Origin: Psychroserpens luteolus
GTDB taxonomy: Bacteria; Bacteroidota; Bacteroidia; Flavobacteriales; Flavobacteriaceae
Length of the DNA: 64,000 bases
Assembly (NCBI RefSeq): GCF_021032705.1
Contig: NZ_JAHVXI010000001.1
Coordinates: 744,001 to 808,000, forward strand
Direction of reading: 5' to 3'
Positions 1 through 64,000 of the stretch are shown piece by piece. Both the position numbers and the translations under genes were made by a program. Under the pieces are notes generated by a model, which searched no databases, was not told the origin of the DNA, and saw only the letters and a list, made by a program, of their open reading frames with translations. Each line of letters opens with the position of its first letter. The first letter of the stretch is position 1.

Positions 1-992
1 CCGTTTTGATTTCTTTCTTCGAATGTCCAAGCAAGTACTGTTTTTAACGCATATTCTATCTCGTTTAAAATAGGGTTAACTAACAGCCCTCCGTTGTTAG
101 ACCATTCTTTTTTTAATCCCGTTTGGAATGTTGTAATAACTGGTGTTTTGAATATAGCTGCTTCTAGGTTGACCATTCCAACAACTTCAGAGTGTGAAGG
201 TGCAACAAAAATAAAAGCATCTTTAAACAGTTTTACTTTCTCTTCGCCAGTAATTAAACCCAAAAACTCAACTTTGTTTTTTAGTCCAAGTGTATCGACT
301 AGTTCGTCTAGCTCTTGTTTATAATCATTAAAAGTTCCTGCGATTTTTAACTTAAAATCTATAGGATTTAAATTTGCAAAAGCTTTAATTAAAAGGTCTA
401 TTCCTTTTTTAGGATCTAGCCTTCCAACATACAAAACATACTTTTCCTTATTATTGTAATAATCTTCAATGACAGTATTAGATTCTATTAGATTTGGAAT
501 CTCTACAATTGGTGTTTTAGGGAATAGTATTTTTATTTCTTTAGCTTCATTACTTGTAATAGCATGTAAAAAATCAGCCTTAGAAAACACAGATTTGACA
601 ACCAGATTAAAATATAATTTCTTTTTTAGTGTTCCTTGAAACCATAACCAAGGTTCATACATCCCATGACAAGTAATTAAAAAGGGGATGTTATGTTGTT
701 TTGCAAATTTTGCAGCGGCATATTGTGGATACATCCAAACACCATGAATATGAATAAGATCGATTTCATTTTTTGCAAGCAAGTGCTTTAAAGTGCTTTT
801 TAAGTTTTTTGAATATCGCCAAGGTGCTGTATCTCCATCAACTTTTATGATCTCATCTCCTTCTTCTTTTTGAGTGCTTAATATTTTAGAATTGACATTG
901 TTGTTTAATAGTCTTGTATGTAGATCTAAAACGACAGTTCTAATACCCCCACTTTGGAATGAAAAATCTTCTAATACGTGTATAACGTTCAT
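1..992 (-). CDS. GT4-family glycosyltransferase, partial (3' end outside window)
   Basis: About 330 N-terminal codons of a GT-B fold glycosyltransferase are visible; the reading frame stays open to the left edge. It starts at the ATG at 990-992. The N-terminus has the glycine-rich acceptor loop (SGGIRTV near residue 14), followed by HIHGVW and ITCHGMYEP, which are typical of GT4 enzymes. The C-terminal half has YVGRLDPKKG and an E-x7-E element (SEVVGMVNLEA, about residue 266) that contacts the nucleotide-sugar in this family. It should transfer a sugar from a nucleotide donor to a growing lipid-linked oligosaccharide on the cytoplasmic face of the inner membrane. It is the last visible gene of the polysaccharide operon, 27 bases after the ligase-like gene. 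Donor and acceptor cannot be told from sequence. Confidence 0.88.
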   Translation of the reverse strand, partial: MNVIHVLEDFSFQSGGIRTVVLDLHTRLLNNNVNSKILSTQKEEGDEIIKVDGDTAPWRYSKNLKSTLKHLLAKNEIDLIHIHGVWMYPQYAAAKFAKQHNIPFLITCHGMYEPWLWFQGTLKKKLYFNLVVKSVFSKADFLHAITSNEAKEIKILFPKTPIVEIPNLIESNTVIEDYYNNKEKYVLYVGRLDPKKGIDLLIKAFANLNPIDFKLKIAGTFNDYKQELDELVDTLGLKNKVEFLGLITGEEKVKLFKDAFIFVAPSHSEVVGMVNLEAAIFKTPVITTFQTGLKKEWSNNGGLLVNPILNEIEYALKTVLAWTFEERNQN

Positions 993-1019
993 TATAAAAA
1001 TTTGATAAAATAATTGGCA

Positions 1020-2270
1020 CTATTGCTCTTCAGTTATTTTGTCTGTTTCCGTTTCTGAATTGAACAAAAATAAATTAATAAAAAACGAAAAGAAAATAAC
1101 ACCATCTTCACGCTCTAGGATGTTTTCAGAAAGCATATTTAAACCAAAGTACAATAATAGAAAAAACAATAAGTGATTACTATTTTTATTCGAAAATTTA
1201 AAGAGATAATAAAAATAAAACAAGAAGACTATTAGCCCAATGATACCTGTAGATAAAAGAACACTTAAAAATTGATTATGGGTATTATAGTTTTTTAATA
1301 ACAAGTTAGGGTTTTCTTCCTGATAGCAATCATCTAAAACACCTTTTACATCTCCCCAGCCATAGCCTATAATTGGAGATTTAACTGCTTGTTTAAAAGC
1401 GCAATTATAAATACTAAGTCGTAAAGCTGTAGACGAGTTAGGGTTTGTTTTTAATCCTTCAATATCTATTAGTTCTTTAAATCTATTTATATTATTAAAC
1501 TTAGGAATAAATAACATTGCTAAAATAAAGACAGCGGTTAAGGTCGACACGTATACTACTGCTTTCGTTTTAACTTTACTTCTAATAAGATAGATCGCCC
1601 CAACGATACCTATTGCTATTACTGGGCCTCTTTTATTTAATACGGCTAGAAAAACAAAAAATAGTACAAGTAAAAGTAAATGACAGAAAATCTTAGTCTT
1701 TTTTGTTTTGGAAATCATCTCTATCAAAAAGAGGATTCCTACTCCAATGTGCATTGATAGGTAAATAGAGTGTATTTCGTAACCAATAATTCTTAGGTCA
1801 ACTAAAGTATGGTAGTGAATAATAGTACCCTTAAATGTAAAGTATGGTTCGGTTAAAAAATAGTACGTAAAGGTTGAAGTTAAGAAAAACGCTAATGTGA
1901 TAATAAACACCCACTTTAGGGTATTTATGACCCTTTTATCTAACTTTTCTTTACAGTTATATAATAGCATAAATACCAAAGGGTATGCCAAAAGAGATAA
2001 GCTCGTCTCTAATTTTCTAAAGGCGTAACTAGTGTTTTCTGAATATGAAATACTTATTAATAAAACGAGAAAGAAACTGGTCGCTATTTTGAATAACTTA
2101 AGATTGAGACTTTTGTCTGATTTATTAATTATAAAATAAAATATCGCACTCAGTAAAAGTCCAATAACAGGAATCCCTTTGAGTTTATCGGGCACTAAAA
2201 GGATTGCACTATTAATTATTAAAAAAAAAATTAATAATGAGTTTGCTAATTTGGATTTACTATTCGGCAT
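1020..2270 (-). CDS. O-antigen ligase family membrane protein
   Basis: A 416-residue protein with about ten hydrophobic segments and a C-terminal motif block (IGYGWGDVKG and HNQFLSVLLSTGIIG) characteristic of the Wzy_C/O-antigen ligase domain. Family members either ligate undecaprenyl-linked glycan to a lipid acceptor (WaaL) or polymerise repeat units (Wzy). Because a separate Wzy-like protein is encoded directly upstream, overlapping it by 11 bases, a ligase or a second polymerase role is the most reasonable inference. The product lies in the inner membrane with the catalytic loop in the periplasm. The overlap suggests translational coupling with the preceding gene. Confidence 0.8.
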   Translation of the reverse strand: MPNSKSKLANSLLIFFLIINSAILLVPDKLKGIPVIGLLLSAIFYFIINKSDKSLNLKLFKIATSFFLVLLISISYSENTSYAFRKLETSLSLLAYPLVFMLLYNCKEKLDKRVINTLKWVFIITLAFFLTSTFTYYFLTEPYFTFKGTIIHYHTLVDLRIIGYEIHSIYLSMHIGVGILFLIEMISKTKKTKIFCHLLLLVLFFVFLAVLNKRGPVIAIGIVGAIYLIRSKVKTKAVVYVSTLTAVFILAMLFIPKFNNINRFKELIDIEGLKTNPNSSTALRLSIYNCAFKQAVKSPIIGYGWGDVKGVLDDCYQEENPNLLLKNYNTHNQFLSVLLSTGIIGLIVFLFYFYYLFKFSNKNSNHLLFFLLLYFGLNMLSENILEREDGVIFFSFFINLFLFNSETETDKITEEQ

Positions 2271-3687
2271 TTTGCGATTGTTTTTTTAATGCGGCTCTAA
2301 ATAGAATAAAATAGAGTTTTGGTATTACTAAAATAACGAAAAAGCTAGCTGAAAGAAAAGCAAAACCACTTGTAAAATCTCCTCTTAAGAAAAATAGCAT
2401 GTGCATTGATGCATAAAATCCTGCGGCTATTTTAAGCGGGTCAAATCCATTTAACCAAATGACCATTATATATAAAAAATAAGCTAAAGCTATGGCAAAT
2501 ATGACAACACCTAATAGTCCAAAATTAATATATCCTTCTGAAACATATGGATTAGACAGATTGGTAAAGCTTCTTTCGTCACCATATTCTTTTTTCAAAT
2601 ATTCACCCACAAACTCACCAGATGATATAGGCTTATTCGTCCATATTTTTCTGGGGACAAAGAAAAAGACACCTCCAGATAATTGTTCTCCATAAGACAA
2701 ACGGTCTCCCTCAACATATTCTATTGTGGCAGCAAAATTTATAAAGGCATCATAGTTTAAAGTTGTAAAGGTGTTAGAAATACCATGATTTCTTAGTTGG
2801 TAAAATAATAGCTCAGGTTTGTTTTTTAACTGTTCTAACGAATACCCTGAATGTGTTATGAGTGAAATGGTTGGAAAAACTATAACCATAGCAAAGAACA
2901 GAAAGAGTAACGACTTAAAGTTTGTATTAAGCAATTTTGGCATTACAAAAAAGATAATGGTCAAATATATAGGTCCTAACGCATTTCGTTTTTCGGTTAG
3001 TGGGTTTTTTATGGCCAATAATAAAACAAGAAATAATACTGATAAAATGATTATTAAGTAATAATTGTTGCTTTTCTTTTTAGTTTTTCTGATATAGTAA
3101 ACACTCAAGAGAAAAGGAGGAAATGGAATCATTAAAAGAATTTTCTCTTTAAGTAAAAGTGCAGATTTTGATATCTCTTTATTGACCTTGTAGTTATGTT
3201 CAATATACTCTGTAGTAATATAATCGTAATTAAGTGCAAAAATGATTAAGCAAACGCCAAACAAAACTATAAGATGCACCGGTAAGTATTTATCTTTTTT
3301 ATAAGGTTTCAAAACAACTTTTCTCGAAATAAAATAACGATAAGAGACAAAGAAAACAATATTGAAAATAAGTATAAAAACACTGGTTTTTATCATTAAG
3401 TGATCCTTGTAAATAAGTTTAGTAGGCATTCTTAAATCGTTTGTCACAAAAACCTCATGTATTTGAAGCATAGGCGCTATAATAAAAAACAAGAAGTTAA
3501 AAACAATATAAGCAGCTAATATTGGAGAATATCTTCTGTCTTTAAAAAGATACATGACAGACATAATAAATATCGCCATGAAATTAAGTGAAAAAAGCAC
3601 TTTGAGTATTATAGGAACTTGCGTAAAAATGAGCAAAGGCATAAAAATGACAAAGTAGAGTAATAAAAAAAAGACCTTTCCTCTCAT
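2260..3687 (-). CDS. Wzy-type O-antigen/oligosaccharide polymerase
   Basis: A 475-residue polytopic membrane protein with more than ten hydrophobic stretches. The long periplasmic loop contains VPRKIWTNKP and the following segment PYVSEGYINFGLLG, a signature of the O-antigen polymerase family (oligosaccharide repeat-unit polymerase). It would join repeat units delivered by the flippase encoded just before it (the genes share one base at 3687). Wzy sequences diverge strongly, so specificity cannot be predicted. The neighbouring flippase and ligase-like protein support a Wzx/Wzy-dependent pathway. Confidence 0.8.
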   Translation of the reverse strand: MRGKVFFLLLYFVIFMPLLIFTQVPIILKVLFSLNFMAIFIMSVMYLFKDRRYSPILAAYIVFNFLFFIIAPMLQIHEVFVTNDLRMPTKLIYKDHLMIKTSVFILIFNIVFFVSYRYFISRKVVLKPYKKDKYLPVHLIVLFGVCLIIFALNYDYITTEYIEHNYKVNKEISKSALLLKEKILLMIPFPPFLLSVYYIRKTKKKSNNYYLIIILSVLFLVLLLAIKNPLTEKRNALGPIYLTIIFFVMPKLLNTNFKSLLFLFFAMVIVFPTISLITHSGYSLEQLKNKPELLFYQLRNHGISNTFTTLNYDAFINFAATIEYVEGDRLSYGEQLSGGVFFFVPRKIWTNKPISSGEFVGEYLKKEYGDERSFTNLSNPYVSEGYINFGLLGVVIFAIALAYFLYIMVIWLNGFDPLKIAAGFYASMHMLFFLRGDFTSGFAFLSASFFVILVIPKLYFILFRAALKKQSQNAE

Positions 3688-4943
3688 TATACAGATGTTT
3701 TTTGAAACAGAACTTTTCTTTTAATTGAATAAAAAGCTCTTATACATACAAGAACGAAATCTGAAAAGACCCTTAAATAAATTAAGTTCCAAAATGTGAT
3801 TTCATCAACTAAATATAAAAATAATACGATGACTATATAGACAACCGATGAAATTAATAATGAAAAATTATATTCTTTAAAAAACCCAAAAGCAACTAAG
3901 CCACAACTACCTAGTATAAATGTGACAGATATAATAGGTGTTAGAAGGCTTAAAAAATTCAACGTATCTGTATAAACTAACAGTTCTTCGCCTCCAAAAA
4001 GGAGCACTAATTGAGATGAGAATAAATTAATTGCTATCATAAAAATTAACCCAATCCCAAAACTAAAAAAGACAAGTTTTGTTAATAGTTTTTTATCCAT
4101 CGTTCTAGATATGGTAGGAAAAACTGCCTGTTGCAGCATTTCAAAAGGAATGACGGTTAACATCACTATTTTTGATGCAATATCAAAACCTGTTACATCA
4201 TCCATAGAAGCATAAACACCAATTAGAAAAATAGTACCAAAATTAAATACCAGTAATAAAAACCGTCCAAAAAAGAACATTACTGCAGCATTAAAATACT
4301 TTAAGATGGTTTTGACCTTTACCAAGTAAAAACTAATGTCATAATATTTCTTAATGGTATAAACCCCTAAAACACCCATAATAACATTAGAAATAACAAT
4401 TAAACCTACATAAAGAAAAATATCATCAGGGCTGTTTACAAATAGAAATGTAGTTACTACAATAAACAATCTCGAAATAAAAACGATTATAGTTGCTAGT
4501 TTTAATTTTTCTATGCCTTGGAAAAACCAAATTGGAAATAACACTTCACCAATTCCCATAATTAGCATAAGATATAATAGATCTAGGCTTTGAGCAATTG
4601 GATCAAATATTGCCGTTATTAAAAGCAATAAAAATGAGGATAGAAAAAGAACAGATTTAATTATGTATATTGAAGATACAACTTCATTTATAATCGATTT
4701 ATCATCTCTATGATCTACAATATATTTTGCTGCATAGACATTAAACCCAAAATTTATATACATCAAAAAGAATTGGATTATAGAATCAGACCATGTTAAA
4801 ACACCATAAAGTTCTGTGCCTAAAACTCTAACTAAGTATGCTACTAAAATAAATTTAAACCCAATATTAAAAACTTTCAATACACTCAAGTATGAAAAGT
4901 TTTCTATTATTATTCGGTAATCTTTATTTTTTAAAAAATTCAT
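3687..4943 (-). CDS. Wzx-type polysaccharide flippase
   Basis: A 418-residue integral membrane protein with about twelve hydrophobic helices and the N-terminal pattern of the MOP/oligosaccharide flippase family (FKFILVAYLVRVLGTELYG near residue 30). These proteins flip undecaprenyl-diphosphate-linked repeat units across the inner membrane. Its start follows the glycerophosphotransferase-like gene by one base (4943/4944), so it is almost certainly cotranscribed. It completes the Wzx-Wzy-ligase set of this locus. Substrate is unknown. Confidence 0.85.
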   Translation of the reverse strand: MNFLKNKDYRIIIENFSYLSVLKVFNIGFKFILVAYLVRVLGTELYGVLTWSDSIIQFFLMYINFGFNVYAAKYIVDHRDDKSIINEVVSSIYIIKSVLFLSSFLLLLITAIFDPIAQSLDLLYLMLIMGIGEVLFPIWFFQGIEKLKLATIIVFISRLFIVVTTFLFVNSPDDIFLYVGLIVISNVIMGVLGVYTIKKYYDISFYLVKVKTILKYFNAAVMFFFGRFLLLVFNFGTIFLIGVYASMDDVTGFDIASKIVMLTVIPFEMLQQAVFPTISRTMDKKLLTKLVFFSFGIGLIFMIAINLFSSQLVLLFGGEELLVYTDTLNFLSLLTPIISVTFILGSCGLVAFGFFKEYNFSLLISSVVYIVIVLFLYLVDEITFWNLIYLRVFSDFVLVCIRAFYSIKRKVLFQKTSV

Positions 4944-6137
4944 CTAGTTATTCTTCGACGTTAGATTTTCTCCTTCTATTAGCTTCTCTAACAAAGCTTT
5001 TGAAAAATTATTATTGTATTCATGAAAGTTATTTTTAACAGCCTTTCTTTTATCGGCATAATCATCTTGACCAGACTCTATTGTATTAGTTAAAAATACT
5101 TCTAATTTGTCTAAAGTCGTTATTATTTCACCAGGCATATGTTTTATTGGGTCAGGAAATAAGAAGCCTCTAGAGTTTTTAAATGCTTCGTAATCTGAAA
5201 ACACAAATCCAATAGGTCTATCTAGAAGCAAAAAATCAATATAAATTGAAGAAAAATCGGTTAATAGAATATCAACTGAATTAAATGTAGAGTACATGTT
5301 GATTGCCTTATCCTCAAAAGAAGAGTTGTCTATAAAACGAATATTAGAATAGGTTTTAAACGCATCAATTGTTCTATAATCCATTGGATGCAGTTTAACG
5401 TAACATATTGAGTTGTTCTTTTCTAATAATCCATTAATTTTACTCAAACTTGATTCGTTAAAGAAATCATTTTCACCATCTATTTCACCATCTACCCTTA
5501 AATCTCCAACCACAGATTTTCTAAACGTTGGCATCCATAATATGGTTTTATTATACTGCTTTGTATCGTTGAATAATTCGTGGATTGAAAATTTATTTTC
5601 AAATAAAAAATCATTTCGTGTCTGACCTGCAATTAATATTTCATCTTGCGTAACACCAAAGGCTTTTGCTAATATTTTTTGATAAAATGGTGATGTTGCT
5701 AAATGGACATTTGAAAGCTGTACATTTTTACTATTTGGATCATCTAAATAACCAATGGTTTTGATAGGCATACCATGCCATAGGTTAATTTTTTTTTGAC
5801 AAGGAATTAATCCCAAAAAATTATATAACCCATGAGTATGAAAAATAATACTGGCAGTAAAATAATGAAAGAAGCCTGTAATAGACTTCTTTTTCACAAT
5901 AATTAAGTTATTTGTTTTTGTATAGTTAGCAGTGAGTTTTAAAAACTTTTCTTTTGAAGCATAGTTATCTACTAACCATACATTTTTATACGTTTTAAAA
6001 TGCTCTGCTACATATATGAAAGTCGCAAAACTATTATCAGAAAAATCAGGAAAACTATGGTATACTATTTTTTGCTCTTTCTTTGAAAATATTTGGCATA
6101 AAAATATTATGCTTTTAACAAGTACTTTTTTTAACAT
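4944..6137 (-). CDS. CDP-glycerol glycerophosphotransferase family protein (TagB/TagF-like)
   Basis: A 397-residue protein with hallmarks of the teichoic-acid glycerophosphotransferase family: NLWHGMPIKTIG near residue 140 (WHG plus Lys), and LLTDFSSIYIDFLLLDRPIG near residue 310 (T-D-x-S-S then D-F). Family members move a polyol-phosphate from CDP-glycerol or a related CDP-alditol onto a sugar or a polymer. The gene before it encodes a TagD-like cytidylyltransferase, which would make the CDP-activated donor, so the two form a functional pair. No stretch is long and hydrophobic enough to be a clear membrane span; peripheral membrane attachment is usual for the family. In a Gram-negative setting this points to glycerol-phosphate (or similar) decoration of the surface glycan. 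Confidence 0.85.
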   Translation of the reverse strand: MLKKVLVKSIIFLCQIFSKKEQKIVYHSFPDFSDNSFATFIYVAEHFKTYKNVWLVDNYASKEKFLKLTANYTKTNNLIIVKKKSITGFFHYFTASIIFHTHGLYNFLGLIPCQKKINLWHGMPIKTIGYLDDPNSKNVQLSNVHLATSPFYQKILAKAFGVTQDEILIAGQTRNDFLFENKFSIHELFNDTKQYNKTILWMPTFRKSVVGDLRVDGEIDGENDFFNESSLSKINGLLEKNNSICYVKLHPMDYRTIDAFKTYSNIRFIDNSSFEDKAINMYSTFNSVDILLTDFSSIYIDFLLLDRPIGFVFSDYEAFKNSRGFLFPDPIKHMPGEIITTLDKLEVFLTNTIESGQDDYADKRKAVKNNFHEYNNNFSKALLEKLIEGENLTSKNN

Positions 6138-6154
6138 GTTTGATTTTCAAAAAG

Positions 6155-6595
6155 TTATGATTCTCTGAGTTTAGATAATGTTTCATTGATTAATGTAGAT
6201 GATGTCCCTTCGGTATATGGGAAATAGATGATTTTAACACCAACTTCTTTAAATTTCGTGTCAAGTTCTTTCCATTTTTCACTTTCAAACCAGTCATCTC
6301 CCACAAACATGACATCAAACTTTAAACGTTCCCACATTTTAAATTTGTCCATATCGTTTTGAGGAACAACAGCATCAACATGTTTTATGTTTCTCACTAT
6401 TTCCATTCGTTCAGAATGTCTAATAACCGCTTTTTTGTTTTTATAAGCAACGAGCTCATCAGAAGTAACACCTACTATAAGTTTATCACATAAGCCTTTT
6501 GCATTTTTAATTAAATTTAAATGTCCAATATGGAATAAGTCATACACTCCTGAAGTGTAACCAATTGTTGTTTTTTCATCTCCTCTTTTATACAT
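6155..6595 (-). CDS. tagD: Glycerol-3-phosphate cytidylyltransferase-like protein (TagD family)
   Basis: A 146-residue nucleotidyltransferase with the class-defining HxGH motif (LFHIGHLNLIKNAK near residue 20) and a C-terminal YTEGTSSTLI, equivalent to the RTEGISTT signature of TagD-type cytidylyltransferases. The predicted reaction is CTP plus glycerol-3-phosphate (or another alditol phosphate) giving the CDP-polyol and pyrophosphate in the cytoplasm. It sits 17 bases before the TagB/F-like gene that would consume the product. Length matches the roughly 130-residue family. The exact polyol is not provable from sequence; ethanolamine-phosphate-type activation is an alternative. Confidence 0.85.
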   Translation of the reverse strand: MYKRGDEKTTIGYTSGVYDLFHIGHLNLIKNAKGLCDKLIVGVTSDELVAYKNKKAVIRHSERMEIVRNIKHVDAVVPQNDMDKFKMWERLKFDVMFVGDDWFESEKWKELDTKFKEVGVKIIYFPYTEGTSSTLINETLSKLRES

Positions 6596-6611
6596 ACTCT
6601 ATAAAATTATA

Positions 6612-8426
6612 TTACCACCTCCAATTTTTGTTAAAATAATTCTTTTTGAACAATTCTATATTAATAAACATCCATAAAATTTGTCCAGCTCTAGTTTCTG
6701 TTTTACTTTTTTCTATCAACTCTTGAACAACACCTTCTTTTAACCAGTTGGCTTTAGGTAAAAGTTCTTCTGCTAACGACTCTAGATTTTCAAACCACTC
6801 TGTAAGTGGAACAGGAAACCCAACTTTTTTTCGTTCTATAATCTCTTTAGGAAGATACTTATACGATAATTTTCTCAATAAATATTTTGGAGTATCTAAT
6901 ACTTCGCTATAGTCATTAGAACTCATTTTTGATGCTCGTTCTTTAGCTGTTTCATCATTCCAGCGAAGCTTTAATTCATAAGGCACTTGACGATATGAAT
7001 ACTCTATTAGGTTATGGTCTAAAAATGGAACACGAGCCTCAACAGATGTTTGCATCGTTGTCATGTCAACCCTTTGCAATAGACCTTTTACATGGTATTT
7101 ATGAAAAAACTTAAATACATTTTCTTCATTAGGTCTATCTTTAAATTCATTTTTAATTTCTTCGTCAAACTGTGACCTATAATTCTTTGGTGTATTAATT
7201 AATTCGTCACGCATTGATCGAGGAACATAATCGTATTTAGATATAAAGTAATCGTAAAAAGATGCTTTACTATCTTCATTTTTATAATCAAAAGGCGCTC
7301 TAAATATACGTCCATATCCGCCCATTAATTCATCAGCTCCCTCACCAGACAATACGACGGTTATTTTTTCTTTCAACTTACTAGACATTACTGCCAACGG
7401 AATTTCATTTGGAACACCTAGAGGTGCGTCTTTAAAATTTATAAGTCGTTCCCAGTTATCAATGTAGTCTTTTTTTGTCATCAATATTTCATGATGATCT
7501 GTGTTGTATTGATTCGCAATGACTTTAGAATACTCAAATTCATTTAGTTCTTCAAAACCAATGGTATAGGTATTCACTTTTTCATTTTTATTTAAAGCCG
7601 TTATTGCTGTAATAAGGCTTGAGTCTACACCACCACTTAAATAGGTTCCTAATGGAACATCAGCAATAAGCCTATATTTAATAGCTTTGTTTAGTTCTTC
7701 ATCTAAACCTTCTAAAACCTCATCTTCATTATATGTTGTTGACATATTGAATTCTGAAGGAATATTCCAATACTCAAATTCCTTTTTAGTGAGTTTTTCA
7801 TCAATGGTCACATAGGTGCCTGGAGGTACCTGAAATATGTTTTCAAAAAACGTATAGGGAGACCTAATGTATCGATTGGCTAAATACTCATCTACTGCTT
7901 CTTCATTAAATTTAGCATCCACTAAACCACTTGAGAGTATCCCTTTAATTTCAGAAGAAAAGACAAAATTACCATTAGAACTATGGACATAAAGTGGTTT
8001 AATCCCTAATCGATCTCGAACTAAATAGAGTATTTTGGTTTTTGAATTATACAATGCTATTACAAACATTCCATTAGCCTGAGTTAAGAACCAATCCATT
8101 CCTTTTTCTTCAACAGCAGCAATTATAACTTCTGAGTCAGAAGTTGTCTTAAAATCATAGTTAAGATTCGTCTTAATTTCTGCAAAATTGTAGATCTCAC
8201 CATTAAAAGCTAAATGCCAATCATTACTATTTGAATGCATTGGCTGATTAGAGATTTCTCGAGTGTCAATAATACTTAATCTTCTATGCCCTATAACAAA
8301 ATTATTATCTTTATAATAGCCATCTGAATCAGGTCCTCTATGTTGAATAGAAGAATTCATTTTTTGAATCCTTTTTTCCAAATCTGGAATAGTATTTATA
8401 GAATAAACTCCTGTAATTCCGCACAT
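6612..8426 (-). CDS. asnB: Asparagine synthase (glutamine-hydrolysing)
   Basis: A 604-residue class II glutamine amidotransferase fused to an asparagine synthetase domain. The chain begins MCGITGVYS, so Cys2 is the N-terminal nucleophile after Met removal. QHRGPDSDG follows near residue 29, and the ATP-pyrophosphatase loop SGGVDSS lies near residue 265. It would make asparagine from aspartate, glutamine and ATP. AsnB homologues are common inside polysaccharide loci, where some amidate uronic acids or other carboxylated sugars; its position directly upstream of tagD makes that a reasonable alternative to housekeeping asparagine synthesis. The 84-base upstream gap contains a perfect 20-base palindrome. 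Confidence 0.93.
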   Translation of the reverse strand: MCGITGVYSINTIPDLEKRIQKMNSSIQHRGPDSDGYYKDNNFVIGHRRLSIIDTREISNQPMHSNSNDWHLAFNGEIYNFAEIKTNLNYDFKTTSDSEVIIAAVEEKGMDWFLTQANGMFVIALYNSKTKILYLVRDRLGIKPLYVHSSNGNFVFSSEIKGILSSGLVDAKFNEEAVDEYLANRYIRSPYTFFENIFQVPPGTYVTIDEKLTKKEFEYWNIPSEFNMSTTYNEDEVLEGLDEELNKAIKYRLIADVPLGTYLSGGVDSSLITAITALNKNEKVNTYTIGFEELNEFEYSKVIANQYNTDHHEILMTKKDYIDNWERLINFKDAPLGVPNEIPLAVMSSKLKEKITVVLSGEGADELMGGYGRIFRAPFDYKNEDSKASFYDYFISKYDYVPRSMRDELINTPKNYRSQFDEEIKNEFKDRPNEENVFKFFHKYHVKGLLQRVDMTTMQTSVEARVPFLDHNLIEYSYRQVPYELKLRWNDETAKERASKMSSNDYSEVLDTPKYLLRKLSYKYLPKEIIERKKVGFPVPLTEWFENLESLAEELLPKANWLKEGVVQELIEKSKTETRAGQILWMFINIELFKKNYFNKNWRW

Positions 8427-8468
8427 AATTTATATCTCTTGAGACTTTTTTAGTTTGTTTTTTAAAAA

Positions 8469-8488
8469 ATAATTACAATTGTAATTAT
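8469..8488. repeat. Perfect 20-base palindrome between asnB and the DUF4296 gene
   Basis: ATAATTACAATTGTAATTAT reads identically on both strands. It lies in the short gap upstream of asnB (start 8426) and downstream of the DUF4296 lipoprotein gene (end 8511). It could be a repressor operator or an RNA hairpin, but it has no U-tract typical of an intrinsic terminator and is very AT-rich, so chance is possible. Confidence 0.5.
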
Positions 8489-8510
8489 CTAATTCTTTAT
8501 ACCTTTTAAA

Positions 8511-9419
8511 TTAATTCACTTGTACTTTAGGTAGGGTTAAATACACTGTAGAAAACATGTCAGATTTTCCTTCCCATGCACCAATTGATTTATCAATATC
8601 TGTCGGTCCAAAAATAATTCTCACTTTATCTATATTCGCTTTTGCCTTTATTTTGCATTGATACCAATCCTTATTTATCAATTTAATTGAGGCGTCTTCA
8701 TTTTCAAAATAACCTGTAGATTTAACTCCTTTTAGCGTATTGTTATTTAAATCAAATACAGCATCCACTCTATTTGGATACACTCCAGAAATTCTTAATC
8801 CCAATGCACTTTTATTTTTAGGTTTTTTTACAAAAACCGTAACCTCTACTAAGCTATTAGGCACAATATCAATACTTCCCATTTCTGCATATGCAGAGCT
8901 AATTGTTGTTGTTCTAGAAACTTTAAGTACATCACTCTCCCTAAAATCTGTATCTGTACTCTCAAAACTTAATCTTACATTACTTACTCTATAACCATCT
9001 GTTAAATTACTTATATCGTCATTAGTAAGTAAGTGTCTTAGCCTGTTTTTAGGAATTTCTTTCCTTTTAATGTCCCTGCTTTCACCTTCAATGTCTATTT
9101 GTTCTTTTTGGGTATTAATACGTTCTTCTACCCTAATATAGATATTGTCATATGTTTCGATATCACTTGCATAGTAATTAAGACTAGATATGAATTGTAA
9201 ACTATCTATATTATGCTTTGAATAAATAAAGTTTTCAGGTAATATTCCATTATTTTCGAGAAGTTTTTTATTAACTCCTTTCGCTGCAGTTAAAATTGAT
9301 ACATCATAGATAATATCAACCATTTTCTCTTCCGAAATAAGGTTTTTAGGTTTAGATGGTCTGTTTGAGCAAGAAAAAATCAGTACTACTATAAAAACTA
9401 CTATGATGGAATATTTCAT
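8511..9419 (-). CDS. DUF4296-type lipoprotein
   Basis: A 302-residue predicted lipoprotein. Residues 1-17 form a signal peptide ending in a lipobox-like VLIFSC, with Cys17 as the lipidation site. Residues about 30-110 (SEEKMVDIIYDVSILTAAKG) resemble the DUF4296 domain found in Bacteroidota lipoproteins. The remaining 180 residues look beta-rich (alternating hydrophobic pattern, WYQCKIKAKA), reminiscent of carbohydrate-binding or jelly-roll modules, but I cannot assign a family. It sits between the PAPS genes and asnB inside the polysaccharide operon, so an envelope role linked to glycan export or anchoring is an inference. Function unknown. Confidence 0.7.
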   Translation of the reverse strand: MKYSIIVVFIVVLIFSCSNRPSKPKNLISEEKMVDIIYDVSILTAAKGVNKKLLENNGILPENFIYSKHNIDSLQFISSLNYYASDIETYDNIYIRVEERINTQKEQIDIEGESRDIKRKEIPKNRLRHLLTNDDISNLTDGYRVSNVRLSFESTDTDFRESDVLKVSRTTTISSAYAEMGSIDIVPNSLVEVTVFVKKPKNKSALGLRISGVYPNRVDAVFDLNNNTLKGVKSTGYFENEDASIKLINKDWYQCKIKAKANIDKVRIIFGPTDIDKSIGAWEGKSDMFSTVYLTLPKVQVN

Positions 9420-9443
9420 TAGGTATTGGCTTATAATAGTTTA

Positions 9444-10697
9444 TTAAACAACCATTCCGGCTGCCACTGTTTCGTTAGTTGTATCATCGATAAGAATAAT
9501 ACTTCCTGTAGTTCTGTTTTCTCGATAGGAATCAATCATCAATGGTTTGGTTGTTCTTATTTTTACTTTGGAAATATCATTCATTTTAAGGTCTTTATCC
9601 TCCGTATTTCTATCTAAAGTTTCAATATTTATTTTGTAAACAATATCTTTAATCATTGCCTTTTGCTCATTGCTCGTATGACGAATGCTGTATTTAGCTC
9701 TTGGTTTTGCTGGATCATTGTGCAGCCAGCAAAGCATAACTTCAATATCTTGGAGAGGCTCTGGTTTATTGTTAGACCTTACAATCATATCTCCTCTACT
9801 AATGTCAATATCATCTTCTAAGGTTATAGAGACAGACATCGGCGCATAAGCTTCTTTTAGACTTTCGTTTAACGTGTCGATGGTTTTTATTTTTGAAGTA
9901 AACCCTGACGGCATTATTGTTACCTCATCACCAACTCTAAAGATTCCACTTGAAACTCTACCTGCATACCCTCTATAATCTCTATGTGTTTCGTTTTGAG
10001 GCCTTAATACAGTTTGAACAGGAAATCGTGCATCTACTTTATTTATATCGCTACTAATATGCATGGTTTCTAGAGTATGTAAGAGAGGAGCTCCTTGGTA
10101 CCAGTCCATGTTTTGCGATCTATTGACGACGTTGTCTCCATTTAATGCGCTTATAGGTATAAATCGAATATCTTTTACTAATAACTTAGATGAAAATTCT
10201 TCAAATTGATTGATTACTGTATTATAAGCCTCTTCAGAATAGTCTACTAAATCCATCTTGTTTACACAAACAATAATATGTGGGATTTGTAGTAATGATG
10301 CGATAAATGAGTGACGTTTCGTTTGTTCGATAACACCATGTCTTGCATCAACAAGTATAATTGCTGCATTTGCTGTAGATGCTCCAGTTACCATGTTTCT
10401 GGTATATTGGATATGTCCAGGTGTGTCGGCAATTATAAATTTTCGTTTTGGGGTAGTAAAATACCTGTAAGCGACATCGATAGTAATTCCTTGATCTCTT
10501 TCGTCTCTTAAACCATCTGTAAATAATGCTAAGTCAACACCTTTGTGACCTTTCTTTTTGCTTGTGTTCTCAATAGCTTGTAATTGATCTTCAAATATAG
10601 ATTTTGAATCATAGAGTAAGCGCCCAATAAGTGTGCTCTTTCCATCATCTACACTTCCGGCAGTTGTAAACCGTAATAATTGATTATTATCTAACAT
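9444..10697 (-). CDS. cysN: Sulfate adenylyltransferase, GTPase subunit
   Basis: A 417-residue translation-factor-like GTPase with all G motifs: GSVDDGKST (residues 14-22), DTPGH (91-95) and NKMD (146-149), followed by EF-Tu-like beta-barrel domains. With CysD it forms ATP sulfurylase, making adenosine 5'-phosphosulfate from ATP and sulfate, driven by GTP hydrolysis. There is no fused APS kinase domain; that activity is encoded by cysC two genes upstream. It follows cysD by 13 bases, in a cysQ-DUF2061-cysC-cysD-cysN run embedded in polysaccharide genes. This context suggests sulfate activation for sulfation rather than (or as well as) assimilation. Confidence 0.95.
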   Translation of the reverse strand: MLDNNQLLRFTTAGSVDDGKSTLIGRLLYDSKSIFEDQLQAIENTSKKKGHKGVDLALFTDGLRDERDQGITIDVAYRYFTTPKRKFIIADTPGHIQYTRNMVTGASTANAAIILVDARHGVIEQTKRHSFIASLLQIPHIIVCVNKMDLVDYSEEAYNTVINQFEEFSSKLLVKDIRFIPISALNGDNVVNRSQNMDWYQGAPLLHTLETMHISSDINKVDARFPVQTVLRPQNETHRDYRGYAGRVSSGIFRVGDEVTIMPSGFTSKIKTIDTLNESLKEAYAPMSVSITLEDDIDISRGDMIVRSNNKPEPLQDIEVMLCWLHNDPAKPRAKYSIRHTSNEQKAMIKDIVYKINIETLDRNTEDKDLKMNDISKVKIRTTKPLMIDSYRENRTTGSIILIDDTTNETVAAGMVV

Positions 10698-10710
10698 TCA
10701 TTTAATTTCT

Positions 10711-11616
10711 TTAAAAGTATCCTTGACGCTTTCGGTCTTCCATGGCAGATTCTGAACGTTTGTCATCACTCCTGTTTCCTCTTTCTGTTTGCCTCATTCC
10801 TGACACCTCATCTGCTATTTTTTCGAGCGTGTCGGCTTCCGATTCTATTCCTCCTGTGATGGTAATGTCACCTAAAGTTCTAAACCTAACCTTTTTTGTT
10901 ATAATTTCTTCATGGTCTTCTAGAATTAAAAATTCTGAATTAGGTATCCAGCTATCTTGTCTCCAAACCACTTCTCTTTCATGAGCAAAATATAATGACG
11001 GGATGGCAATATTTTCTCTTTTGATATAATTCCAAACATCCATTTCTGTCCAGTTACTTATTGGAAATGCTCTAAAATGCTCACCCTCAAAATGTTTTCC
11101 ATTAAATATATTCCAAAGTTCTGGTCGTTGGTTTTTAGGATCCCATTGACCAAAATCATCTCTGTGTGAGAAAAAGCGTTCTTTTGCTCTTGCCTTTTCT
11201 TCATCACGTCGTCCTCCACCAATAGCGCAATCTATTTTATTAGATTCTATAGCATCAAGTAAGGTTGTAATTTGAAGTGCGTTTCTAGTGGCGTTTTTCC
11301 CTTTTTCTTCAGCAACTCTACCTTCATCAATAGACTCCTGTACAGAACCAACAATAAGTTCTACACCTAAATCTTTAATAATATCATCTCTAAACTTAAT
11401 CGTTTCAGGAAAATTATGACCTGTATCGACGTGCATTAAAGGAAAAGGGATTTTTGCAGGATAAAATGCTTTCTTAGCTAAATGCGTCACTAAAATAGAA
11501 TCTTTTCCTCCAGAAAATAATATAACTGGGTTATCAAACTGAGCCCATACTTCTCTTAAAACGAAAATAGCTTCGCTTTCTAATTCGTCTAAATAATTTA
11601 GGTAATACTTACTCAT
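10711..11616 (-). CDS. cysD: Sulfate adenylyltransferase, small subunit
   Basis: A 301-residue protein of the ATP-pyrophosphatase/PAPS-reductase-like superfamily with the PP-loop SGGKDS at residues 35-40, the conserved GGRRDEEKARAKER region and FPISNWTEMDVW. It catalyses adenylyl transfer from ATP to sulfate in complex with CysN. Length agrees with the roughly 300-residue family. The C-terminus ends KRQGYF, as in typical CysD. It overlaps the end of cysC by 8 bases, indicating tight coupling. Confidence 0.95.
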   Translation of the reverse strand: MSKYYLNYLDELESEAIFVLREVWAQFDNPVILFSGGKDSILVTHLAKKAFYPAKIPFPLMHVDTGHNFPETIKFRDDIIKDLGVELIVGSVQESIDEGRVAEEKGKNATRNALQITTLLDAIESNKIDCAIGGGRRDEEKARAKERFFSHRDDFGQWDPKNQRPELWNIFNGKHFEGEHFRAFPISNWTEMDVWNYIKRENIAIPSLYFAHEREVVWRQDSWIPNSEFLILEDHEEIITKKVRFRTLGDITITGGIESEADTLEKIADEVSGMRQTERGNRSDDKRSESAMEDRKRQGYF

Positions 11617-12211
11617 TGTTGAGTTCTAATTTCGGTATTATTAAGTCTATTATTTTTGCAACTGAAACGTCTATAGACTCGTGTTCTGTTTTTATTATTA
11701 TGTCTGGATTTTGAGGCACTTCATAAGGTGCCGAAATCCCAGTCATATTCTTAATTTCTCCAGCTCTCGCTTTTTTATATAAACCCTTTACATCTCTACG
11801 TTCACATTCTTCAATACTCGTATTTATATAAACTTCCACAAAGTTAACATCTTTAACGATAGTTCTAATGTTCTGTCTGTCTTTTTTATAAGGTGATACA
11901 AAGGCTGCTAAAACCACTAATCCAGCATCTATCATTAAATTAGCAACTTCTGCAATACGTCTAATATTTTCTGTTCGGTCTTCAGGAGCAAATGATAGAT
12001 CTTTATTGATCCCTCCTCTAATGTTATCACCATCAAGAGAATAGGTTTTTATTCCCTTTTCAAACAATGCTTTTTCAACAAGGTTGGCTATCGTAGATTT
12101 TCCTGAGCCTGAAAGCCCTGTAAACCAAATTAAAAAAGCATTATGCCCATTTAACTTTGTTCTATCTGCTTTTTGTAAATGATATGAGTGTGGAATAATA
12201 TGTTTTTTCAT
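11609..12211 (-). CDS. cysC: Adenylyl-sulfate (APS) kinase
   Basis: A 200-residue P-loop kinase with GLSGSGKS at residues 32-39 and the SLDGDNIRGGIN and FVSPYKKDR segments that bind APS. It phosphorylates APS to 3'-phosphoadenosine 5'-phosphosulfate (PAPS), the donor for sulfotransferases and the substrate of CysH. No PAPS reductase or sulfite reductase gene is in this window. Together with cysQ, encoded two genes upstream, this favours a PAPS pool used for sulfation. The gene follows the DUF2061 gene with a 4-base gap. Confidence 0.95.
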   Translation of the reverse strand: MKKHIIPHSYHLQKADRTKLNGHNAFLIWFTGLSGSGKSTIANLVEKALFEKGIKTYSLDGDNIRGGINKDLSFAPEDRTENIRRIAEVANLMIDAGLVVLAAFVSPYKKDRQNIRTIVKDVNFVEVYINTSIEECERRDVKGLYKKARAGEIKNMTGISAPYEVPQNPDIIIKTEHESIDVSVAKIIDLIIPKLELNNE

Positions 12212-12215
12212 TTAT

Positions 12216-12650
12216 TTAAGCTTTTGGATTATTCCTATTCGTTAATCCATAGTTTAATTTATACCATAAACGCTCATGTAAGTAATATAGTGCCATTTTT
12301 GTAATTACTTCTGCAAATCCAATTTGTAATCCTATTAACGCATCTCCAGAAATAATCCAAGCTAATAAAACTGTGTCTAAGGTACCTATAAACCTCCATG
12401 TTACAGTTTTTGCTAAATGTCGTTTACGACTTTCAAGTATTTGACCATTTTTAGATAAATTAATTTTAAACCAAACGCGTTCATGTAAATAATACAGTAG
12501 CATTTTAGTTACGACCTCGGCAAATCCAATTTTTAATCCTGTTGTAGGGTTTCCTGAAATAAGCCAGGATAGTAAAACCGTATCTAAGGTACCTAAAATT
12601 CTCCAAGTTATGGTTTTAGCAATATGCCTTTTATGTGATTGATCTTTCAT
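12216..12650 (-). CDS. Tandem DUF2061 membrane protein
   Basis: A 144-residue small membrane protein made of two near-identical copies of one unit. Residues about 6-60 carry KRHIAKTITWRILGTLDT and YLHERVWFK; residues about 76-131 carry KRHLAKTVTWRFIGTLDT and YLHERLWYK. Each copy has two hydrophobic helices, matching DUF2061, usually a single domain of about 55 residues. The duplication is visible in the DNA too (12240-12400 against 12440-12630). Its placement between cysQ and cysC suggests a link to sulfate activation, possibly transport or membrane organisation, but no biochemical role is established to my knowledge. It abuts cysQ with one shared base. Confidence 0.85.
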   Translation of the reverse strand: MKDQSHKRHIAKTITWRILGTLDTVLLSWLISGNPTTGLKIGFAEVVTKMLLYYLHERVWFKINLSKNGQILESRKRHLAKTVTWRFIGTLDTVLLAWIISGDALIGLQIGFAEVITKMALYYLHERLWYKLNYGLTNRNNPKA

Positions 12651-13459
12651 TACTTAGATACAATAAACCAAGGGTTCAATAGGTTTTCTTTATTATAAAG
12701 CAATGGTTTATTTGTTTCCTTTGATATGACCTCAACACCAACTGCTTGACATATGGCTTGACCAGCTGCTGTATCCCATTCCATTGTTGGCGCAAATCTT
12801 GGATACACATCTGCAGTACCCTCTGCAACTAAACAAAACTTAAGAGAACTCCCTTTTGAAACAATTTCTACATCATAGCCTTTTTCTTTAATATCATCTA
12901 CATAATCTAAGGTATCCTGACTCATATGAGATCGACTTCCCACAACTTGAATTATTTGTGAAGGCTGTGTTTTTGGCTGAAGGTATTCTGCTTTTTCCAA
13001 AACAGTATGTATTGACGCTTCATGAGAATCTAATTGAACTTTATACGCTTTCTGTTGTATCACATCTCCAAAATAAAGTGTTTTAAAGGCGGGGACGTAA
13101 ATAACACCTATAATTGGCTTTCCGTTTTCTACTAATGCTATGTTGACTGTAAACTCTCCATTGCGTTTTATAAACTCTTTGGTACCATCTACTGGGTCTA
13201 CAACCCAACAGGTGTTCCAGTTTTTTCGAACTGAAAAATCTATTTGTTTATTCTCTTCGCTTATGATAGGAATTAATGTAGGTTCTAAAAACGAATTTAT
13301 TATGTCGTTAGCTCTTTTATCGGCCTCTGTTAAAGGAGACTTATCGGCTTTAATTTCAACATCAAAAGCGGTGTCATACACTTGCATGATAACATGTCCG
13401 GCTTTTAGAGATGCTTTAATAGCTCTCTGTAAATTTTTATTTATTTCCGTACCAGTCAT
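12650..13459 (-). CDS. cysQ: 3'(2'),5'-bisphosphate nucleotidase
   Basis: A 269-residue member of the inositol-monophosphatase superfamily with the metal-binding signature DPVDGT (88-93), an upstream ISEEN (66-70) and the C-terminal [10 protein letters not shown] motif. CysQ removes the 3' phosphate from PAP, the by-product of PAPS-dependent sulfotransferases and PAPS reductase, relieving product inhibition. It heads the PAPS sub-cluster and overlaps the end of fcl by 23 bases, which fixes the sulfate genes inside the sugar-nucleotide operon. Confidence 0.93.
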
Positions 13460-14489
13460 ACATCTGTTGAATTCCGTCTTCTAATTCTATTTTATGTTTC
13501 CACCCCAAGCTGTTTAATTTTGAGACATCTGTCAATTTCCTTAAAGTACCATCAGGCTTTTCTGTATTAAAGATTAGGTTTCCTTCGTAACCTACGATCT
13601 TTTTTATAGTTTCAGCTAATTCTTTAATTGAAATATCTTTTCCTGTTCCTATATTGATATGTGTATTTCTAATTTCTTTTTCGCCTTCAGAAAAAGTATC
13701 TTTGAATTCCCTTTTTTCCATTATAAACACGCAAGCATCTGCCATGTCTTTAGACCACAAAAACTCACGTTTTGGTTTACCCGTTCCCCATATCTCGACA
13801 GTATTTTCTGAAACACCAAATGAAGACAAGTACGTTTTTGCTTCTTCAATAGTTGCCAGCCCAGTGTCTTTCAATATCTCATCATATGCCGATTTGCTTA
13901 ATAGTTTTGAAAGGTGAATTTTCCTTATTAAGGCTGGAAGTACGTGGGATTTTTCTAAATCAAAATTGTCGTTTGGACCATACAAATTAGTAGGCATAAC
14001 CGAAATAAAATTTGTCCCATACTGTAAGTTATAGCTTTCACACATTTTGATTCCTGCAATCTTTGCAATCGCATAAGGTTCATTTGTATATTCTAAAACA
14101 TCTGTAAGAAGATAGTCTTCTTTCATTGGTTGTGGTGCATTTTTAGGGTAGATGCACGTGCTTCCTAAAAACAACAGCTTCTTAACTTTGTTGATGTAAC
14201 TTTGATGAATCACATTATTTTGAATCATCATATTATCGTAGATAAAATCTGCTCTGTAAATATTATTGGCCACTATACCACCAACTTTAGCGGCTGCCAG
14301 GAATACATATTCTGGTTTTTCTGAGTTAAAAAAATGGGCGACATCGTTTTGGTTGGTAAGATCTAACTCTTTGTGCGTTCTTGTTATAAGGTTGGTATAC
14401 CCTTTTTGTTGGAGGTTCTCTAATATAGCGCTACCTACTAAGCCTCGATGGCCAGCGATATAAATCTTAGAATTTTTATTCATTTTCAA
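13437..14489 (-). CDS. fcl: GDP-L-fucose synthase
   Basis: A 350-residue short-chain dehydrogenase/reductase of the extended type with GHRGLVG (13-19) as the nucleotide-binding loop, GSTCIYP carrying the catalytic Ser, and YAIAKIAG carrying the catalytic Tyr and Lys. It epimerises and reduces GDP-4-keto-6-deoxymannose to GDP-L-fucose using NADPH. It is slightly longer than the usual 310-320 residues because of an insert near residues 195-230 ([12 protein letters not shown] region), which is seen in some bacterial homologues. The substrate is provided by Gmd, encoded 1.4 kb upstream in the same operon. Confidence 0.93.
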
Positions 14490-14531
14490 AAGATGATTTT
14501 TAAATTTAAATCATTAGAAATAACCTATTAA

Positions 14532-15902
14532 TTACTCTATAATATATGGTCTTGAAATCATAAGGTGTTTAAACTTCGGTTTACCTTCTATGACATTAAT
14601 CTTTAGTTTGTGAGATGTAATGTCACAGTCAGATCTAAATAATGTATATTTCTCCTTATTTGGTTCAACTTTTATAGTGTCTTTTACAATTTGATTAACC
14701 TCAAATTTAATTTTAAAGTTTTCTGGAGTTTCGTTTTTAAGGATTTTTTCAATTCTAAAAATATTAAAATTACTTCCATCAATACAGATTCTATTTGACG
14801 TCGAAATAAACTTTCCTGAGTTAGTTCCTTCACCATCCAAGCCTGTTTTCTCTCCTTCTAATTTGAATTTAAATGTTTTGTTTACTCTATCAATTTCAAA
14901 AATTGTTATTGTCCATTCTTCTTCAATAGGAAATGTTTCTCCTAGGGTAATCTTACTTATCGCTGGCATCCAGCTTTTAAAACCTTTTGACGGTCTTTCT
15001 ATATGATAAGAACCTCGAAGCTCCGACGGTTTTTTATCGTCAATAGTGATCGCTATATGAGTTTTGTTCTTTTGTGATTTATTATCTGAAACGAGTTCAA
15101 TAAACGTGCCTGAATATTCTACTTCTATAGACTTTTTTATAGTATTTAATTGGATAATCTCTCTTAAGCTATCACGTCTGATATCATATGTAATAGAATC
15201 TGTTTTAATAAATTTTGATAGCACAATTTGTCTCAATAGCATATTCCCTCTATCATTTGGATGCACATTAGGGTCTACAGTATTTCCCATTAATTCATTT
15301 GGTGCTATGTTATTGTTGTCTAAATGTGTTTTCCATAACTCTCTTACATTTACAAAACCACAGCCATATTTTTTTGCAATGGCTTTTATTGCTTTTGAAT
15401 CAAAGTCGTGAGATTTATTAATCGATTCTAATTTATCATTAGGAGTATTCCAAACATAATGATGATCTAATAATAATATATCTGAAGGGATTCGCTTTCT
15501 TAGGTCTTTTATAAAAGAATCATATAACCCATCCTTTATCCCACTATAAGCATGAAATATAATTAGGTCTGGGTTTTCTTGATAAACATCATGAATTACT
15601 GTATTGGTTAAATCGGGTATTGTAAATCCACCTATTGGTTTATGCTTAAAAGAAATGTTTGCAAAAGGAAAACGGGTTTTTAGAGAATCTACTAAAATAC
15701 TTGTTTTCATTCCGCCTATAATAGATTGTCCATAAAATAAAATCTCTACGTTGTTTGGGTTTTCTTTTGTACTACTATTGAGAAGACTTAAAGTTCTATC
15801 AATATTAATATATTTTATCTTTCCCTCTTGAGTATATTTTATACAGCAAAAAGAAGTTAAGATAACTATAGTAAGTAAAAAAAGCGTTTTGAGATTTTTC
15901 AT
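14532..15902 (-). CDS. SGNH/GDSL-type hydrolase, predicted lipoprotein or secreted
   Basis: A 456-residue protein starting with a hydrophobic signal sequence ending in TSFCCIK, so lipidation at Cys19 or Cys20 is likely. The segment ILFYGQSIIGG (about residue 55) matches SGNH block I, with Ser as nucleophile, and DPNVHPNDRGN (about residue 225) resembles block V with the catalytic Asp/His pair. Such enzymes often add or remove acyl groups on glycans. The C-terminal 200 residues look beta-rich and may bind carbohydrate. It sits between gmd (one base upstream) and fcl, so a role in deacetylating or trimming the exported polymer is inferred. Confidence 0.72.
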   Translation of the reverse strand: MKNLKTLFLLTIVILTSFCCIKYTQEGKIKYINIDRTLSLLNSSTKENPNNVEILFYGQSIIGGMKTSILVDSLKTRFPFANISFKHKPIGGFTIPDLTNTVIHDVYQENPDLIIFHAYSGIKDGLYDSFIKDLRKRIPSDILLLDHHYVWNTPNDKLESINKSHDFDSKAIKAIAKKYGCGFVNVRELWKTHLDNNNIAPNELMGNTVDPNVHPNDRGNMLLRQIVLSKFIKTDSITYDIRRDSLREIIQLNTIKKSIEVEYSGTFIELVSDNKSQKNKTHIAITIDDKKPSELRGSYHIERPSKGFKSWMPAISKITLGETFPIEEEWTITIFEIDRVNKTFKFKLEGEKTGLDGEGTNSGKFISTSNRICIDGSNFNIFRIEKILKNETPENFKIKFEVNQIVKDTIKVEPNKEKYTLFRSDCDITSHKLKINVIEGKPKFKHLMISRPYIIE

Positions 15903-17021
15903 TTACTCAAAGTAATTTTTAATTCTATAACCTCCGTCTTTGAGGTATTGTTGTTTTTGCATTAATTTAATATCGCTAGACATCATATCTTCTACTAAAG
16001 CTGGTAGATCATATTTAGGAACCCAACCTAGTTTTTCTCTGGCTTTTGTTGCATCACCCACAAGTAAATCTACTTCGGTTGGTCTATAATATTTTTCGTC
16101 AACTGCTATAACTTCCTTACCAATTTCTACCTGATAGTCTGGATTATTACAAGATTTGATATAGCCTTTTTCATTTGAACCCTCACCTTTAAATTCTAGT
16201 TCAATTCCAACATGATCAAAACTCATTCTAACAAAATCTCTTACAGATGTCGTTTTACCTGTAGCGATGACCCAATCTTCTGGTGTATCGGCCTGTAAAA
16301 TCATCCACATCATTCGAATATAATCCTTTGCATGTCCCCAGTCTCTTTGGGCATCTAGATTACCTAGGTAAATTTTATCTTGTAAACCTAAAGCTATTCT
16401 AGATGTTGCTCTAGTTATTTTTCTAGTAACAAAAGTTTCTCCTCTAATTGGCGATTCGTGATTAAATAAAATACCGTTGCAGGCATAAATACCATAAGCT
16501 TCTCTATAGTTAACTGTAATCCAATACGCATACATTTTTGCGACTGCATAAGGACTTCTTGGGTAAAACGGAGTCGTTTCAGTTTGAGGTACTTCTTGAA
16601 CTTTACCATATAATTCTGATGTAGAAGCTTGATAGATTCTTGTCGATTTTTCTAAGCCGAGTATTCTAATTGCTTCTAATAATCTAAGTGTCCCTAGACC
16701 ATCAGCATTTGCTGTATATTCAGGTGTTTCGAAAGACACATGAACATGGCTCATTGCTGCTAAGTTGTATATCTCATCTGGTTTTACATCTTGAATGATT
16801 CTAATGAGGTTTGTACTATCGGTTAAATCACCATAGTGTAAGATGAAATTTTGATCTTCTTCATGAGGATCTTGATATAAATGATCAATTCTAGCTGTAT
16901 TGAATAAAGATGATCTTCTTTTAACACCATGAACGATATATCCTTTCTTTAATAGGAACTCACTTAAATAAGCTCCATCTTGACCTGTTACGCCTGTAAT
17001 TAATGCTATTTTTTTCTGCAT
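15903..17021 (-). CDS. gmd: GDP-mannose 4,6-dehydratase
   Basis: A 372-residue extended SDR enzyme with [10 protein letters not shown] (10-19) as the NADP-binding loop, [11 protein letters not shown] containing the catalytic Ser/Thr-Glu pair, and [13 protein letters not shown] with the Tyr-x3-Lys. It converts GDP-D-mannose to GDP-4-keto-6-deoxymannose, the precursor of GDP-L-fucose and related deoxysugars. Fcl, which finishes that route, is encoded in the same operon. A TAnnTTTG promoter element lies about 55 bases upstream, so gmd may head a transcription unit separate from the rhamnose genes. Confidence 0.96.
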
Positions 17022-17076
17022 TTCTTCTATTTAAAACATTAAATTAATCCTTTTTTTGGATAGGTTTAATAATCTG

Positions 17077-17084
17077 CAAATGTA
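17077..17084 (-). promoter_or_regulatory. Bacteroidota -7 promoter element for gmd
   Basis: On the minus strand the sequence reads TACATTTG, an exact match to the Bacteroidota consensus TAnnTTTG, in the 100-base gap between rfbD and gmd. A clear TTTG at -33 is not present. It would give a leader of roughly 50 bases and would start an internal transcript covering gmd and the genes after it. Confidence 0.55.
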
Positions 17085-17121
17085 TGATTTTTGTTGCTAT
17101 TTATCACACCCTAAACCTAGC

Positions 17122-17982
17122 TTAATCTGTAGATAAGCTTTTAATGACCTCATCAACACTTGCTTTCCAGTTGTTAAGTGGTTTTTTAATGAGTTGTTCT
17201 GCTTTTTTGGTATTCAACACACTGTATAATGGTCTTTTGGCTTTAGAGGGATAATCTTTTATAGCAGAGACATTGGAAGTTTTACCCAAAAGTTGTGCTA
17301 TGTGCAATGCAAGACCATGCCATGTTGTTTCTCCTTCGGCTGAAAAATGATAGATTCCAAAATTACTCACTCTATTAATGATTAAAAACATTATAAAATT
17401 TGATAAATCAACACAGCTTGTAGGTGTGCCTTTTTGAGAAGTAATTATAGTTAGTTTTTTATCGTTTTTAAGCTTATTAAAAATTGTCTTTACAAAGTTC
17501 TTATTAAACGTCGAATACAACCAAGACGTTCTGATAATAAAATGTCTATCTAAATGCTTTCTTATATAGTCTTCACCCAAAAGTTTTGATGTTCCATAAG
17601 CGTTTATTGGTTGCGTTGGATCATCTTCATTATAAGGGCGTGTACTTTGTCCATCAAAAACATAATCTGTAGATATATGAATGAGTGTTGTATTATAGGT
17701 TTTACAATTCTCTGCTAAATTTTTTACCGCATTTGCATTAATATCAATTGCAGCTGCTATTTCACTTTCTGCTAAATCTACATTAGTATATGCTGCACAA
17801 TTAATACAATAGTTAAAGTGATTTGTTTTAAAAAGAAGTGCTAGACTTTTACTATTGGTAATATCTAATTCAGACCTTTCAACAAAAACAAAGTCAATGG
17901 ATTTGGCAAAATTAGTTGAGAGCTCTCTAATCGTTTTACCTAATTGACCATTGGCACCTGTAACTAAAACTTTACTTTTCAT
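17122..17982 (-). CDS. rfbD: dTDP-4-dehydrorhamnose reductase
   Basis: A 286-residue extended SDR with GANGQLGKTIREL near residue 8, STDYVFDG near residue 105 and YGTSKLLGE with the catalytic Tyr/Lys pair. It performs the last step of dTDP-L-rhamnose synthesis, NADPH reduction of dTDP-4-keto-L-rhamnose. It overlaps the rfbC 3' end by 11 bases. It is the last gene of an rfbB-rfbA-rfbC-rfbD run. Confidence 0.94.
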   Translation of the reverse strand: MKSKVLVTGANGQLGKTIRELSTNFAKSIDFVFVERSELDITNSKSLALLFKTNHFNYCINCAAYTNVDLAESEIAAAIDINANAVKNLAENCKTYNTTLIHISTDYVFDGQSTRPYNEDDPTQPINAYGTSKLLGEDYIRKHLDRHFIIRTSWLYSTFNKNFVKTIFNKLKNDKKLTIITSQKGTPTSCVDLSNFIMFLIINRVSNFGIYHFSAEGETTWHGLALHIAQLLGKTSNVSAIKDYPSKAKRPLYSVLNTKKAEQLIKKPLNNWKASVDEVIKSLSTD

Positions 17983-18523
17983 TTAAATACTCTGAAAGTG
18001 ATGGTAATTTTTTATCCTTTTCTGAGAGGATCGCATCGTCTTCAGAAATTCCCCAGTCAATATTTAAATCTTTATCATTAAATATAAGCCCTCTTTCTGA
18101 AGGTTGGTGGTAAAAGTTATCACATTTATAGTTAATAATCGTGTTGTCTTTTAATACGACAAAACCATGTGCAAAACCTTTAGGCACGAACAATTGCTTT
18201 TTATTGTCTTGGTTCAATTCTATTGAAAAAGATTGACCAAAAGTTGGAGACTCTTCTCGAAGGTCAACACAAACATCAATCACTGCTCCTTGAACAACGC
18301 GAACTAGTTTTGACTGTTCATATTCGCCTATTTGAAAATGTAGTCCTCTTAGCACGTTTTTGGATGACTTAGATTCATTGTCCTGAACAAAATCGATAGT
18401 TAGACCAGTTATATTTTGAAATTTATTGGCATTAAAGCTTTCAAAAAAATAACCTCTATTATCTTCAAACACCTGAGGTTTTATAACATAACAGTCTTTG
18501 AGATGTGTTTCTTCTACTATCAT
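17972..18523 (-). CDS. rfbC: dTDP-4-dehydrorhamnose 3,5-epimerase
   Basis: A 183-residue cupin epimerase of normal family length. DNRGYFFESFN near residue 22, LRGLHFQ near residue 59 (catalytic His) and VPKGFAHGF near residue 117 are diagnostic. It epimerises C3 and C5 of dTDP-4-keto-6-deoxyglucose. The gene follows rfbA by 5 bases and overlaps rfbD, so the four steps are translationally linked. Confidence 0.95.
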   Translation of the reverse strand: MIVEETHLKDCYVIKPQVFEDNRGYFFESFNANKFQNITGLTIDFVQDNESKSSKNVLRGLHFQIGEYEQSKLVRVVQGAVIDVCVDLREESPTFGQSFSIELNQDNKKQLFVPKGFAHGFVVLKDNTIINYKCDNFYHQPSERGLIFNDKDLNIDWGISEDDAILSEKDKKLPSLSEYLNEK

Positions 18524-18528
18524 AAAAA

Positions 18529-19383
18529 CTAAAGGTTTTGTAAATACTCTCCGTAACCACTTTTAAGTAATGGTTTAGCTAATTTAGTAAGTTGAGTTTT
18601 ATCAATGAACCCCATTTTATAAGCAGTTTCTTCAATGCATCCTATTTTTAACCCTTGACGTTCTTCAATAACCTGTACAAACTGAGATGCTTGCATCAAG
18701 GAGTTAAATGTTCCTGTGTCTAACCAGGCAGTACCTTTATCTAAAATTTGAACATTCAAATTTCCTTGTTCTAGATACGTTTTATTAACGTCGGTGATTT
18801 CTAATTCTCCTCGCGCACTTGGTTGTATATTCTTAGCTATTTCAATTACAGAATTATCGTAAAAATAAATTCCGGGAACAGCATAATTTGATTTAGGATG
18901 CGTTGGTTTTTCTTCTATTGAAAGGGCTTTGTTATTTTCATCAAAATCAACAACACCATAGCGTTGAGGGTCTTGAACATGGTAGGCAAAAATAATGCCT
19001 CCATCAATATTGTTGAGTTGCCTTAGTTTTTCTTCTAATCCTGAACCGTAAAAAATATTATCTCCTAAAATTAGTGCCACTTTATCATTGCCCACAAAAG
19101 ACTCTCCTATAATAAAGGCCTCTGCAAGACCGTTTGGGTTTTCTTGAACCTCATATTTAAAAACACAACCATAATCCTCTCCATTACCAAGTAATTCTTT
19201 AAATCTCGGTGTGTCTTTTGATGTTGAAATAATTAAGATCTCTCTAATACCAGCCGACATTAATGTTGTTAACGGGTAGTAGATCATTGGCTTATCATAT
19301 ACTGGCATTAATTGTTTGCTTACAACCCTAGTTAATGGATGTAATCGTGTACCAGAACCTCCTGCTAAAATAATTCCTTTCAT
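18529..19383 (-). CDS. rfbA: Glucose-1-phosphate thymidylyltransferase
   Basis: A 284-residue nucleotidyltransferase with the N-terminal [13 protein letters not shown] loop (6-18), GDNIFYG near residue 110 and [19 protein letters not shown]. It makes dTDP-glucose from dTTP and glucose-1-phosphate, the committed step for rhamnose. Start and rfbB stop share one base (TAATG), a classic coupling arrangement. Length fits RmlA. Confidence 0.96.
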
Positions 19384-20411
19384 TAGTTGTTGTATTTATC
19401 TAGATACCAATCAATCGTTTTTTTGATTCCTGTTTCAAAATTTTCATCGGCTTTCCACCCTAATTCATCTTCAATCTTAGATGCGTCTATGGCATATCTA
19501 AAATCGTGTCCAGGTCTATCTTTAACAAATGCTATTTGTTCTTTGTAAGATTGCTCTTTAGGTTGTAACTCATCTAAAATCTCACATATTTTATGAGCGA
19601 TATATAAATTATCTCTTTCGTTACGACCACCTATATTATACGTTTCTCCAGATACTCCTTTTTGAAATACTAAATCTATTCCTTTACAATGATCAAGCAC
19701 ATACAACCAATCTCTAATGTTTTTTCCATCACCATATATTGGAATTTGCTCTCCACTTATTGCTTTTCTAATTATGGTTGGTATCAGTTTTTCGTTGTGC
19801 TGTTTTGGTCCATAATTGTTAGAGCAATTGGTGGTAACTACATTCATTCCATAAGTATGAAAATAACTCCTTACAATGAAATCAGAAGATGCTTTAGAAG
19901 CGCTATACGGACTATTAGGTGCATACGATGTTTCTTCCGTAAATAAGCCTGTTTCACCTAAAGTACCATAAACCTCATCGGTTGAAATATGATGAAAACG
20001 CTTAGATTCACACCCTTCTTTAAATTGATGCGAATCTTCCATCCAGTGCTTTTTCGCTACATCTAAAAGATTAAATGTTCCAATGATATTGGTTTTTATA
20101 AATTCGTCAGGCTTTTCAATAGAGTTGTCTACATGAGACTCTGCGGCAAAATGAATAACGGCATCAAAATCATGCGCTTCAAAAAGGCTTTCTATTAAAT
20201 CTCTATCACATATGTCTCCTTTGACGAACGAATAGTTATCATACGCTGAAACCTCTTCTAAATTAGAAAGCTCACCTGCGTAAGTGAGCTTGTCTAAATT
20301 TATAACTTTTACAGTGTTGTAACTTTCTAAAAAATACGGAATAAAATTAGACCCAATAAAACCTGCGCCTCCAGTAATTAAAACACTTTTATCTTTCATA
20401 TTCTTTAGCAT
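19383..20411 (-). CDS. rfbB: dTDP-glucose 4,6-dehydratase
   Basis: A 342-residue extended SDR with [10 protein letters not shown] (14-23), [16 protein letters not shown] and YSASKASSD (catalytic Tyr/Lys). It converts dTDP-glucose to dTDP-4-keto-6-deoxyglucose. Two in-frame start codons are possible (20411 and, four codons later, 20399); the second gives the more typical N-terminus [11 protein letters not shown]. Either start overlaps the Wzz-like gene, which ends at 20389. Confidence 0.95.
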
Positions 20412-21444
20412 ACTTTATAACTTTCATTGTAATATACATCAAAAATAAAATTACGATTGCCAACGCGGGAAACACAAGGGAATATCTCTTAGATAATGTA
20501 TCAGACCTTAAACCTATATCTGAAAAATTAGATAACACATCATAATATACATTCTCTTCAACCTTAAGTTGATCAAGAACTCGAATCGAATCTCTGATTC
20601 TCAATTCATTTTGAAATAAGTCGTACTCTTTTGTGGGAGTTCTTTCCTGAGTAATAGGTAAAAATCCATCAACTCCAACTGAGAGAGTTGCTTTTTCTGA
20701 TTCTTGATTTAATATCTTTAAATATATTTTTTGTAAAGAATCTATTTTATTTAAATCTTTAAAATACATTGCTTTTTTAATAGCAATTGTAGAATCTCTA
20801 ACACGCATTAGTTTTTTTGAATACTCATTACTAAATGTGGTTTTGAAACCGTTAGATAATTTCTTAAAAATATCCCTTTTTGTCGACTCTACTCTAATAC
20901 TAAAAATATCGCTAGAATATAAATCTCGGTTATCAACAAAATCTTCAAAACTTACTTCTTGAGCTCTTATGCTATCAATAGATTTTGCATATTTATCATA
21001 TTCTTGAATAAGTTGATTTTCTGTTTCTGGGCCAATATCGATTTCAACCTTTTTAATTGTTTTTAAGTCTTCTTCAGAAACATCAAAAATAGTACTTAGT
21101 GTCTCATAACTTTCACTTTCCAGTAAAGAGTTGTAGTAATCTATATTTGATACCAGTTGATATTTTGAATTGAAATATGGTTTAACAAGCATTTCAGAAT
21201 AAAACACTGGTTTTTGTATTTTTTCTAAACCAAAACCCAATAATAAGGCGGCCAAAACCACAATAAAAATCAATTTAAAATTTTCTATTATCGCTTTAAT
21301 TAAATAAATAATAGAAGAATAAATAGCTTGAAGAATATTTAATATAAAACCAAATATCTTATTAAAGAAATTTCCAATTGCGTTGAATAAAATCCCTAAA
21401 TCAACTTCTTCGTTAGGATTATTATTAGGTAAATTTTCACTCAT
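20389..21444 (-). CDS. Wzz-like chain-length/co-polymerase family protein
   Basis: A 351-residue protein with two membrane segments, about residues 57-75 (FIVVLAALLLGFG) and 325-343 (VFPALAIVILFLMYITM). The region between them is a periplasmic, helix-rich stretch of some 250 residues rich in charged residues. This topology matches Wzz/PCP chain-length regulators of Bacteroidota polysaccharide loci. No cytoplasmic tyrosine-kinase domain follows. The N-terminal 55 residues include an amphipathic or hydrophobic stretch before TM1. It precedes the rhamnose genes and probably controls polymer length with Wzy. Assignment is by topology and context. Confidence 0.65.
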   Translation of the reverse strand: MSENLPNNNPNEEVDLGILFNAIGNFFNKIFGFILNILQAIYSSIIYLIKAIIENFKLIFIVVLAALLLGFGLEKIQKPVFYSEMLVKPYFNSKYQLVSNIDYYNSLLESESYETLSTIFDVSEEDLKTIKKVEIDIGPETENQLIQEYDKYAKSIDSIRAQEVSFEDFVDNRDLYSSDIFSIRVESTKRDIFKKLSNGFKTTFSNEYSKKLMRVRDSTIAIKKAMYFKDLNKIDSLQKIYLKILNQESEKATLSVGVDGFLPITQERTPTKEYDLFQNELRIRDSIRVLDQLKVEENVYYDVLSNFSDIGLRSDTLSKRYSLVFPALAIVILFLMYITMKVIKYAKEYER

Positions 21445-21452
21445 ATCTGTAA

Positions 21453-23141
21453 TTATTTAAATATCTGTTGTAATATTTTTCTTGTTATTAAATACGTTGG
21501 TCTTACACCTGAAGTGCCTAAACCTCCAGAGGCTAATGTACTTCCTGTTTCTAAAGGGTTGTCACTTGCATAGTAAGCATATCTTACTTTAACATCTGGA
21601 TTGATACTTCCTCTAACTTTAGAAGCTGCTTGAATGGCTTTTTGATAATGTGCTCCTTCCATTTCAAGTCCGATGACATTCCAAGTTGAATTATAAAAGA
21701 ACTTTAAAATTTCCTTATTCTGAAGAGAGGTACCTAATACTGTAATCATTGCGCCTTCATAAACATCAACGCCTTGACCTTCAAGATCGGTCTTGGATAA
21801 TTCATTTTCAAATGGGTAATTATCTGCAGTCCCCTCGAATATGTGTGCAGATGGAATCATAATATCGCCTTTTCCTCCTTCTAAAATACCTGCTTTCCCC
21901 ATGATAGAAACCGATTCTACATTGAGATGTATTTTCTCTTTATCAACTTTATAAGGCTTCAACAATTCATCTATAGTTTCGTAGGCTTGTTCTCCAAAGG
22001 CATAGTCCATTACAAATATTACAGGTTTTTCTTCATTTTTAAATGAATCTCCTATCTCGATATCTGTTTTTGAAAAATCTATTTTTTCCGTATCAAAAAT
22101 CTGAACGTCAATGTTGGTTCCTGAAGTATCTTTAATATACATCATTCCTCTCTGCAACGCTTCTTTACTAATTTTATTGCGCAAAGTCTCATTTTCTTTT
22201 TGGCTTATCGCCTCATAGACTTCAAATATATCTTTCTTAGTCGTCAAATTTTTAAGTGCTATTGGTGCAAATATTGAATTCATTACACTGTGCATGTTAG
22301 CACTTATCACATGAATTGGTCGGCCTAAAAGATTGTTTTGGTGTAGCACCTCCTTTATATTATCTGCCCAAATTTCACCATGAATATGATGCCCTAATCG
22401 TTCTCTTAATACAGGACTAAACGTTACAGTTCTCTTATTGTTATTGACCACCTCTTCGATAGCAAGTTTCCCTAACCAATATACAATATGAAGTAGTCGT
22501 TCTGGTTTTATTTTAGTCGTAAATAATGCATGTGCATTTGTTAATTCTTGAAATGTTCTTCCTAAAATGTTCGCAGTATGGGTGATTGCAATTTCACGTT
22601 CTTGTTGTGTCAATTTCTTTTTAGAAAGTACTGCTTTTTCAAGTTTGACCCAATCCCGAGTCGTAGCGCCATCTTCGTTTATTAAAACGCGCTTACTTAT
22701 TTTGTGAGACTCTACAAATAAAAATGTTAAGTGGGTAAGAATATCATAAATTTCAGATCGTCCTCTGGTAATTTCAATATTCATCTGCTCGTCATCTATT
22801 CGATAACAATTACGACGCCTTTTAGGAGGTATAATAGGTTTGAAATGAGAGCTTCCATAACCTTCATCGCTAGTAAGATTGATAAATGTACATTCTTCAA
22901 TACCTTCAGGGAGTCGATCTATCACATATAATAAGCCTTCTAATTCGGCTTTTTCTTCAGCAATAGAACCATATATTTCCGGTCGTAATAACAGTAGGGA
23001 TTCTCTAAGTGTCTCTCCCGAAACTCCCATAGGTTTATAAAAACCACGATTAAACAAGTGTCTCATCGTAACATACATTCTTTCAATTGCATTCGAGCTC
23101 TCTTGGGCTCTCGTTCTTTCATGATGTTTCTTTTTACTCAT
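21453..23141 (-). CDS. Conserved Bacteroidota protein of unknown function (DUF6909-like)
   Basis: A protein of about 562 residues counted from the ATG at 23141 (MSKKKHHERT). The frame can extend six codons to a GTG at 23159, but two in-frame ATGs (23147 and 23141) make the longer form less likely. No signal peptide or membrane span is visible; the N-terminus is very basic. From memory the whole chain resembles the Bacteroidota family called DUF6909. The C-terminal part has GLEMEGAHYQKAIQAA and a preceding YEGAMITVLGTS, reminiscent of the Met-Glu substrate motif of nucleoside phosphorylases and AMP nucleosidases, but this is only a resemblance. It lies 8 bases before the Wzz-like gene and 10 bases after the GH3-like gene. 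Confidence 0.6.
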   Translation of the reverse strand: MSKKKHHERTRAQESSNAIERMYVTMRHLFNRGFYKPMGVSGETLRESLLLLRPEIYGSIAEEKAELEGLLYVIDRLPEGIEECTFINLTSDEGYGSSHFKPIIPPKRRRNCYRIDDEQMNIEITRGRSEIYDILTHLTFLFVESHKISKRVLINEDGATTRDWVKLEKAVLSKKKLTQQEREIAITHTANILGRTFQELTNAHALFTTKIKPERLLHIVYWLGKLAIEEVVNNNKRTVTFSPVLRERLGHHIHGEIWADNIKEVLHQNNLLGRPIHVISANMHSVMNSIFAPIALKNLTTKKDIFEVYEAISQKENETLRNKISKEALQRGMMYIKDTSGTNIDVQIFDTEKIDFSKTDIEIGDSFKNEEKPVIFVMDYAFGEQAYETIDELLKPYKVDKEKIHLNVESVSIMGKAGILEGGKGDIMIPSAHIFEGTADNYPFENELSKTDLEGQGVDVYEGAMITVLGTSLQNKEILKFFYNSTWNVIGLEMEGAHYQKAIQAASKVRGSINPDVKVRYAYYASDNPLETGSTLASGGLGTSGVRPTYLITRKILQQIFK

Positions 23142-23169
23142 ACGCATAAGTTTGCGCACAAATATAGCA

Positions 23170-24672
23170 CTATTTAGTTAATTTTTGAACGTATAAAGCA
23201 TCTGCAATTTTTCTGTCGTTTGATAGTCTCGGAATCTTATTTTGTCCACCTAATTTTCCGATGGATTTCATATAATCTTGGAATCCATTTTTTTGTACCG
23301 TCGTCACCTTTAGTGGTTGAAGTACTTTTCCATCGATAAGATCATAATAATAACTGTTTTGTTGTTGTAAAGATCTATCTATTTTAGTGGCAAGATCCGA
23401 CAGGTTTTCAGGTTCATTTTCAAACTCAATAAACCATTCATGAAACGGCAATCCAGAGTCAGGATTAATTTGAGGTGCAACCGTAAATTCAGTAACACTA
23501 ATTGACGATGACGCTATAGCTTCTTGAAGCGCCTGTTCAACCTCCTTCCCAATAACATGTTCTCCAAATGCTGAAATAAAATGTTTTATTCTTCCAGATA
23601 CTATAACTCTGTAAGGCTTGGTCGATGTAAACTCGACTGTGTCTCCAATATTGTATGCCCAAAGTCCTGCGTTGGTGGATATAATCATAACATAATTGAC
23701 ACCTACTTCTACATCTGCAATTGTGATTCGCTTTGGGTTTTCATCAAAGAATGTATCCGCTTCTATAAACTCATAAAACATTCCAGAATTTAATTGTAAC
23801 AACATTCCTTTTTCGTTTTGCCTGTCTTGAAAAGCAAAAAACCCTTCACTTGCTGGGTATAGTTCTATACTGTCTACTTTTCTTCCAATGAGATTTTCAA
23901 ATTTAGATCTGTAGGGCTCATAATTAACACCACCAAAAATGAATAGGTTGAAGTTTTTAAAAACATCTCCAACTTTTTGTCCCGTTTTATGCTGGATTTT
24001 CTCAAAATACATTTGCACCCAAGATGGTATTCCCGAAATTACCGTCATGTTTTCTGGTAGGGTTTCTTCTACAATAGCTTCTACTTTGGTTTCCCAGTCA
24101 TCGATACAATTTGTTTCCAGTGACGGCATTCTGTTTTTTTGAAGATATTTAGGAACGTAATGCGCTACAATTCCCGAAAGGCGTCCAAGTTGAATTCCGT
24201 TTTTTTCCTCTAAAACAGGACTGCCTTGCAGAAAAATCATTTTCCCATTAACAAACTTACTGTTTCCTGTTTCTGCAATGTACATTAAAATTGCATTGCG
24301 AGCAGCTTCAACATGGGTTGGCATACTCTCTTTTGTTAGCGGAATATATTTTGCACCCGATGTTGTCCCTGAGGTTTTGGCAAAGTAAAGCGGCTTCCCT
24401 TTCCAAAGCACATCTTCTTCACCAGCCACCACTTTATCTACATAAGGCTTTAAAGCTTCATAATCTCTAATAGGAACGCGTTCTATAAAGTCTTGATGTG
24501 TGTTTATAGATTTAAAATCGTGATCTTTTCCAAACTTAGTATGGCTTGCCTCTTTTATTAATTTCTGAAAAACTTTTTTTTGGGTTTCAATAGGTTTATT
24601 TGACCATTTTAAAATGGTCTTCCTAACATTTTTTGCAAATAGTTTTGCTAGTTTAGGCTTTAATGATATCAT
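23170..24672 (-). CDS. GH3 family acyl-adenylate/amido synthetase-like protein
   Basis: A 500-residue member of the GH3 family (named for plant auxin-responsive proteins), in the ANL adenylating superfamily. The ATP-phosphate loop is visible as AKTSGTTSGAKYIPLT near residue 93, and YPASEGFFAFQ near residue 273 matches the second nucleotide motif. Plant members conjugate acids such as auxin or jasmonate to amino acids. Bacterial homologues are frequent in Bacteroidota and their substrates are largely unknown. The start ATG overlaps the stop of the M23 peptidase gene by one base, so the two are coupled. Confidence 0.85.
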   Translation of the reverse strand: MISLKPKLAKLFAKNVRKTILKWSNKPIETQKKVFQKLIKEASHTKFGKDHDFKSINTHQDFIERVPIRDYEALKPYVDKVVAGEEDVLWKGKPLYFAKTSGTTSGAKYIPLTKESMPTHVEAARNAILMYIAETGNSKFVNGKMIFLQGSPVLEEKNGIQLGRLSGIVAHYVPKYLQKNRMPSLETNCIDDWETKVEAIVEETLPENMTVISGIPSWVQMYFEKIQHKTGQKVGDVFKNFNLFIFGGVNYEPYRSKFENLIGRKVDSIELYPASEGFFAFQDRQNEKGMLLQLNSGMFYEFIEADTFFDENPKRITIADVEVGVNYVMIISTNAGLWAYNIGDTVEFTSTKPYRVIVSGRIKHFISAFGEHVIGKEVEQALQEAIASSSISVTEFTVAPQINPDSGLPFHEWFIEFENEPENLSDLATKIDRSLQQQNSYYYDLIDGKVLQPLKVTTVQKNGFQDYMKSIGKLGGQNKIPRLSNDRKIADALYVQKLTK

Positions 24673-25538
24673 TAATTAAAATCTATAAATTGAGTTGGAT
24701 TTACTGGATATCCTTTTTGCCATAGTTCAAAATGCAAATGAGGTCCAGTGGTTAACTCGCCTGTATTTCCTGCCATAGCAATAACTTCTCCAGATTTTAC
24801 CAAATCTCCTTGTTGTTTAGTGATTGAAGCATTGTGCTTATATACTGAAATAAGTTCATAACTATGTTCAATAATAACCACATAACCTGTTTCTGCTGTC
24901 CATTCGGCGAAAATTACTGTACCATCTGCAGTGGCTTTTACTGGTGTGTCTTTTGCTACAACCACATCAACTGCAAAGTGCTTTTCTCTTAAATTGTAAC
25001 CTTCAGAAATGGTACCGTTTACTGGAGGAAATAGCACAAAATTAGAGGACGAAATATTAGATTCAAATACATTATACTTGTCTTCTTTATCAACTAAATC
25101 TCTTAATATGGAATCTTCCTTTGTTGGAACCAAATCTAAATCGTTAGGATCTATTGTAGAGGCGTCAACAATAGAGTCTCTATTAAATTCAACTGTGCTA
25201 ACATCTCCTGTAAGCACTTTTTTTATCGACGTATAATACTGTTCATTAAGATCAATAACTTGTTGTAGTGAATCGGTCTTATAATTTAAAACTGTTGCTT
25301 GTTTTTTAAGAGCAGTCGAAGAATAGCCTGGTATATACTCTTTCAAAGATGTAAATGCTATTAAAAAAATAGTGCCAGCTATCAATAAAATTGTACCTAA
25401 AGATAAAATAACAAATACATTGAGTCGTGTTAATTTTATAGCAAAACGTTCTTCAAAAGTATCTTCATTTAAAACGACTAAACGATACTTGTGAAGTAAT
25501 TTTTTTGAAAATTTTTTTTCTTTATTTTTTTTAGCCAT
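24672..25538 (-). CDS. M23-family metallopeptidase, membrane anchored
   Basis: A 288-residue protein with a basic cytoplasmic N-terminus, one membrane span at about residues 41-63, a periplasmic helical stretch (75-110) and a C-terminal LytM/M23 domain. Metal ligands are present: His187 and Asp191 in HFAVD, and the HLHFE motif near residue 265. An active cell-wall endopeptidase is therefore predicted, unlike degenerate EnvC/NlpD-type proteins. A TAnnTTTG box lies just 7 bases before the start codon. It heads the long minus-strand gene run toward the polysaccharide locus. Confidence 0.9.
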   Translation of the reverse strand: MAKKNKEKKFSKKLLHKYRLVVLNEDTFEERFAIKLTRLNVFVILSLGTILLIAGTIFLIAFTSLKEYIPGYSSTALKKQATVLNYKTDSLQQVIDLNEQYYTSIKKVLTGDVSTVEFNRDSIVDASTIDPNDLDLVPTKEDSILRDLVDKEDKYNVFESNISSSNFVLFPPVNGTISEGYNLREKHFAVDVVVAKDTPVKATADGTVIFAEWTAETGYVVIIEHSYELISVYKHNASITKQQGDLVKSGEVIAMAGNTGELTTGPHLHFELWQKGYPVNPTQFIDFN

Positions 25539-25545
25539 AAGACTA

Positions 25546-25553
25546 CAAAATTA
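25546..25553 (-). promoter_or_regulatory. -7 promoter element for the M23 peptidase operon
   Basis: Minus-strand TAATTTTG matches TAnnTTTG. It ends 7 bases before the start codon at 25538, which predicts a very short or absent 5' leader. It is divergent from the tatA promoter about 55 bases away. Confidence 0.5.
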
Positions 25554-25606
25554 AATAAAATTACTCCAAGTTAGTGGGATGAATCTTAAAGTTTAAATTT
25601 AAACGT

Positions 25607-25634
25607 TTTGTTTGAAGTTTAATTATTAAATTTG
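25607..25634 (+). promoter_or_regulatory. Bacteroidota-type promoter of tatA
   Basis: TTTG at 25607-25610 and TAAATTTG at 25627-25634 are separated by 16 bases, a good match to the Bacteroidota sigma-A consensus (TTTG at -33, TAnnTTTG at -7). Transcription would start near 25640, giving a leader of about 14 bases before tatA. Confidence 0.7.
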
Positions 25635-25653
25635 CAGTTCAAAATAATATATT

Positions 25654-25845
25654 ATGATATCAAGTTCAATTTTTTTAGGAATGCCAGGATACGGTTCAAT
25701 CATATTGATCGTTGTGGTTGTATTACTTTTATTTGGAGGAAAGAAAATTCCTGAACTTATGAGAGGTCTAGGAAGCGGTATTAAAGAATTTAAAGACGCT
25801 AGTAAAGAAGATGATAACTCATCTACTGCAGATAAAAAAGAATAG
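25654..25845 (+). CDS. tatA: Twin-arginine translocase subunit TatA/TatE
   Basis: A 63-residue protein with one N-terminal membrane helix ([20 protein letters not shown]) followed by the amphipathic helix [13 protein letters not shown] and an acidic tail. The FGGKKIPEL hinge is characteristic of TatA. It would form the pore-lining component of the Tat export system for folded proteins. No tatC is adjacent. It is monocistronic: its own promoter lies upstream and a strong bidirectional terminator lies downstream. Confidence 0.95.
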
Positions 25846-25859
25846 TGAAATTTCTATTA

Positions 25860-25898
25860 ATAAAAAAAAGCCAACATTTGATGTTGGCTTTTTTTTAT
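25860..25898. terminator. Bidirectional intrinsic terminator between tatA and the DUF4837 gene
   Basis: Stem AAGCCAACAT (25868-25877), loop TTG and stem ATGTTGGCTT (25881-25890), flanked by an A-run on the left and a T-run on the right. It serves both convergent genes. Confidence 0.92.
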
Positions 25899-26873
25899 TT
25901 ATTTTATTCGTAATGATTTTATGATGGACTCGAGTTCAAAAACATAATCTCGCTTTTGTACTGAAGGTGCAAAAACATAACCTTCAATAACAACATATCT
26001 ATCATTCACTTTGTCTTCTATGGCATAGTTGATAAATGGTCCAGACATAAAGGCATTTTTCAAATCCCATAGCCCTTTAGTCTCAAAAGCTGGCTTGTTA
26101 TCTACAATGGCTTCGTTTATAAAAGGTGTGAAATGCTGATCAGTTCCCATAAAAGAGCCTTCAAGAGCGCCTTCAATATGAATTTTACCTACCGAATCTC
26201 TCACTTTAATAACATCTAAAACTGTACTGTCGCCTTTTCTTATGGACGACAAAGGAACCTCATAAACCATTAAATCTACATTACCCGTTTCAATATCTCT
26301 TCTAATCCAGAAAAAATCACCATCAGATTTAGCAATTCTATAAGCCGATGGGAATTTAAGTGAAACGCCAAGTTGTTTCTCTAATTGAGCATCATTAAAT
26401 AAGGATTTAGATGTTCTACGTTGTCTTTCGGTAATTTCAGTTTTTTTGAAAGCATCTACAATTTTTGGAGCGTTTGCTTTAATTTCAGCTATGATTTCTG
26501 CATTAGTTTGTCCCGAAATAACGACCATTGTTTGTGGAGTCGCATAAGCATCTTTTGCTATTTTGGTCGCAGCTTCTTTTCCTTTTTCTATTTTTAAAAC
26601 CGTTCTGTTTTTTTTTGCAAACCCCGAAAACACTTGTGTTGGCATTTGGCTCATTGTGAATTGAGGCTCTTCATTAGATAGTCCTTCTACAGGTGCTGCT
26701 AGTACATCTCTAATAGCATCTCCAACTTTGCCATCCCACAAAAGATTATCTGAAACAACAACAACACTATTAATGTTTCCAGATGATTTACCAACGAAAC
26801 GCTTCTGGTTTTCATCCTCACAAGAATTAAATAAAGTAATAATTAACAGTAGGCTTAATGCTTTTTTTATCAT
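25899..26873 (-). CDS. DUF4837 family lipoprotein
   Basis: A 324-residue predicted lipoprotein: the signal peptide ends LFNSC with Cys18 as lipid anchor. The body matches the Bacteroidota family DUF4837 (SGNINSVVVVSDNLLWDG near residue 32, then GDAIRDVLAAPVEGLSNEEPQF). No catalytic motif is recognisable. It follows the lytic transglycosylase gene by 20 bases and is probably cotranscribed, which hints at an envelope role. Function unknown. Confidence 0.85.
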   Translation of the reverse strand: MIKKALSLLLIITLFNSCEDENQKRFVGKSSGNINSVVVVSDNLLWDGKVGDAIRDVLAAPVEGLSNEEPQFTMSQMPTQVFSGFAKKNRTVLKIEKGKEAATKIAKDAYATPQTMVVISGQTNAEIIAEIKANAPKIVDAFKKTEITERQRRTSKSLFNDAQLEKQLGVSLKFPSAYRIAKSDGDFFWIRRDIETGNVDLMVYEVPLSSIRKGDSTVLDVIKVRDSVGKIHIEGALEGSFMGTDQHFTPFINEAIVDNKPAFETKGLWDLKNAFMSGPFINYAIEDKVNDRYVVIEGYVFAPSVQKRDYVFELESIIKSLRIK

Positions 26874-26893
26874 GTCTTTAAAGTTTATTACGC

Positions 26894-28495
26894 TTACTTG
26901 GATACTACAAGCGTCATTCCTATTTTTAATTTGTTACTGCTAATATCGTTCCATTCTTTAATGTTTTGAACAGAAACTCCTGGAAATTTTTGAGAAATAC
27001 TCCAAAGCGAATCTCCTTTTTGCACTCTGTAAGTAGATTTGCCTTCAGAATTTATCACTTTTTTGGGTTTACCAGATGTGACTTTATTACCAGAAGACGT
27101 TGACGGTTTTCTAGGATAAATAGTTAATCGTTGACCTATTCTTAAATTATTACTTCTGAGACCATTCCATCTTTTAATTTGGCTAACTCTAACCCCATAT
27201 TTCCTTGCAATTTTTCCGAGATAATCTCCAGACCTAACACGATACCTAATTTTGCTGTTTGAATCAAAAAATTGAGGTAATGGTTTTTCTCTTTTGCTTA
27301 ATTCTTCTTCTACAAAAGCATAAATCTGTTGCTCATTAGTTACGAACTTACCTACCGCTTCTCTTGGTAACCTCAGCGTATAATTCTCTCCTTTTATATA
27401 CGGAATAATATCAAGCTTGTATGATGGATTCAAAAACTGTAATTGCTCCATTGGAACGTCAACTAGTTCTGAAACCTGATCGAGTGTTATCATTTTTTTA
27501 ACATGAATCGTGTCTGTTTCAACATAGTGATACTTAGGTCTTTCAACCTTGAAACCATGTTCTTCGGCAAACTCAAAAATATACATTGTGGCTAAAAATG
27601 CTGGAAGATAACCAGCGGTTTCACGTGGAAGATGTGGTCTTATATTCCAATAATTCTCATAACCTCCAGAACGACGAATGGCTTTAGTAACATTTCCTGG
27701 TCCCGAATTATATGCGGCCAAAGCTAAATCCCAATCACCAAAAATTTTGTACAGTCGGGCTAGGTATTTACTAGCTGCTTCTGTAGATTTTATTGGGTCG
27801 CTTCGTTCATCAACATAACTACTTACATTAAGACCATATTCTTTACCTGTTCCAAACATAAATTGCCACAATCCTGTAGCACCAACTCTAGATCTTGCTC
27901 TAGGCTTTAAAGCAGACTCTACAATGGCCAAGTACTTTACTTCTAAAGGAATGTCATAGTTGTCTAAAGATTCTTCAAATAATGGGAAATAGTAGTGGCT
28001 TAACGACATCAATCGAGACATTGAATTACGACGATGTTTCAAATACGATTTTATAACACTTTCTAAAGACGGATTGTATTCAATATTGAAAGGTGTTCTT
28101 GCATTGAGTCGCTTTAACCTTGCTTTTAAAGTGTCGGTAGTTAGCTCTGGATAATCTACAGGGTCGTATTTTAATTCTGAAACAGACTTGTATATGGTAT
28201 CAAATAAGTTATTGCTATATAATTCTTCAAGCCATTTTTCATCAATTTCTGCGGCAAGCTTCTGGTCTTCCAGCGTTCTAACAGCTACAGAATCTGCCAC
28301 TGGTTTTATACCAAGATGTTTTCTAAAGTAGGTTTTACCATCAATAATGGTATCGACGACGTAGGTTTCGCCTTCTATAAATTCAGATTCTGTTAGTCTT
28401 TTAACTTTGGTTGTCTTCGGAATTGAGTCTTGACCAAAACCAAAAAAACAGCACAACAAAATACCAAACGTTAGGGATATTAGTTTTGGTTTCAT
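26894..28495 (-). CDS. mltD: Membrane-bound lytic murein transglycosylase D-like protein with two LysM domains
   Basis: A 533-residue secreted protein. Residues 1-21 form a signal peptide. A GH23 transglycosylase domain lies around residues 160-320, with the catalytic Glu in VESALKPRARSRVGATGLW and the family motif AAYNSGPGNV. Two C-terminal LysM modules begin at YRVRSGDYLGKIARKYG (about 412) and YRVQKGDSLWSISQKF (about 486). The enzyme would cleave peptidoglycan glycan strands and form 1,6-anhydro ends. Layout equals MltD of Bacteroidota. No lipobox is evident, so it may be periplasmic rather than lipidated. Confidence 0.92.
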   Translation of the reverse strand: MKPKLISLTFGILLCCFFGFGQDSIPKTTKVKRLTESEFIEGETYVVDTIIDGKTYFRKHLGIKPVADSVAVRTLEDQKLAAEIDEKWLEELYSNNLFDTIYKSVSELKYDPVDYPELTTDTLKARLKRLNARTPFNIEYNPSLESVIKSYLKHRRNSMSRLMSLSHYYFPLFEESLDNYDIPLEVKYLAIVESALKPRARSRVGATGLWQFMFGTGKEYGLNVSSYVDERSDPIKSTEAASKYLARLYKIFGDWDLALAAYNSGPGNVTKAIRRSGGYENYWNIRPHLPRETAGYLPAFLATMYIFEFAEEHGFKVERPKYHYVETDTIHVKKMITLDQVSELVDVPMEQLQFLNPSYKLDIIPYIKGENYTLRLPREAVGKFVTNEQQIYAFVEEELSKREKPLPQFFDSNSKIRYRVRSGDYLGKIARKYGVRVSQIKRWNGLRSNNLRIGQRLTIYPRKPSTSSGNKVTSGKPKKVINSEGKSTYRVQKGDSLWSISQKFPGVSVQNIKEWNDISSNKLKIGMTLVVSK

Positions 28496-28631
28496 GGGTT
28501 AACTATTTATCTATCTAAAACGATAGGTCAGCTAAAATCGTATTTTTTTGGTTAAAATGAAAGTTTAATTAGACAATTTAACGTGTTTTGTAGGATTATT
28601 CTGAGAGAATATGGTTGTTACTTACGACCAT

Positions 28632-29819
28632 TTATTCTAAAATGGCAGCAATACCTGGAAGTGTTTTCCCTTCAAGACTTTCTAACATTGCACCTCCTCC
28701 AGTACTTACATAGCTCACCTTGTTTTCAAAACCAAATTGTTTTACGGCAGCAACAGAGTCTCCTCCTCCAACAAGTGAAAATGCACCATTTTTTGTAGCC
28801 TCTGCTATAGAATCTCCAAGAGCAATTGTTCCTTTTGCAAAATTCTCCATTTCAAAAACACCTAAGGGTCCATTCCATAAAATGGTTTTACACTGTATAA
28901 CTACATCGTGAAATAGTGTTTTAGATTTTGGTCCAGCATCTAAACCTTGCCATCCATTAGGAATTTCAGTTACGTCCATAATTTGAGTATCGGCATCGTT
29001 GCTAAATGCATTCGCTGCTATAACATCTACTGGTAAGTGAATTTGAACATTTTTCTCTTTAGCTTGTTTCATAATCTCTATTGCCAAATCCATTTTATCA
29101 TCTTCACAAATAGAATCACCAATAGCGCCTCCTTGTGCTTTTATAAAAGTGAAGGTCATTCCGCCACCAATAATTAGGTGGTCTACCTTATCGAGTATAT
29201 TTTCAATAATTGTGATTTTAGATGACACTTTAGCACCACCAAGAACGGCAAGTACAGGTTTCTCACCTGTTTTCATTACTTTTTCAATGCTTTCAATTTC
29301 TTGTGCAAGTAAATGACCAAAGCATTTTGTGTCTGGAAAAAATTGTGCGACAATCGTCGTTGAAGCATGTGCTCTATGCGCTGTGCCAAATGCATCATTA
29401 ATATAAATATCTCCTAGTTTCGATAAAGATTTAGCGAAGTTTTGATCTCCTAATTTTTCTTCTTCGTGAAAACGGAGGTTTTCTAATAATAATATTTCTC
29501 CCGGTTTTAAATTATCTGATGCTTCTTGGGCAATTGGACCAACACAATTTTCGGCAAACTTTATGGATACGCCTAAAATATCTTCTACCTTACTCAAAAT
29601 GTGCCTTAATGAAAACTCTTCTTGAACACCTTTTGGTCGTCCTAAATGCGACATTAAAATGCAACTTCCTCCATCTTCCAAAACTTTTATAATGGTAGGT
29701 TTAGCAGATATAATTCTTGTGGCATCTGTGACTTGAAAATTATCATCCAAAGGCACATTAAAGTCTACTCGAATTAATGCCTTTTTATCTTCAAAATTAA
29801 AATCGTTTAACGTTTTCAC
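28632..29819 (-). CDS. pgk: Phosphoglycerate kinase
   Basis: A 395-residue enzyme with every family landmark: RVDFNVPL near residue 17, SHLGRPKG near residue 59, LGGAKVSSKI near residue 195 and the C-terminal GGGDSVAAVKQFG and STGGGAMLE. It makes ATP from 1,3-bisphosphoglycerate and ADP in glycolysis. Length is standard. It lies 14 bases after the DUF2652 gene on the same strand. Confidence 0.97.
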   Translation of the reverse strand: MKTLNDFNFEDKKALIRVDFNVPLDDNFQVTDATRIISAKPTIIKVLEDGGSCILMSHLGRPKGVQEEFSLRHILSKVEDILGVSIKFAENCVGPIAQEASDNLKPGEILLLENLRFHEEEKLGDQNFAKSLSKLGDIYINDAFGTAHRAHASTTIVAQFFPDTKCFGHLLAQEIESIEKVMKTGEKPVLAVLGGAKVSSKITIIENILDKVDHLIIGGGMTFTFIKAQGGAIGDSICEDDKMDLAIEIMKQAKEKNVQIHLPVDVIAANAFSNDADTQIMDVTEIPNGWQGLDAGPKSKTLFHDVVIQCKTILWNGPLGVFEMENFAKGTIALGDSIAEATKNGAFSLVGGGDSVAAVKQFGFENKVSYVSTGGGAMLESLEGKTLPGIAAILE

Positions 29820-29833
29820 TTGTTTAAGATATT

Positions 29834-30904
29834 TTAGTTGTTAGTTTGTTCTGTTGTAAATCCAGAATCGATTAGCAAAATAAGTTCTTTAATATTTTCT
29901 GAAATAATTTTTTGGAAGTTTTTTTTCATTAATGGCTTCATTATTATCCCAAAAGGTTTAAAATCTACAAAAACCTCAATATTTAGCTTAGTAAATCCTT
30001 TTTCTAATTCTTCCAACACATAATAAACATGTACGCGTTTTGTAAATGGGATTTCTTGAGTGGATTCTCCATATACCAATTGATTAGGTTCAACCTCCTT
30101 TTTTAGTGTAGTTTGTTCAACGCGTTTTTTATTAATTAGGCATTGGTGCTTAAGCCCAGACCTATTGACCTTGTTTTTTTCATATTCTAATTTGTCTACG
30201 CCTTTTACCCATAACAGTCTATAATCGAAGTTACTGATAACCTCATAAAGCTCCAGAATGGGTATTTGAATTATTTCAGTACTATCAAATAATTTATGTT
30301 TTGGGATGTCATCAGGAATTGGTTTTATTTCCGGTAATTGATCCTTTAGATGCGCTAATGGTTCATAAGAAAAGTTAATGCTTCCAAAATCGTAAATTCC
30401 AGTTAAGGTGTTTGGTGATGTCTTATAGTTACTCGGTATTAAGGGTTCGGTAAACATCGCATACTCCTCCAGTGGCACTTCATTTTTGAGTAATCTATGT
30501 ACCTTAATCACATTGCTACCATACGGTTTTTTACTGTCTTTAATTTTAATAAACTCAATCTCGCCATAATGCACGATAAATTTCAGTGTTAAATTATATG
30601 CAGAAGAACAGGCGCCACAATTACAAATACGCTGGTATTCATAACGTTTTAAATGCGAATGAAATGCTAAATACATTTGCTCGATTTGCTTATTGACTTC
30701 TTTTAAATTCACCTCATCTTCAAGTTTATATAAAAACAAAGCGTCTCCTTCAATTTCTGCCAATTTTAGATCCATACTAATACTATCGATTAACAGCTCA
30801 AGAAGCTCAGAAATGATATGGCGACTGTGGTAGATATCTGTATTATGGACAAACTCAGTAAACCCAGAGATATCTGGAATAAAAAGAATAGCGTTTTGAG
30901 TCAT
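29834..30904 (-). CDS. DUF2652 protein with cyclase-like N-terminal region
   Basis: A 356-residue cytoplasmic protein. Residues about 5-150 resemble class III adenylate/guanylate cyclase folds: LFIPDISGFTEFV at the N-terminus and KLAEIEGDALFLYK, with Asp residues in the places of metal ligands. A Cys cluster CNCGACSSAYN lies near residue 93. The second half (about 205-350) looks like an SRPBCC/polyketide-cyclase-type lipid-binding domain (YEVISNFDYRLLWVKGVDKLEY). The whole corresponds to the DUF2652 family of Bacteroidota. Whether it makes cyclic nucleotides is untested. It is divergent from the delta' gene and probably cotranscribed with pgk. Confidence 0.8.
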   Translation of the reverse strand: MTQNAILFIPDISGFTEFVHNTDIYHSRHIISELLELLIDSISMDLKLAEIEGDALFLYKLEDEVNLKEVNKQIEQMYLAFHSHLKRYEYQRICNCGACSSAYNLTLKFIVHYGEIEFIKIKDSKKPYGSNVIKVHRLLKNEVPLEEYAMFTEPLIPSNYKTSPNTLTGIYDFGSINFSYEPLAHLKDQLPEIKPIPDDIPKHKLFDSTEIIQIPILELYEVISNFDYRLLWVKGVDKLEYEKNKVNRSGLKHQCLINKKRVEQTTLKKEVEPNQLVYGESTQEIPFTKRVHVYYVLEELEKGFTKLNIEVFVDFKPFGIIMKPLMKKNFQKIISENIKELILLIDSGFTTEQTNN

Positions 30905-31085
30905 TTTTTAATCTATAAGCGGCTTTTTTTGTATTCATAAAAATAAGCTGATTTATCTTTTTATGCTTACAATATTATGTTAAAACCAAAAAGAGCCTAG
31001 GTCTTATTTTTTTCAATTGTTCTAACGAGTAAAAGATAACCTTGATAGATATTAATAAACCTATTAAAGATTTAAAAAAAATATG

Positions 31086-31093
31086 TAGGTTTG
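31086..31093 (+). promoter_or_regulatory. -7 element directly abutting the delta' start codon
   Basis: TAGGTTTG matches TAnnTTTG and ends 4 bases before the ATG at 31098. With the usual 5-7 base spacing to the transcription start, the mRNA would begin at or within a base or two of the start codon, predicting a leaderless transcript. No good -33 TTTG is present. Confidence 0.5.
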
Positions 31094-31097
31094 CTTC

Positions 31098-32243
31098 ATG
31101 TTATTCTCTGAAATTTTAGGCCAAGAGCACATAAAAACCCACCTGACTAAAAGTGCCGATTTTGGGCGTGTTCCTCATGCGCAATTATTTGTTGGCCCAG
31201 AAGGTTCTGGAACTTTAGCAATGGCAATCGCTTATGCTCAATATTTGTTGTGTAAAAACACTAATGGAGAGAACATTGAAGGTGATGAAGCTTGTAATAT
31301 AAAGTTCAAAAATTTATCTCATCCAGATTTACATTTTGCTTTTCCAGTAGCAACAAATGATAAAGTGAAAAGCCACCCTGTTTCTAGTCATTTTTTAGAA
31401 GAATGGAGGCAATTAATAGACAGGCAGCCTTACGGAAACTTATTTGATTGGTATCGTTTGTTAGGGATAGATAATAAGCAAGGTCAAATTGGTGTTGATG
31501 AAGCTCAAGATATTGTTAAAGCACTGTCTCTAAAATCTTATGAAGGTGGCTACAAAGTGATGTTGATATGGATGGCCGAAAAAATGAATACGTCTGCAGC
31601 TAATAAACTTTTGAAGCTTATTGAGGAGCCACCAAATAAAACAATTTTCATTTTAATCGCTGAAGATGAAGAGCAAATTATAAACACTATTAGATCACGT
31701 TGTCAAGTTTTACATTTTCCGCCTTTAGCTGAAGAAGTCATTAAAGAGGCGTTAATTAAAAACTATCAAATTCCGGAACCCGATGCTATTAAAATAGCTC
31801 ATCAAGCCAATGGAAATTATAATAAAGCCTGCGATATTGTTTATAGTGATAGCGAGGATACTCAGTTTGAAGAATGGTTTGTGTTTTGGATTAGATCTGC
31901 ATTTAAAGCAAAAGGAAACAAAAGCGCTATACATGATTTGATTTCTTGGAGCGAGACTATTGCTAAAACTGGACGTGAAACGCAAAAACAATTCTTGAGT
32001 TTCTGTCTTGATTTTTTTAGACAGGCATTATTACTTAATTATAATGCCAATGAATTGGTTTTTATGGAACCTAAAACTGCATTTAAATTAGAAAAATTTG
32101 CGCCTTTTGTTCATGGTAATAATATCATGGATATTTCAAATGAGCTTCAGGATGCAATCTATCATATTGAGCGCAATGGAAATTCTAAAATTATCCTTAC
32201 CGACTTATCAATTAAGTTAACAAGATTACTTCACAAAAAGTAA
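31098..32243 (+). CDS. holB: DNA polymerase III subunit delta' (clamp loader)
   Basis: A 381-residue AAA+ clamp-loader protein. The opening LFSEILGQEHIKTHL, RVPHAQLFVGPEGSGTLAMA and the C-terminal-side sensor motif IRSRCQVLHFPPL identify the delta'/DnaX family. The Walker A Lys is missing (GPEGSGTLA), as expected for delta', which does not hydrolyse ATP, and distinguishes it from DnaX. It loads the sliding clamp at replication forks with delta and tau/gamma. It is one of the few plus-strand genes in this half and is convergent with the TonB receptor, 9 bases away. Confidence 0.9.
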   Translation: MLFSEILGQEHIKTHLTKSADFGRVPHAQLFVGPEGSGTLAMAIAYAQYLLCKNTNGENIEGDEACNIKFKNLSHPDLHFAFPVATNDKVKSHPVSSHFLEEWRQLIDRQPYGNLFDWYRLLGIDNKQGQIGVDEAQDIVKALSLKSYEGGYKVMLIWMAEKMNTSAANKLLKLIEEPPNKTIFILIAEDEEQIINTIRSRCQVLHFPPLAEEVIKEALIKNYQIPEPDAIKIAHQANGNYNKACDIVYSDSEDTQFEEWFVFWIRSAFKAKGNKSAIHDLISWSETIAKTGRETQKQFLSFCLDFFRQALLLNYNANELVFMEPKTAFKLEKFAPFVHGNNIMDISNELQDAIYHIERNGNSKIILTDLSIKLTRLLHKK

Positions 32244-32252
32244 AAACACTAT

Positions 32253-34619
32253 CTAAAACTCGACTCTAAACACGAGGTTTGGTGTTATTCCAAATGAAAA
32301 GAAATCAGATTGAACCACTTCATAATCTGGCGTATTACTATCATCTAAAGGATCGCCTAAAAAGAATTGACGAAACAGCACATTTTCTCTATCATATAAA
32401 TTGATAACAGAAATACCTACTTTACCCTTCCATCTCCCATCTTTTGAAAATTTAAACTTGTATGTGGACGAAAAATCTAATCTATGGTAGGTTGGCAATC
32501 GTTCTTCATTAACATCGCCAAAATTGAAAAATATAAACTCTTCGTCTGAGGTAATCGATTCAAGTTCTGTGTAAGGTCTACCTGTTCTAATCCTCCATCC
32601 CAAAGAGACTTCGAGGTTTTTAAAATTATAAGCATGAGACCAGCTAAAATTATGTGTGATGTCATAATTTCCAGGATACGTCATATCATTATTAAATTCG
32701 AACGTATCAAAGTTTAACTCTTGGATGGTGATGTCGTTATTTAAAAAAGAATAGGCAATCCAAGTTCTATAATTTCCAATTTTCTTGTTGACTAATACAT
32801 CTACACCAAAGGCCTCGGTGCTTCCCGTTGTATAAAAAAACGACACATCTCTAAAACCTCTAGTATTAGTTGTGATTCCTTTTATGTTTCTATAATAGGC
32901 CTCAACATCAATATTCCATTTGTTTTTCTGATATTCAAAACCTGCTGAAACCTGTCGGCTTCTCTGAATAGGAATACTATCACCAGAAGCCAAAGTCCAC
33001 ACTTGGTTTTCTAGACCAAATCCCAGATTTGAAGATTGAAATTCTATCACTTGACTTACAGCCTGAGTCTTTGCTTCGAAAGCAGCCTTTAGCTTAATGT
33101 CGTTTGTTAGTTTGGTTTTTAAGGTCAATCTTGGTTCAAGATACATGTTATCGGCAACGGAATAGTTTGTTGCTCTAATACCAGCAATAGCCTCAAACTT
33201 ATCACTATTGTATTGGTATTCGGAGTAAAGTGTGTGTGTGTTATTAATTAGTGACAATGATTCTTCAAAAGGTACAAGGTCAAACAACTCTTGAAAGCTA
33301 TATAATGAATAGCTCACATCATTTGAAGAAAACTGATACCCAGCATTTATGGCGTGTGTTTCGTTAAGCTTAATGTTCGTTTCTATAGAAGCACCTATCT
33401 CTTTGATATCATTTCTTTTTTCGCCTTCTTCAAAAAAACCAAAAAATGTTTTCTCACCAGAATAGTCTAATTCAAAATTTGAGAAAAAAGCTTCAGTTTT
33501 AAAAGCCACCTTTTCATTTAATGTTCTATTCCATGTTAAACTAGCTCCTCTGTTTTTTATATCTAATCTATCTCGAGACGTCTCAACATCATCTTCAAAT
33601 CTAAACTCATAATCTAAATCATTATTTGTGTATAATGTGCTAAATGTTAGCTTATCTTTTGGAGAAAGTTCGGCAATAACTTTAGCTGTATAATCTGCAA
33701 AATAAAATGTATTGTCGACACTCGAGTTTAGTTCGTTTTCATCAATATATGATCTTATATCTTGAAATACACGATCAGAAAAATTACTAAAGGTTATAGT
33801 TTCAAAAACATCAGTAAATGATCGTCTTGCAGATACAACAAGCCCTATTTTATTCGTTACAGGAGCTTTAACATAAAAATCGGCATGGGTTAAATTAGAA
33901 CCAAAACCAACTTTTAGTTCTTTAGGTACATCTGGTGTAGACGTAATATCAATAACACCAGACAATGCATTTCCATAACGCGCTCTAGTTCCATTTTTTG
34001 TGAGGTTCACCTCGTTTGTTACATAGGGATTGAACGCAGATAATATACCAAAGAAATGTCCAGAATAATACATTTTTATGCCATCCCAAAGCACCAAATT
34101 TTGATCAGGAGTTGCACCTCTTATATACAAACCAGCAGCGGTTTCATCTGGACTTTGTAATCCGGGTAAAATTTGAAGACTTTGTAATACGTCTGGCTCA
34201 ATTAAACCAGGTAATATGGCTAATTTATCTGGCGAAACAGAAATGGAGCCATCACTTTTTTTATTGATTCCTATAGTGGGATACTCTGTAAGAAGCACCT
34301 CATCCAACTCTTGAAGGTTAGATATACTAGAGTTATTAGCCCTTATAGTATAATATCGATCTGTGATTTTTTTGAAACTAACCCTAGATTGTTTGGTAAT
34401 AGCTTCTAGTATGCTATTTAAATCAATTTCATCGTTATTTAAAGTTATGAATTGATTTTTTAAAAGTTTTGTGTTGAACGAAAACTTTACGGCATACTTC
34501 ACCTCAATGTCTTTTAATACATCTTCTAAAGGCGTTTTGTTGTAGTTTACAGAAGTTAACTCTTGGGAACATACTGTAAACGAAAGCAATAGTATAATTA
34601 TTAGAAATTTATATCTCAT
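32253..34619 (-). CDS. TonB-dependent outer membrane receptor with STN domain (FecA-type)
   Basis: A 788-residue outer membrane receptor. A signal peptide covers residues 1-18. Residues about 20-100 form a secretin/TonB N-terminal (STN) domain (NYNKTPLEDVLKDIEVKYAV), used for signal transduction to FecR. A plug domain follows (LYIRGATPDQNLVLWDG near 165 and GNALSGVIDI near 220), then a 22-strand-type barrel ending in the aromatic terminus LVFRVEF. It is encoded after the sigma factor and FecR genes, overlapping FecR by 4 bases, so it is both transporter and sensor. The ligand is unknown; there is no SusD gene, so a siderophore, vitamin or peptide is likelier than a polysaccharide. Confidence 0.9.
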   Translation of the reverse strand: MRYKFLIIILLLSFTVCSQELTSVNYNKTPLEDVLKDIEVKYAVKFSFNTKLLKNQFITLNNDEIDLNSILEAITKQSRVSFKKITDRYYTIRANNSSISNLQELDEVLLTEYPTIGINKKSDGSISVSPDKLAILPGLIEPDVLQSLQILPGLQSPDETAAGLYIRGATPDQNLVLWDGIKMYYSGHFFGILSAFNPYVTNEVNLTKNGTRARYGNALSGVIDITSTPDVPKELKVGFGSNLTHADFYVKAPVTNKIGLVVSARRSFTDVFETITFSNFSDRVFQDIRSYIDENELNSSVDNTFYFADYTAKVIAELSPKDKLTFSTLYTNNDLDYEFRFEDDVETSRDRLDIKNRGASLTWNRTLNEKVAFKTEAFFSNFELDYSGEKTFFGFFEEGEKRNDIKEIGASIETNIKLNETHAINAGYQFSSNDVSYSLYSFQELFDLVPFEESLSLINNTHTLYSEYQYNSDKFEAIAGIRATNYSVADNMYLEPRLTLKTKLTNDIKLKAAFEAKTQAVSQVIEFQSSNLGFGLENQVWTLASGDSIPIQRSRQVSAGFEYQKNKWNIDVEAYYRNIKGITTNTRGFRDVSFFYTTGSTEAFGVDVLVNKKIGNYRTWIAYSFLNNDITIQELNFDTFEFNNDMTYPGNYDITHNFSWSHAYNFKNLEVSLGWRIRTGRPYTELESITSDEEFIFFNFGDVNEERLPTYHRLDFSSTYKFKFSKDGRWKGKVGISVINLYDRENVLFRQFFLGDPLDDSNTPDYEVVQSDFFSFGITPNLVFRVEF

Positions 34620-35527
34620 TCGCTTTTAAAAAGAACAATCTTTTGTTCTCCCTCAAAAGTATATGAAATTTCCATAGCATCAAATAAAGTTTCTAAAGCA
34701 GTATTAATATCGTCATGTGTAAAGCTTCCAGTAAAGCGCTGATTTTTATCAATACCCTTGGTTTCAAAAGTTACATTGTATTGGTTTTGAAAAGCAATTA
34801 GAACTTGTGTTAATGGTGAATCATTAAAGCTACTCTCTCCCAGAATCCATGATGGTTTTTTGTTATTAAAGTTCCACTCTTGAATCACACCGTTAACAGA
34901 CCTAAAGCCTTTGCCCTGGGTTAATGTAACTTGCTTTTGTTTTAAATCAGATGCCTTTACCTTTCCTTCTAAACATTGCACTTCAAAAAAGTTAGGTTGA
35001 ACAGCCACATTAAATTCTGTTCCTAATACCTCAACAGTTCCTTCATTCGTTGTTACTAAAAACGTACTCCCCTTTTCAACTTCAAAAAAGCCTTCACCTA
35101 CAAGTTTTAGAGCTCTTTCTTCATCCCAATTACCTTCATTAAATTCTATGCTCGAATTGGCATTTAATCTTACTTTAGAATTATCTGGTAAGGTTATCGC
35201 TAATTGTTCTCCAAAACCTGTTTGATAGTTTGTTGAAGTGTCTGTAAAATAAAAATATCCTAAGGTTACTACTAAAACCGCAGCTGCTGTATATATCCAG
35301 TTTTTTAATTGTTTAACAGCTTTGTTTTTATGTGTTCTTAACTGTTGTATTTTGACATATTCCTTTTCAATATCATAGTCAGGTACATTTAAATTATTAG
35401 TAGCATCTATGATTTTTTTATAATCATCATACACATTAGAAGACTTGAGTGCTTCTATCTCTTCTTGAGATAATTCGCCTTCAAGCCATTTCCTAATAAT
35501 TTCTCCATTTGTAATATCGTTCTCCAT
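34616..35527 (-). CDS. FecR-family anti-sigma regulator (DUF4974 C-terminal domain)
   Basis: A 303-residue single-pass inner membrane protein. The N-terminal cytoplasmic region of about 70 residues (IIRKWLEGELSQEEIEAL) should bind the sigma factor; a membrane span lies at about residues 79-95 (WIYTAAAVLVVTLGYFYF). The periplasmic FecR domain (about 105-205) has LPDNSKVRLNANSSIEF and VEVLGTEFNVAV. A C-terminal DUF4974 domain (about 235-300) has DSPLTQVLIAFQNQYNV. It relays occupancy of the TonB receptor to the ECF sigma factor encoded just upstream. Confidence 0.93.
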   Translation of the reverse strand: MENDITNGEIIRKWLEGELSQEEIEALKSSNVYDDYKKIIDATNNLNVPDYDIEKEYVKIQQLRTHKNKAVKQLKNWIYTAAAVLVVTLGYFYFTDTSTNYQTGFGEQLAITLPDNSKVRLNANSSIEFNEGNWDEERALKLVGEGFFEVEKGSTFLVTTNEGTVEVLGTEFNVAVQPNFFEVQCLEGKVKASDLKQKQVTLTQGKGFRSVNGVIQEWNFNNKKPSWILGESSFNDSPLTQVLIAFQNQYNVTFETKGIDKNQRFTGSFTHDDINTALETLFDAMEISYTFEGEQKIVLFKSE

Positions 35528-35579
35528 TTTAAAATTCTTCTTACTTTAGTAAAACCGTTATACTGTGTTTTACCCTACT

Positions 35580-36095
35580 TTATATATTACTTATTTTTTT
35601 TCTCAATGTATCTAAGGCTTGACTCATCCGTTTTTCGACCGCTTTAATCGAAATACCTAACAATTCTGAAATTTCTCTGTACTTTTTCTTATCTATTCGG
35701 CTTAATAAGAAAACAACACGTTGCTTTTCTGGTAAATCTGCAATGGCTTTGTTTAGTTTTAACAGAAACTCTTTTTCTTCTAAAATAAACTCAGGACTCT
35801 CATTAGTTTGCTGCCTCATAATCGTTTTTTGATACTCTAAAACCACTTTTTTGTGAGTAACCTGATTTAAAAATGCATTGTTAGCCAATGTAAACATATA
35901 AGACTTTGCCTTTTTAAGAGCCACTTTTGCACAGTTTTTCCATAACTTAATAAAAGTGTCTTGAACAATATCTTCCGCTTGCTGAATATCACCACACTTA
36001 TAGTAAATGTAATTCCTAAAGACTTTAGAATGTGTTTTAAAAAATAACTCGTAGGTTTTTTCATCACACATAGATGAGTTCTTAATTGTCGCCAT
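35580..36095 (-). CDS. ECF-type RNA polymerase sigma-70 factor (FecI-like)
   Basis: A 171-residue ECF sigma factor. Region 2 is visible as AEDIVQDTFIKLWKN near residue 41 with TLANNAFLNQV; region 4 as LPEKQRVVFLLSRIDKKKYREISELLGISIKAVEKRMSQA split over about residues 116-157. It belongs to the Bacteroidota RpoE-like group paired with FecR. It is the first gene of a sigma-FecR-receptor operon and presumably activates that operon. A 385-base gene-free stretch precedes it. Confidence 0.94.
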   Translation of the reverse strand: MATIKNSSMCDEKTYELFFKTHSKVFRNYIYYKCGDIQQAEDIVQDTFIKLWKNCAKVALKKAKSYMFTLANNAFLNQVTHKKVVLEYQKTIMRQQTNESPEFILEEKEFLLKLNKAIADLPEKQRVVFLLSRIDKKKYREISELLGISIKAVEKRMSQALDTLRKKISNI

Positions 36096-36480
36096 ATATC
36101 TAAAAAAGAATTGGACCTAAAACTATAAAAAAATACTTAAAAAGCGAGGTCTTTATTCTTTAAACAAATTAAAGCCCTAAAACCTTTCTAAATAAAATTG
36201 AAAAAAAAAGTAGGGTGTTTGTTTTTTAAACTGTTTAATATTAGTAACCGCTAGTTTTTTACTACTGGTTTTTAATAGTCTCAAGTTTGCTAATCATATA
36301 TAAATCCATTTTTATGGTATAGACAACATAGTCTTTTGGTTAGAATGAAAAAGGAAACACGTATTTAGAGTTGGAAAAATTGTTATGAATTAATTAGTTA
36401 GTTATCCTTTTTTAACAAAAAGAGAGGTGAAATTCACCTCTCTTTTCTTGTTTTTTATCTGATAATGAGGTAGTTAAATA
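36096..36480. other. Gene-free 385-base stretch upstream of the sigma factor gene
   Basis: No open frame or RNA gene is recognisable. The left end holds the upstream region of the minus-strand sigma factor; no exact TAnnTTTG box is seen there, which would fit ECF-dependent autoregulation. The right end holds the ompH terminator at 36417-36447. The middle is AT-rich without strong inverted repeats. Confidence 0.6.
36417..36447 (-). terminator. Intrinsic terminator after the OmpH/Skp gene
   Basis: Stem GAGAGGTGA (36422-36430), loop AAT and stem TCACCTCTC (36434-36442), extended by A/T pairs. On the minus strand it is followed by a T-run, 34 bases beyond the stop codon of the OmpH-like gene. 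Confidence 0.85.
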
Positions 36481-36999
36481 CTACTCTTCCTCTTTTGATT
36501 CAGAATTCAAAGCCTCGATTACTGCTTTAGTAATATCATTCCCTTCGGCACCATACAGAACGCTCCCAGCATCATTTGATCCTAAAATATAAGTATATCC
36601 ATTTTTCTTTCCATACTCTTTTACAAAAGCTTTAACCTGTTTTACTAGTGTATCTAACTCCTTTTGTCCTTCTGCATTTAAACTTTGCTCTTCTGCTCTC
36701 AACTGATAGTCCTGCATTTGCTTTTTTTGTAGCAAGGCTTGATATTGAGTCTCAGCATTCTTTTTAGACATTGAAGCAGAATTGGTTTGAAATAATTGCG
36801 CTTCAATTTGAATGGCTTGTTGTAAGCTATCTGCTTTTTTATTGAATTTGTCAATTTTAACCTGAAAGGTCTTTTCGAAATCCACTTTTTTATCAAACTT
36901 ACTGACTACTTCTGTATTATCTACGAAAGCAATTTTTTGTTGTTCTTGACATGACACCAAAACAATTACGAAAGTCAAGACAGCTACTATTTTTTTCAT
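36481..36999 (-). CDS. OmpH/Skp family periplasmic chaperone
   Basis: A 172-residue protein with a signal peptide ending LVSCQ, so a lipoprotein is possible (Cys17). The IAFVDNTEVVSKFD start and a long central coiled coil (about residues 38-125, rich in Lys/Gln/Glu) match OmpH/Skp, which escorts outer membrane proteins across the periplasm. The C-terminus YILGSNDAGSVLYGAEGNDIT is also typical. Skp itself is not lipidated; the Cys is a notable variation common in Bacteroidota paralogues. It has its own promoter and terminator, so it is probably monocistronic. Confidence 0.85.
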   Translation of the reverse strand: MKKIVAVLTFVIVLVSCQEQQKIAFVDNTEVVSKFDKKVDFEKTFQVKIDKFNKKADSLQQAIQIEAQLFQTNSASMSKKNAETQYQALLQKKQMQDYQLRAEEQSLNAEGQKELDTLVKQVKAFVKEYGKKNGYTYILGSNDAGSVLYGAEGNDITKAVIEALNSESKEEE

Positions 37000-37021
37000 T
37001 TTACTTTTAATTTAATTTTTG

Positions 37022-37029
37022 CAAATGTA
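37022..37029 (-). promoter_or_regulatory. -7 promoter element of the OmpH/Skp gene
   Basis: Minus-strand TACATTTG matches TAnnTTTG, 22 bases before the ATG at 36999. No clear -33 TTTG is seen. Confidence 0.55.
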
Positions 37030-37216
37030 AGAAAGTGCATGAGTTTTTTGGTAAAAAACAACACTATAGATAATATTTATAGAGTTTTGTTTATATATTT
37101 CTAAAAACTATAAAAATCCAACTCGTAAAACCGCTGTTTTAATTCTATAAATCTTTAAGACACCCAATTACATGTCTTCAATAGTAAAAAGCTCTTAAAT
37201 CGCATAAAAATGTGTT

Positions 37217-38077
37217 TTAGCTCTTTTTTATCACATATATTAGTGAAGAATACTCTCCTGTGCGTCTTGCTTTACTATTTGAACGCCAACCATTCCAAAA
37301 CGCTTTGATTGGGTTCATAACCCCTCTTTTATATTTTTCAGAAAGTAAGGATACATAATAGGCATCAAATAGCATTGGAACCGTTTTTACAATTTCCATG
37401 TTTTTTAGAGCCACTAATCTAGAAATCGCTTTTTGAGAAAAATGCCACAAATGTCTTGGTACATCAAAAGCTGCCCAATAGTTTTTATAATATGTAGCAT
37501 CGTAGCTTTTAAAATTTGGAACAGCGATAATTAATCGCCCTTCTGGTTTTAATAATCTTTCAAAAATTGCGATATGGTTTTCTAATTGTGGTAAATGTTC
37601 AAGGACATGCCATAGAGAAATCACATCAAAAGTTTCGGGTTCAAACTTTGATAAATGTGAGATTTCAAAAACAGTATCTCCTGTTTTTTGATTAGCAATT
37701 GATCTTGCATTTTCATTTGGCTCAATTCCAAAAACATCCCAACCTTTATCTTTTACAACTTTTAAAAAATCACCTGTCCCACATCCAACATCTAATAAAG
37801 TATGTCCTTTTAAATGAAATGAATTAATCAATTTTAGTTTCCGTTTAAGAGCAATTGATTTTACAAAGTGATAGACCTTTTCAAATATATTTCGTTTAGA
37901 ATCTGTATGTGAAATATAATCTTCACTATCATAATAACTACTTAATGTGTCTTCAGATGGTTGAGGAAATGTTTCAAGCATATCCATTTCAGTATTATAA
38001 ATCAACTGAAATTCTTCTCCTGAAACAGAATAATCTTTAACATTCAAATAGGTCTTATCTTCAGATTTAGTTATCAC
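37217..38077 (-). CDS. Class I SAM-dependent methyltransferase
   Basis: A 286-residue methyltransferase (Methyltransf_23-type). The SAM-binding loop LLDVGCGTGDFL lies near residue 93 and the acidic strand GIEPNEN near residue 116, followed by ISLWHVLEHLPQ. The start is a GTG at 38077; an in-frame stop lies seven codons upstream and no ATG comes between. The substrate is unknown. Similar proteins are found beside mnmG in flavobacteria, but no functional tie is established. A parS site sits 22 bases before the start codon, within its upstream region. Confidence 0.88.
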   Translation of the reverse strand: MITKSEDKTYLNVKDYSVSGEEFQLIYNTEMDMLETFPQPSEDTLSSYYDSEDYISHTDSKRNIFEKVYHFVKSIALKRKLKLINSFHLKGHTLLDVGCGTGDFLKVVKDKGWDVFGIEPNENARSIANQKTGDTVFEISHLSKFEPETFDVISLWHVLEHLPQLENHIAIFERLLKPEGRLIIAVPNFKSYDATYYKNYWAAFDVPRHLWHFSQKAISRLVALKNMEIVKTVPMLFDAYYVSLLSEKYKRGVMNPIKAFWNGWRSNSKARRTGEYSSLIYVIKKS

Positions 38078-38098
38078 AAAAAAAGATTGGTTTTAAAA

Positions 38099-38114
38099 TG
38101 TTCCACGTGAAACA
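38099..38114. other. parS: parS centromere site (ParB-binding), exact consensus
   Basis: TGTTCCACGTGAAACA is identical to the Bacillus subtilis parS 16-mer as I recall it and has only one mismatched base pair from a perfect palindrome. It lies in the 57-base gap between the methyltransferase start (38077) and the mnmG stop (38135). ParB (Spo0J) loads here and spreads for origin segregation. Confidence 0.92.
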
Positions 38115-38134
38115 TATCATATGAAATTGTGTTT

Positions 38135-40006
38135 TTATCGGCCCAAATATACTAACAACACCGAAACATCTGCAGGAGAAACTCCACTTATTCGCGATGC
38201 CTGAGAAATCGTAACTGGTTGAATTTTTGTTAATTTCTGAATAGCTTCAGTGCTCATAGATTTCAATTTTGTATAGTCAAAATTTGTCGGGATTTTCACG
38301 TCTTCTAACCTATTAAGTTTATCTGCGTTGTTCTTTTCCTTTTCTATATATCCAGAATATTTGATTTGTATTTCAGTTTGTTCGATGACTTCTCTGTCGA
38401 GATTATGTTCTTGAATATAATTCTCAACAGCCTCAAAACGACGCATGTCTTCAGTAGTTATATTAGGTCTAGAAAACAATTTAAACATCTTATCAGATTG
38501 CTTCACCAACGATGAGTTTTTTGCTTCTAAGACTGGATTTGCTTCCTCTGGTTTAACACTCGTTTGTCTAAAGAAGTTGACAAAATTATCAGATTGTGTT
38601 TGTTTTTCTTCCATTCGCCTCAATCGGTTCTCACTCGCTAAACCAAGTTTATACCCTTTTGGCGTTAGTCTAAAATCAGCATTATCCTGTCGTAATAACG
38701 TTCTGTATTCTGCTCTAGAAGTAAACATTCGATAAGGCTCTTCAGTTCCTTTAGTGATTAAATCATCAACCAAAACACCTATATAGGCTTCGTTCCTTTT
38801 TAATATAAATTCATCCTTTTCCTGAACTTTCAACGCAGCATTAATTCCCGCCATCAATCCTTGAGAAGCTGCTTCTTCATATCCAGTTGTTCCGTTAATT
38901 TGACCAGCAAAAAATAACCCGTCAACTAATTTAGTTTCTAAAGTGTGTTTCAATTGTGTCGGCGGAAAATAATCATATTCGATAGCGTAACCTGGTCTAA
39001 AGAATTTCACATTTTCAAAACCTACAACAGATTTTAATGCTTTAAACTGAACGTCTTCTGGAAGTGACGTAGAAAACCCATTCACATAAACCTCGACGGT
39101 ATTCCAACCCTCGGGCTCCACAAATAATTGATGTCTATCCTTATCAGCGAAACGATTAATCTTGTCTTCAATTGACGGACAATATCGCGGCCCAGTACTT
39201 TGAATTCTTCCATTAAACATTGGCGAACGATCAAACCCCTCACGAAGTAAATCATGAACTTCAGGACTCGTATAAGTCATATGACACGAACGTTGTTCGG
39301 TTAATGGTTTTATATGTTCTAAATACGAAAATTTTTCAGGTTGATCATCTCCAGGTTGCTCTATCATTTTAGAATAATCTAAAGAACGACCATCTACTCG
39401 AGGAGGTGTGCCTGTTTTCATTCTGCCAGAATCAAATCCGAGATTAATGAGCTGTTCCGTAATTCCGGTTGCTGCTCTTTCTCCTGCCCTTCCTCCTCCA
39501 AAATTTTTATCACCTATATGAATCAAGCCATTTAAGAAAGTACCATTAGTAAGCACAACAGTTTTTGCTTTAATTTCTAAACCAAGCGATGTTTTTACTC
39601 CAACAACTTTGTGGTTTTCTACAATTAAACCTGACACCATTTCCTGATAAAAATCCAAGTTTTGAGTCTGCTCCAAAAGTAGTCGCCAGTCTTCAGCAAA
39701 ACGCATTCTATCACTTTGTACTCTCGGACTCCACATAGCTGGTCCTTTAGATTTATTAAGCATTTTAAATTGAATAGCAGAGGTGTCACTTACAATTCCA
39801 CTATAACCACCAAGCGCATCTATCTCTCTAACAATTTGTCCTTTAGCAATTCCACCCATAGCTGGGTTACATGACATTTGCGCAATGTTTTGCAAATTCA
39901 TTGTAATAAGTAAGGTTTTGCTTCCCATATTGGCAGCAGCGGCAGCAGCTTCACTTCCCGCATGTCCTGCACCAACAACTATGACATCATATACTTCGTT
40001 GAACAT
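38135..40006 (-). CDS. mnmG: tRNA uridine-5-carboxymethylaminomethyl modification enzyme, FAD subunit
   Basis: About 623 residues from the ATG at 40006 (MFNEVYDVIVVGAGHAG). A longer frame opens at 40060, but that ATG falls inside a -7 promoter box (40058-40065), so it is not the start. The N-terminus has the FAD-binding GAGHAGSEAA; SCNPAMGGIAKG and TGTTGYEEAASQGLMAG are diagnostic of MnmG (GidA). With MnmE it installs cmnm5 at U34 of several tRNAs. GidA genes commonly lie near replication origins, and here the gene is bracketed by two parS sites. Confidence 0.97.
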   Translation of the reverse strand: MFNEVYDVIVVGAGHAGSEAAAAAANMGSKTLLITMNLQNIAQMSCNPAMGGIAKGQIVREIDALGGYSGIVSDTSAIQFKMLNKSKGPAMWSPRVQSDRMRFAEDWRLLLEQTQNLDFYQEMVSGLIVENHKVVGVKTSLGLEIKAKTVVLTNGTFLNGLIHIGDKNFGGGRAGERAATGITEQLINLGFDSGRMKTGTPPRVDGRSLDYSKMIEQPGDDQPEKFSYLEHIKPLTEQRSCHMTYTSPEVHDLLREGFDRSPMFNGRIQSTGPRYCPSIEDKINRFADKDRHQLFVEPEGWNTVEVYVNGFSTSLPEDVQFKALKSVVGFENVKFFRPGYAIEYDYFPPTQLKHTLETKLVDGLFFAGQINGTTGYEEAASQGLMAGINAALKVQEKDEFILKRNEAYIGVLVDDLITKGTEEPYRMFTSRAEYRTLLRQDNADFRLTPKGYKLGLASENRLRRMEEKQTQSDNFVNFFRQTSVKPEEANPVLEAKNSSLVKQSDKMFKLFSRPNITTEDMRRFEAVENYIQEHNLDREVIEQTEIQIKYSGYIEKEKNNADKLNRLEDVKIPTNFDYTKLKSMSTEAIQKLTKIQPVTISQASRISGVSPADVSVLLVYLGR

Positions 40007-40018
40007 AATCCTTTGTAT

Positions 40019-40034
40019 TGTTCCACGTGGAACA
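40019..40034. other. parS: Second parS site, perfect 16-base palindrome
   Basis: TGTTCCACGTGGAACA is fully palindromic and fits the parS consensus TGTTnCACGTGnAACA. It sits between the predicted mnmG transcription start and its ATG, so it would be part of the mnmG 5' leader, where ParB binding could also affect transcription. Confidence 0.9.
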
Positions 40035-40057
40035 TTAATATTCAAAAATTCAGTTTG

Positions 40058-40065
40058 CAAATATA
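40058..40065 (-). promoter_or_regulatory. -7 promoter element of mnmG
   Basis: Minus-strand TATATTTG matches TAnnTTTG. It predicts a start of transcription near 40052, a leader of about 46 bases that includes parS, and rules out the upstream ATG at 40060. Confidence 0.65.
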
Positions 40066-40083
40066 CGCCGAATTCCTAATATA

Positions 40084-40494
40084 CTAATGGCGTGTCGTTA
40101 AGTAGTGATTTTCTTTTGATCTCATAATTTCTATATCTTCATCTGTTTTGTCTTTGTAACCACAATAATGAAGTATACCATGAATAACTACTCGAGATAA
40201 CTCTTCTAAGAAATCCACATTAAAATCCTTAGCATTATCAGCAACCCTTTCAACAGAAATATAAATATCTCCGTGTAGCTCTTTTCCGACGGAATAATCA
40301 AAACTAATAATGTCTGTGAGTGTGTCATGATTAAGATATTCTACATTTAATTTATGTAGATACTCATCATTACAGAAGATATAATTAATCTCACCTTCTC
40401 TGCAATTTTCTTCTAAAATAGTTTGTGATATCCAATCTGAAATCTCAGCTTCTTTCTCTAATATGAAATTGGTCTCGTAGTTAAAACTAATCAT
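40084..40494 (-). CDS. ybeY: Endoribonuclease YbeY (16S rRNA maturation)
   Basis: A 136-residue UPF0054 metalloprotein. The signature HGILHYCGYKDKTDED lies at residues 105-120. Zinc ligands His105 and His109 are present, but the third His of the HGxLHxxGxxH pattern is Asp115, a substitution I recognise from other Bacteroidota. YbeY helps process the 3' end of 16S rRNA and in ribosome quality control. It overlaps the end of the DUF4175 gene by 8 bases and is 18 bases before the mnmG promoter region. Confidence 0.93.
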   Translation of the reverse strand: MISFNYETNFILEKEAEISDWISQTILEENCREGEINYIFCNDEYLHKLNVEYLNHDTLTDIISFDYSVGKELHGDIYISVERVADNAKDFNVDFLEELSRVVIHGILHYCGYKDKTDEDIEIMRSKENHYLTTRH

Positions 40495-43400
40495 TAGTCT
40501 TTTTAAAATACTCTTGAACTTTCTTTTTGTAAACTTGTTGCAAAGGTAATGCTTGGCGGTTTAAAATTTCAGTAGTATTAAAATATTCTTTAGCCTTAGG
40601 TATTTGGTTGGGCGCTCTATTATCGTATGTTTTATTATTTGTTTCAGATTTTCGCTTATTATCTTGGCCTTGCATGAACGTCGCGTTCTCCAGTTTAAGC
40701 AATTGATGTTGCAATTCCATCATCTTTTGAAGCGTTTGATTAGTAAAACCCTTATTAATTAGGTCCAACTCTATCTCTTCCATTTGCTTCAATAATTCGC
40801 CTCCAAAACCTTTTTTACCTTCCTTTCCTAATTTATTTTCTAAAGCTTGACGTAACTGTTGCTGTCTTTGGTAGATTTCATAAAGTTCACCATTAGTGTC
40901 TTCGCTATTTCCTTCACCTTCGCCTTGACCTTCGCCTTCGCCTTGCTTTTTTCCATCTTTACCATCCTTTCCATTGTCTCCATCTTTTGGGTTGCCATTC
41001 TCTCCATTTTGTTCTTTCTGGCCTTCACCTTCTTGACCATTTTCGCCATCTTTTGGTTTCTTTCCTTTTTGGTCTTTTTTCATGCCTTCTTCCATTTTCT
41101 TATTAAGCTCTTCCTGGCTCATAATAATATCTGGAAGTTGTTCGCCTTGTCCTTGACCCTGACCCATTGAAGGATTCATTTGCATGTTCATATTATCTAA
41201 AACATCACTTAAAAAGCTCGCTAATTCATTAGTAGACGTAATCGTATATTGCTGTGAAGAAATGCCTTGATATATCTGATTTTCAGATAATTGAGCCATA
41301 GACTTATCTATATTATAAAACACATTGGTGATTTGTGCATTGACCTGCTCAGATATTGCAGGCTGTCGTAATGATAATGCGAATAAACTATCATCAACAT
41401 GCTCAAAGTGTTCTCTTAAGTTGTATTGTTTTCTTAAGAATTTACCATACTCATTATGGTTAACTTCAATGCTTTTAAATTGATTCATTAAGTTTTCTTG
41501 ATCAAAAGAAAATAACACTAAGTTGTCTAATATTTGTCGCAGCACGTCAATATCTTCTTGCATTTGTTCGCCACCACCCATCTGCATGCCTTGCGCCATT
41601 TTTTGGCTCATCTCTTTCATTTTCTGAGCCGCTTGCTTTTGCTTTTTCTTAGCCTTCTGTTGAGCATCTTGTGGTCCCTGAGGTTCTTGTGGCTCTTGCT
41701 TATCTTTAGGTTCCCCTTGTTCTTGTTTTTCTCCCTGTTGTTCCTGTTGCTCTTGAGCGTCTTTTTCTTCTTGCTTTTCTAAGGCATCAGTAGCCTCTTG
41801 TTGATCTTGTTTAATAGATTCCTCTGTTGGTTTATCTTGAGGTAAATCCATTGGTTTTTGGAGTTCATTATTTTCCTTTTCTAGATCCTCCATTTCCTTC
41901 TGGAAATCTTCAAACTTCTCGTTGAGCTTTTCTTGTTCTTCTTTGGTATTATTTTCTTTGGTTTCTTCAGATAACTTCTCTTGTTCTTCAGCAAGCTCTT
42001 CGAGTTCTTTCATTAATTTCTCGGCTTTCTTAGCTACATAAAAGCGTTTTGTGAGCTCCAAAAGTTGCTTTAGACTCTTCTCCTTGTTTTTGTTTTGTTT
42101 TGCTAACTGCTCAAGTTTCTGAGTGAATTCTTCCTTGTTAATTTTATCCTTCATCTTCTCCAACTCCTCTAAAAGTTTTTCATCCTTTTTGAGTTGTTGT
42201 TCGTTCTCTTCTAATCGCTTTTGTAAATCTTCTTTAAACTGATCTTTCTCTTTGTCTTCGTTTTGAAATTCTTCAATATTTTCTTTCAATTTTTTATTGA
42301 AGTTTTGCATCAATTGCTCTTGCTCTTTTTGGCGTTTGATAAAATTCTCAAACTTTTTCTTGTCATTAAAATTGAGTTCTTTCTTTTCTTTTTGTGTTTT
42401 AGACAACTCCTTGAGCTGTTTGTCTTGTTCTTTAAGTTTATCAAACGTGTTGCTTATGTCTTTTATCGTTTCATTTTGTTCTTCCAATTGCTTCTGCTCC
42501 TCTTCATCTTTAGTCAGTTTTCTATAACTAAAAACTGAGCTTTTCGAACTCTTATAACTATGCAGCGCATCATTGTCAAATACTTGAAAATAGAGTTCGT
42601 AATCTACTCCTTCTTCAAGGTTTAGTTGATTTGGAAAAGCGCTTACAAATTCATCAAAATTAGATTTAGAAACACTCATAACTTCATACGACTTCGCTTC
42701 TGGATTATTACTTGGGTAATACACCATTTGAAGTTTACTCAATCCATAATCATCACTTACTTGACCAAAAAAGTACAAGGTTTGATTGTCTAGAGAATCT
42801 TTTTCCATTTTCACATTCATTTCAGGATAACTATCCTTGATGACATTAATAGAAAAAGCAAGATTTTCATAATCTTTTAATTGTTCGTTACTCGTACTTA
42901 TACTATAATCTGTATTGCTAAAAATACGTTTTTGGGTTTCAAACTTCCCTTCGGAAATAGACTCAAATGCTATTGTGTCTTTAGAGTAAAAAACAACGTC
43001 ATCTGTAGATTTAGTGTTTACCTTCCATGTAACATTGGTGCCTTCAGGAATAGTAGAACTCCCGGTGCTTTTTAATACCTCATCCTGTTTTTTGGTATAG
43101 GCTGGGTAATCTAATACCATTTCAAAATTGACCAATGTAGGCACTTTAATAATGTCTAAGTTGTAGTTTTTTGATAGCACATCATTAGCCGATAAGCTAA
43201 ACGATAAAGCCTCTTTTGGTTGTGCGAATACATATTCAAACTGACCAGGTGCTTTTTGTTGCATAAAAAACGACTGTCCATTAAAATGAATTTGCGCATT
43301 TTCTGGGATGATATCTCCTGCAGTATTGACAACTACTTTAAAGTCTTTATTTTCTATGGCTTTTAAATCTTCATTAACCACAAAAAACTGAAATGGTGCT

Positions 43401-43978
43401 GGAGGTTCATAAGCCGTATTGTAATTCACAACGCGTTCATAGCTATCACTAAACCAATCTATTTTTCCTGTTAGGAAAGACAGGAGTAAAATCGCGACAG
43501 GAATCGCAGCATATTTTAAATATTTGGCATTTTTCTTAAAGTTTATAGCGAGTTTGAATGGGATTGGGCTCAACTCAGCAGATTTCTGCTCAATACTAGC
43601 TTCCAATAATTCCGATTGCTGACTATTTTGGTTTAACTGAAGTACATTTAACAGTTTATCATTCACTTCTGGAAAATGGTTCCCAATAATTTGAGACGCT
43701 TCTTCGTAATCGATTCCTTTTTGAAGCTTAAACAACTTCGCTAAAGGAAATGCAATAAACTTAGCAAATAGAGCTATTTCTACAGCAATAAAGACCCAAA
43801 ACAAGATGGTTCTTGCCGTAGGACTTAGCCATAAAAAATATTCAATAAGTAAGGTGACAATAAGATATAAAAGTCCGATTGCAAAAAATAAAATCGCACC
43901 TTTAAGTAATTCATTGGTGTAATAACGCTTAATGAATTGTTCTAATTTGCCTTGTATTTGATTAAAATTACTTGCCAT
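40487..43978 (-). CDS. Large DUF4175-type membrane protein with extended coiled coil
   Basis: An 1163-residue protein. Two or three membrane spans occur in the first 175 residues (about 22-45, 52-75, 155-172), followed by a periplasmic beta-rich region to about residue 500 (YPAYTKKQ, VDYELYFQVFDND). Then comes a very long Lys/Glu/Gln coiled coil (about 505-800), a Met/Gln-rich helical part (about 800-980) and a Gly/Gln/Lys low-complexity tract near 990-1060. The N-terminal half matches DUF4175 of Bacteroidota. Function unknown; a role in envelope mechanics or secretion is only a guess. Low-complexity coding produces long antisense frames, which I did not annotate. Confidence 0.82.
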   Translation of the reverse strand: MASNFNQIQGKLEQFIKRYYTNELLKGAILFFAIGLLYLIVTLLIEYFLWLSPTARTILFWVFIAVEIALFAKFIAFPLAKLFKLQKGIDYEEASQIIGNHFPEVNDKLLNVLQLNQNSQQSELLEASIEQKSAELSPIPFKLAINFKKNAKYLKYAAIPVAILLLSFLTGKIDWFSDSYERVVNYNTAYEPPAPFQFFVVNEDLKAIENKDFKVVVNTAGDIIPENAQIHFNGQSFFMQQKAPGQFEYVFAQPKEALSFSLSANDVLSKNYNLDIIKVPTLVNFEMVLDYPAYTKKQDEVLKSTGSSTIPEGTNVTWKVNTKSTDDVVFYSKDTIAFESISEGKFETQKRIFSNTDYSISTSNEQLKDYENLAFSINVIKDSYPEMNVKMEKDSLDNQTLYFFGQVSDDYGLSKLQMVYYPSNNPEAKSYEVMSVSKSNFDEFVSAFPNQLNLEEGVDYELYFQVFDNDALHSYKSSKSSVFSYRKLTKDEEEQKQLEEQNETIKDISNTFDKLKEQDKQLKELSKTQKEKKELNFNDKKKFENFIKRQKEQEQLMQNFNKKLKENIEEFQNEDKEKDQFKEDLQKRLEENEQQLKKDEKLLEELEKMKDKINKEEFTQKLEQLAKQNKNKEKSLKQLLELTKRFYVAKKAEKLMKELEELAEEQEKLSEETKENNTKEEQEKLNEKFEDFQKEMEDLEKENNELQKPMDLPQDKPTEESIKQDQQEATDALEKQEEKDAQEQQEQQGEKQEQGEPKDKQEPQEPQGPQDAQQKAKKKQKQAAQKMKEMSQKMAQGMQMGGGEQMQEDIDVLRQILDNLVLFSFDQENLMNQFKSIEVNHNEYGKFLRKQYNLREHFEHVDDSLFALSLRQPAISEQVNAQITNVFYNIDKSMAQLSENQIYQGISSQQYTITSTNELASFLSDVLDNMNMQMNPSMGQGQGQGEQLPDIIMSQEELNKKMEEGMKKDQKGKKPKDGENGQEGEGQKEQNGENGNPKDGDNGKDGKDGKKQGEGEGQGEGEGNSEDTNGELYEIYQRQQQLRQALENKLGKEGKKGFGGELLKQMEEIELDLINKGFTNQTLQKMMELQHQLLKLENATFMQGQDNKRKSETNNKTYDNRAPNQIPKAKEYFNTTEILNRQALPLQQVYKKKVQEYFKKTND

Positions 43979-44028
43979 ACTGATAATTAACTCACTAATC
44001 TACAATTTTATTTTAAACGGTAAATGCC

Positions 44029-44036
44029 TAAATTTG
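44029..44036 (+). promoter_or_regulatory. -7 promoter element of the alkB-like gene
   Basis: TAAATTTG matches TAnnTTTG, 63 bases before the ATG at 44100. No strong -33 element. Confidence 0.45.
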
Positions 44037-44099
44037 GTAAGATTCTGTTAATTTCGAGGAGTTGTGTTAAAATAGAGACCAACTTAAAACCAAATTTAT

Positions 44100-45140
44100 A
44101 TGAAAGACCTCAAATACCTCGCTGCTTTTTCTATTCCAATTGTTGCCTTAATAAGTCTTTATTTTAAAGGCCCTTTAGTGTACTTAACACCTGTTTATGC
44201 TTTTGTTATTATTCCTGTTTTAGAGCTCATATTTCCAGTAGATACTTATAATTTGAATTCTGAGGAAGCTGATAGTAAATTAAAGCGTAAACTATTTGAT
44301 TGGCTATTATACCTTAACCTTCCTGTAGTTTATAGTTTGGTATTCTATGGCGCCTATGTGGTATCTTCTACAGCAATTGAAACTTACGAGCTTATTGGAA
44401 TTATCTTATCTGTAGGCATTGTACTTGGCGTAAATGGAATAAACGTTGCTCACGAATTAGGTCACAGACAAGCCACTAATGAACGTTTTATTGGTAAAGC
44501 CTTGCTTCTACCATCTCAATACATGCATTTTTATATAGAGCATAATTTTGGACATCATTTGCACGCAGCAACACCTGAAGATCCAGCAACCGCTAGATAT
44601 AATCAAACGGTGTATTCATTTTGGGTGACTTCAATTGTTAGGCAATATCTAAGTGCGTGGCGAATTCAGAGAACAATATTAAAAAATAACGATCAAAAGT
44701 TTATTTCGGTAAAAAACGACATGCTTTGGTATATCGTCTTTCAGGCAGGTTATTTAGTTGTTATGTTTTATGTGTTTGGTGCTCTCGGACTCTTATTTGC
44801 TTTTACCGCTGCAGTCGTTGGGTTTTTATTGCTCGAAACCGTTAACTATATTGAACATTATGGTTTAATGCGTTTAAAAACCAAATCTGGTCGTTATGAA
44901 CGCGTCAAAGAAATACACTCCTGGAATTCTAACCATATGATAGGAAGAATTGTGCTGTACGAACTCACTAGGCATAGCGATCATCATTTTAAATCATCAA
45001 AAAAGTATCAAATTTTAGACTGTCATGATGAGAGTCCGCAAATGCCATATGGTTATCCAACATCTATGGTGTTGGCGATGCTTCCGCCATTATGGTTTAA
45101 GATTATGAACAAGCGTGTGCCAAAGGAAATGATTGTCTAA
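44100..45140 (+). CDS. alkB: Alkane 1-monooxygenase (AlkB-type diiron hydroxylase)
   Basis: A 346-residue integral membrane non-haem diiron hydroxylase. All histidine boxes are intact: HELGHR (118-123), EHNFGHH (147-153) and LTRHSDHH (289-296), plus the family signature NYIEHYGL (249-256). Six membrane helices are expected. It hydroxylates the terminal carbon of medium-chain alkanes or alkyl groups, taking electrons from rubredoxin. It is somewhat shorter than the roughly 400-residue Pseudomonas enzyme, and no rubredoxin or reductase gene is adjacent. The natural substrate in this organism is not certain. Confidence 0.92.
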   Translation: MKDLKYLAAFSIPIVALISLYFKGPLVYLTPVYAFVIIPVLELIFPVDTYNLNSEEADSKLKRKLFDWLLYLNLPVVYSLVFYGAYVVSSTAIETYELIGIILSVGIVLGVNGINVAHELGHRQATNERFIGKALLLPSQYMHFYIEHNFGHHLHAATPEDPATARYNQTVYSFWVTSIVRQYLSAWRIQRTILKNNDQKFISVKNDMLWYIVFQAGYLVVMFYVFGALGLLFAFTAAVVGFLLLETVNYIEHYGLMRLKTKSGRYERVKEIHSWNSNHMIGRIVLYELTRHSDHHFKSSKKYQILDCHDESPQMPYGYPTSMVLAMLPPLWFKIMNKRVPKEMIV

Positions 45141-45145
45141 GCTAA

Positions 45146-45337
45146 TTAAAACAGTCTTTTAGCTATGTAAATAAATGATATGGAAATGCATAGTGCTATT
45201 ATAAAACCATACAAATTATTTAGATCTAAGTAGTTGTCTGTTATATATTTACCAATAAAAAACAACAAAAATATAATGGATAAAAAAAATGAGATGTACC
45301 CTATACTGGCTAAGATGTATGGCAGTAGTTTTTTCAT
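45146..45337 (-). CDS. Small two-helix membrane protein, unknown
   Basis: A 63-residue protein from the ATG at 45337 (MKKLLPYIL); the frame can extend to 45364 but the extra nine residues look non-native. Two hydrophobic helices (about residues 5-28 and 43-60) end in a Lys-Arg tail. No family is recognisable. It is convergent with the alkB-like gene, 5 bases apart. Small size and no homologue in memory make it a moderate-confidence gene. Confidence 0.5.
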   Translation of the reverse strand: MKKLLPYILASIGYISFFLSIIFLLFFIGKYITDNYLDLNNLYGFIIALCISISFIYIAKRLF

Positions 45338-45410
45338 TAAACAAAAATAAGCAAACCAATACAACAGCTTTATTTTTTCAAAATAAAAACAAAGGCTCCA
45401 CTCTATTTTC

Positions 45411-45441
45411 TTTGTTCTCTAATCTTATCAATCTATCTTTG
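45411..45441 (+). promoter_or_regulatory. Bacteroidota-type promoter of gltX
   Basis: TTTG at 45411-45414 and TATCTTTG at 45434-45441 are separated by 19 bases, matching the -33/-7 consensus well. Predicted leader is about 13 bases. Confidence 0.7.
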
Positions 45442-45460
45442 CGGCTTTAAATAACAGATA

Positions 45461-46972
45461 ATGACTAAACCCGTTCGTGTGCGTTTTGCACCAAGCCCAA
45501 CAGGACCTTTGCATATTGGAGGCGTTAGAACAGCGCTTTTTAATTATTTATTTGCCAAAAAACATAATGGCACATTTGTACTTCGTATTGAAGACACCGA
45601 TCAAAATCGTTATGTTGAAGGTGCTGAAGATTATATTGTGGACTCCTTAAATTGGTGCGGAATTCCTTTTGATGAAGGTGTTGGAAAAAACGAAAAATTT
45701 GGACCATACAGACAAAGCGAGCGTAAACATTTGTACAAGCAATATGCAGATGAATTGATTGCAAAAGGTCATGCCTACTATGCCTTTGATACTTCGGAGG
45801 AATTAGACTTTCATAGAAAAGACCATGAGGCTAAAGGCAAAACCTTTATTTATAATTGGCACAACCGATTAAAACTGAGTAACTCTTTATCGCTTTCTGA
45901 AGATGAAGTCCAAACAAAATTAAATGCAGGTGAGGATTATGTGATTCGATTTAAATCACCTCAAGATGAAACTTTGCATTTACAAGATATCATTCGTGGT
46001 GCTATTAAAATTGACACCAATGTTTTGGATGATAAGGTCTTATTTAAAAGTGACGGTATGCCAACATACCATTTGGCCAATATTGTCGATGATCACCTTA
46101 TGGAAATCTCACATGTGATTCGTGGTGAAGAATGGTTGCCTTCATTGGCGTTACACTTTCAATTGTATGCTGCTTTTGGTTGGGAAGCGCCTCAATTTGC
46201 ACATTTACCACTAATCTTGAAACCAACCGGAAAGGGAAAGTTGAGTAAACGTGATGGCGATAAATTAGGGTTTCCAGTATTTCCATTAGAGTGGAGAGAT
46301 CCTAAAACTGGTGATCTCTCAAGAGGTTATAAAGAAGATGGTTATTTTGCTGAAGCTATGGTGAATTTCCTTGCTTTTTTAGGTTGGAATCCAGGCACAG
46401 AACAAGAAATATTTTCTTTAGACGAATTAATCAATGCCTTCGAATTAGAACGTGTTAATAAAGCTGGAGCGCGATTTGATCCTGATAAAATAAAGTGGTT
46501 TAACCATCATTATATGCAAGATCAAGACAATCATGATTTGGCTTTGGCATTTCAGAAATCGAAATCAGAATTATCTCAGATAGACACCCAATATATTGAA
46601 ATGGTTATCGCTCTAGTAAAAGAACGCGCTACGTTTGTAAGTGACTTTTGGGATCTAAGCCATTTCTTTTTTGTAGCACCTTCGGTATACGACGAAAAAG
46701 CATCTAAGAAAGCTATAAAAGAAGGCACAACCACTATTCTTAATACAATAAAAGAATTAGTTGATAGTGTTGATGATTTCACCGTAGAGAACCTTCAAAA
46801 TTCAATAAAAGGGTGGATCACATCTAATGACATTGGCTTTGGAAAAGTGATGATGCCATTACGTTTAGCGCTTGTAGGTGCTTTACAAGGCCCTGATGTA
46901 TTTGACATTATTTACATGATTGGAAAAGCTGAAACCTTAAAGCGTATCGATGGCTTGATTGCCACAGCATAA
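45461..46972 (+). CDS. gltX: Glutamyl-tRNA synthetase
   Basis: A 503-residue class I synthetase with RFAPSPTGPLHIGG (HIGH motif at about 17-20) and the KMSKS equivalent GKLSKRDGD near residue 265. It charges tRNA-Glu in the cytoplasm. A separate glnS lies 4 kb away, so glutamine is charged directly and the Glu-tRNA-Gln amidotransferase route is not needed. It has a clear own promoter. Confidence 0.97.
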   Translation: MTKPVRVRFAPSPTGPLHIGGVRTALFNYLFAKKHNGTFVLRIEDTDQNRYVEGAEDYIVDSLNWCGIPFDEGVGKNEKFGPYRQSERKHLYKQYADELIAKGHAYYAFDTSEELDFHRKDHEAKGKTFIYNWHNRLKLSNSLSLSEDEVQTKLNAGEDYVIRFKSPQDETLHLQDIIRGAIKIDTNVLDDKVLFKSDGMPTYHLANIVDDHLMEISHVIRGEEWLPSLALHFQLYAAFGWEAPQFAHLPLILKPTGKGKLSKRDGDKLGFPVFPLEWRDPKTGDLSRGYKEDGYFAEAMVNFLAFLGWNPGTEQEIFSLDELINAFELERVNKAGARFDPDKIKWFNHHYMQDQDNHDLALAFQKSKSELSQIDTQYIEMVIALVKERATFVSDFWDLSHFFFVAPSVYDEKASKKAIKEGTTTILNTIKELVDSVDDFTVENLQNSIKGWITSNDIGFGKVMMPLRLALVGALQGPDVFDIIYMIGKAETLKRIDGLIATA

Positions 46973-47009
46973 CTTCTAATTTTAGATATATTCTAAAATA
47001 CTTGAGTTT

Positions 47010-47693
47010 TTAAAACGTAATCATCAAAGCAAACGATAGCATGCTTTGATTGCCTTCAAAGCGATCGGCATTACCGCCTACATTTAAGTTTTGATCATTC
47101 AGTTTATTGAATATATTGGTAAATCCGTAACTGTAAGCTGCTCTCAACTTAAAACTTCCTATGCCAGCAGAAGCGCCTACAACACCATTGACATTAAACT
47201 GTGAAATTGGTGTAATATCTTCGGCTAATAAGGCATCAAAACCATTGATAACATAGTTGCTCTGACTGTCATCTTTTAATTCCAGTTCACTATTATACTG
47301 TAGTTGTGGTCCTAAATCTATCGTAAGGTAGTCACCTAATAACTTCGCATGAAATAAAAAGGCGAGCTGTACTGCTTTAAGCTCATACTCCACTTGTTCT
47401 TGAGTAACAGTAGCTGCAGATGGTCTTCCAGTAATTTCAAATGAGTTTTGAGAAAACTGCAAACCATAACTTACGGTATACCATTTATGCGGAAGATCTA
47501 CTGTGGCAATCATACCTCCAATAAACCCGTTTCCGCTTTTGGTGGCGAAATTATCAGTTTTAATATCATATTGTGTTAAACCTCCAATTACTCCTATTCC
47601 ATTTCTAATATTGTAGTTCTTGGGCTGTGCAACAGATAGTGTAACAAAACCTATACAAAACGCTACTAATAAAATAAACTGCTTTTTTTGCAT
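47010..47693 (-). CDS. Outer membrane beta-barrel protein (PorT-like)
   Basis: About 227 residues from the ATG at 47693 (MQKKQFILLVAF). A TTG in frame at 47717 would overlap the promoter box and is rejected. A signal peptide ends at SVAQ. Repeated alternating-residue strands (YTVSYGLQFSQNSFEI, TIDLGPQLQYNSELEL, FKLRAAYSYGFTNIFN) and the C-terminal SFALMITF fit an eight- or ten-stranded barrel of the outer membrane beta-barrel class common in Bacteroidota. Specific role unknown. Confidence 0.75.
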   Translation of the reverse strand: MQKKQFILLVAFCIGFVTLSVAQPKNYNIRNGIGVIGGLTQYDIKTDNFATKSGNGFIGGMIATVDLPHKWYTVSYGLQFSQNSFEITGRPSAATVTQEQVEYELKAVQLAFLFHAKLLGDYLTIDLGPQLQYNSELELKDDSQSNYVINGFDALLAEDITPISQFNVNGVVGASAGIGSFKLRAAYSYGFTNIFNKLNDQNLNVGGNADRFEGNQSMLSFALMITF

Positions 47694-47714
47694 GTGTTTA
47701 GTGTGTGATTTGAG

Positions 47715-47722
47715 CAAATATA
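47715..47722 (-). promoter_or_regulatory. -7 promoter element of the beta-barrel gene
   Basis: Minus-strand TATATTTG matches TAnnTTTG, 21 bases before the chosen ATG at 47693, which supports that start over the upstream TTG. Confidence 0.55.
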
Positions 47723-47769
47723 ACTTAAATTAGTAATTCATTATTTTATCTAACCATTAAAAACTTTAT

Positions 47770-48696
47770 ATGGAAAATTATATTTTTATACCAATCATCT
47801 TTTTTACAGTAATTGTTCTAATTTCGGCCTTCTTTATTGTCAAACAGCAAACTGCTGCTATTATAGAGCGATTTGGTAAATATCAAAGCATAAGACACTC
47901 TGGCTTACAACTTAAAATTCCTTTAGTTGATCGTATTGCTGGAAAACTGAGTTTAAAAATTCAGCAATTAGATGTGATTATTGAAACCAAAACCTTAGAT
48001 GACGTATTTGTGCGTTTAAAAGTATCTGTACAATATAAAGTGATAAGAGACAAGGTTTACGATGCCTTTTATAAACTGGACTATCCTCATGATCAGATCA
48101 CATCTTACGTGTTTGATGTGGTACGTGCCGAAGTTCCAAAAATGAAATTAGATGATGTATTTGTGCGTAAAGATGATATTGCTATCGCAGTAAAATCGGA
48201 ACTTAATGATGCCATGATAGAATATGGTTATGATATCATTAAAACTTTAGTAACAGATATAGATCCAGATTCGCAAGTAAAAGCAGCGATGAACAGAATT
48301 AATGCATCTGAGCGTGAAAAAATTGCAGCGCAGTTTGAAGGAGATGCTGCACGTATCTTAATTGTAGAAAAAGCAAAAGCAGAAGCAGAAAGCAAGCGCT
48401 TACAAGGACAAGGTATTGCAGATCAACGTCGTGAAATTGCACGTGGTTTAGAAGAATCTGTAGAAGTGCTAAATAAGGTTGGTATTAACTCTCAAGAGGC
48501 TTCAGCATTAATTGTTGTAACTCAGCATTATGACACGTTACAGTCTATAGGTCAAGAAACTAATAGTAACTTAATCTTGTTACCTAATTCTCCACAAGCA
48601 GGAAGTCAAATGCTTAATGATATGGTGGCGAGCTTTACAGCGAGTAATCAAATTGGTGAGGCCATGAAAAATGCTAAAAAGAAAAAAGAAGAGTAA
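47770..48696 (+). CDS. SPFH/band-7 domain protein
   Basis: A 308-residue protein with one N-terminal membrane helix (residues 5-23), a band-7 domain (about 25-200; QTAAIIERFGKYQSIRHSGL, DVFVRLKVSVQYKV, VFDVVRAEVPKMKLDDVF) and a coiled coil (AARILIVEKAKAEAESKRL). It resembles QmcA/YbbK-type stomatin homologues that form membrane microdomains and associate with proteases. A bidirectional terminator follows directly. No NfeD partner gene is adjacent. Confidence 0.92.
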   Translation: MENYIFIPIIFFTVIVLISAFFIVKQQTAAIIERFGKYQSIRHSGLQLKIPLVDRIAGKLSLKIQQLDVIIETKTLDDVFVRLKVSVQYKVIRDKVYDAFYKLDYPHDQITSYVFDVVRAEVPKMKLDDVFVRKDDIAIAVKSELNDAMIEYGYDIIKTLVTDIDPDSQVKAAMNRINASEREKIAAQFEGDAARILIVEKAKAEAESKRLQGQGIADQRREIARGLEESVEVLNKVGINSQEASALIVVTQHYDTLQSIGQETNSNLILLPNSPQAGSQMLNDMVASFTASNQIGEAMKNAKKKKEE

Positions 48697-48714
48697 TCGA
48701 CGACCTCTATAAAT

Positions 48715-48758
48715 AAAAAAGAACCCGAAAATAGCAATCAACTTTCGGGTTCTTTTTT
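48715..48758. terminator. Bidirectional intrinsic terminator between the SPFH gene and the next minus-strand gene
   Basis: A 16-bp stem (AAAAAAGAACCCGAAA pairing with TTTCGGGTTCTTTTTT) with a 12-base loop, ending in T-runs on both strands. Confidence 0.9.
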
Positions 48759-48760
48759 AT

Positions 48761-49261
48761 TTAAATCTTCTTAGTCTTCGACGTTTTCTTTTTTTTATCA
48801 GGTTCTTTTGCCTCACTTCCTGCCCATGGAAATGTTAAAGAGGTGCTAGCAAATGTGGTTCCAAAATTAATATTCGCGTGATAGACTTGGCTTATAGCGT
48901 CTTTAACCTGGTGATCGGTCAATTCTTTTAAAGGATGAATAAAAACAGCCCAAAGAATACCTTCGGAAACAGCATATTTTACATCTAAGGCTGTATGAAA
49001 ATTAGCTACTAAAGCAGCTTTAAGCAAGTCATCATCTAATGAGTTCGCTTCTACAATAGGTGAAATGATTCGCATTCTATTATGATTGGTGTCTGTAAAA
49101 GAAGCCAATTGGACATCATTGACAAAAAATTGCCAAGCACCATTATTCCCTTGAATTGAATCACTAAGTGTGGTATATATCTCGTTTAATTTGTCGTTAT
49201 TCATCTCTTGACCAAAGGATAATAATGGCAAAAGACATAGCAGGAAGATTACTTTTCTCAT
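48761..49261 (-). CDS. Secreted protein of unknown function
   Basis: A 166-residue protein with a signal peptide (residues 1-17, ending LLSFGQ) and a small alpha/beta domain (GAWQFFVNDVQLASF, RMRIISPIVEANSL, GILWAVFIHPLKELTD). The strand-helix pattern is reminiscent of YbjN/type III chaperone-like folds, but this is weak. The C-terminus is a Lys-rich tail. It is flanked by terminators and probably monocistronic. I do not recognise the family with certainty. Confidence 0.6.
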   Translation of the reverse strand: MRKVIFLLCLLPLLSFGQEMNNDKLNEIYTTLSDSIQGNNGAWQFFVNDVQLASFTDTNHNRMRIISPIVEANSLDDDLLKAALVANFHTALDVKYAVSEGILWAVFIHPLKELTDHQVKDAISQVYHANINFGTTFASTSLTFPWAGSEAKEPDKKKKTSKTKKI

Positions 49262-49320
49262 GATATTGCGTTTTATACTAAGTCGGAAAAAACGCTAATT
49301 ACAAACAAATAAGTTATTAA

Positions 49321-50478
49321 TTATTTAAATGGATGGCGTTCATCCCACTCTCGTATGGGGTTAGCATACTTTACAACCAACTTTAAAACCGTATTAGCAA
49401 TGACATTATTGGTGTGTTTTAAATAAATATGCATGCCATATGGCTTTGCGCCTACTGAACTTTTAATTTCCATGGCTGTTCTGGCGAAAATAACTTCATT
49501 ATACTCATGATTAATACCAAAAGAAGCCATGTCAAATAACATATTAAGATACATTTGGTGTTGGTGTTGTAATGCTTGATCATAACCTAAAAAATACGTT
49601 TCAAGTTTGTTATGGTTCAAAACCAATGTATAAAAACCGACTAGACGATCCTCCAAAAAGTATCCAAACAATTTAAAATTGTCCTTAAGTTGAAACTTTA
49701 AATTATAAAAGTGATCCTTATGTAATTTAAAGGAGTTAACACCTGCGTTATCAGAGACACACTCGTATAATTCATATAATCTATCAGAAGATTGTTTAAC
49801 CTCATCAAGATTTAATTCTTTACACCTTATGGCTGCACTTTTTTTTCGTGCTGTTTTATAGCGCCTACGATACTTCTTGTTAAACGAACTTATATAGTCA
49901 TCAGGTGTTTTCCAGTCATCTCGCACATTAAAAATCATATTCGGTTGCACTTGTGCTTTATATAACTGTTCACTTTGGAAAAAAGAGGAACTATGATGAA
50001 TTGGATCATCTTCAAAATAATCTTTGAAGCCTATAATTCTAATTTTTTTATTGAATTGTTCTCTAATTGTTTTTGTGAGTGCTTTAATTCCTTCGGAAAT
50101 GGTATTTAAAAATTCATCTTGAGATAGAGCATCAGCATTAAAATATAAACCATGCTGTCCAGTATGCATTAAATTACCTACGATAAGCGCATTTCCTTTA
50201 ACAATTTTGGAGATGAGTATCTTTCCGCAGCGTTTAAAAAACTGGTTTGATGTTTTTCTAAACACATCGTCTAAATACATTTCAACACGTTGGATAATAG
50301 CAATACCCACTAACTTTTCCGAAGAAAACACAGCTAAAAAATAACTAGAAATATTTGTTGGTGACGATGCCTCTAATGCTTTTAAAAAAGGTGTTTTTAA
50401 AAAAATATCGTTAACCAAAAGCTCATCCCAAGACTCAGGTAGATCTGCAACCGAATTGTATAGTTTAAAGTGTATCAA
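49321..50478 (-). CDS. GNAT/FemAB-like acyltransferase
   Basis: A 385-residue protein of two GNAT-like halves, as in the FemAB/peptidoglycan-bridge and BioF2-like (CelD) families. Landmarks are KKYRRRYKTARKKSAAIRCK near residue 200, YFLEDRLVGFYTLVLNHNKLETYFLGY near 280-305 (split) and QHQMYLNMLFDMASFG. No signal peptide is present, so it acts in the cytoplasm. The substrate is unknown; it might modify amino sugars or lipids. The gene stands alone, with no partner on either side. Confidence 0.7.
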   Translation of the reverse strand: MIHFKLYNSVADLPESWDELLVNDIFLKTPFLKALEASSPTNISSYFLAVFSSEKLVGIAIIQRVEMYLDDVFRKTSNQFFKRCGKILISKIVKGNALIVGNLMHTGQHGLYFNADALSQDEFLNTISEGIKALTKTIREQFNKKIRIIGFKDYFEDDPIHHSSSFFQSEQLYKAQVQPNMIFNVRDDWKTPDDYISSFNKKYRRRYKTARKKSAAIRCKELNLDEVKQSSDRLYELYECVSDNAGVNSFKLHKDHFYNLKFQLKDNFKLFGYFLEDRLVGFYTLVLNHNKLETYFLGYDQALQHQHQMYLNMLFDMASFGINHEYNEVIFARTAMEIKSSVGAKPYGMHIYLKHTNNVIANTVLKLVVKYANPIREWDERHPFK

Positions 50479-50481
50479 TGG

Positions 50482-50518
50482 AAAAAGAAAGGCCGAAAAT
50501 TACAATTCTCAGCCTTTA
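50482..50518 (-). terminator. Intrinsic terminator after the DUF1761 gene
   Basis: On the minus strand, AAAGGCTGAGAAT pairs with ATTTTCGGCCTTT (with G-U pairs), followed by CTTTTT. It sits about 25 bases past the DUF1761 stop codon at 50543. Confidence 0.7.
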
Positions 50519-50542
50519 ATTATGTTAAATCTATATAAAAGT

Positions 50543-51034
50543 TTAGTTCCATCCGCATAGGATTGCTCCCATTACAGCTAATGTTACTATCCAATATCCA
50601 GAATTAATAAAAATATATTTAGCATTTTTTCGTTCAAACAACGCTATGGTTCCAATTATAGGCAGTGCTCCAAATACTCCAAATAATGTTCCATGAAGCG
50701 CGCCATGTTTAAAGGTTCTGAAAGCCGTTCCGTAATCACTCATAAACGCTTCAAACGACGCTTTAGCTGTCTCTGGTTCTCCGCCAACCATACCTAGCGC
50801 TCCCCATTGATGATTAGTGAATTGCATTAATAACACGGCTAACATAGCAGCAAAAAGCAAGGCTAGACCAAAAATAACAGCCATATTGCCGCTTTTCATT
50901 TTTTCTTCGGTCATCCCAGAAGCTCTCATCCAAGCATTCCCAAATACTTTTGGGTTATACCAGATGGCTCCAAGAACCAATGCTGCAACCGCTGCAACTG
51001 GTATTGCTAATGGGGAAATTGGTAATGTATCCAT
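50543..51034 (-). CDS. DUF1761 family membrane protein
   Basis: A 163-residue membrane protein with four hydrophobic helices (about residues 10-26, 50-70, 107-128, 140-158). The motif GAIWYNPKVFGNAWMRASG near residue 22 (GxxWY-P-x-F-x3-W) is the DUF1761 signature. Function unknown; no partner gene is adjacent. It has its own terminator and lies downstream of, but apart from, glnS. Confidence 0.85.
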   Translation of the reverse strand: MDTLPISPLAIPVAAVAALVLGAIWYNPKVFGNAWMRASGMTEEKMKSGNMAVIFGLALLFAAMLAVLLMQFTNHQWGALGMVGGEPETAKASFEAFMSDYGTAFRTFKHGALHGTLFGVFGALPIIGTIALFERKNAKYIFINSGYWIVTLAVMGAILCGWN

Positions 51035-51067
51035 AATAATAAAATTTTAGTTAGTCCTCTAAATGTA

Positions 51068-51100
51068 CAAAAAAACCTCAAAGCGTATTTCTTTGAGGTT
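51068..51100 (-). terminator. Intrinsic terminator after glnS
   Basis: Stem AACCTCAAAG (51074-51083) and CTTTGAGGTT (51091-51100) with a 7-base loop. On the minus strand it is followed by a seven-T run. Confidence 0.9.
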
Positions 51101-51123
51101 GTTAAAACTATAATGTGTTGGTT

Positions 51124-53127
51124 TTATAAAGCCTTTGCTTCCGCTACCAATAATTCGTTTTTATCTTCTAATGCTTTCGATATAAACGCTTCGATATCAC
51201 CATTGCGTTCTTGCCCATTTTTAAGCAGAACGCTTAGTGTCAACATGGTTGCAATACGTGTTCCTACTTTTTTAGCTGCAGTATTGAAAAGTGGTTGTAA
51301 ATCCTCATAACTAACGTTTTCTGCTAGTTTTAAAATTTCAGCTTTAGATTTTTCTTGTTTCAGTTCTGGTAAGTTTGTGTATTTTTTACCTAGCTGCTTA
51401 ATCACTTCAATTGCTGGTCGCTGTTGTTGAGGTTGTTTTGGCTTATTTTGATTGTGTTGAGGTTTTGGTTTTTGTTTTGCCCAAGAGTCTCTAAGTCCAA
51501 CCGTTTTATTAAACACTAACCGTTCTGAGGTTGCATCATTATCAACATTAAAATAACCAATACGTTGAAACTGAAAACGATCACCAATACTAACATTAGC
51601 TAAGCTTGGTTCTACATATGCCTCTGTCGTTTTTAAAGAGTTTGGGTTGATAAACGCCATATAATCTTTGTCTTGGTGACTATCTGGAGCTTCATCCATA
51701 AATAATCGATCATATTCTCTAACCTCAGCTTTTATAGCATGTTTAATAGACACCCAATGTAAGGTCCCTTTTACTTTCTTTTCGGTATCTGTAGAATACG
51801 TACAGTGAATTTCGGTAATGTTACCATCAGCATCCTTAATCACTTGTTCTCCTTTGATAATATATGCGTTTTTTAAACGTACTTCACTACCTAATTTTAG
51901 TCTAAAAAACTTATTACTGGCTTCTTCTTTAAAATCGGCTTTTTCAATATACAGCTCTCTTGAAAATGGTACTTTTCTAGATCCAGCACTTACATCTTCA
52001 GGGTTATTTTCAGCTTCTAACCATTCTTCTTTATCTTCAGGGTAATTGGTAACGACTAATTTTACAGGATCCAATACAGCCATGACTCTTGGTGCCGTTT
52101 TATTTAAGTCTTCACGAATACAAAACTCTAGAAGCGATACATCAATGACATTTTCGCGTTTAGCCACACCAACACGTTCGATAAAATGGCGAATAGAATT
52201 TGGCGTATATCCACGACGTCTCAACCCAGAAATAGTTGGCATTCTAGGGTCGTCCCATCCAGAAACAATTCCTTCTTCTACCAACTTGAGTAACTTTCGT
52301 TTACTCATAATGGTGTAGCTTAAGTTTAAACGTGCAAATTCTCGCTGTTTTGGAAGCATAGGAAGCTCTTTTGAAGCATAACCATATACATGTTCCTTGA
52401 ACCAGTCGTAAAGCTCTCTATGCGGCTTAAATTCGAGAGAACACAATGAGTGTGATATTTGTTCAATATAATCGCTTTCGCCATGCGTCCAATCGTACAT
52501 TGGATAAATACACCAGTCGTTTCCAGTTCTATGATGATGCTTTTTTAGAATACGGTACATCAATGGATCGCGCATCAACATATTGGGATGTTGCATATCT
52601 ATTTTAGCTCGAAGAATATGTTCGCCTTCGTCAAACTCACCATTTTTCATGCGTTCGAACAAATCGAGGTTCTTTTCAATGCTTCTGTTACGATACGGCC
52701 CTTCAACACCAGGTTGGGTTGGTGTTCCTTTTTGCTCAGCCATAGCTTCACTAGACTGTGAGTCTACATACGCTTTTCCATCTTTAATAAGTTGAATCGC
52801 CCAGTCGTAAAGCGTTTGGAAATAATCTGAAGAATATAGTTCATTCGCCCATTCATAACCAAGCCACTTGATATCGCGCTTAATCGCATCGACATATTCC
52901 TGTTCTTCCTTTGCAGGATTAGTATCATCAAAACGAAGATTTACAGGCGCATTGTATTTTTCTCCTAAACCAAAACTGATGCCAATAGCCTTAGTATGAC
53001 CAATATGCAAGTAACCGTTTGGCTCTGGCGGAAAGCGAAAACGAAGTTTATCTTTTGATAATCCATTTTCTAGATCTTCTTCTATAATATGCTCTATAAA
53101 ATTGAGCGATTTAGTTTCTTCAGACAT
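51124..53127 (-). CDS. glnS: Glutaminyl-tRNA synthetase with C-terminal extension
   Basis: About 667 residues from the ATG at 53127 (MSEETKSLNFIEH). The frame runs open to 53283, but the extra 52 residues are low-quality and cover the promoter (TAACTTTG at 53145-53152). PPEPNGYLHIGH carries the HIGH motif and YTIMSKRKL the MSK motif. The core ends near residue 565. It is followed by a Pro/Gln/Lys linker (QKPKPQHNQNKPKQPQQQ) and about 95 residues of helical tail (AIEVIKQLGKKYTNLPEL onward) absent from E. coli GlnRS. A tRNA-binding role for the tail, as for the YqeY-like domain of Deinococcus GlnRS, is an inference. Confidence 0.95.
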   Translation of the reverse strand: MSEETKSLNFIEHIIEEDLENGLSKDKLRFRFPPEPNGYLHIGHTKAIGISFGLGEKYNAPVNLRFDDTNPAKEEQEYVDAIKRDIKWLGYEWANELYSSDYFQTLYDWAIQLIKDGKAYVDSQSSEAMAEQKGTPTQPGVEGPYRNRSIEKNLDLFERMKNGEFDEGEHILRAKIDMQHPNMLMRDPLMYRILKKHHHRTGNDWCIYPMYDWTHGESDYIEQISHSLCSLEFKPHRELYDWFKEHVYGYASKELPMLPKQREFARLNLSYTIMSKRKLLKLVEEGIVSGWDDPRMPTISGLRRRGYTPNSIRHFIERVGVAKRENVIDVSLLEFCIREDLNKTAPRVMAVLDPVKLVVTNYPEDKEEWLEAENNPEDVSAGSRKVPFSRELYIEKADFKEEASNKFFRLKLGSEVRLKNAYIIKGEQVIKDADGNITEIHCTYSTDTEKKVKGTLHWVSIKHAIKAEVREYDRLFMDEAPDSHQDKDYMAFINPNSLKTTEAYVEPSLANVSIGDRFQFQRIGYFNVDNDATSERLVFNKTVGLRDSWAKQKPKPQHNQNKPKQPQQQRPAIEVIKQLGKKYTNLPELKQEKSKAEILKLAENVSYEDLQPLFNTAAKKVGTRIATMLTLSVLLKNGQERNGDIEAFISKALEDKNELLVAEAKAL

Positions 53128-53144
53128 GCTTTTAAAATAATAGG

Positions 53145-53152
53145 CAAAGTTA
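53145..53152 (-). promoter_or_regulatory. -7 promoter element of glnS
   Basis: Minus-strand TAACTTTG matches TAnnTTTG, 17 bases before the ATG at 53127. A TTTG 13 bases upstream of it is rather close for a -33. Confidence 0.6.
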
Positions 53153-53213
53153 TTAAATAATATATCAAATAAACATCTAAAATGAATTCGATGTATAATT
53201 GATATTTGCGTCT

Positions 53214-53221
53214 TATATTTG
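53214..53221 (+). promoter_or_regulatory. -7 promoter element of folB
   Basis: TATATTTG matches TAnnTTTG, 17 bases before the TTG start at 53239. It is divergent from the glnS promoter 61 bases away. Confidence 0.55.
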
Positions 53222-53238
53222 TTGTAAAATAGAATACT

Positions 53239-53601
53239 TTGGGAATAATAAAAGTTGAAAACATACGTGTTTTTGCACATCATGGTTGCTTAAAAGAAGA
53301 AACTAAAATTGGAAGTGATTACCGTGTAGATCTTGAGGTTAAGGCTAATTTAAAAACCTCAGCTGTTACCGACAAGCTTAGTGATACAGTAGATTATGTA
53401 TTACTAAATAAAATAGTAAAAGAAGAAATGCTGCAACCTTCCAAATTATTGGAAACTGTTGCACAGCGTATATTGGATCGTATTTTCAAAGAAGATTCGT
53501 TAGTAAAAAAAGCAAGTGTGAGTGTGAGCAAACTCAACCCTCCAATTGGTGGAGATGTAGAGAGCGTAACGATAAAAATGACCAAAAGACGAAAAAACTA
53601 A
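53239..53601 (+). CDS. folB: Dihydroneopterin aldolase
   Basis: A 120-residue tetrahydrobiopterin-fold aldolase. The N-terminus GIIKVENIRVFAHHGC and the C-terminal KLNPPIGGDVESVTI match FolB. It cleaves dihydroneopterin to 6-hydroxymethyl-dihydropterin in folate synthesis. The start is a TTG (53239): an in-frame stop lies three codons upstream and there is no ATG before the conserved N-terminus. Spacing from the -7 box is consistent. The conserved active-site regions appear present. Confidence 0.92.
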   Translation: MGIIKVENIRVFAHHGCLKEETKIGSDYRVDLEVKANLKTSAVTDKLSDTVDYVLLNKIVKEEMLQPSKLLETVAQRILDRIFKEDSLVKKASVSVSKLNPPIGGDVESVTIKMTKRRKN

Positions 53602-53631
53602 GGGTTTATAGTGTAAAATGGTAATTTTTTA

Positions 53632-53639
53632 TACATTTG
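53632..53639 (+). promoter_or_regulatory. -7 promoter element of tRNA-Cys
   Basis: TACATTTG matches TAnnTTTG, 30 bases before the tRNA 5' end. The leader between them contains the small hairpin CTCGTTTACGAG. Confidence 0.6.
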
Positions 53640-53669
53640 CCTTCCTCGTTTACGAGTAATAATAAACAA

Positions 53670-53740
53670 GGCATCTTGGCCGAGTGGCTAGGCAGAGGTC
53701 TGCAAAACCTTGTACAGCGGTTCGAATCCGCTAGATGCCT
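53670..53740 (+). tRNA. tRNA-Cys (GCA)
   Basis: A 71-base cloverleaf: acceptor GGCATCT pairs with AGATGCC (53733-53739), anticodon GCA at 53702-53704 in the loop CTGCAAA, T-loop GGTTCGAATCC, and discriminator U at 53740 as expected for tRNA-Cys. The 3' CCA is not encoded. It has a promoter and a terminator of its own and is the only tRNA seen in the window. Confidence 0.96.
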
Positions 53741-53742
53741 CT

Positions 53743-53775
53743 AAAACCTTCAAGTATTAACTTGGAGGTTTTTTT
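53743..53775. terminator. Intrinsic terminator after tRNA-Cys
   Basis: An 11-bp stem (AACCTTCAAGT with ACTTGGAGGTT, one G-U pair), a 4-base loop and seven T. The mirror-image A-run (AAAA) may let it also stop the convergent minus-strand gene ending at 53783. Confidence 0.9.
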
Positions 53776-53782
53776 GTTTGTA

Positions 53783-54649
53783 TTACTTTTTAATCTTGAC
53801 ATAGTAATTCAAGAATCGATATAATTGTGAATAGTTTGCGCTTTTAGAATCTGAGACCAGCTGAAAAAAGTAGCGTTCATTATTGTAATCTATAATTCTT
53901 GCCACACCAATAATACGATCGACTTTGTTTTTAATTTCAAAGTTTATTCTATCGATGTTATCAGAAACGGTTGAAGAATCGATATTATTCACTGTTAACT
54001 CACTTAAAGGATATTGGTCGACCAAACGTTTTCTAAAAGTTTCCCATTGATTAAAAAGGCTTTTGGTTTTATCTCTTTCAATTTTATTATATATAAAATA
54101 ATACCCTCGAGATGTTGCTCTAACAGGAAGATCTGAATCATTATTTGCAATGGATAAATGAAATCCATCAGGCAAATTAAGTTTCATGCGTTGATTTAAA
54201 ACAACAACGGTATCTTCTATTAGTTTTTTACTGAAATGTGCATTTCTATATCTATCACTTAAATAATTAAGTGTGTTCACGTGATGTCGTCTTTGATATG
54301 CTCTTTCCTGCTGCTCTTCGAAATATTTATCGTGTTGTGATTGTTGAGTAGGGTTATTATTCTTCTGATATCTTGCTACCGATCGTATTATTTTAAAACT
54401 TAGCAAGACGATTGAAATTACTACAGACGCTGTAATCCATGAAGAACTTCTATTTAGCTTCATGCGATCTCTCTCTTTCTCTTTTTTTAATAGGGCAGTA
54501 TCTTCAACATAATCCTTACAAAAGCCTTCAAAATTGGGTTTTTCATCTGTTAATCCACATAATATTCCAGCTTTCAAGTTATTTTTCCTATGCACACAGT
54601 TTTTACAAAACCTTAGACGCTCCTTTAGTAAAATATCTTCATTATTCAT
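53783..54649 (-). CDS. Membrane protein with N-terminal Cys cluster, unknown
   Basis: A 288-residue protein. Residues about 13-47 hold a four- to five-Cys pattern (FCKNCVHRKN, GILCGLTDEKP, GFCKDY) suggestive of a zinc-binding knuckle. A membrane span lies at about residues 70-88 (SWITASVVISIVLLSFKII), followed by about 200 residues outside that contain NLPDGFHLSIANND and a beta-rich C-terminus. Function unknown. It is 14 bases downstream of the HWPY membrane protein gene. Confidence 0.65.
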   Translation of the reverse strand: MNNEDILLKERLRFCKNCVHRKNNLKAGILCGLTDEKPNFEGFCKDYVEDTALLKKEKERDRMKLNRSSSWITASVVISIVLLSFKIIRSVARYQKNNNPTQQSQHDKYFEEQQERAYQRRHHVNTLNYLSDRYRNAHFSKKLIEDTVVVLNQRMKLNLPDGFHLSIANNDSDLPVRATSRGYYFIYNKIERDKTKSLFNQWETFRKRLVDQYPLSELTVNNIDSSTVSDNIDRINFEIKNKVDRIIGVARIIDYNNERYFFQLVSDSKSANYSQLYRFLNYYVKIKK

Positions 54650-54663
54650 AAAATTATGAGGTG

Positions 54664-55194
54664 TTAAGGTCGTTCAATTACAAAATAATCAACTATAAGC
54701 ATGATGCTTAATAATAAAAAGCCAAATGTTAAAATTAATGAGCCATAAGGCCAGTGCTGTATTTTAAATAATGCTCCAAATATGATTAATGCTATTGCCA
54801 CAATACAAAATCCATAATAGAAGAATTTTACAAAGCCATTGTTTATAAGTTGCCTACTTGTAAAATAATTGAGTCCATCTTCAATAAGCCACCAGACAAA
54901 AAGGATTAATAAAACTAATTCAAGTGCATATGCTATAAAAGCAATATGATATGTTTTTAGTACGAGGTTTACCGTCCATACAAGAACGAGTCCTAGTTTT
55001 ACAACATCAATACGAGTTTTATCTTTTTTATATAGAAACCGAATACAATATAAAAGCATTAATAGTACACTACCTATTAATAATAATTGGTTGGCATAAG
55101 GCCAGTGCATTATTTTAAATAATACACTATAAATCACAAGTATTAATACTATTCTAAGCGGAAATGTAAGTATCTTTTTAGTTGGATTTTGCAC
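54664..55194 (-). CDS. Membrane protein with duplicated GldL-like HWPY motif
   Basis: A 176-residue membrane protein with five hydrophobic helices. Two short internal repeats are evident: LFKIMHWPYANQLLLIGSV near residue 25 and LFKIQHWPYGSLILTFGFL near residue 140. The K-I-x-H-W-P-Y signature resembles the first helix of GldL, the proton-channel component of the type IX secretion/gliding motor, but the protein lacks the GldL coiled coil. Its role is unknown; a lipid- or ion-related membrane function is inferred from the motif only. Confidence 0.65.
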   Translation of the reverse strand: MQNPTKKILTFPLRIVLILVIYSVLFKIMHWPYANQLLLIGSVLLMLLYCIRFLYKKDKTRIDVVKLGLVLVWTVNLVLKTYHIAFIAYALELVLLILFVWWLIEDGLNYFTSRQLINNGFVKFFYYGFCIVAIALIIFGALFKIQHWPYGSLILTFGFLLLSIMLIVDYFVIERP

Positions 55195-55205
55195 TGTAAC
55201 CAGAT

Positions 55206-55892
55206 TTAATTACCAATAGGATTAACACGCTCTATTTGCTCTTTACTTTTTTCGTAAAGTTCAGGGAACAAACCTTGTGTTAATAAGAGTACTCCAAAAC
55301 CTAAAATCACTAGAGCAATGATTTTTTTTGTTTTAAAAATGAGACGAGGCGTTAGTTTATTCTTTAATCGTTTAGCGAGTGCAATTTTAATTAAATCTGT
55401 TAAAAAATAAACCGTTAACATAGTGATAATAAAGATAAGCACACCGTTTTCAGATTCGGTAATAGTGCTTCCAATAACAATAAATCCTAGCCAACCTAAT
55501 AGCACACCGATATTTATAAAATTAAGTAAGAAGCCTTTTATGAATAGCTTTCCGTAGGCATTCTTTTGGATTTCAACACGATGATATTCTTTGACAATCG
55601 AACGAAAAGACTTAGATGTTTTTATAAAAGATATAAAGCCATAAACCGCTAAAAGTATACCTCCAAAAATTAGGAAATTTGGGTCATCTTTTATTTTATC
55701 AATAAGGTTATTGGTACTATAAAATGCTAATAAAATAAAGACAATATCTGCTAAAATAACACCTAAATCAAAGATTAAAGCGCTTCTAAATCCTTTGGTA
55801 GCACTAGTTTCGAGCAGTACAAAAAATACTGGACCAATTGTGAACGCAAGGATAATTCCGAAGGGAATAGCCGCTAAAATATCATCAAACAT
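55206..55892 (-). CDS. LysE/RhtB family transporter
   Basis: A 228-residue protein with six membrane helices. The N-terminus IPFGIILAFTIGPVFFVLLETS, of which GPxFFxLLxxS is the family core, and the later NIGVLLGWLGFI region fit the LysE translocator family of amino-acid exporters. Substrate unknown. It lies 11 bases upstream of the HWPY protein gene on the same strand, with a TAnnTTTG box upstream, so it may head a three-gene unit. Confidence 0.82.
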   Translation of the reverse strand: MFDDILAAIPFGIILAFTIGPVFFVLLETSATKGFRSALIFDLGVILADIVFILLAFYSTNNLIDKIKDDPNFLIFGGILLAVYGFISFIKTSKSFRSIVKEYHRVEIQKNAYGKLFIKGFLLNFINIGVLLGWLGFIVIGSTITESENGVLIFIITMLTVYFLTDLIKIALAKRLKNKLTPRLIFKTKKIIALVILGFGVLLLTQGLFPELYEKSKEQIERVNPIGN

Positions 55893-55911
55893 ATAGGAAA
55901 TAGCTTTCCTA

Positions 55912-55919
55912 CAAAACTA
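55912..55919 (-). promoter_or_regulatory. -7 promoter element of the LysE-family gene
   Basis: Minus-strand TAGTTTTG matches TAnnTTTG, 19 bases before the ATG at 55892. Confidence 0.5.
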
Positions 55920-55957
55920 ATAAAAAAGACGCGTACTCTGCTAGTTTGAGCAACAGA

Positions 55958-56632
55958 TTAGTTCATTCGTTTAATTCGACCGCCTAATGTCGTTTTTTCT
56001 TTAACATTTTGTGGATTTCCGTAGATGTATACATCACCACCAGCAATAACTCTTGCATCTACTGTTTTAGACGCATTGATATCGGCTTCTCCAGCAGCTT
56101 TTATATTTACTGAAGTATTTTTAGTCTCGAAAGCTTTTCCTTCGTAAACACCACCAGTGTTTAATGTAATGGCTTGAGAAATAGCCTTACCACGAGTTTC
56201 AACAATGCCTCCAGATACGGCTTTAATATCAACTTGTTCTACATCTAAACCTATCTTTAAATGTGCACCTTCTTGAGCTCTTAATTCGATTTGATTTTGT
56301 TCAATAAGCTCATTAGATGTAATAAAAGCACCTTCATTACCATCAATAACATCTAGTGTTGTATAATGCACTGAAACGAAGGTACGATCGCCATTAAAAC
56401 TCTTGTCGGTTTTCATTCTGATCTTTAATTTACCATCTTTATTAATTACAACTACATCTTCTATATCATCTCCAGTAATTTCTACTTTTGATTCGTCAGA
56501 TTTGACAAGATTAACAGCAATGAGGTCATAAACTTTAACTTCATTAAAGTCACCAACAGCTCTCTCTTTAGGATTTTGAGCAATTAATAGTGAAGTAAAT
56601 AAGGTTAGTGTGAGGGTAAAAAAAGTTTTCAT
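55958..56632 (-). CDS. Head-GIN domain protein (DUF2807), secreted
   Basis: A 224-residue secreted protein with a signal peptide (1-18, ending LIAQ) and a repetitive beta-rich body typical of DUF2807/head-GIN domains (AVGDFNEVKVYDLIAVNLVK at the start, then strands ending KISGGI-like VKAVSGGIVETRG). Such proteins form beta-solenoid-like sheets in the envelope of Bacteroidota; function is unknown. It stands alone, in the same orientation as its neighbours. Confidence 0.82.
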   Translation of the reverse strand: MKTFFTLTLTLFTSLLIAQNPKERAVGDFNEVKVYDLIAVNLVKSDESKVEITGDDIEDVVVINKDGKLKIRMKTDKSFNGDRTFVSVHYTTLDVIDGNEGAFITSNELIEQNQIELRAQEGAHLKIGLDVEQVDIKAVSGGIVETRGKAISQAITLNTGGVYEGKAFETKNTSVNIKAAGEADINASKTVDARVIAGGDVYIYGNPQNVKEKTTLGGRIKRMN

Positions 56633-56715
56633 CTTGATGTGTTTTTATAATACTTACGTTTGATTGATGTATTAAAGATGATACCAAATGTTAATTGTTA
56701 CAGTATTATCAAAAT

Positions 56716-57009
56716 TTAAGCAACATGAACAGCAGTTCCTGTAACAGATACAAAAAAATACGAACCACCAACCGTTTCAATATCTACACTTATTCCAACA
56801 ACAGCATTAGCATTTAATTGTTGGGCGTTGGTTTTCATTTTTTGAAAGGCTTGTTCTTTGGCTTCGTTCATAAGGTCTTCAATAATCGTCATATTCTTTT
56901 CTGTTTTAAAAGAAAACTTTGTTTTTAATTCAGAAGATGTTCCTGTGACAATTCCTTTATATTCAAGTATTTTGAAACCTTCAATAGAATTTGTTGTGGT
57001 TAGAATCAT
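56716..57009 (-). CDS. YbjQ/UPF0145 family protein
   Basis: A 97-residue protein matching YbjQ: MILTTTNSIEGFKILEYKGIV at the N-terminus (split motif), repeated short hydrophobic strands, and the conserved ANAVVGISVDIETVG near residue 70. The family is sometimes labelled heavy-metal binding on structural grounds and forms pentamers; its physiological role is unknown. It is 53 bases upstream of the rnr 3' end, on the same strand. Confidence 0.9.
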   Translation of the reverse strand: MILTTTNSIEGFKILEYKGIVTGTSSELKTKFSFKTEKNMTIIEDLMNEAKEQAFQKMKTNAQQLNANAVVGISVDIETVGGSYFFVSVTGTAVHVA

Positions 57010-57062
57010 AATTGTATTTTTTCAATAAGTGTCTATTTATTCTGAAATGTTACACTATAAAA

Positions 57063-59249
57063 TTACGCATCTTCATGCTTTCCTATGAGTGTAAAATCTA
57101 AATGTTTTTTAACAAGATCGGTGTTTTTTACTTTTACAACAACCTCATCACCTAGCTGATACATGAGTTTAGCATTTTTACCAATTAAGGCATAATGATC
57201 TTCATCAAAAACATACTGATCATCTTTCATATCACGAATACTCACCATGCCTTCGCATTTATTTGATATGATTTCAACATAAATTCCCCAATCGGTTACT
57301 CCAGAAATAACACCTACAAATTCTTCATCTTTATGATCTTCCATAAAACGAATTTGCATGTATTTGATAGAATCTCGTTCGGCTTTAGTTGCTAAATTTT
57401 CCATATTACTCGAATGGTTGCATTTATCTTCATAAGCCTCTTCATTAACCGATTTTCCACCATCGAGATAATGTTGTAATAAGCGATGTGCCATCACATC
57501 AGGATAACGTCTAATTGGTGATGTAAAGTGACTGTAGTAATCAAATGCTAATCCGTAATGACCAATATTATGTGTGGTATATTCGGCTTTACTCATCGAA
57601 CGAATCGTTAATGTATCAACAAGGTTTTGTTCCTTTTTACCATTAACATCTTTTAATAAATTATTTAAAGAATTAGAAATACTTTTTCTGTCCTTAAAAT
57701 TGAGTTTATATCCAAAGCGTCCCACAACATTTTGTAAGGCAGCTAATTTACTATCATCTGGTTCGTCATGTACTCGGTAGACAAAGGTTTTCTTTTGTTT
57801 ACCAATAAATTCGGCCACTTTTTTATTAGCCAATAGCATAAACTCCTCAATAAGTTTATTAGCATCTTTACTAGTTTTAAAGTACACACCTACAGGATTT
57901 GCTTCTTGATCTAAATTAAATTTTACTTCAACTTTATCAAAAGAAATAGCACCAGTACTCATACGTTTACGACGCATGATTTTTGCTAATTCATCTAGTT
58001 TTAAAACAGCATTTGCAATAGATTGATCTGCTTGATACGCCTTTCCTGTTAAAGACACGTCTTTAGGAATAGCATTGGTTTTAGTTTCTATAATAGATTG
58101 CGCTTCTTCATAAGCAAAACGTGCATCAGAATACGTGACTGTTCTACCAAACCATTGGTCTTTAATTTCAGCTTTATCATTCATTTGAAACACTGCAGAA
58201 AAGGTATATTTTTCTTCATGAGGTCGTAATGAACACGCACCATTAGACAAAATTTCAGGTAACATTGGCACAACACGATCAACCAAGTATACTGAGGTGG
58301 CACGCTCATAAGCTTCATCGTCTAACACAGTACCTTCTTGTAAATAATGCGATACATCGGCAATATGAATTCCTATTTCATATAAGCCATTATCTAAGAT
58401 TTTAAAAGATAAAGCATCATCAAAATCTTTAGCATCTTTTGGATCTATGGTAAATGTTAAATCTTGTCGCATATCACGACGCTTGGCTATCTCTTCTTTA
58501 GTAATAGAAGTATCTAATTGGTTCGCATAATCTTCTACATCATGAGGAAATTCGTAAGGCAATCCATACTCAGCTAGAATAGAGTGAATCTCGGTACTAT
58601 GTTCTCCAGGTTTACCCAGAACTTTAAGTACTCTTCCATAAGGAGAATCGGCTTTTTCTGGCCAATCTTCTAAGGAAACTAGTACCTTATCACCTTCTTC
58701 GGCTTTGTTGATTTTATTGATAGGTACAAAAATATCGGTATGCATTTTATTACCATCAGTAATCACAAAAGCATAGTTTTTATGAATTTGAATTACACCA
58801 ACATATTCGCTTTTAGCGCGTTTAATAATACCAGTAATCTCACCTTCTATTCTACCGCGTTTTCTTCTTTTATAGGCATAAAATTCAACCTCATCACCAT
58901 CTAAAGCTTTGTTCATATTATTAGACGCTATATAGATATCTTCATCAAAATCGTCGCTAATGATATATCCAGAACCTCTGGACGCCATATCAACAATACC
59001 GATATGATATTCGGTATTAATAATCGCTTTAAACTTACCGCGATCTATTTGTTCTATTTCCTGTTTCGCAGCGAGTTTGGCTAAAGTCTTTATAATTTGA
59101 TTTCTACTACTGGCGTCATTAACACCAAGCTTAGCAGCAATTTGTTTATAGTTAAAGGATTGGTTTCTGTCTTTTTTTAAAATACTAAGAATTGTATTTG
59201 TAAGGTTTGAAATCCCTTTTTTGGATTTCCTTTTTTTCTTTTTTGTCAT
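57063..59249 (-). CDS. rnr: Ribonuclease R
   Basis: A 728-residue RNase II/R-family exoribonuclease. Order: helix-turn-helix-like N-terminus (about 15-75), cold-shock OB domains (about 80-240), the RNB catalytic domain beginning DPKDAKDFDDAL at 269-280 with its Asp cluster, and a C-terminal S1 domain (about 645-720, GVISGVTDWGIYVEI). It degrades structured RNA 3'-5' and acts in trans-translation and cold response. The 715-base region upstream is a candidate replication origin. Confidence 0.96.
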   Translation of the reverse strand: MTKKKKRKSKKGISNLTNTILSILKKDRNQSFNYKQIAAKLGVNDASSRNQIIKTLAKLAAKQEIEQIDRGKFKAIINTEYHIGIVDMASRGSGYIISDDFDEDIYIASNNMNKALDGDEVEFYAYKRRKRGRIEGEITGIIKRAKSEYVGVIQIHKNYAFVITDGNKMHTDIFVPINKINKAEEGDKVLVSLEDWPEKADSPYGRVLKVLGKPGEHSTEIHSILAEYGLPYEFPHDVEDYANQLDTSITKEEIAKRRDMRQDLTFTIDPKDAKDFDDALSFKILDNGLYEIGIHIADVSHYLQEGTVLDDEAYERATSVYLVDRVVPMLPEILSNGACSLRPHEEKYTFSAVFQMNDKAEIKDQWFGRTVTYSDARFAYEEAQSIIETKTNAIPKDVSLTGKAYQADQSIANAVLKLDELAKIMRRKRMSTGAISFDKVEVKFNLDQEANPVGVYFKTSKDANKLIEEFMLLANKKVAEFIGKQKKTFVYRVHDEPDDSKLAALQNVVGRFGYKLNFKDRKSISNSLNNLLKDVNGKKEQNLVDTLTIRSMSKAEYTTHNIGHYGLAFDYYSHFTSPIRRYPDVMAHRLLQHYLDGGKSVNEEAYEDKCNHSSNMENLATKAERDSIKYMQIRFMEDHKDEEFVGVISGVTDWGIYVEIISNKCEGMVSIRDMKDDQYVFDEDHYALIGKNAKLMYQLGDEVVVKVKNTDLVKKHLDFTLIGKHEDA

Positions 59250-59964
59250 TATAATTTGTAATCATTTTCATTTCCTAAAAGTGTTAGGAATTCAGTCTTT
59301 AAAAAACTTAATATAAGGAGGAGTGAAGATATTAAGTTTCTGCAAATCTACGGTTTAATTATTTAATCGTGTTTAGTTAAGGTTAAATTAATGAAAAAGA
59401 CTTGTTATCAACACATATATTCATATTATCTTTTTTCTTTTAAAATTTCAAAAATAAAATGATGGTTATTATTGCTTGTTAATAGTGAGTATAACTTTTT
59501 AAACTTTTGTTTTGATTAGTGACTTATATAATTCAATTAATAAGTAATGAACATTAAATTGAGATATAAACCACTCATTTTAAAGATAAATAGTAATACT
59601 ATTAACAGCTGTTGATAATTGATGTTGACAACTAAAATTTAATAAGTATTTATAAAATTTGTGTTGGTATCTTAAGATTTGAATGCTGATAACTTCACCA
59701 AAAAAAACCTGTAACTTTTTTGGTTATCATAACTCTGTTTTGGTTTGAAAAAATTATCAGATAATCCTAATAAAAGTTTTAAATACTTAACAGAAGATAT
59801 TAACAAGTAATGCTATAAAAATAGCTTAGAAGTTAACAACGTCTATTATCATATAAAATCAGATCTTATTCAAACTTAATTATTATGAATAACTATGTGT
59901 TTTATCCTTCGGTTTATTTATAAGCAATTATTAACTTTAAGGTTTTAAACAACACCCTAAAATT
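59250..59964. other. oriC: AT-rich gene-free region, candidate oriC
   Basis: The largest gene-free stretch of the window, between divergent rnr and rpiB, and markedly AT-rich. It holds TTATCAACA at 59405-59413, the same motif inverted at 59610-59618, a related TGTTGACAA at 59623-59631, and four TTAACA motifs (around 59602, 59787, 59800 and 59833). TTATCAACA differs by one base from the DnaA box TTATCCACA. An inverted GTTATCATAAC lies near 59723. rnpA, mnmG and two parS sites are within 21 kb. No exact DnaA box was seen, so this is only a candidate; it also carries the rnr and rpiB promoters. Confidence 0.45.
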
Positions 59965-60399
59965 ATGACCATTTCAATAGGTAACGATCACGCAGGAACC
60001 CAATATAAACAGGCTATTGTAGAACATCTGGAGGCTAAAGGTTTTACAGTTAATAACTATGGAACAAATGCTAATGACAGTGTTGATTATCCAGATTATG
60101 TACATCCAGTAGCAAATGATGTAGCTGATAACAAAGTGAATTTCGGAATCTTGATCTGCGGAAGTGCTAATGGTGTAGCGATGACCGCTAACAAGCATCA
60201 AAAAGTTAGAGCAGGAATTTGTTGGACCAAAGAAATCACCGAATTAACCAGACAACATAATAATGCTAATATTTGTTGCATTCCAGCTCGCTTTACAGCC
60301 TTACAGCAAGCAATTCAAATTGTAGATACGTTTTTAAATACCGAATTTGAAGGTGGTCGCCATCAAAAACGAGTAGATAAAATTCCTGTGTCTTGTTAA
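59965..60399 (+). CDS. rpiB: Ribose-5-phosphate isomerase B
   Basis: A 144-residue RpiB/LacAB-family sugar isomerase. SIGNDHAGTQYKQ at the start and ILICGSANGVAMTANKH near residue 66 (catalytic Cys and anion-binding loop) identify it. It interconverts ribose-5-phosphate and ribulose-5-phosphate in the pentose phosphate pathway. It is divergent from rnr and 9 bases before a GNAT gene on the same strand. Confidence 0.95.
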   Translation: MTISIGNDHAGTQYKQAIVEHLEAKGFTVNNYGTNANDSVDYPDYVHPVANDVADNKVNFGILICGSANGVAMTANKHQKVRAGICWTKEITELTRQHNNANICCIPARFTALQQAIQIVDTFLNTEFEGGRHQKRVDKIPVSC

Positions 60400-60408
60400 T
60401 CTAGGTCT

Positions 60409-60855
60409 ATGCTAGAGATAAAAGTAAAAACGTTTGAGGAGTTATCAACTCAAGAATTATATGAAGTACTTCAATTAAGAAGTGAGGTATTTGTGGTAGA
60501 ACAAGATTGTGTGTATCAAGATTTAGATGGAAAAGATCAAAATGCACTACACGTTATTGGTTTTAAAAACAACAAAGTAGTCGCTTATACGAGAGTATTT
60601 AAACCAGGTGATTATTTTACATATGCTAGTATTGGTAGAGTAGTGGTTGATGCTAAAGAAAGAGCTCATAAATATGGTTATGATATCATGAAAGCTTCTA
60701 TTGAAGCAGTGAAGTCTCACTATAATGAAACTCAAATTAAAATTTCGGCACAAACGTATTTAAAACGTTTTTATAATAATTTAGAATTTTATGAAGTAGG
60801 AGAGGAGTATCTAGAAGATGGAATTCCGCATATAGGTATGATGTATAAAACATAA
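60409..60855 (+). CDS. GNAT-family N-acetyltransferase (ElaA-like)
   Basis: A 148-residue acetyltransferase of the ElaA type: LQLRSEVFVVEQDCVYQDLDG near residue 21 (split), IGRVVVDAKERAHKYGYDIMKA, which is the acetyl-CoA-binding helix region, and YLKRFYNNLEFYEVGEEYLEDG. The substrate is unknown. It follows rpiB by 9 bases and is likely cotranscribed. Confidence 0.9.
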   Translation: MLEIKVKTFEELSTQELYEVLQLRSEVFVVEQDCVYQDLDGKDQNALHVIGFKNNKVVAYTRVFKPGDYFTYASIGRVVVDAKERAHKYGYDIMKASIEAVKSHYNETQIKISAQTYLKRFYNNLEFYEVGEEYLEDGIPHIGMMYKT

Positions 60856-60927
60856 GATGAGTTCTATTGCACCACAATTTATTATTAGAATTGGTAGAAT
60901 TTTATGCTTCGTAAGGTCTTTAGATCA

Positions 60928-61770
60928 CTAATTATTTTCACCAACATAGGTGACTAGAATCTCGACACGACGATCAAATTTTGGCTCACCACCTAACGGA
61001 AATTTTCTGCGCATCCCTACATATTTCATACGCCTTTTACTTACCCCTTTTTTAGCTAAATAATCATAAATAAATTTAGCTCTAGCCACTGATAAATTAC
61101 GCTTTTTAGTTTTACGATCTATAGCATCTCTACTGTTTTGGGTACAACAAACGTGACCTTGAATTGTGAAATAAATATCTTCTCGCTCTACTAAAGCTTT
61201 AGCAATATTTTCAAGTGTTGGTTTTGATTCGGGTAATAATTTACTATACCCAGTTTTAAATAAAATATTGTCTAATGTAAATTTATCACCAGCTTTTAAT
61301 TCGCCTTTAATGATTTCTTCAACCTTAGGTTTTTCTTCAACTACTTCTTGAACTCTAGGTGGATTATAGGGCTGAACAATAACCTCAACCTTTCTATTTA
61401 AACCTCTAATTTTATGAATATCTTCCTCTTTTACTAATTTAAGAAGCACCTCTCCTTTTCCATCAACATTCGTTATGATGGATTCATCAAATTCATTATT
61501 AGAAAAAATAGTTTTTATCGAATTAGCTCGATTTTGTGATAGAACCAAGTTATAAGAATCTGATCCTCTGTCATCTGTAAATCCATAAATAGAGACTTTT
61601 TCAATATCTAAAGTTTCAATTTCAGATAAAAATAACAGCAAACGATAGTGTTCTGTTGGAGGTACATCATACTTATCTGTTTCAAAATATACCTCATGAG
61701 TCATTGCTTCTTGAGCAAAGAAAAATTGAGTAAAAATGAGCGATATGAACAGTATTTTTTTCATTATCAT
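60928..61770 (-). CDS. Secreted protein with two OmpA-like domains
   Basis: A protein of about 280 residues; starts at 61770 or two codons later at 61764 (MKKILFISLIF). A signal peptide ends FFFAQ. Two OmpA-like units are visible. The first, about residues 25-135, has VYFETDKYDV and YGFTDDRGSDSYNLVLSQNRA ending RKVEVIV. The second, about 160-275, has NILFKTGYSKLLPES, FTIQGHVCC and NLSVARAKFIYDYL ending RRVEILV. OmpA domains bind peptidoglycan, so tandem units could tether or span the wall. The second unit carries CC near the usual GHTD position. Single-gene transcript with its own -7 box. Confidence 0.82.
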   Translation of the reverse strand: MIMKKILFISLIFTQFFFAQEAMTHEVYFETDKYDVPPTEHYRLLLFLSEIETLDIEKVSIYGFTDDRGSDSYNLVLSQNRANSIKTIFSNNEFDESIITNVDGKGEVLLKLVKEEDIHKIRGLNRKVEVIVQPYNPPRVQEVVEEKPKVEEIIKGELKAGDKFTLDNILFKTGYSKLLPESKPTLENIAKALVEREDIYFTIQGHVCCTQNSRDAIDRKTKKRNLSVARAKFIYDYLAKKGVSKRRMKYVGMRRKFPLGGEPKFDRRVEILVTYVGENN

Positions 61771-61813
61771 ACGTCTACAGATAATACAATATAGATTTTT
61801 TTAACGTTTTCGT

Positions 61814-61821
61814 CAAATTTA
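61814..61821 (-). promoter_or_regulatory. -7 promoter element of the double-OmpA gene
   Basis: Minus-strand TAAATTTG matches TAnnTTTG, in the 60-base gap between the OmpA-domain gene and the S41 peptidase gene, 43 bases before the start codon at 61770. Confidence 0.45.
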
Positions 61822-61830
61822 AACGTTGTA

Positions 61831-63477
61831 TCAATCTAAGTAACTTAAATAATTTGAAGGGTTTTTTAGTATTTCAACACCCTTTTGAATTTCAAAATTA
61901 TTAGCTACATAATAGGTATATAAACCTTCACGATAAAAATAGCGTTTCACGATTTCATCAGATAATAGCGATAATAATTGTGATTTATTATCATCAATCG
62001 CTTTACTTTTATAACGGTCTAAAGCCGAAATTAAATCAGAATAGTCAGAATTAATTTCATTATTTAATTGTTCTTCTTTTGCAACAGTAAGTGCATTAGC
62101 AAACGCCTTTTCTGTTTGTGTTTCGAAGTTAAAGTTATTAGCATTTAAGAAATTTTTAAAATCACTAAAGTCTGAATCGGTCAAACTAAAATTTTCTAAA
62201 TCTGTTATAGAATTCTTGTAATAATAGGCTGTAGCATATTTAAAAATAAGATTTTCATTAATAATGGCTTTAGTAATGGTGCTCAACTTTGTAGCATCCA
62301 ATTCTAAATCTGGTTGCACGCCTCCACCATCATAAACAGTTCGTCCTTTTTTAGTTTTAAAGGCATTATAATTTTCTTGTTTAACGCGAGTAGCATTTCC
62401 GTTTTCATCGCGATTCCAATAATCAAGAGCTTGAATACAACGTCCTGAAGGTGTATAATATCTTGAAATAGTGATTTTCATTTGCGTACCATAAGTAAGT
62501 CGCTTAGGTCGCTGTACAAGACCTTTTCCAAAACTACGAGCGCCAACTACAACAGCACGATCTAAATCTTGTAAAGCTCCAGATACGATTTCACTTGCTG
62601 AAGCACTAGCACCATCAATAAGTACAACTAAAGGAATTTCGGTATCTATAGGTTCTTTTGATGTGTAATAGGTTTTATTGTATTTTTTAACCTTTGATTT
62701 TGTCGTCACCACAAGCTGGTTCTTTGGAACAAAAATATTAGTCACGTTAACCGCTTCTCTTAATAATCCTCCAGGATTACCACGTAGATCTAAAATTAAC
62801 TTTTCTGCACCTTGATTTTTTAAAGCACGAAGCGCACTAATGGTTTCTGATGATGTTTTTTCATTAAACTTTCTAAGGACGATGTATCCAATATTATCAT
62901 TAACCATAGAATAGTGTGGTACAGCATGAATATCTACAGCTTCTCTTTGTATGGTTGCTGTTTCGGTTTTTCCTTGTCTGATGTAAGTCACATTTACAGA
63001 AGTTCCAGCTGCACCTTGGAGTAGGTTTCCTGCGTCATCTTTAAAATCGGCAACCACAACATTATCAACCTTTATAATTTCGTCTCCAGCTTTGAGTCCA
63101 GCTTTATCAGCGGCATAATCTTTATAAGGTTCAACAATAACTAATTTATCTTTTAAGGTTAGCACATTTGCACCAATACCTGTATAATCACCAGCATTAT
63201 TTATTCGTGATGCTTCAACATCCTGTTCATTGTAATAATTAGTGTATGGATCTAGATCGGCAAGCATACTCTTAATTGCGGTATCCATGAGATCTCCAGG
63301 ATTGGTTTCATCTACATAGTTCATATTTAGCTCTTTAAAGAGCGTTGTAAATATTTCTATTTGTTTAGCAATTTCGAAAAAGTCGCTTTTAAAAGCGGTT
63401 CCACTAAAAAATACGGTGAATGCTAGTAGCGGAATTAAAATCCGTTTGTGTAGTAGTTTTCTCATGATTTTAATCAT
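61831..63477 (-). CDS. S41-family C-terminal processing peptidase
   Basis: A 548-residue protein with a signal peptide or signal anchor (to about residue 32), a PDZ domain (about 90-170; GIGANVLTLKDKLVIVEPY, GLKAGDEIIKVDN) and an S41 catalytic domain. The Ser/Lys dyad motifs are present: DGASASASEIVSGALQDLDR near residue 290, and RSFGKGLVQ near 317. It is a CtpA/Tsp-like protease of the periplasm. The C-terminal 180 residues are helical. It is immediately downstream of rnpA with no gap (ATG adjoins the rnpA stop), so translational coupling is expected. A start four codons later (63465) is also possible. Confidence 0.93.
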   Translation of the reverse strand: MIKIMRKLLHKRILIPLLAFTVFFSGTAFKSDFFEIAKQIEIFTTLFKELNMNYVDETNPGDLMDTAIKSMLADLDPYTNYYNEQDVEASRINNAGDYTGIGANVLTLKDKLVIVEPYKDYAADKAGLKAGDEIIKVDNVVVADFKDDAGNLLQGAAGTSVNVTYIRQGKTETATIQREAVDIHAVPHYSMVNDNIGYIVLRKFNEKTSSETISALRALKNQGAEKLILDLRGNPGGLLREAVNVTNIFVPKNQLVVTTKSKVKKYNKTYYTSKEPIDTEIPLVVLIDGASASASEIVSGALQDLDRAVVVGARSFGKGLVQRPKRLTYGTQMKITISRYYTPSGRCIQALDYWNRDENGNATRVKQENYNAFKTKKGRTVYDGGGVQPDLELDATKLSTITKAIINENLIFKYATAYYYKNSITDLENFSLTDSDFSDFKNFLNANNFNFETQTEKAFANALTVAKEEQLNNEINSDYSDLISALDRYKSKAIDDNKSQLLSLLSDEIVKRYFYREGLYTYYVANNFEIQKGVEILKNPSNYLSYLD

Positions 63478-63858
63478 TTATTGTTGGGACACCTTTTTAG
63501 AAAAAGCATCTAAAAGTTCTTTCATTTTTGTTTCTATGGAATCAAAATCCGTTCCATCCTTACCAATGTACAAAATCATTAACGCATAAGACGATAAAAT
63601 GTTGTTAAAATACTCAGCTTTATTAAGGCGATAGGCTTCTCTAAGTAAGCGTTTGATACGATTTCTGTCTACAGCATTTTTAAAATGACGCTTACTTACA
63701 GAAACACCAGTTTTAAATTGAATAGCCTCCTCGTCAAATGTTGTTTCTAGATATACCAAACGCAACGGATAGGTAGAGATTGATTTTCCTTCAGAAAACA
63801 ACTGCTCTATCAGTTTTTTACTTTTAAGCTTTTCTTTTTTTGGATAAGAAAATGACAT
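63478..63858 (-). CDS. rnpA: Ribonuclease P protein component
   Basis: A 126-residue basic protein with the RNR box KNAVDRNRIKRLLREAYR near residues 60-77, the diagnostic motif of RnpA, and KSKKLIEQLFSEGKS near the N-terminus. It assists the RNase P RNA in 5' processing of tRNAs. In many bacteria rnpA lies by rpmH close to oriC; rpmH is not visible here. It abuts the S41 peptidase gene directly downstream, and an unknown small ORF ends just before it. Confidence 0.94.
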   Translation of the reverse strand: MSFSYPKKEKLKSKKLIEQLFSEGKSISTYPLRLVYLETTFDEEAIQFKTGVSVSKRHFKNAVDRNRIKRLLREAYRLNKAEYFNNILSSYALMILYIGKDGTDFDSIETKMKELLDAFSKKVSQQ

Positions 63859-64000
63859 CTAGTTTTTAGAGTTTTGTGATATGAGTTGTTGAAGGTCTAC
63901 AATTTGACTTTCTAATTGATGGAGTCTATCATAAACATCTACTGGTTCGGGCATTTGCTTTGAAGCGAACATTGTAACGTACCAAATCTCCATAATATCT
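63859..64000 (-). CDS. Partial ORF of unknown function at the window edge
   Basis: A 47-codon open frame ends TAG at 63859-63861, with its 5' side beyond the window. The visible tail includes MPEPVDVYDRLHQLESQIVDL, split as a short coiled-coil-like helix. The chain could begin at an internal ATG (MEIWYVT) and be a complete 44-residue protein, or be the end of a larger one. It ends directly before rnpA on the same strand, so they are probably cotranscribed. I do not recognise it. Confidence 0.45.
   Translation of the reverse strand, partial: DIMEIWYVTMFASKQMPEPVDVYDRLHQLESQIVDLQQLISQNSKN

Follow-up and report, generated by a model that had tools for sequence, protein, structure and literature searches.

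A conserved element between rnr and rpiB as the predicted chromosomal replication origin of Psychroserpens luteolus and other Flavobacteriaceae

The rnr-rpiB gap and its conserved element

The DNA analyzed here, called the window below, is a stretch of 64,000 nucleotides from the marine bacterium Psychroserpens luteolus (G000:C11:744001-808000; source assembly of 56 contigs and 3.84 Mb). Its largest ORF-free gap, 715 bp long compared with 502 bp for the runner-up, separates the divergent genes rnr, encoding RNase R, and rpiB (Table 1). An ORF scan of this gap found no internal ORF of at least 30 aa, and a coding region was rejected on that ground. As judged by nearest-neighbor energy, the lowest duplex stability in the window at the 200-bp scale is at 59405-59604, inside the gap, and the least stable 400-bp stretch also lies there, so that the easily melted AT-rich segment looked for in an oriC is present at both of these scales; at scales of 40 to 100 bp, the least stable stretch of the window is not inside the gap. 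The original prediction had singled out this interval as gene-free and had listed motifs and a neighboring gene, all of which proved to be there: TTATCAACA occurs in both orientations (S1 and S5 in Table 1), TGTTGACAA lies at 59623-59631, TTAACA-type repeats were found in the gap, and rnpA (63478-63858), placed about 4 kb away, lies to the right at a distance of 3.5 kb.

Table 1. Features of the rnr-rpiB region and the parS sites, in window coordinates (percentages and fractions refer to the 80 aligned rows described in the text)
Feature	Position	Strand	Basis or conservation
parS site TGTTCCACGTGAAACA, first of two flanking mnmG	38099..38114	.	16-base pattern
parS site TGTTCCACGTGGAACA, second of two flanking mnmG	40019..40034	.	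16-base pattern
rnr (RNase R), left neighbor of gap	57063..59249	-	TIGR02063
Intergenic region rnr/rpiB, holding the proposed oriC	59250..59964	.	Largest ORF-free gap in window
Conserved element of ~410 bp, proposed oriC module	59403..59812	+ (orientation as rpiB)	Profile and model R1
DnaA box S1, TTATCAACA, left edge of element	59405..59413	+	At most 1 mismatch to TTATCMACA in 79/80 rows; 69% exact
Trinucleotide run beside S2, candidate DnaA-trio/unwinding element	59449..59472	-	ATA ATA ACC ATC ATT TTA TTT TTG
DnaA-box-like S2, CTATTAACA	59477..59485	-	TATN[AC]ACA in 96%; exact TTATCAACA in 2 rows
NTN run of nine units, after S5 with 1-nt spacer, possible DnaA-trios in this species	59582..59608	-	
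DnaA-box-like S4, CTATTAACA	59599..59607	+	TATN[AC]ACA in 91%
DnaA box S5, TTATCAACA	59610..59618	-	At most 1 mismatch in 53%, exact in 11%
DnaA-box-like S6, TTGTCAACA	59623..59631	-	At most 1 mismatch in 23%
Weak site S7, ATACCAACA	59662..59670	-	ATACCAACA in 20/80 rows
Weak site S8, TTATCAGCA	59684..59692	-	At most 1 mismatch in 16%
DnaA-box-like S9, ATATTAACA, right edge of element	59797..59805	+	TATN[AC]ACA in 95%
rpiB, right neighbor of gap	59965..60399	+	TIGR01120

In all, 562 RpiB relatives were confirmed, the nearest named ones being from Psychroserpens, and the best 80 of them were taken for a comparison of loci. The rnr gene lies upstream of rpiB in the same arrangement in 77 of these loci (all but L062, L082, and L097). 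A profile of the element was built on window positions 59401-59815 from 30 sequences, 29 of them within the 80 loci, and it matched 77 of the 80, mostly across 397 to 413 bp, a count that includes the 29 loci on which the profile was trained. The loci without a match were L103 and two in which rpiB starts 165 (L062) or 86 (L082) bases from a contig end; the two sets of 77 loci thus differ in membership. Among the matched loci are 28 with long gaps, of which 24 keep the element by rpiB and four (L048, L049, L065, and L088) keep it by rnr, showing that the element stays intact despite genes inserted beside it. When 140 sampled 20-kb stretches from five genomes were searched with the profile, no match was found outside the rnr-rpiB site (L155, L176, and L235). 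These three sequences, of which L155 is the window, were aligned with 77 loci to give 80 rows.

Sites resembling DnaA boxes hold fixed positions in the element, with TTATCMACA at its left edge followed by NTATNAACA sites, the last of which forms its right edge. Across the 80 rows, the best-conserved part is the block from S1 to S2. A cluster of DnaA boxes, as looked for in an oriC, is therefore found, consisting of S1 (79 of 80 rows) and four further sites that fit TATN[AC]ACA in 58 to 96% of rows, the lowest value being that of S5 (58%). In their commonest form, S2 and S4 are CTATTAACA and S9 is TTATTAACA, one or two bases off a TTATCAACA box. Two of the three Flavobacterium rows (L104 and L099, but not L101) carry an exact TTATCAACA box at S2, which suggests that S2, S4, and S9 are DnaA sites in a weaker form.

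Counts of boxes in single sequences are suggestive only and were rejected as proof; the comparative evidence is decisive. In the window as a whole, TTATCAACA with at most one mismatch was seen 50 times against 39 expected, a number reached by eight of 100 shuffles and hence not significant, and TTATCCACA with at most one mismatch was seen 20 times against 20.7 expected. The window holds only two exact boxes. When 700-bp windows across 400 kb were scored by exact TTATCMACA, one other window equaled the gap, and in the relatives G016 and G008 the gap was not a top window. A looser box set, composed after the sites of the gap were known, makes the gap the top window in all three genomes. Words were also counted in 48 of the 77 loci, those with gaps shorter than 1,300 bp, and the expected counts were derived by resampling these gaps under a second-order Markov model. 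DnaA-box-like words were among the most enriched: CTATTAACA occurred in 40 of the 48 gaps (1.6 expected), TATCAACA in 34 (3.6 expected), and TTATCCACA in 20 (0.5 expected), the counts being taken over related and hence not independent loci. Other enriched words were CAAAGCTAC and AGTTATACC, in 22 gaps each.

Origin unwinding systems of the BUS type, described for Bacillus subtilis and other bacteria, consist of DnaA boxes, a spacer, and DnaA-trios (PMC8287927), and the criterion applied here was at least three conserved DnaA-trios no more than 16 bp from a DnaA box. As far as the available text of that paper allows a comparison, the gap resembles BUS-type origins in having DnaA boxes beside AT-rich DNA and trinucleotide runs near S2 and S5, but it differs from them in that the run is interrupted at the conserved S2 and is not conserved at S5. 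In the S2 run, the middle T of the first six units is present in fractions of 1.00, 1.00, 0.28, 0.66, 0.88, and 0.71 of the rows. The nine-unit run at S5 was reached by two of 200 first-order resamples, and it is broken in the close relatives L176 and L235. The mean longest trio run over the 80 rows was 5.1, compared with 2.9 in resampled sequences, with the S5 run unconserved and the S2 run interrupted.

GC skew, parS sites, and the placement of the origin

On the contig that carries the window, the cumulative G-C skew over 400 kb reaches its minimum at C11:808365, 4.4 kb right of the rpiB start and after three minus-strand genes. The value there is -4845, compared with -4778 at 804001, a difference of 67 units in a valley of about 4,800. 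In contiguous 400-kb stretches of two relatives, the distance between the rpiB start and the minimum was 0.9 kb in the complete genome G016, where the minimum falls on the rnr-side edge of the gap, and 11.1 kb, on the rpiB side, in G008. The gap therefore lies at the turn of the skew, with offsets of 0.9 to 11 kb in the three stretches. The original prediction had counted a minimum to the right of 64 kb against itself; formally, the minimum on this contig does fall 365 bases beyond the end of the window, whereas the minima of G016 and of the 67-locus mean described below are at the gap and the element. Fits to sampled skew (twenty 20-kb stretches per genome in four complete genomes) bracketed rpiB in G008 (2.87-3.05 Mb; rpiB at 2.94 Mb) and G006 (3.62-3.83 Mb; rpiB at 3.80 Mb). 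They missed it by about 50 kb in G007 (2.02-2.21 Mb; rpiB at 1.97 Mb) and by more than 110 kb in G016 (0.33-0.47 Mb; rpiB at 0.58 Mb), where the contiguous stretch corrects the fit.

Skew was also averaged over 67 of the 77 loci, those with 8 kb on both sides, centered on the element. The mean cumulative skew is lowest at the element (-269), with a second, almost equal dip (-266) some 6 kb farther right. Of the 67 loci, 66 have negative skew over the left 8 kb and 49 have positive skew over the right 8 kb, and the right exceeds the left in 64. Within this 8-kb frame, the minima of single loci fall within 0.5 kb of the element in 27 cases and at least 4.5 kb to its right in 37. Given the second dip and the scatter of these minima, skew alone places the origin only to several kilobases. 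The direction of transcription, also invoked in the original prediction, gave a divided answer: leftward genes do prevail on the left, where, within 200 kb, the minus strand carries 115 of the 154 ORFs that are 150 aa or longer, but the right side is even (70 plus, 71 minus), so that the strand argument holds by half in this genome.

The two sites fitting the 16-base parS pattern (Table 1) are the only matches in the genome and lie 19 to 21 kb from the gap, in agreement with the distance of about 20 kb originally given. Nine congeneric genomes each had exactly two parS sites and no match to a control pattern, and the distance from parS to rpiB was 17 to 27 kb in all nine. Among complete or near-complete genomes of the family, parS was found in 14 of 15, and in the 13 further family genomes in which it could be measured, parS was 5 to 55 kb from the element and always on the rnr side; the distance in G047 was left out since its parS lies across the record start. 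G089 and G254 were without parS. In G045, rpiB is 37 kb from the element, yet parS is 5 kb from it. Proximity to parS, a usual though not defining property of an oriC, is thus seen here. Searches of 105 loci did not find parS, a result that is uninformative for or against because these loci span at most 10 kb per side. As a separate observation, the two parS sites bracket mnmG (window 38099-40034), each within 100 bp of the gene, and coordinates show mnmG bracketed by parS in G006, G007, G008, and G016 as well.

These data bear on three other placements of the origin. An origin next to dnaA is the common textbook arrangement, and adjacency to dnaA, although not defining, would have favored such a placement. 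Here, dnaA is on a different contig from the rnr-rpiB gap, the 3.5-kb dnaA locus of this genome contains no box of the patterns tried, and in all four complete relatives dnaA is 1.07 to 1.42 Mb from rpiB and far from the skew minimum, so that the skew turn beside dnaA named in the original prediction as contrary evidence was looked for and not found. In the available text of the Mariniflexile genome paper, dnaA is likewise out of line with the skew (PMC11278836), and we regard an origin beside dnaA as next to impossible. A start a few kilobases to the right of the gap, near prc and rnpA, would coincide with the bottom of the skew on this contig at C11:808365; the G008 minimum lies 11 kb to the same side, as do the 37 single-locus minima mentioned above, and a 348-bp gap does exist at C11:808669-809016. 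However, a shift to that side would be expected from the conserved minus-strand genes located there, and the three box sets (exact, loose, and TATT[AC]ACA) found nothing in the 348-bp gap, whereas all seven of their sites within 803250-809700 fall inside the rnr-rpiB gap. Moreover, over 71 loci the median length of the largest ORF-free gap located 0.8 to 8 kb rightward is 210 bp, and only 13 loci reach 400 bp there. A right-hand start is very improbable.

Origin-prediction programs customarily use mnmG (gidA), which here lies about 20 kb to the left of the gap, as an indicator gene, and such indicator genes vary with lineage. An origin beside mnmG and the parS pair would agree with the Ori-Finder assignments published for two other flavobacteria, Mariniflexile and Algorimicrobium, and with the position of the gene between both parS sites. 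Nevertheless, the ORF-free gaps flanking mnmG are shorter than 100 bp here, the skew on this contig is still falling from mnmG toward rpiB (-4375 at 784001 to -4778 at 804001), and the profile detects the conserved element upstream of rpiB in Mariniflexile sp. AS56 (L057) too. We therefore consider an mnmG origin highly unlikely. Since mnmG is 17 to 24 kb from rpiB in five genomes of the genus and sits between the parS sites, the published mnmG label may be a near miss, which may cast doubt on such assignments.

Range of the element and its independence from rpiB

A sequence-only model (R1) of 258 positions was derived from 16 hand-chosen family loci, the window included, and the search with it scored 20 first-look candidates per genome. 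R1 matched 89 of 100 family genomes in one place each, and 77 of the 81 of good quality; as the window and other family loci had trained the model, some of the 89 matches are possibly training sequences. Four family genomes had an extra weak match overlapping the first on the other strand. The model was unmatched in 11 of the 100 genomes, four of them among the 81. The element thus occurs once per chromosome and is conserved in relatives, as looked for in an oriC.

Of the 89 element-bearing genomes, 80 were examined for the position of rpiB, and the nine omitted ones were strong matches. An rpiB gene was present in 79 of the 80: in 76 it shares contig and strand with the element, and in three it is on another contig. 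In 72 of the 76 it lies 180 to 516 bp downstream of the element, and in the others at 2.2, 2.6, 17.9, and 37 kb. The remaining genome, G101, has the element (C1:2291653-2291883) and parS 35 kb from it but no RpiB match, and it serves as a natural test of independence from rpiB. Because rpiB can be distant, on another contig, or unmatched, the element is not tied to rpiB. In three genomes the RpiB match, which lies away from the element, contains one internal stop (TAA in G045 and G100, TAG in G038), possibly reflecting decay or assembly error.

The persistence of the element bears on whether it is instead a regulatory region shared by rnr and rpiB, with divergent promoters or leaders of the two genes, whose proximity to the origin would be a coincidence. 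Its position between divergent genes is in keeping with this, and it must contain or adjoin their promoters. Against this, some 410 bp at nearly fixed length is long for promoters, the element is unbroken where longer insertions part it from rnr or rpiB, and it is kept where rpiB is 18 or 37 kb off and in G101; a promoter or leader of rpiB would stay attached to that gene, and in several genomes the element does not. In addition, its conserved words include DnaA-box-like ones, and it yielded neither an RNA consensus structure nor an Rfam match. A purely regulatory role is accordingly a poor explanation, to which we give very little weight. The 258-bp part, tested in 16 sequences, gave no consensus structure: the consensus energy was -0.26 kcal/mol, and of the nine pairs three had changes on both sides. 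At gathering scores, the sole Rfam match in the whole window was a tRNA, with none in the element. A structured noncoding RNA or riboswitch was rejected for lack of conserved structure or an Rfam match.

In a class-wide draw of 149 genomes, 26 genomes outside the family had a weak R1 match, one each, with E-values of 1.5e-9 to 7e-4; about 0.15 matches would be expected at an E-value of 0.001 in approximately 145 genomes, the E-values being rough. R1 was unmatched in 119 of the approximately 145 genomes outside the family, and for 99 genomes with no match the outside-family status was read from row order. parS was found in 17 of the 26 genomes with a match. The two lie on one contig in 13, 1.2 to 85 kb apart and with parS on the opposite side in five of these, and on different contigs of draft assemblies in the other four. 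The nearness of weak matches to parS outside the family supports, without proving, a predicted class-wide origin module.

The proposed origin and its relation to earlier predictions

The turn of the skew to within about 11 kb, the conservation of the sites and of a single place per genome, the low duplex stability, and the proximity of parS are established by computation. In line with the original prediction of a candidate chromosomal origin, the skew, the nearby parS sites, and the conservation of the boxes in a single place indicate that the rnr-rpiB gap very probably contains oriC. We infer DnaA binding, opening at S1-S2, helicase loading, and bidirectional firing, as follows. DnaA, which is encoded on another contig, would bind ordered sites in 59403-59812, namely, S1 as the strong outer box, S4-S6 as a central cluster, and S2 and S9 as conserved NTATNAACA sites. 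The DnaA oligomer would open weak AT-rich DNA between the sites, most likely in the S1-S2 block (59405-59485), where opening is placed because this block is the best conserved and 59405-59604 is the least stable 200 bp. After opening, helicase would load on both strands, and one fork would run left through rnr toward parS and the other right through rpiB. More speculatively, Bacteroidia may possess an ancestral dnaA-independent oriC module made up of an edge consensus box and a fixed array of nonconsensus NTATNAACA sites. In this tentative proposal, which we think somewhat less probable than its negation, the NTATNAACA sites would form a second class of initiator site with lower affinity, and their near-constant spacing across the family would organize opening instead of the usual box cluster and trios.

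Tenacibaculum belongs to the same family as the genome studied here. Of its seven circular chromosomes, six have an oriC that Ori-Finder places directly next to rpiB, and in the seventh the predicted oriC is near that gene (PMC9864904); since this prediction is already published, the location of the origin is not new. That prediction shares the neighboring gene and the family with the gap described here, but it was a location for orienting chromosomes, and the available text gives no conserved element, site order, or range. By contrast, Ori-Finder assigned oriC to mnmG in Mariniflexile litorale and Algorimicrobium (PMC11278836, PMC12843772), members of the same family in which oriC is likewise away from dnaA and is said to fit the GC skew, whereas the window has its proposed origin in the rnr-rpiB gap; in the available text of the Mariniflexile paper, the main text and a figure legend swap oriC and ter (PMC11278836). 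For Elizabethkingia meningoseptica, a 649-bp oriC with three boxes is predicted at 740,720-741,368, with dnaA at 2.61 Mb (PMC8994065); it too is a predicted boxed region away from dnaA, whose neighboring genes are not named in the available text. Blattabacterium is described as having neither dnaA nor recognizable boxes (PMC2768785). The available text of three further papers (PMC5219744, PMC4759079, and PMC6323995) contains nothing on this point. The open-licence literature searched, as far as its text was available, yielded no earlier description of the conserved element, and no experimental mapping of a flavobacterial origin was found in the literature searched. What is new here is the defined, ordered module, its occurrence in one place per genome, its range, and the doubt about "mnmG" assignments.

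Computed origin placements in Flavobacteriaceae disagree, at least in the accessible parts of these reports, some being at rpiB and others at mnmG, while dnaA is used as the record start. A sequence model that matches in one place would let anyone orient chromosomes in most of the sampled family genomes and would allow growth rates to be derived from metagenome coverage, and the defined fragment of about 410 bp is usable for DnaA binding and minichromosome tests.

Two minor observations concern DNA near the element and near dnaA. In three of the 28 long-gap loci, examined for flanking ORFs, the ORFs beside the element (L028, 7912-9396; L035, 8136-9314; L048, 8575-9888) encode different secreted-looking proteins whose C-terminal tails look by eye like sorting domains of type IX secretion, as though such cargo genes inserted preferentially in the flank of the origin. 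About 19 kb from dnaA in G016, the sampled stretch L143 (G016:C1:2635001-2655000) has a G+C content of 0.254, compared with 0.32 to 0.36 in the 19 other sampled stretches, and is possibly a mobile or surface-polysaccharide island.
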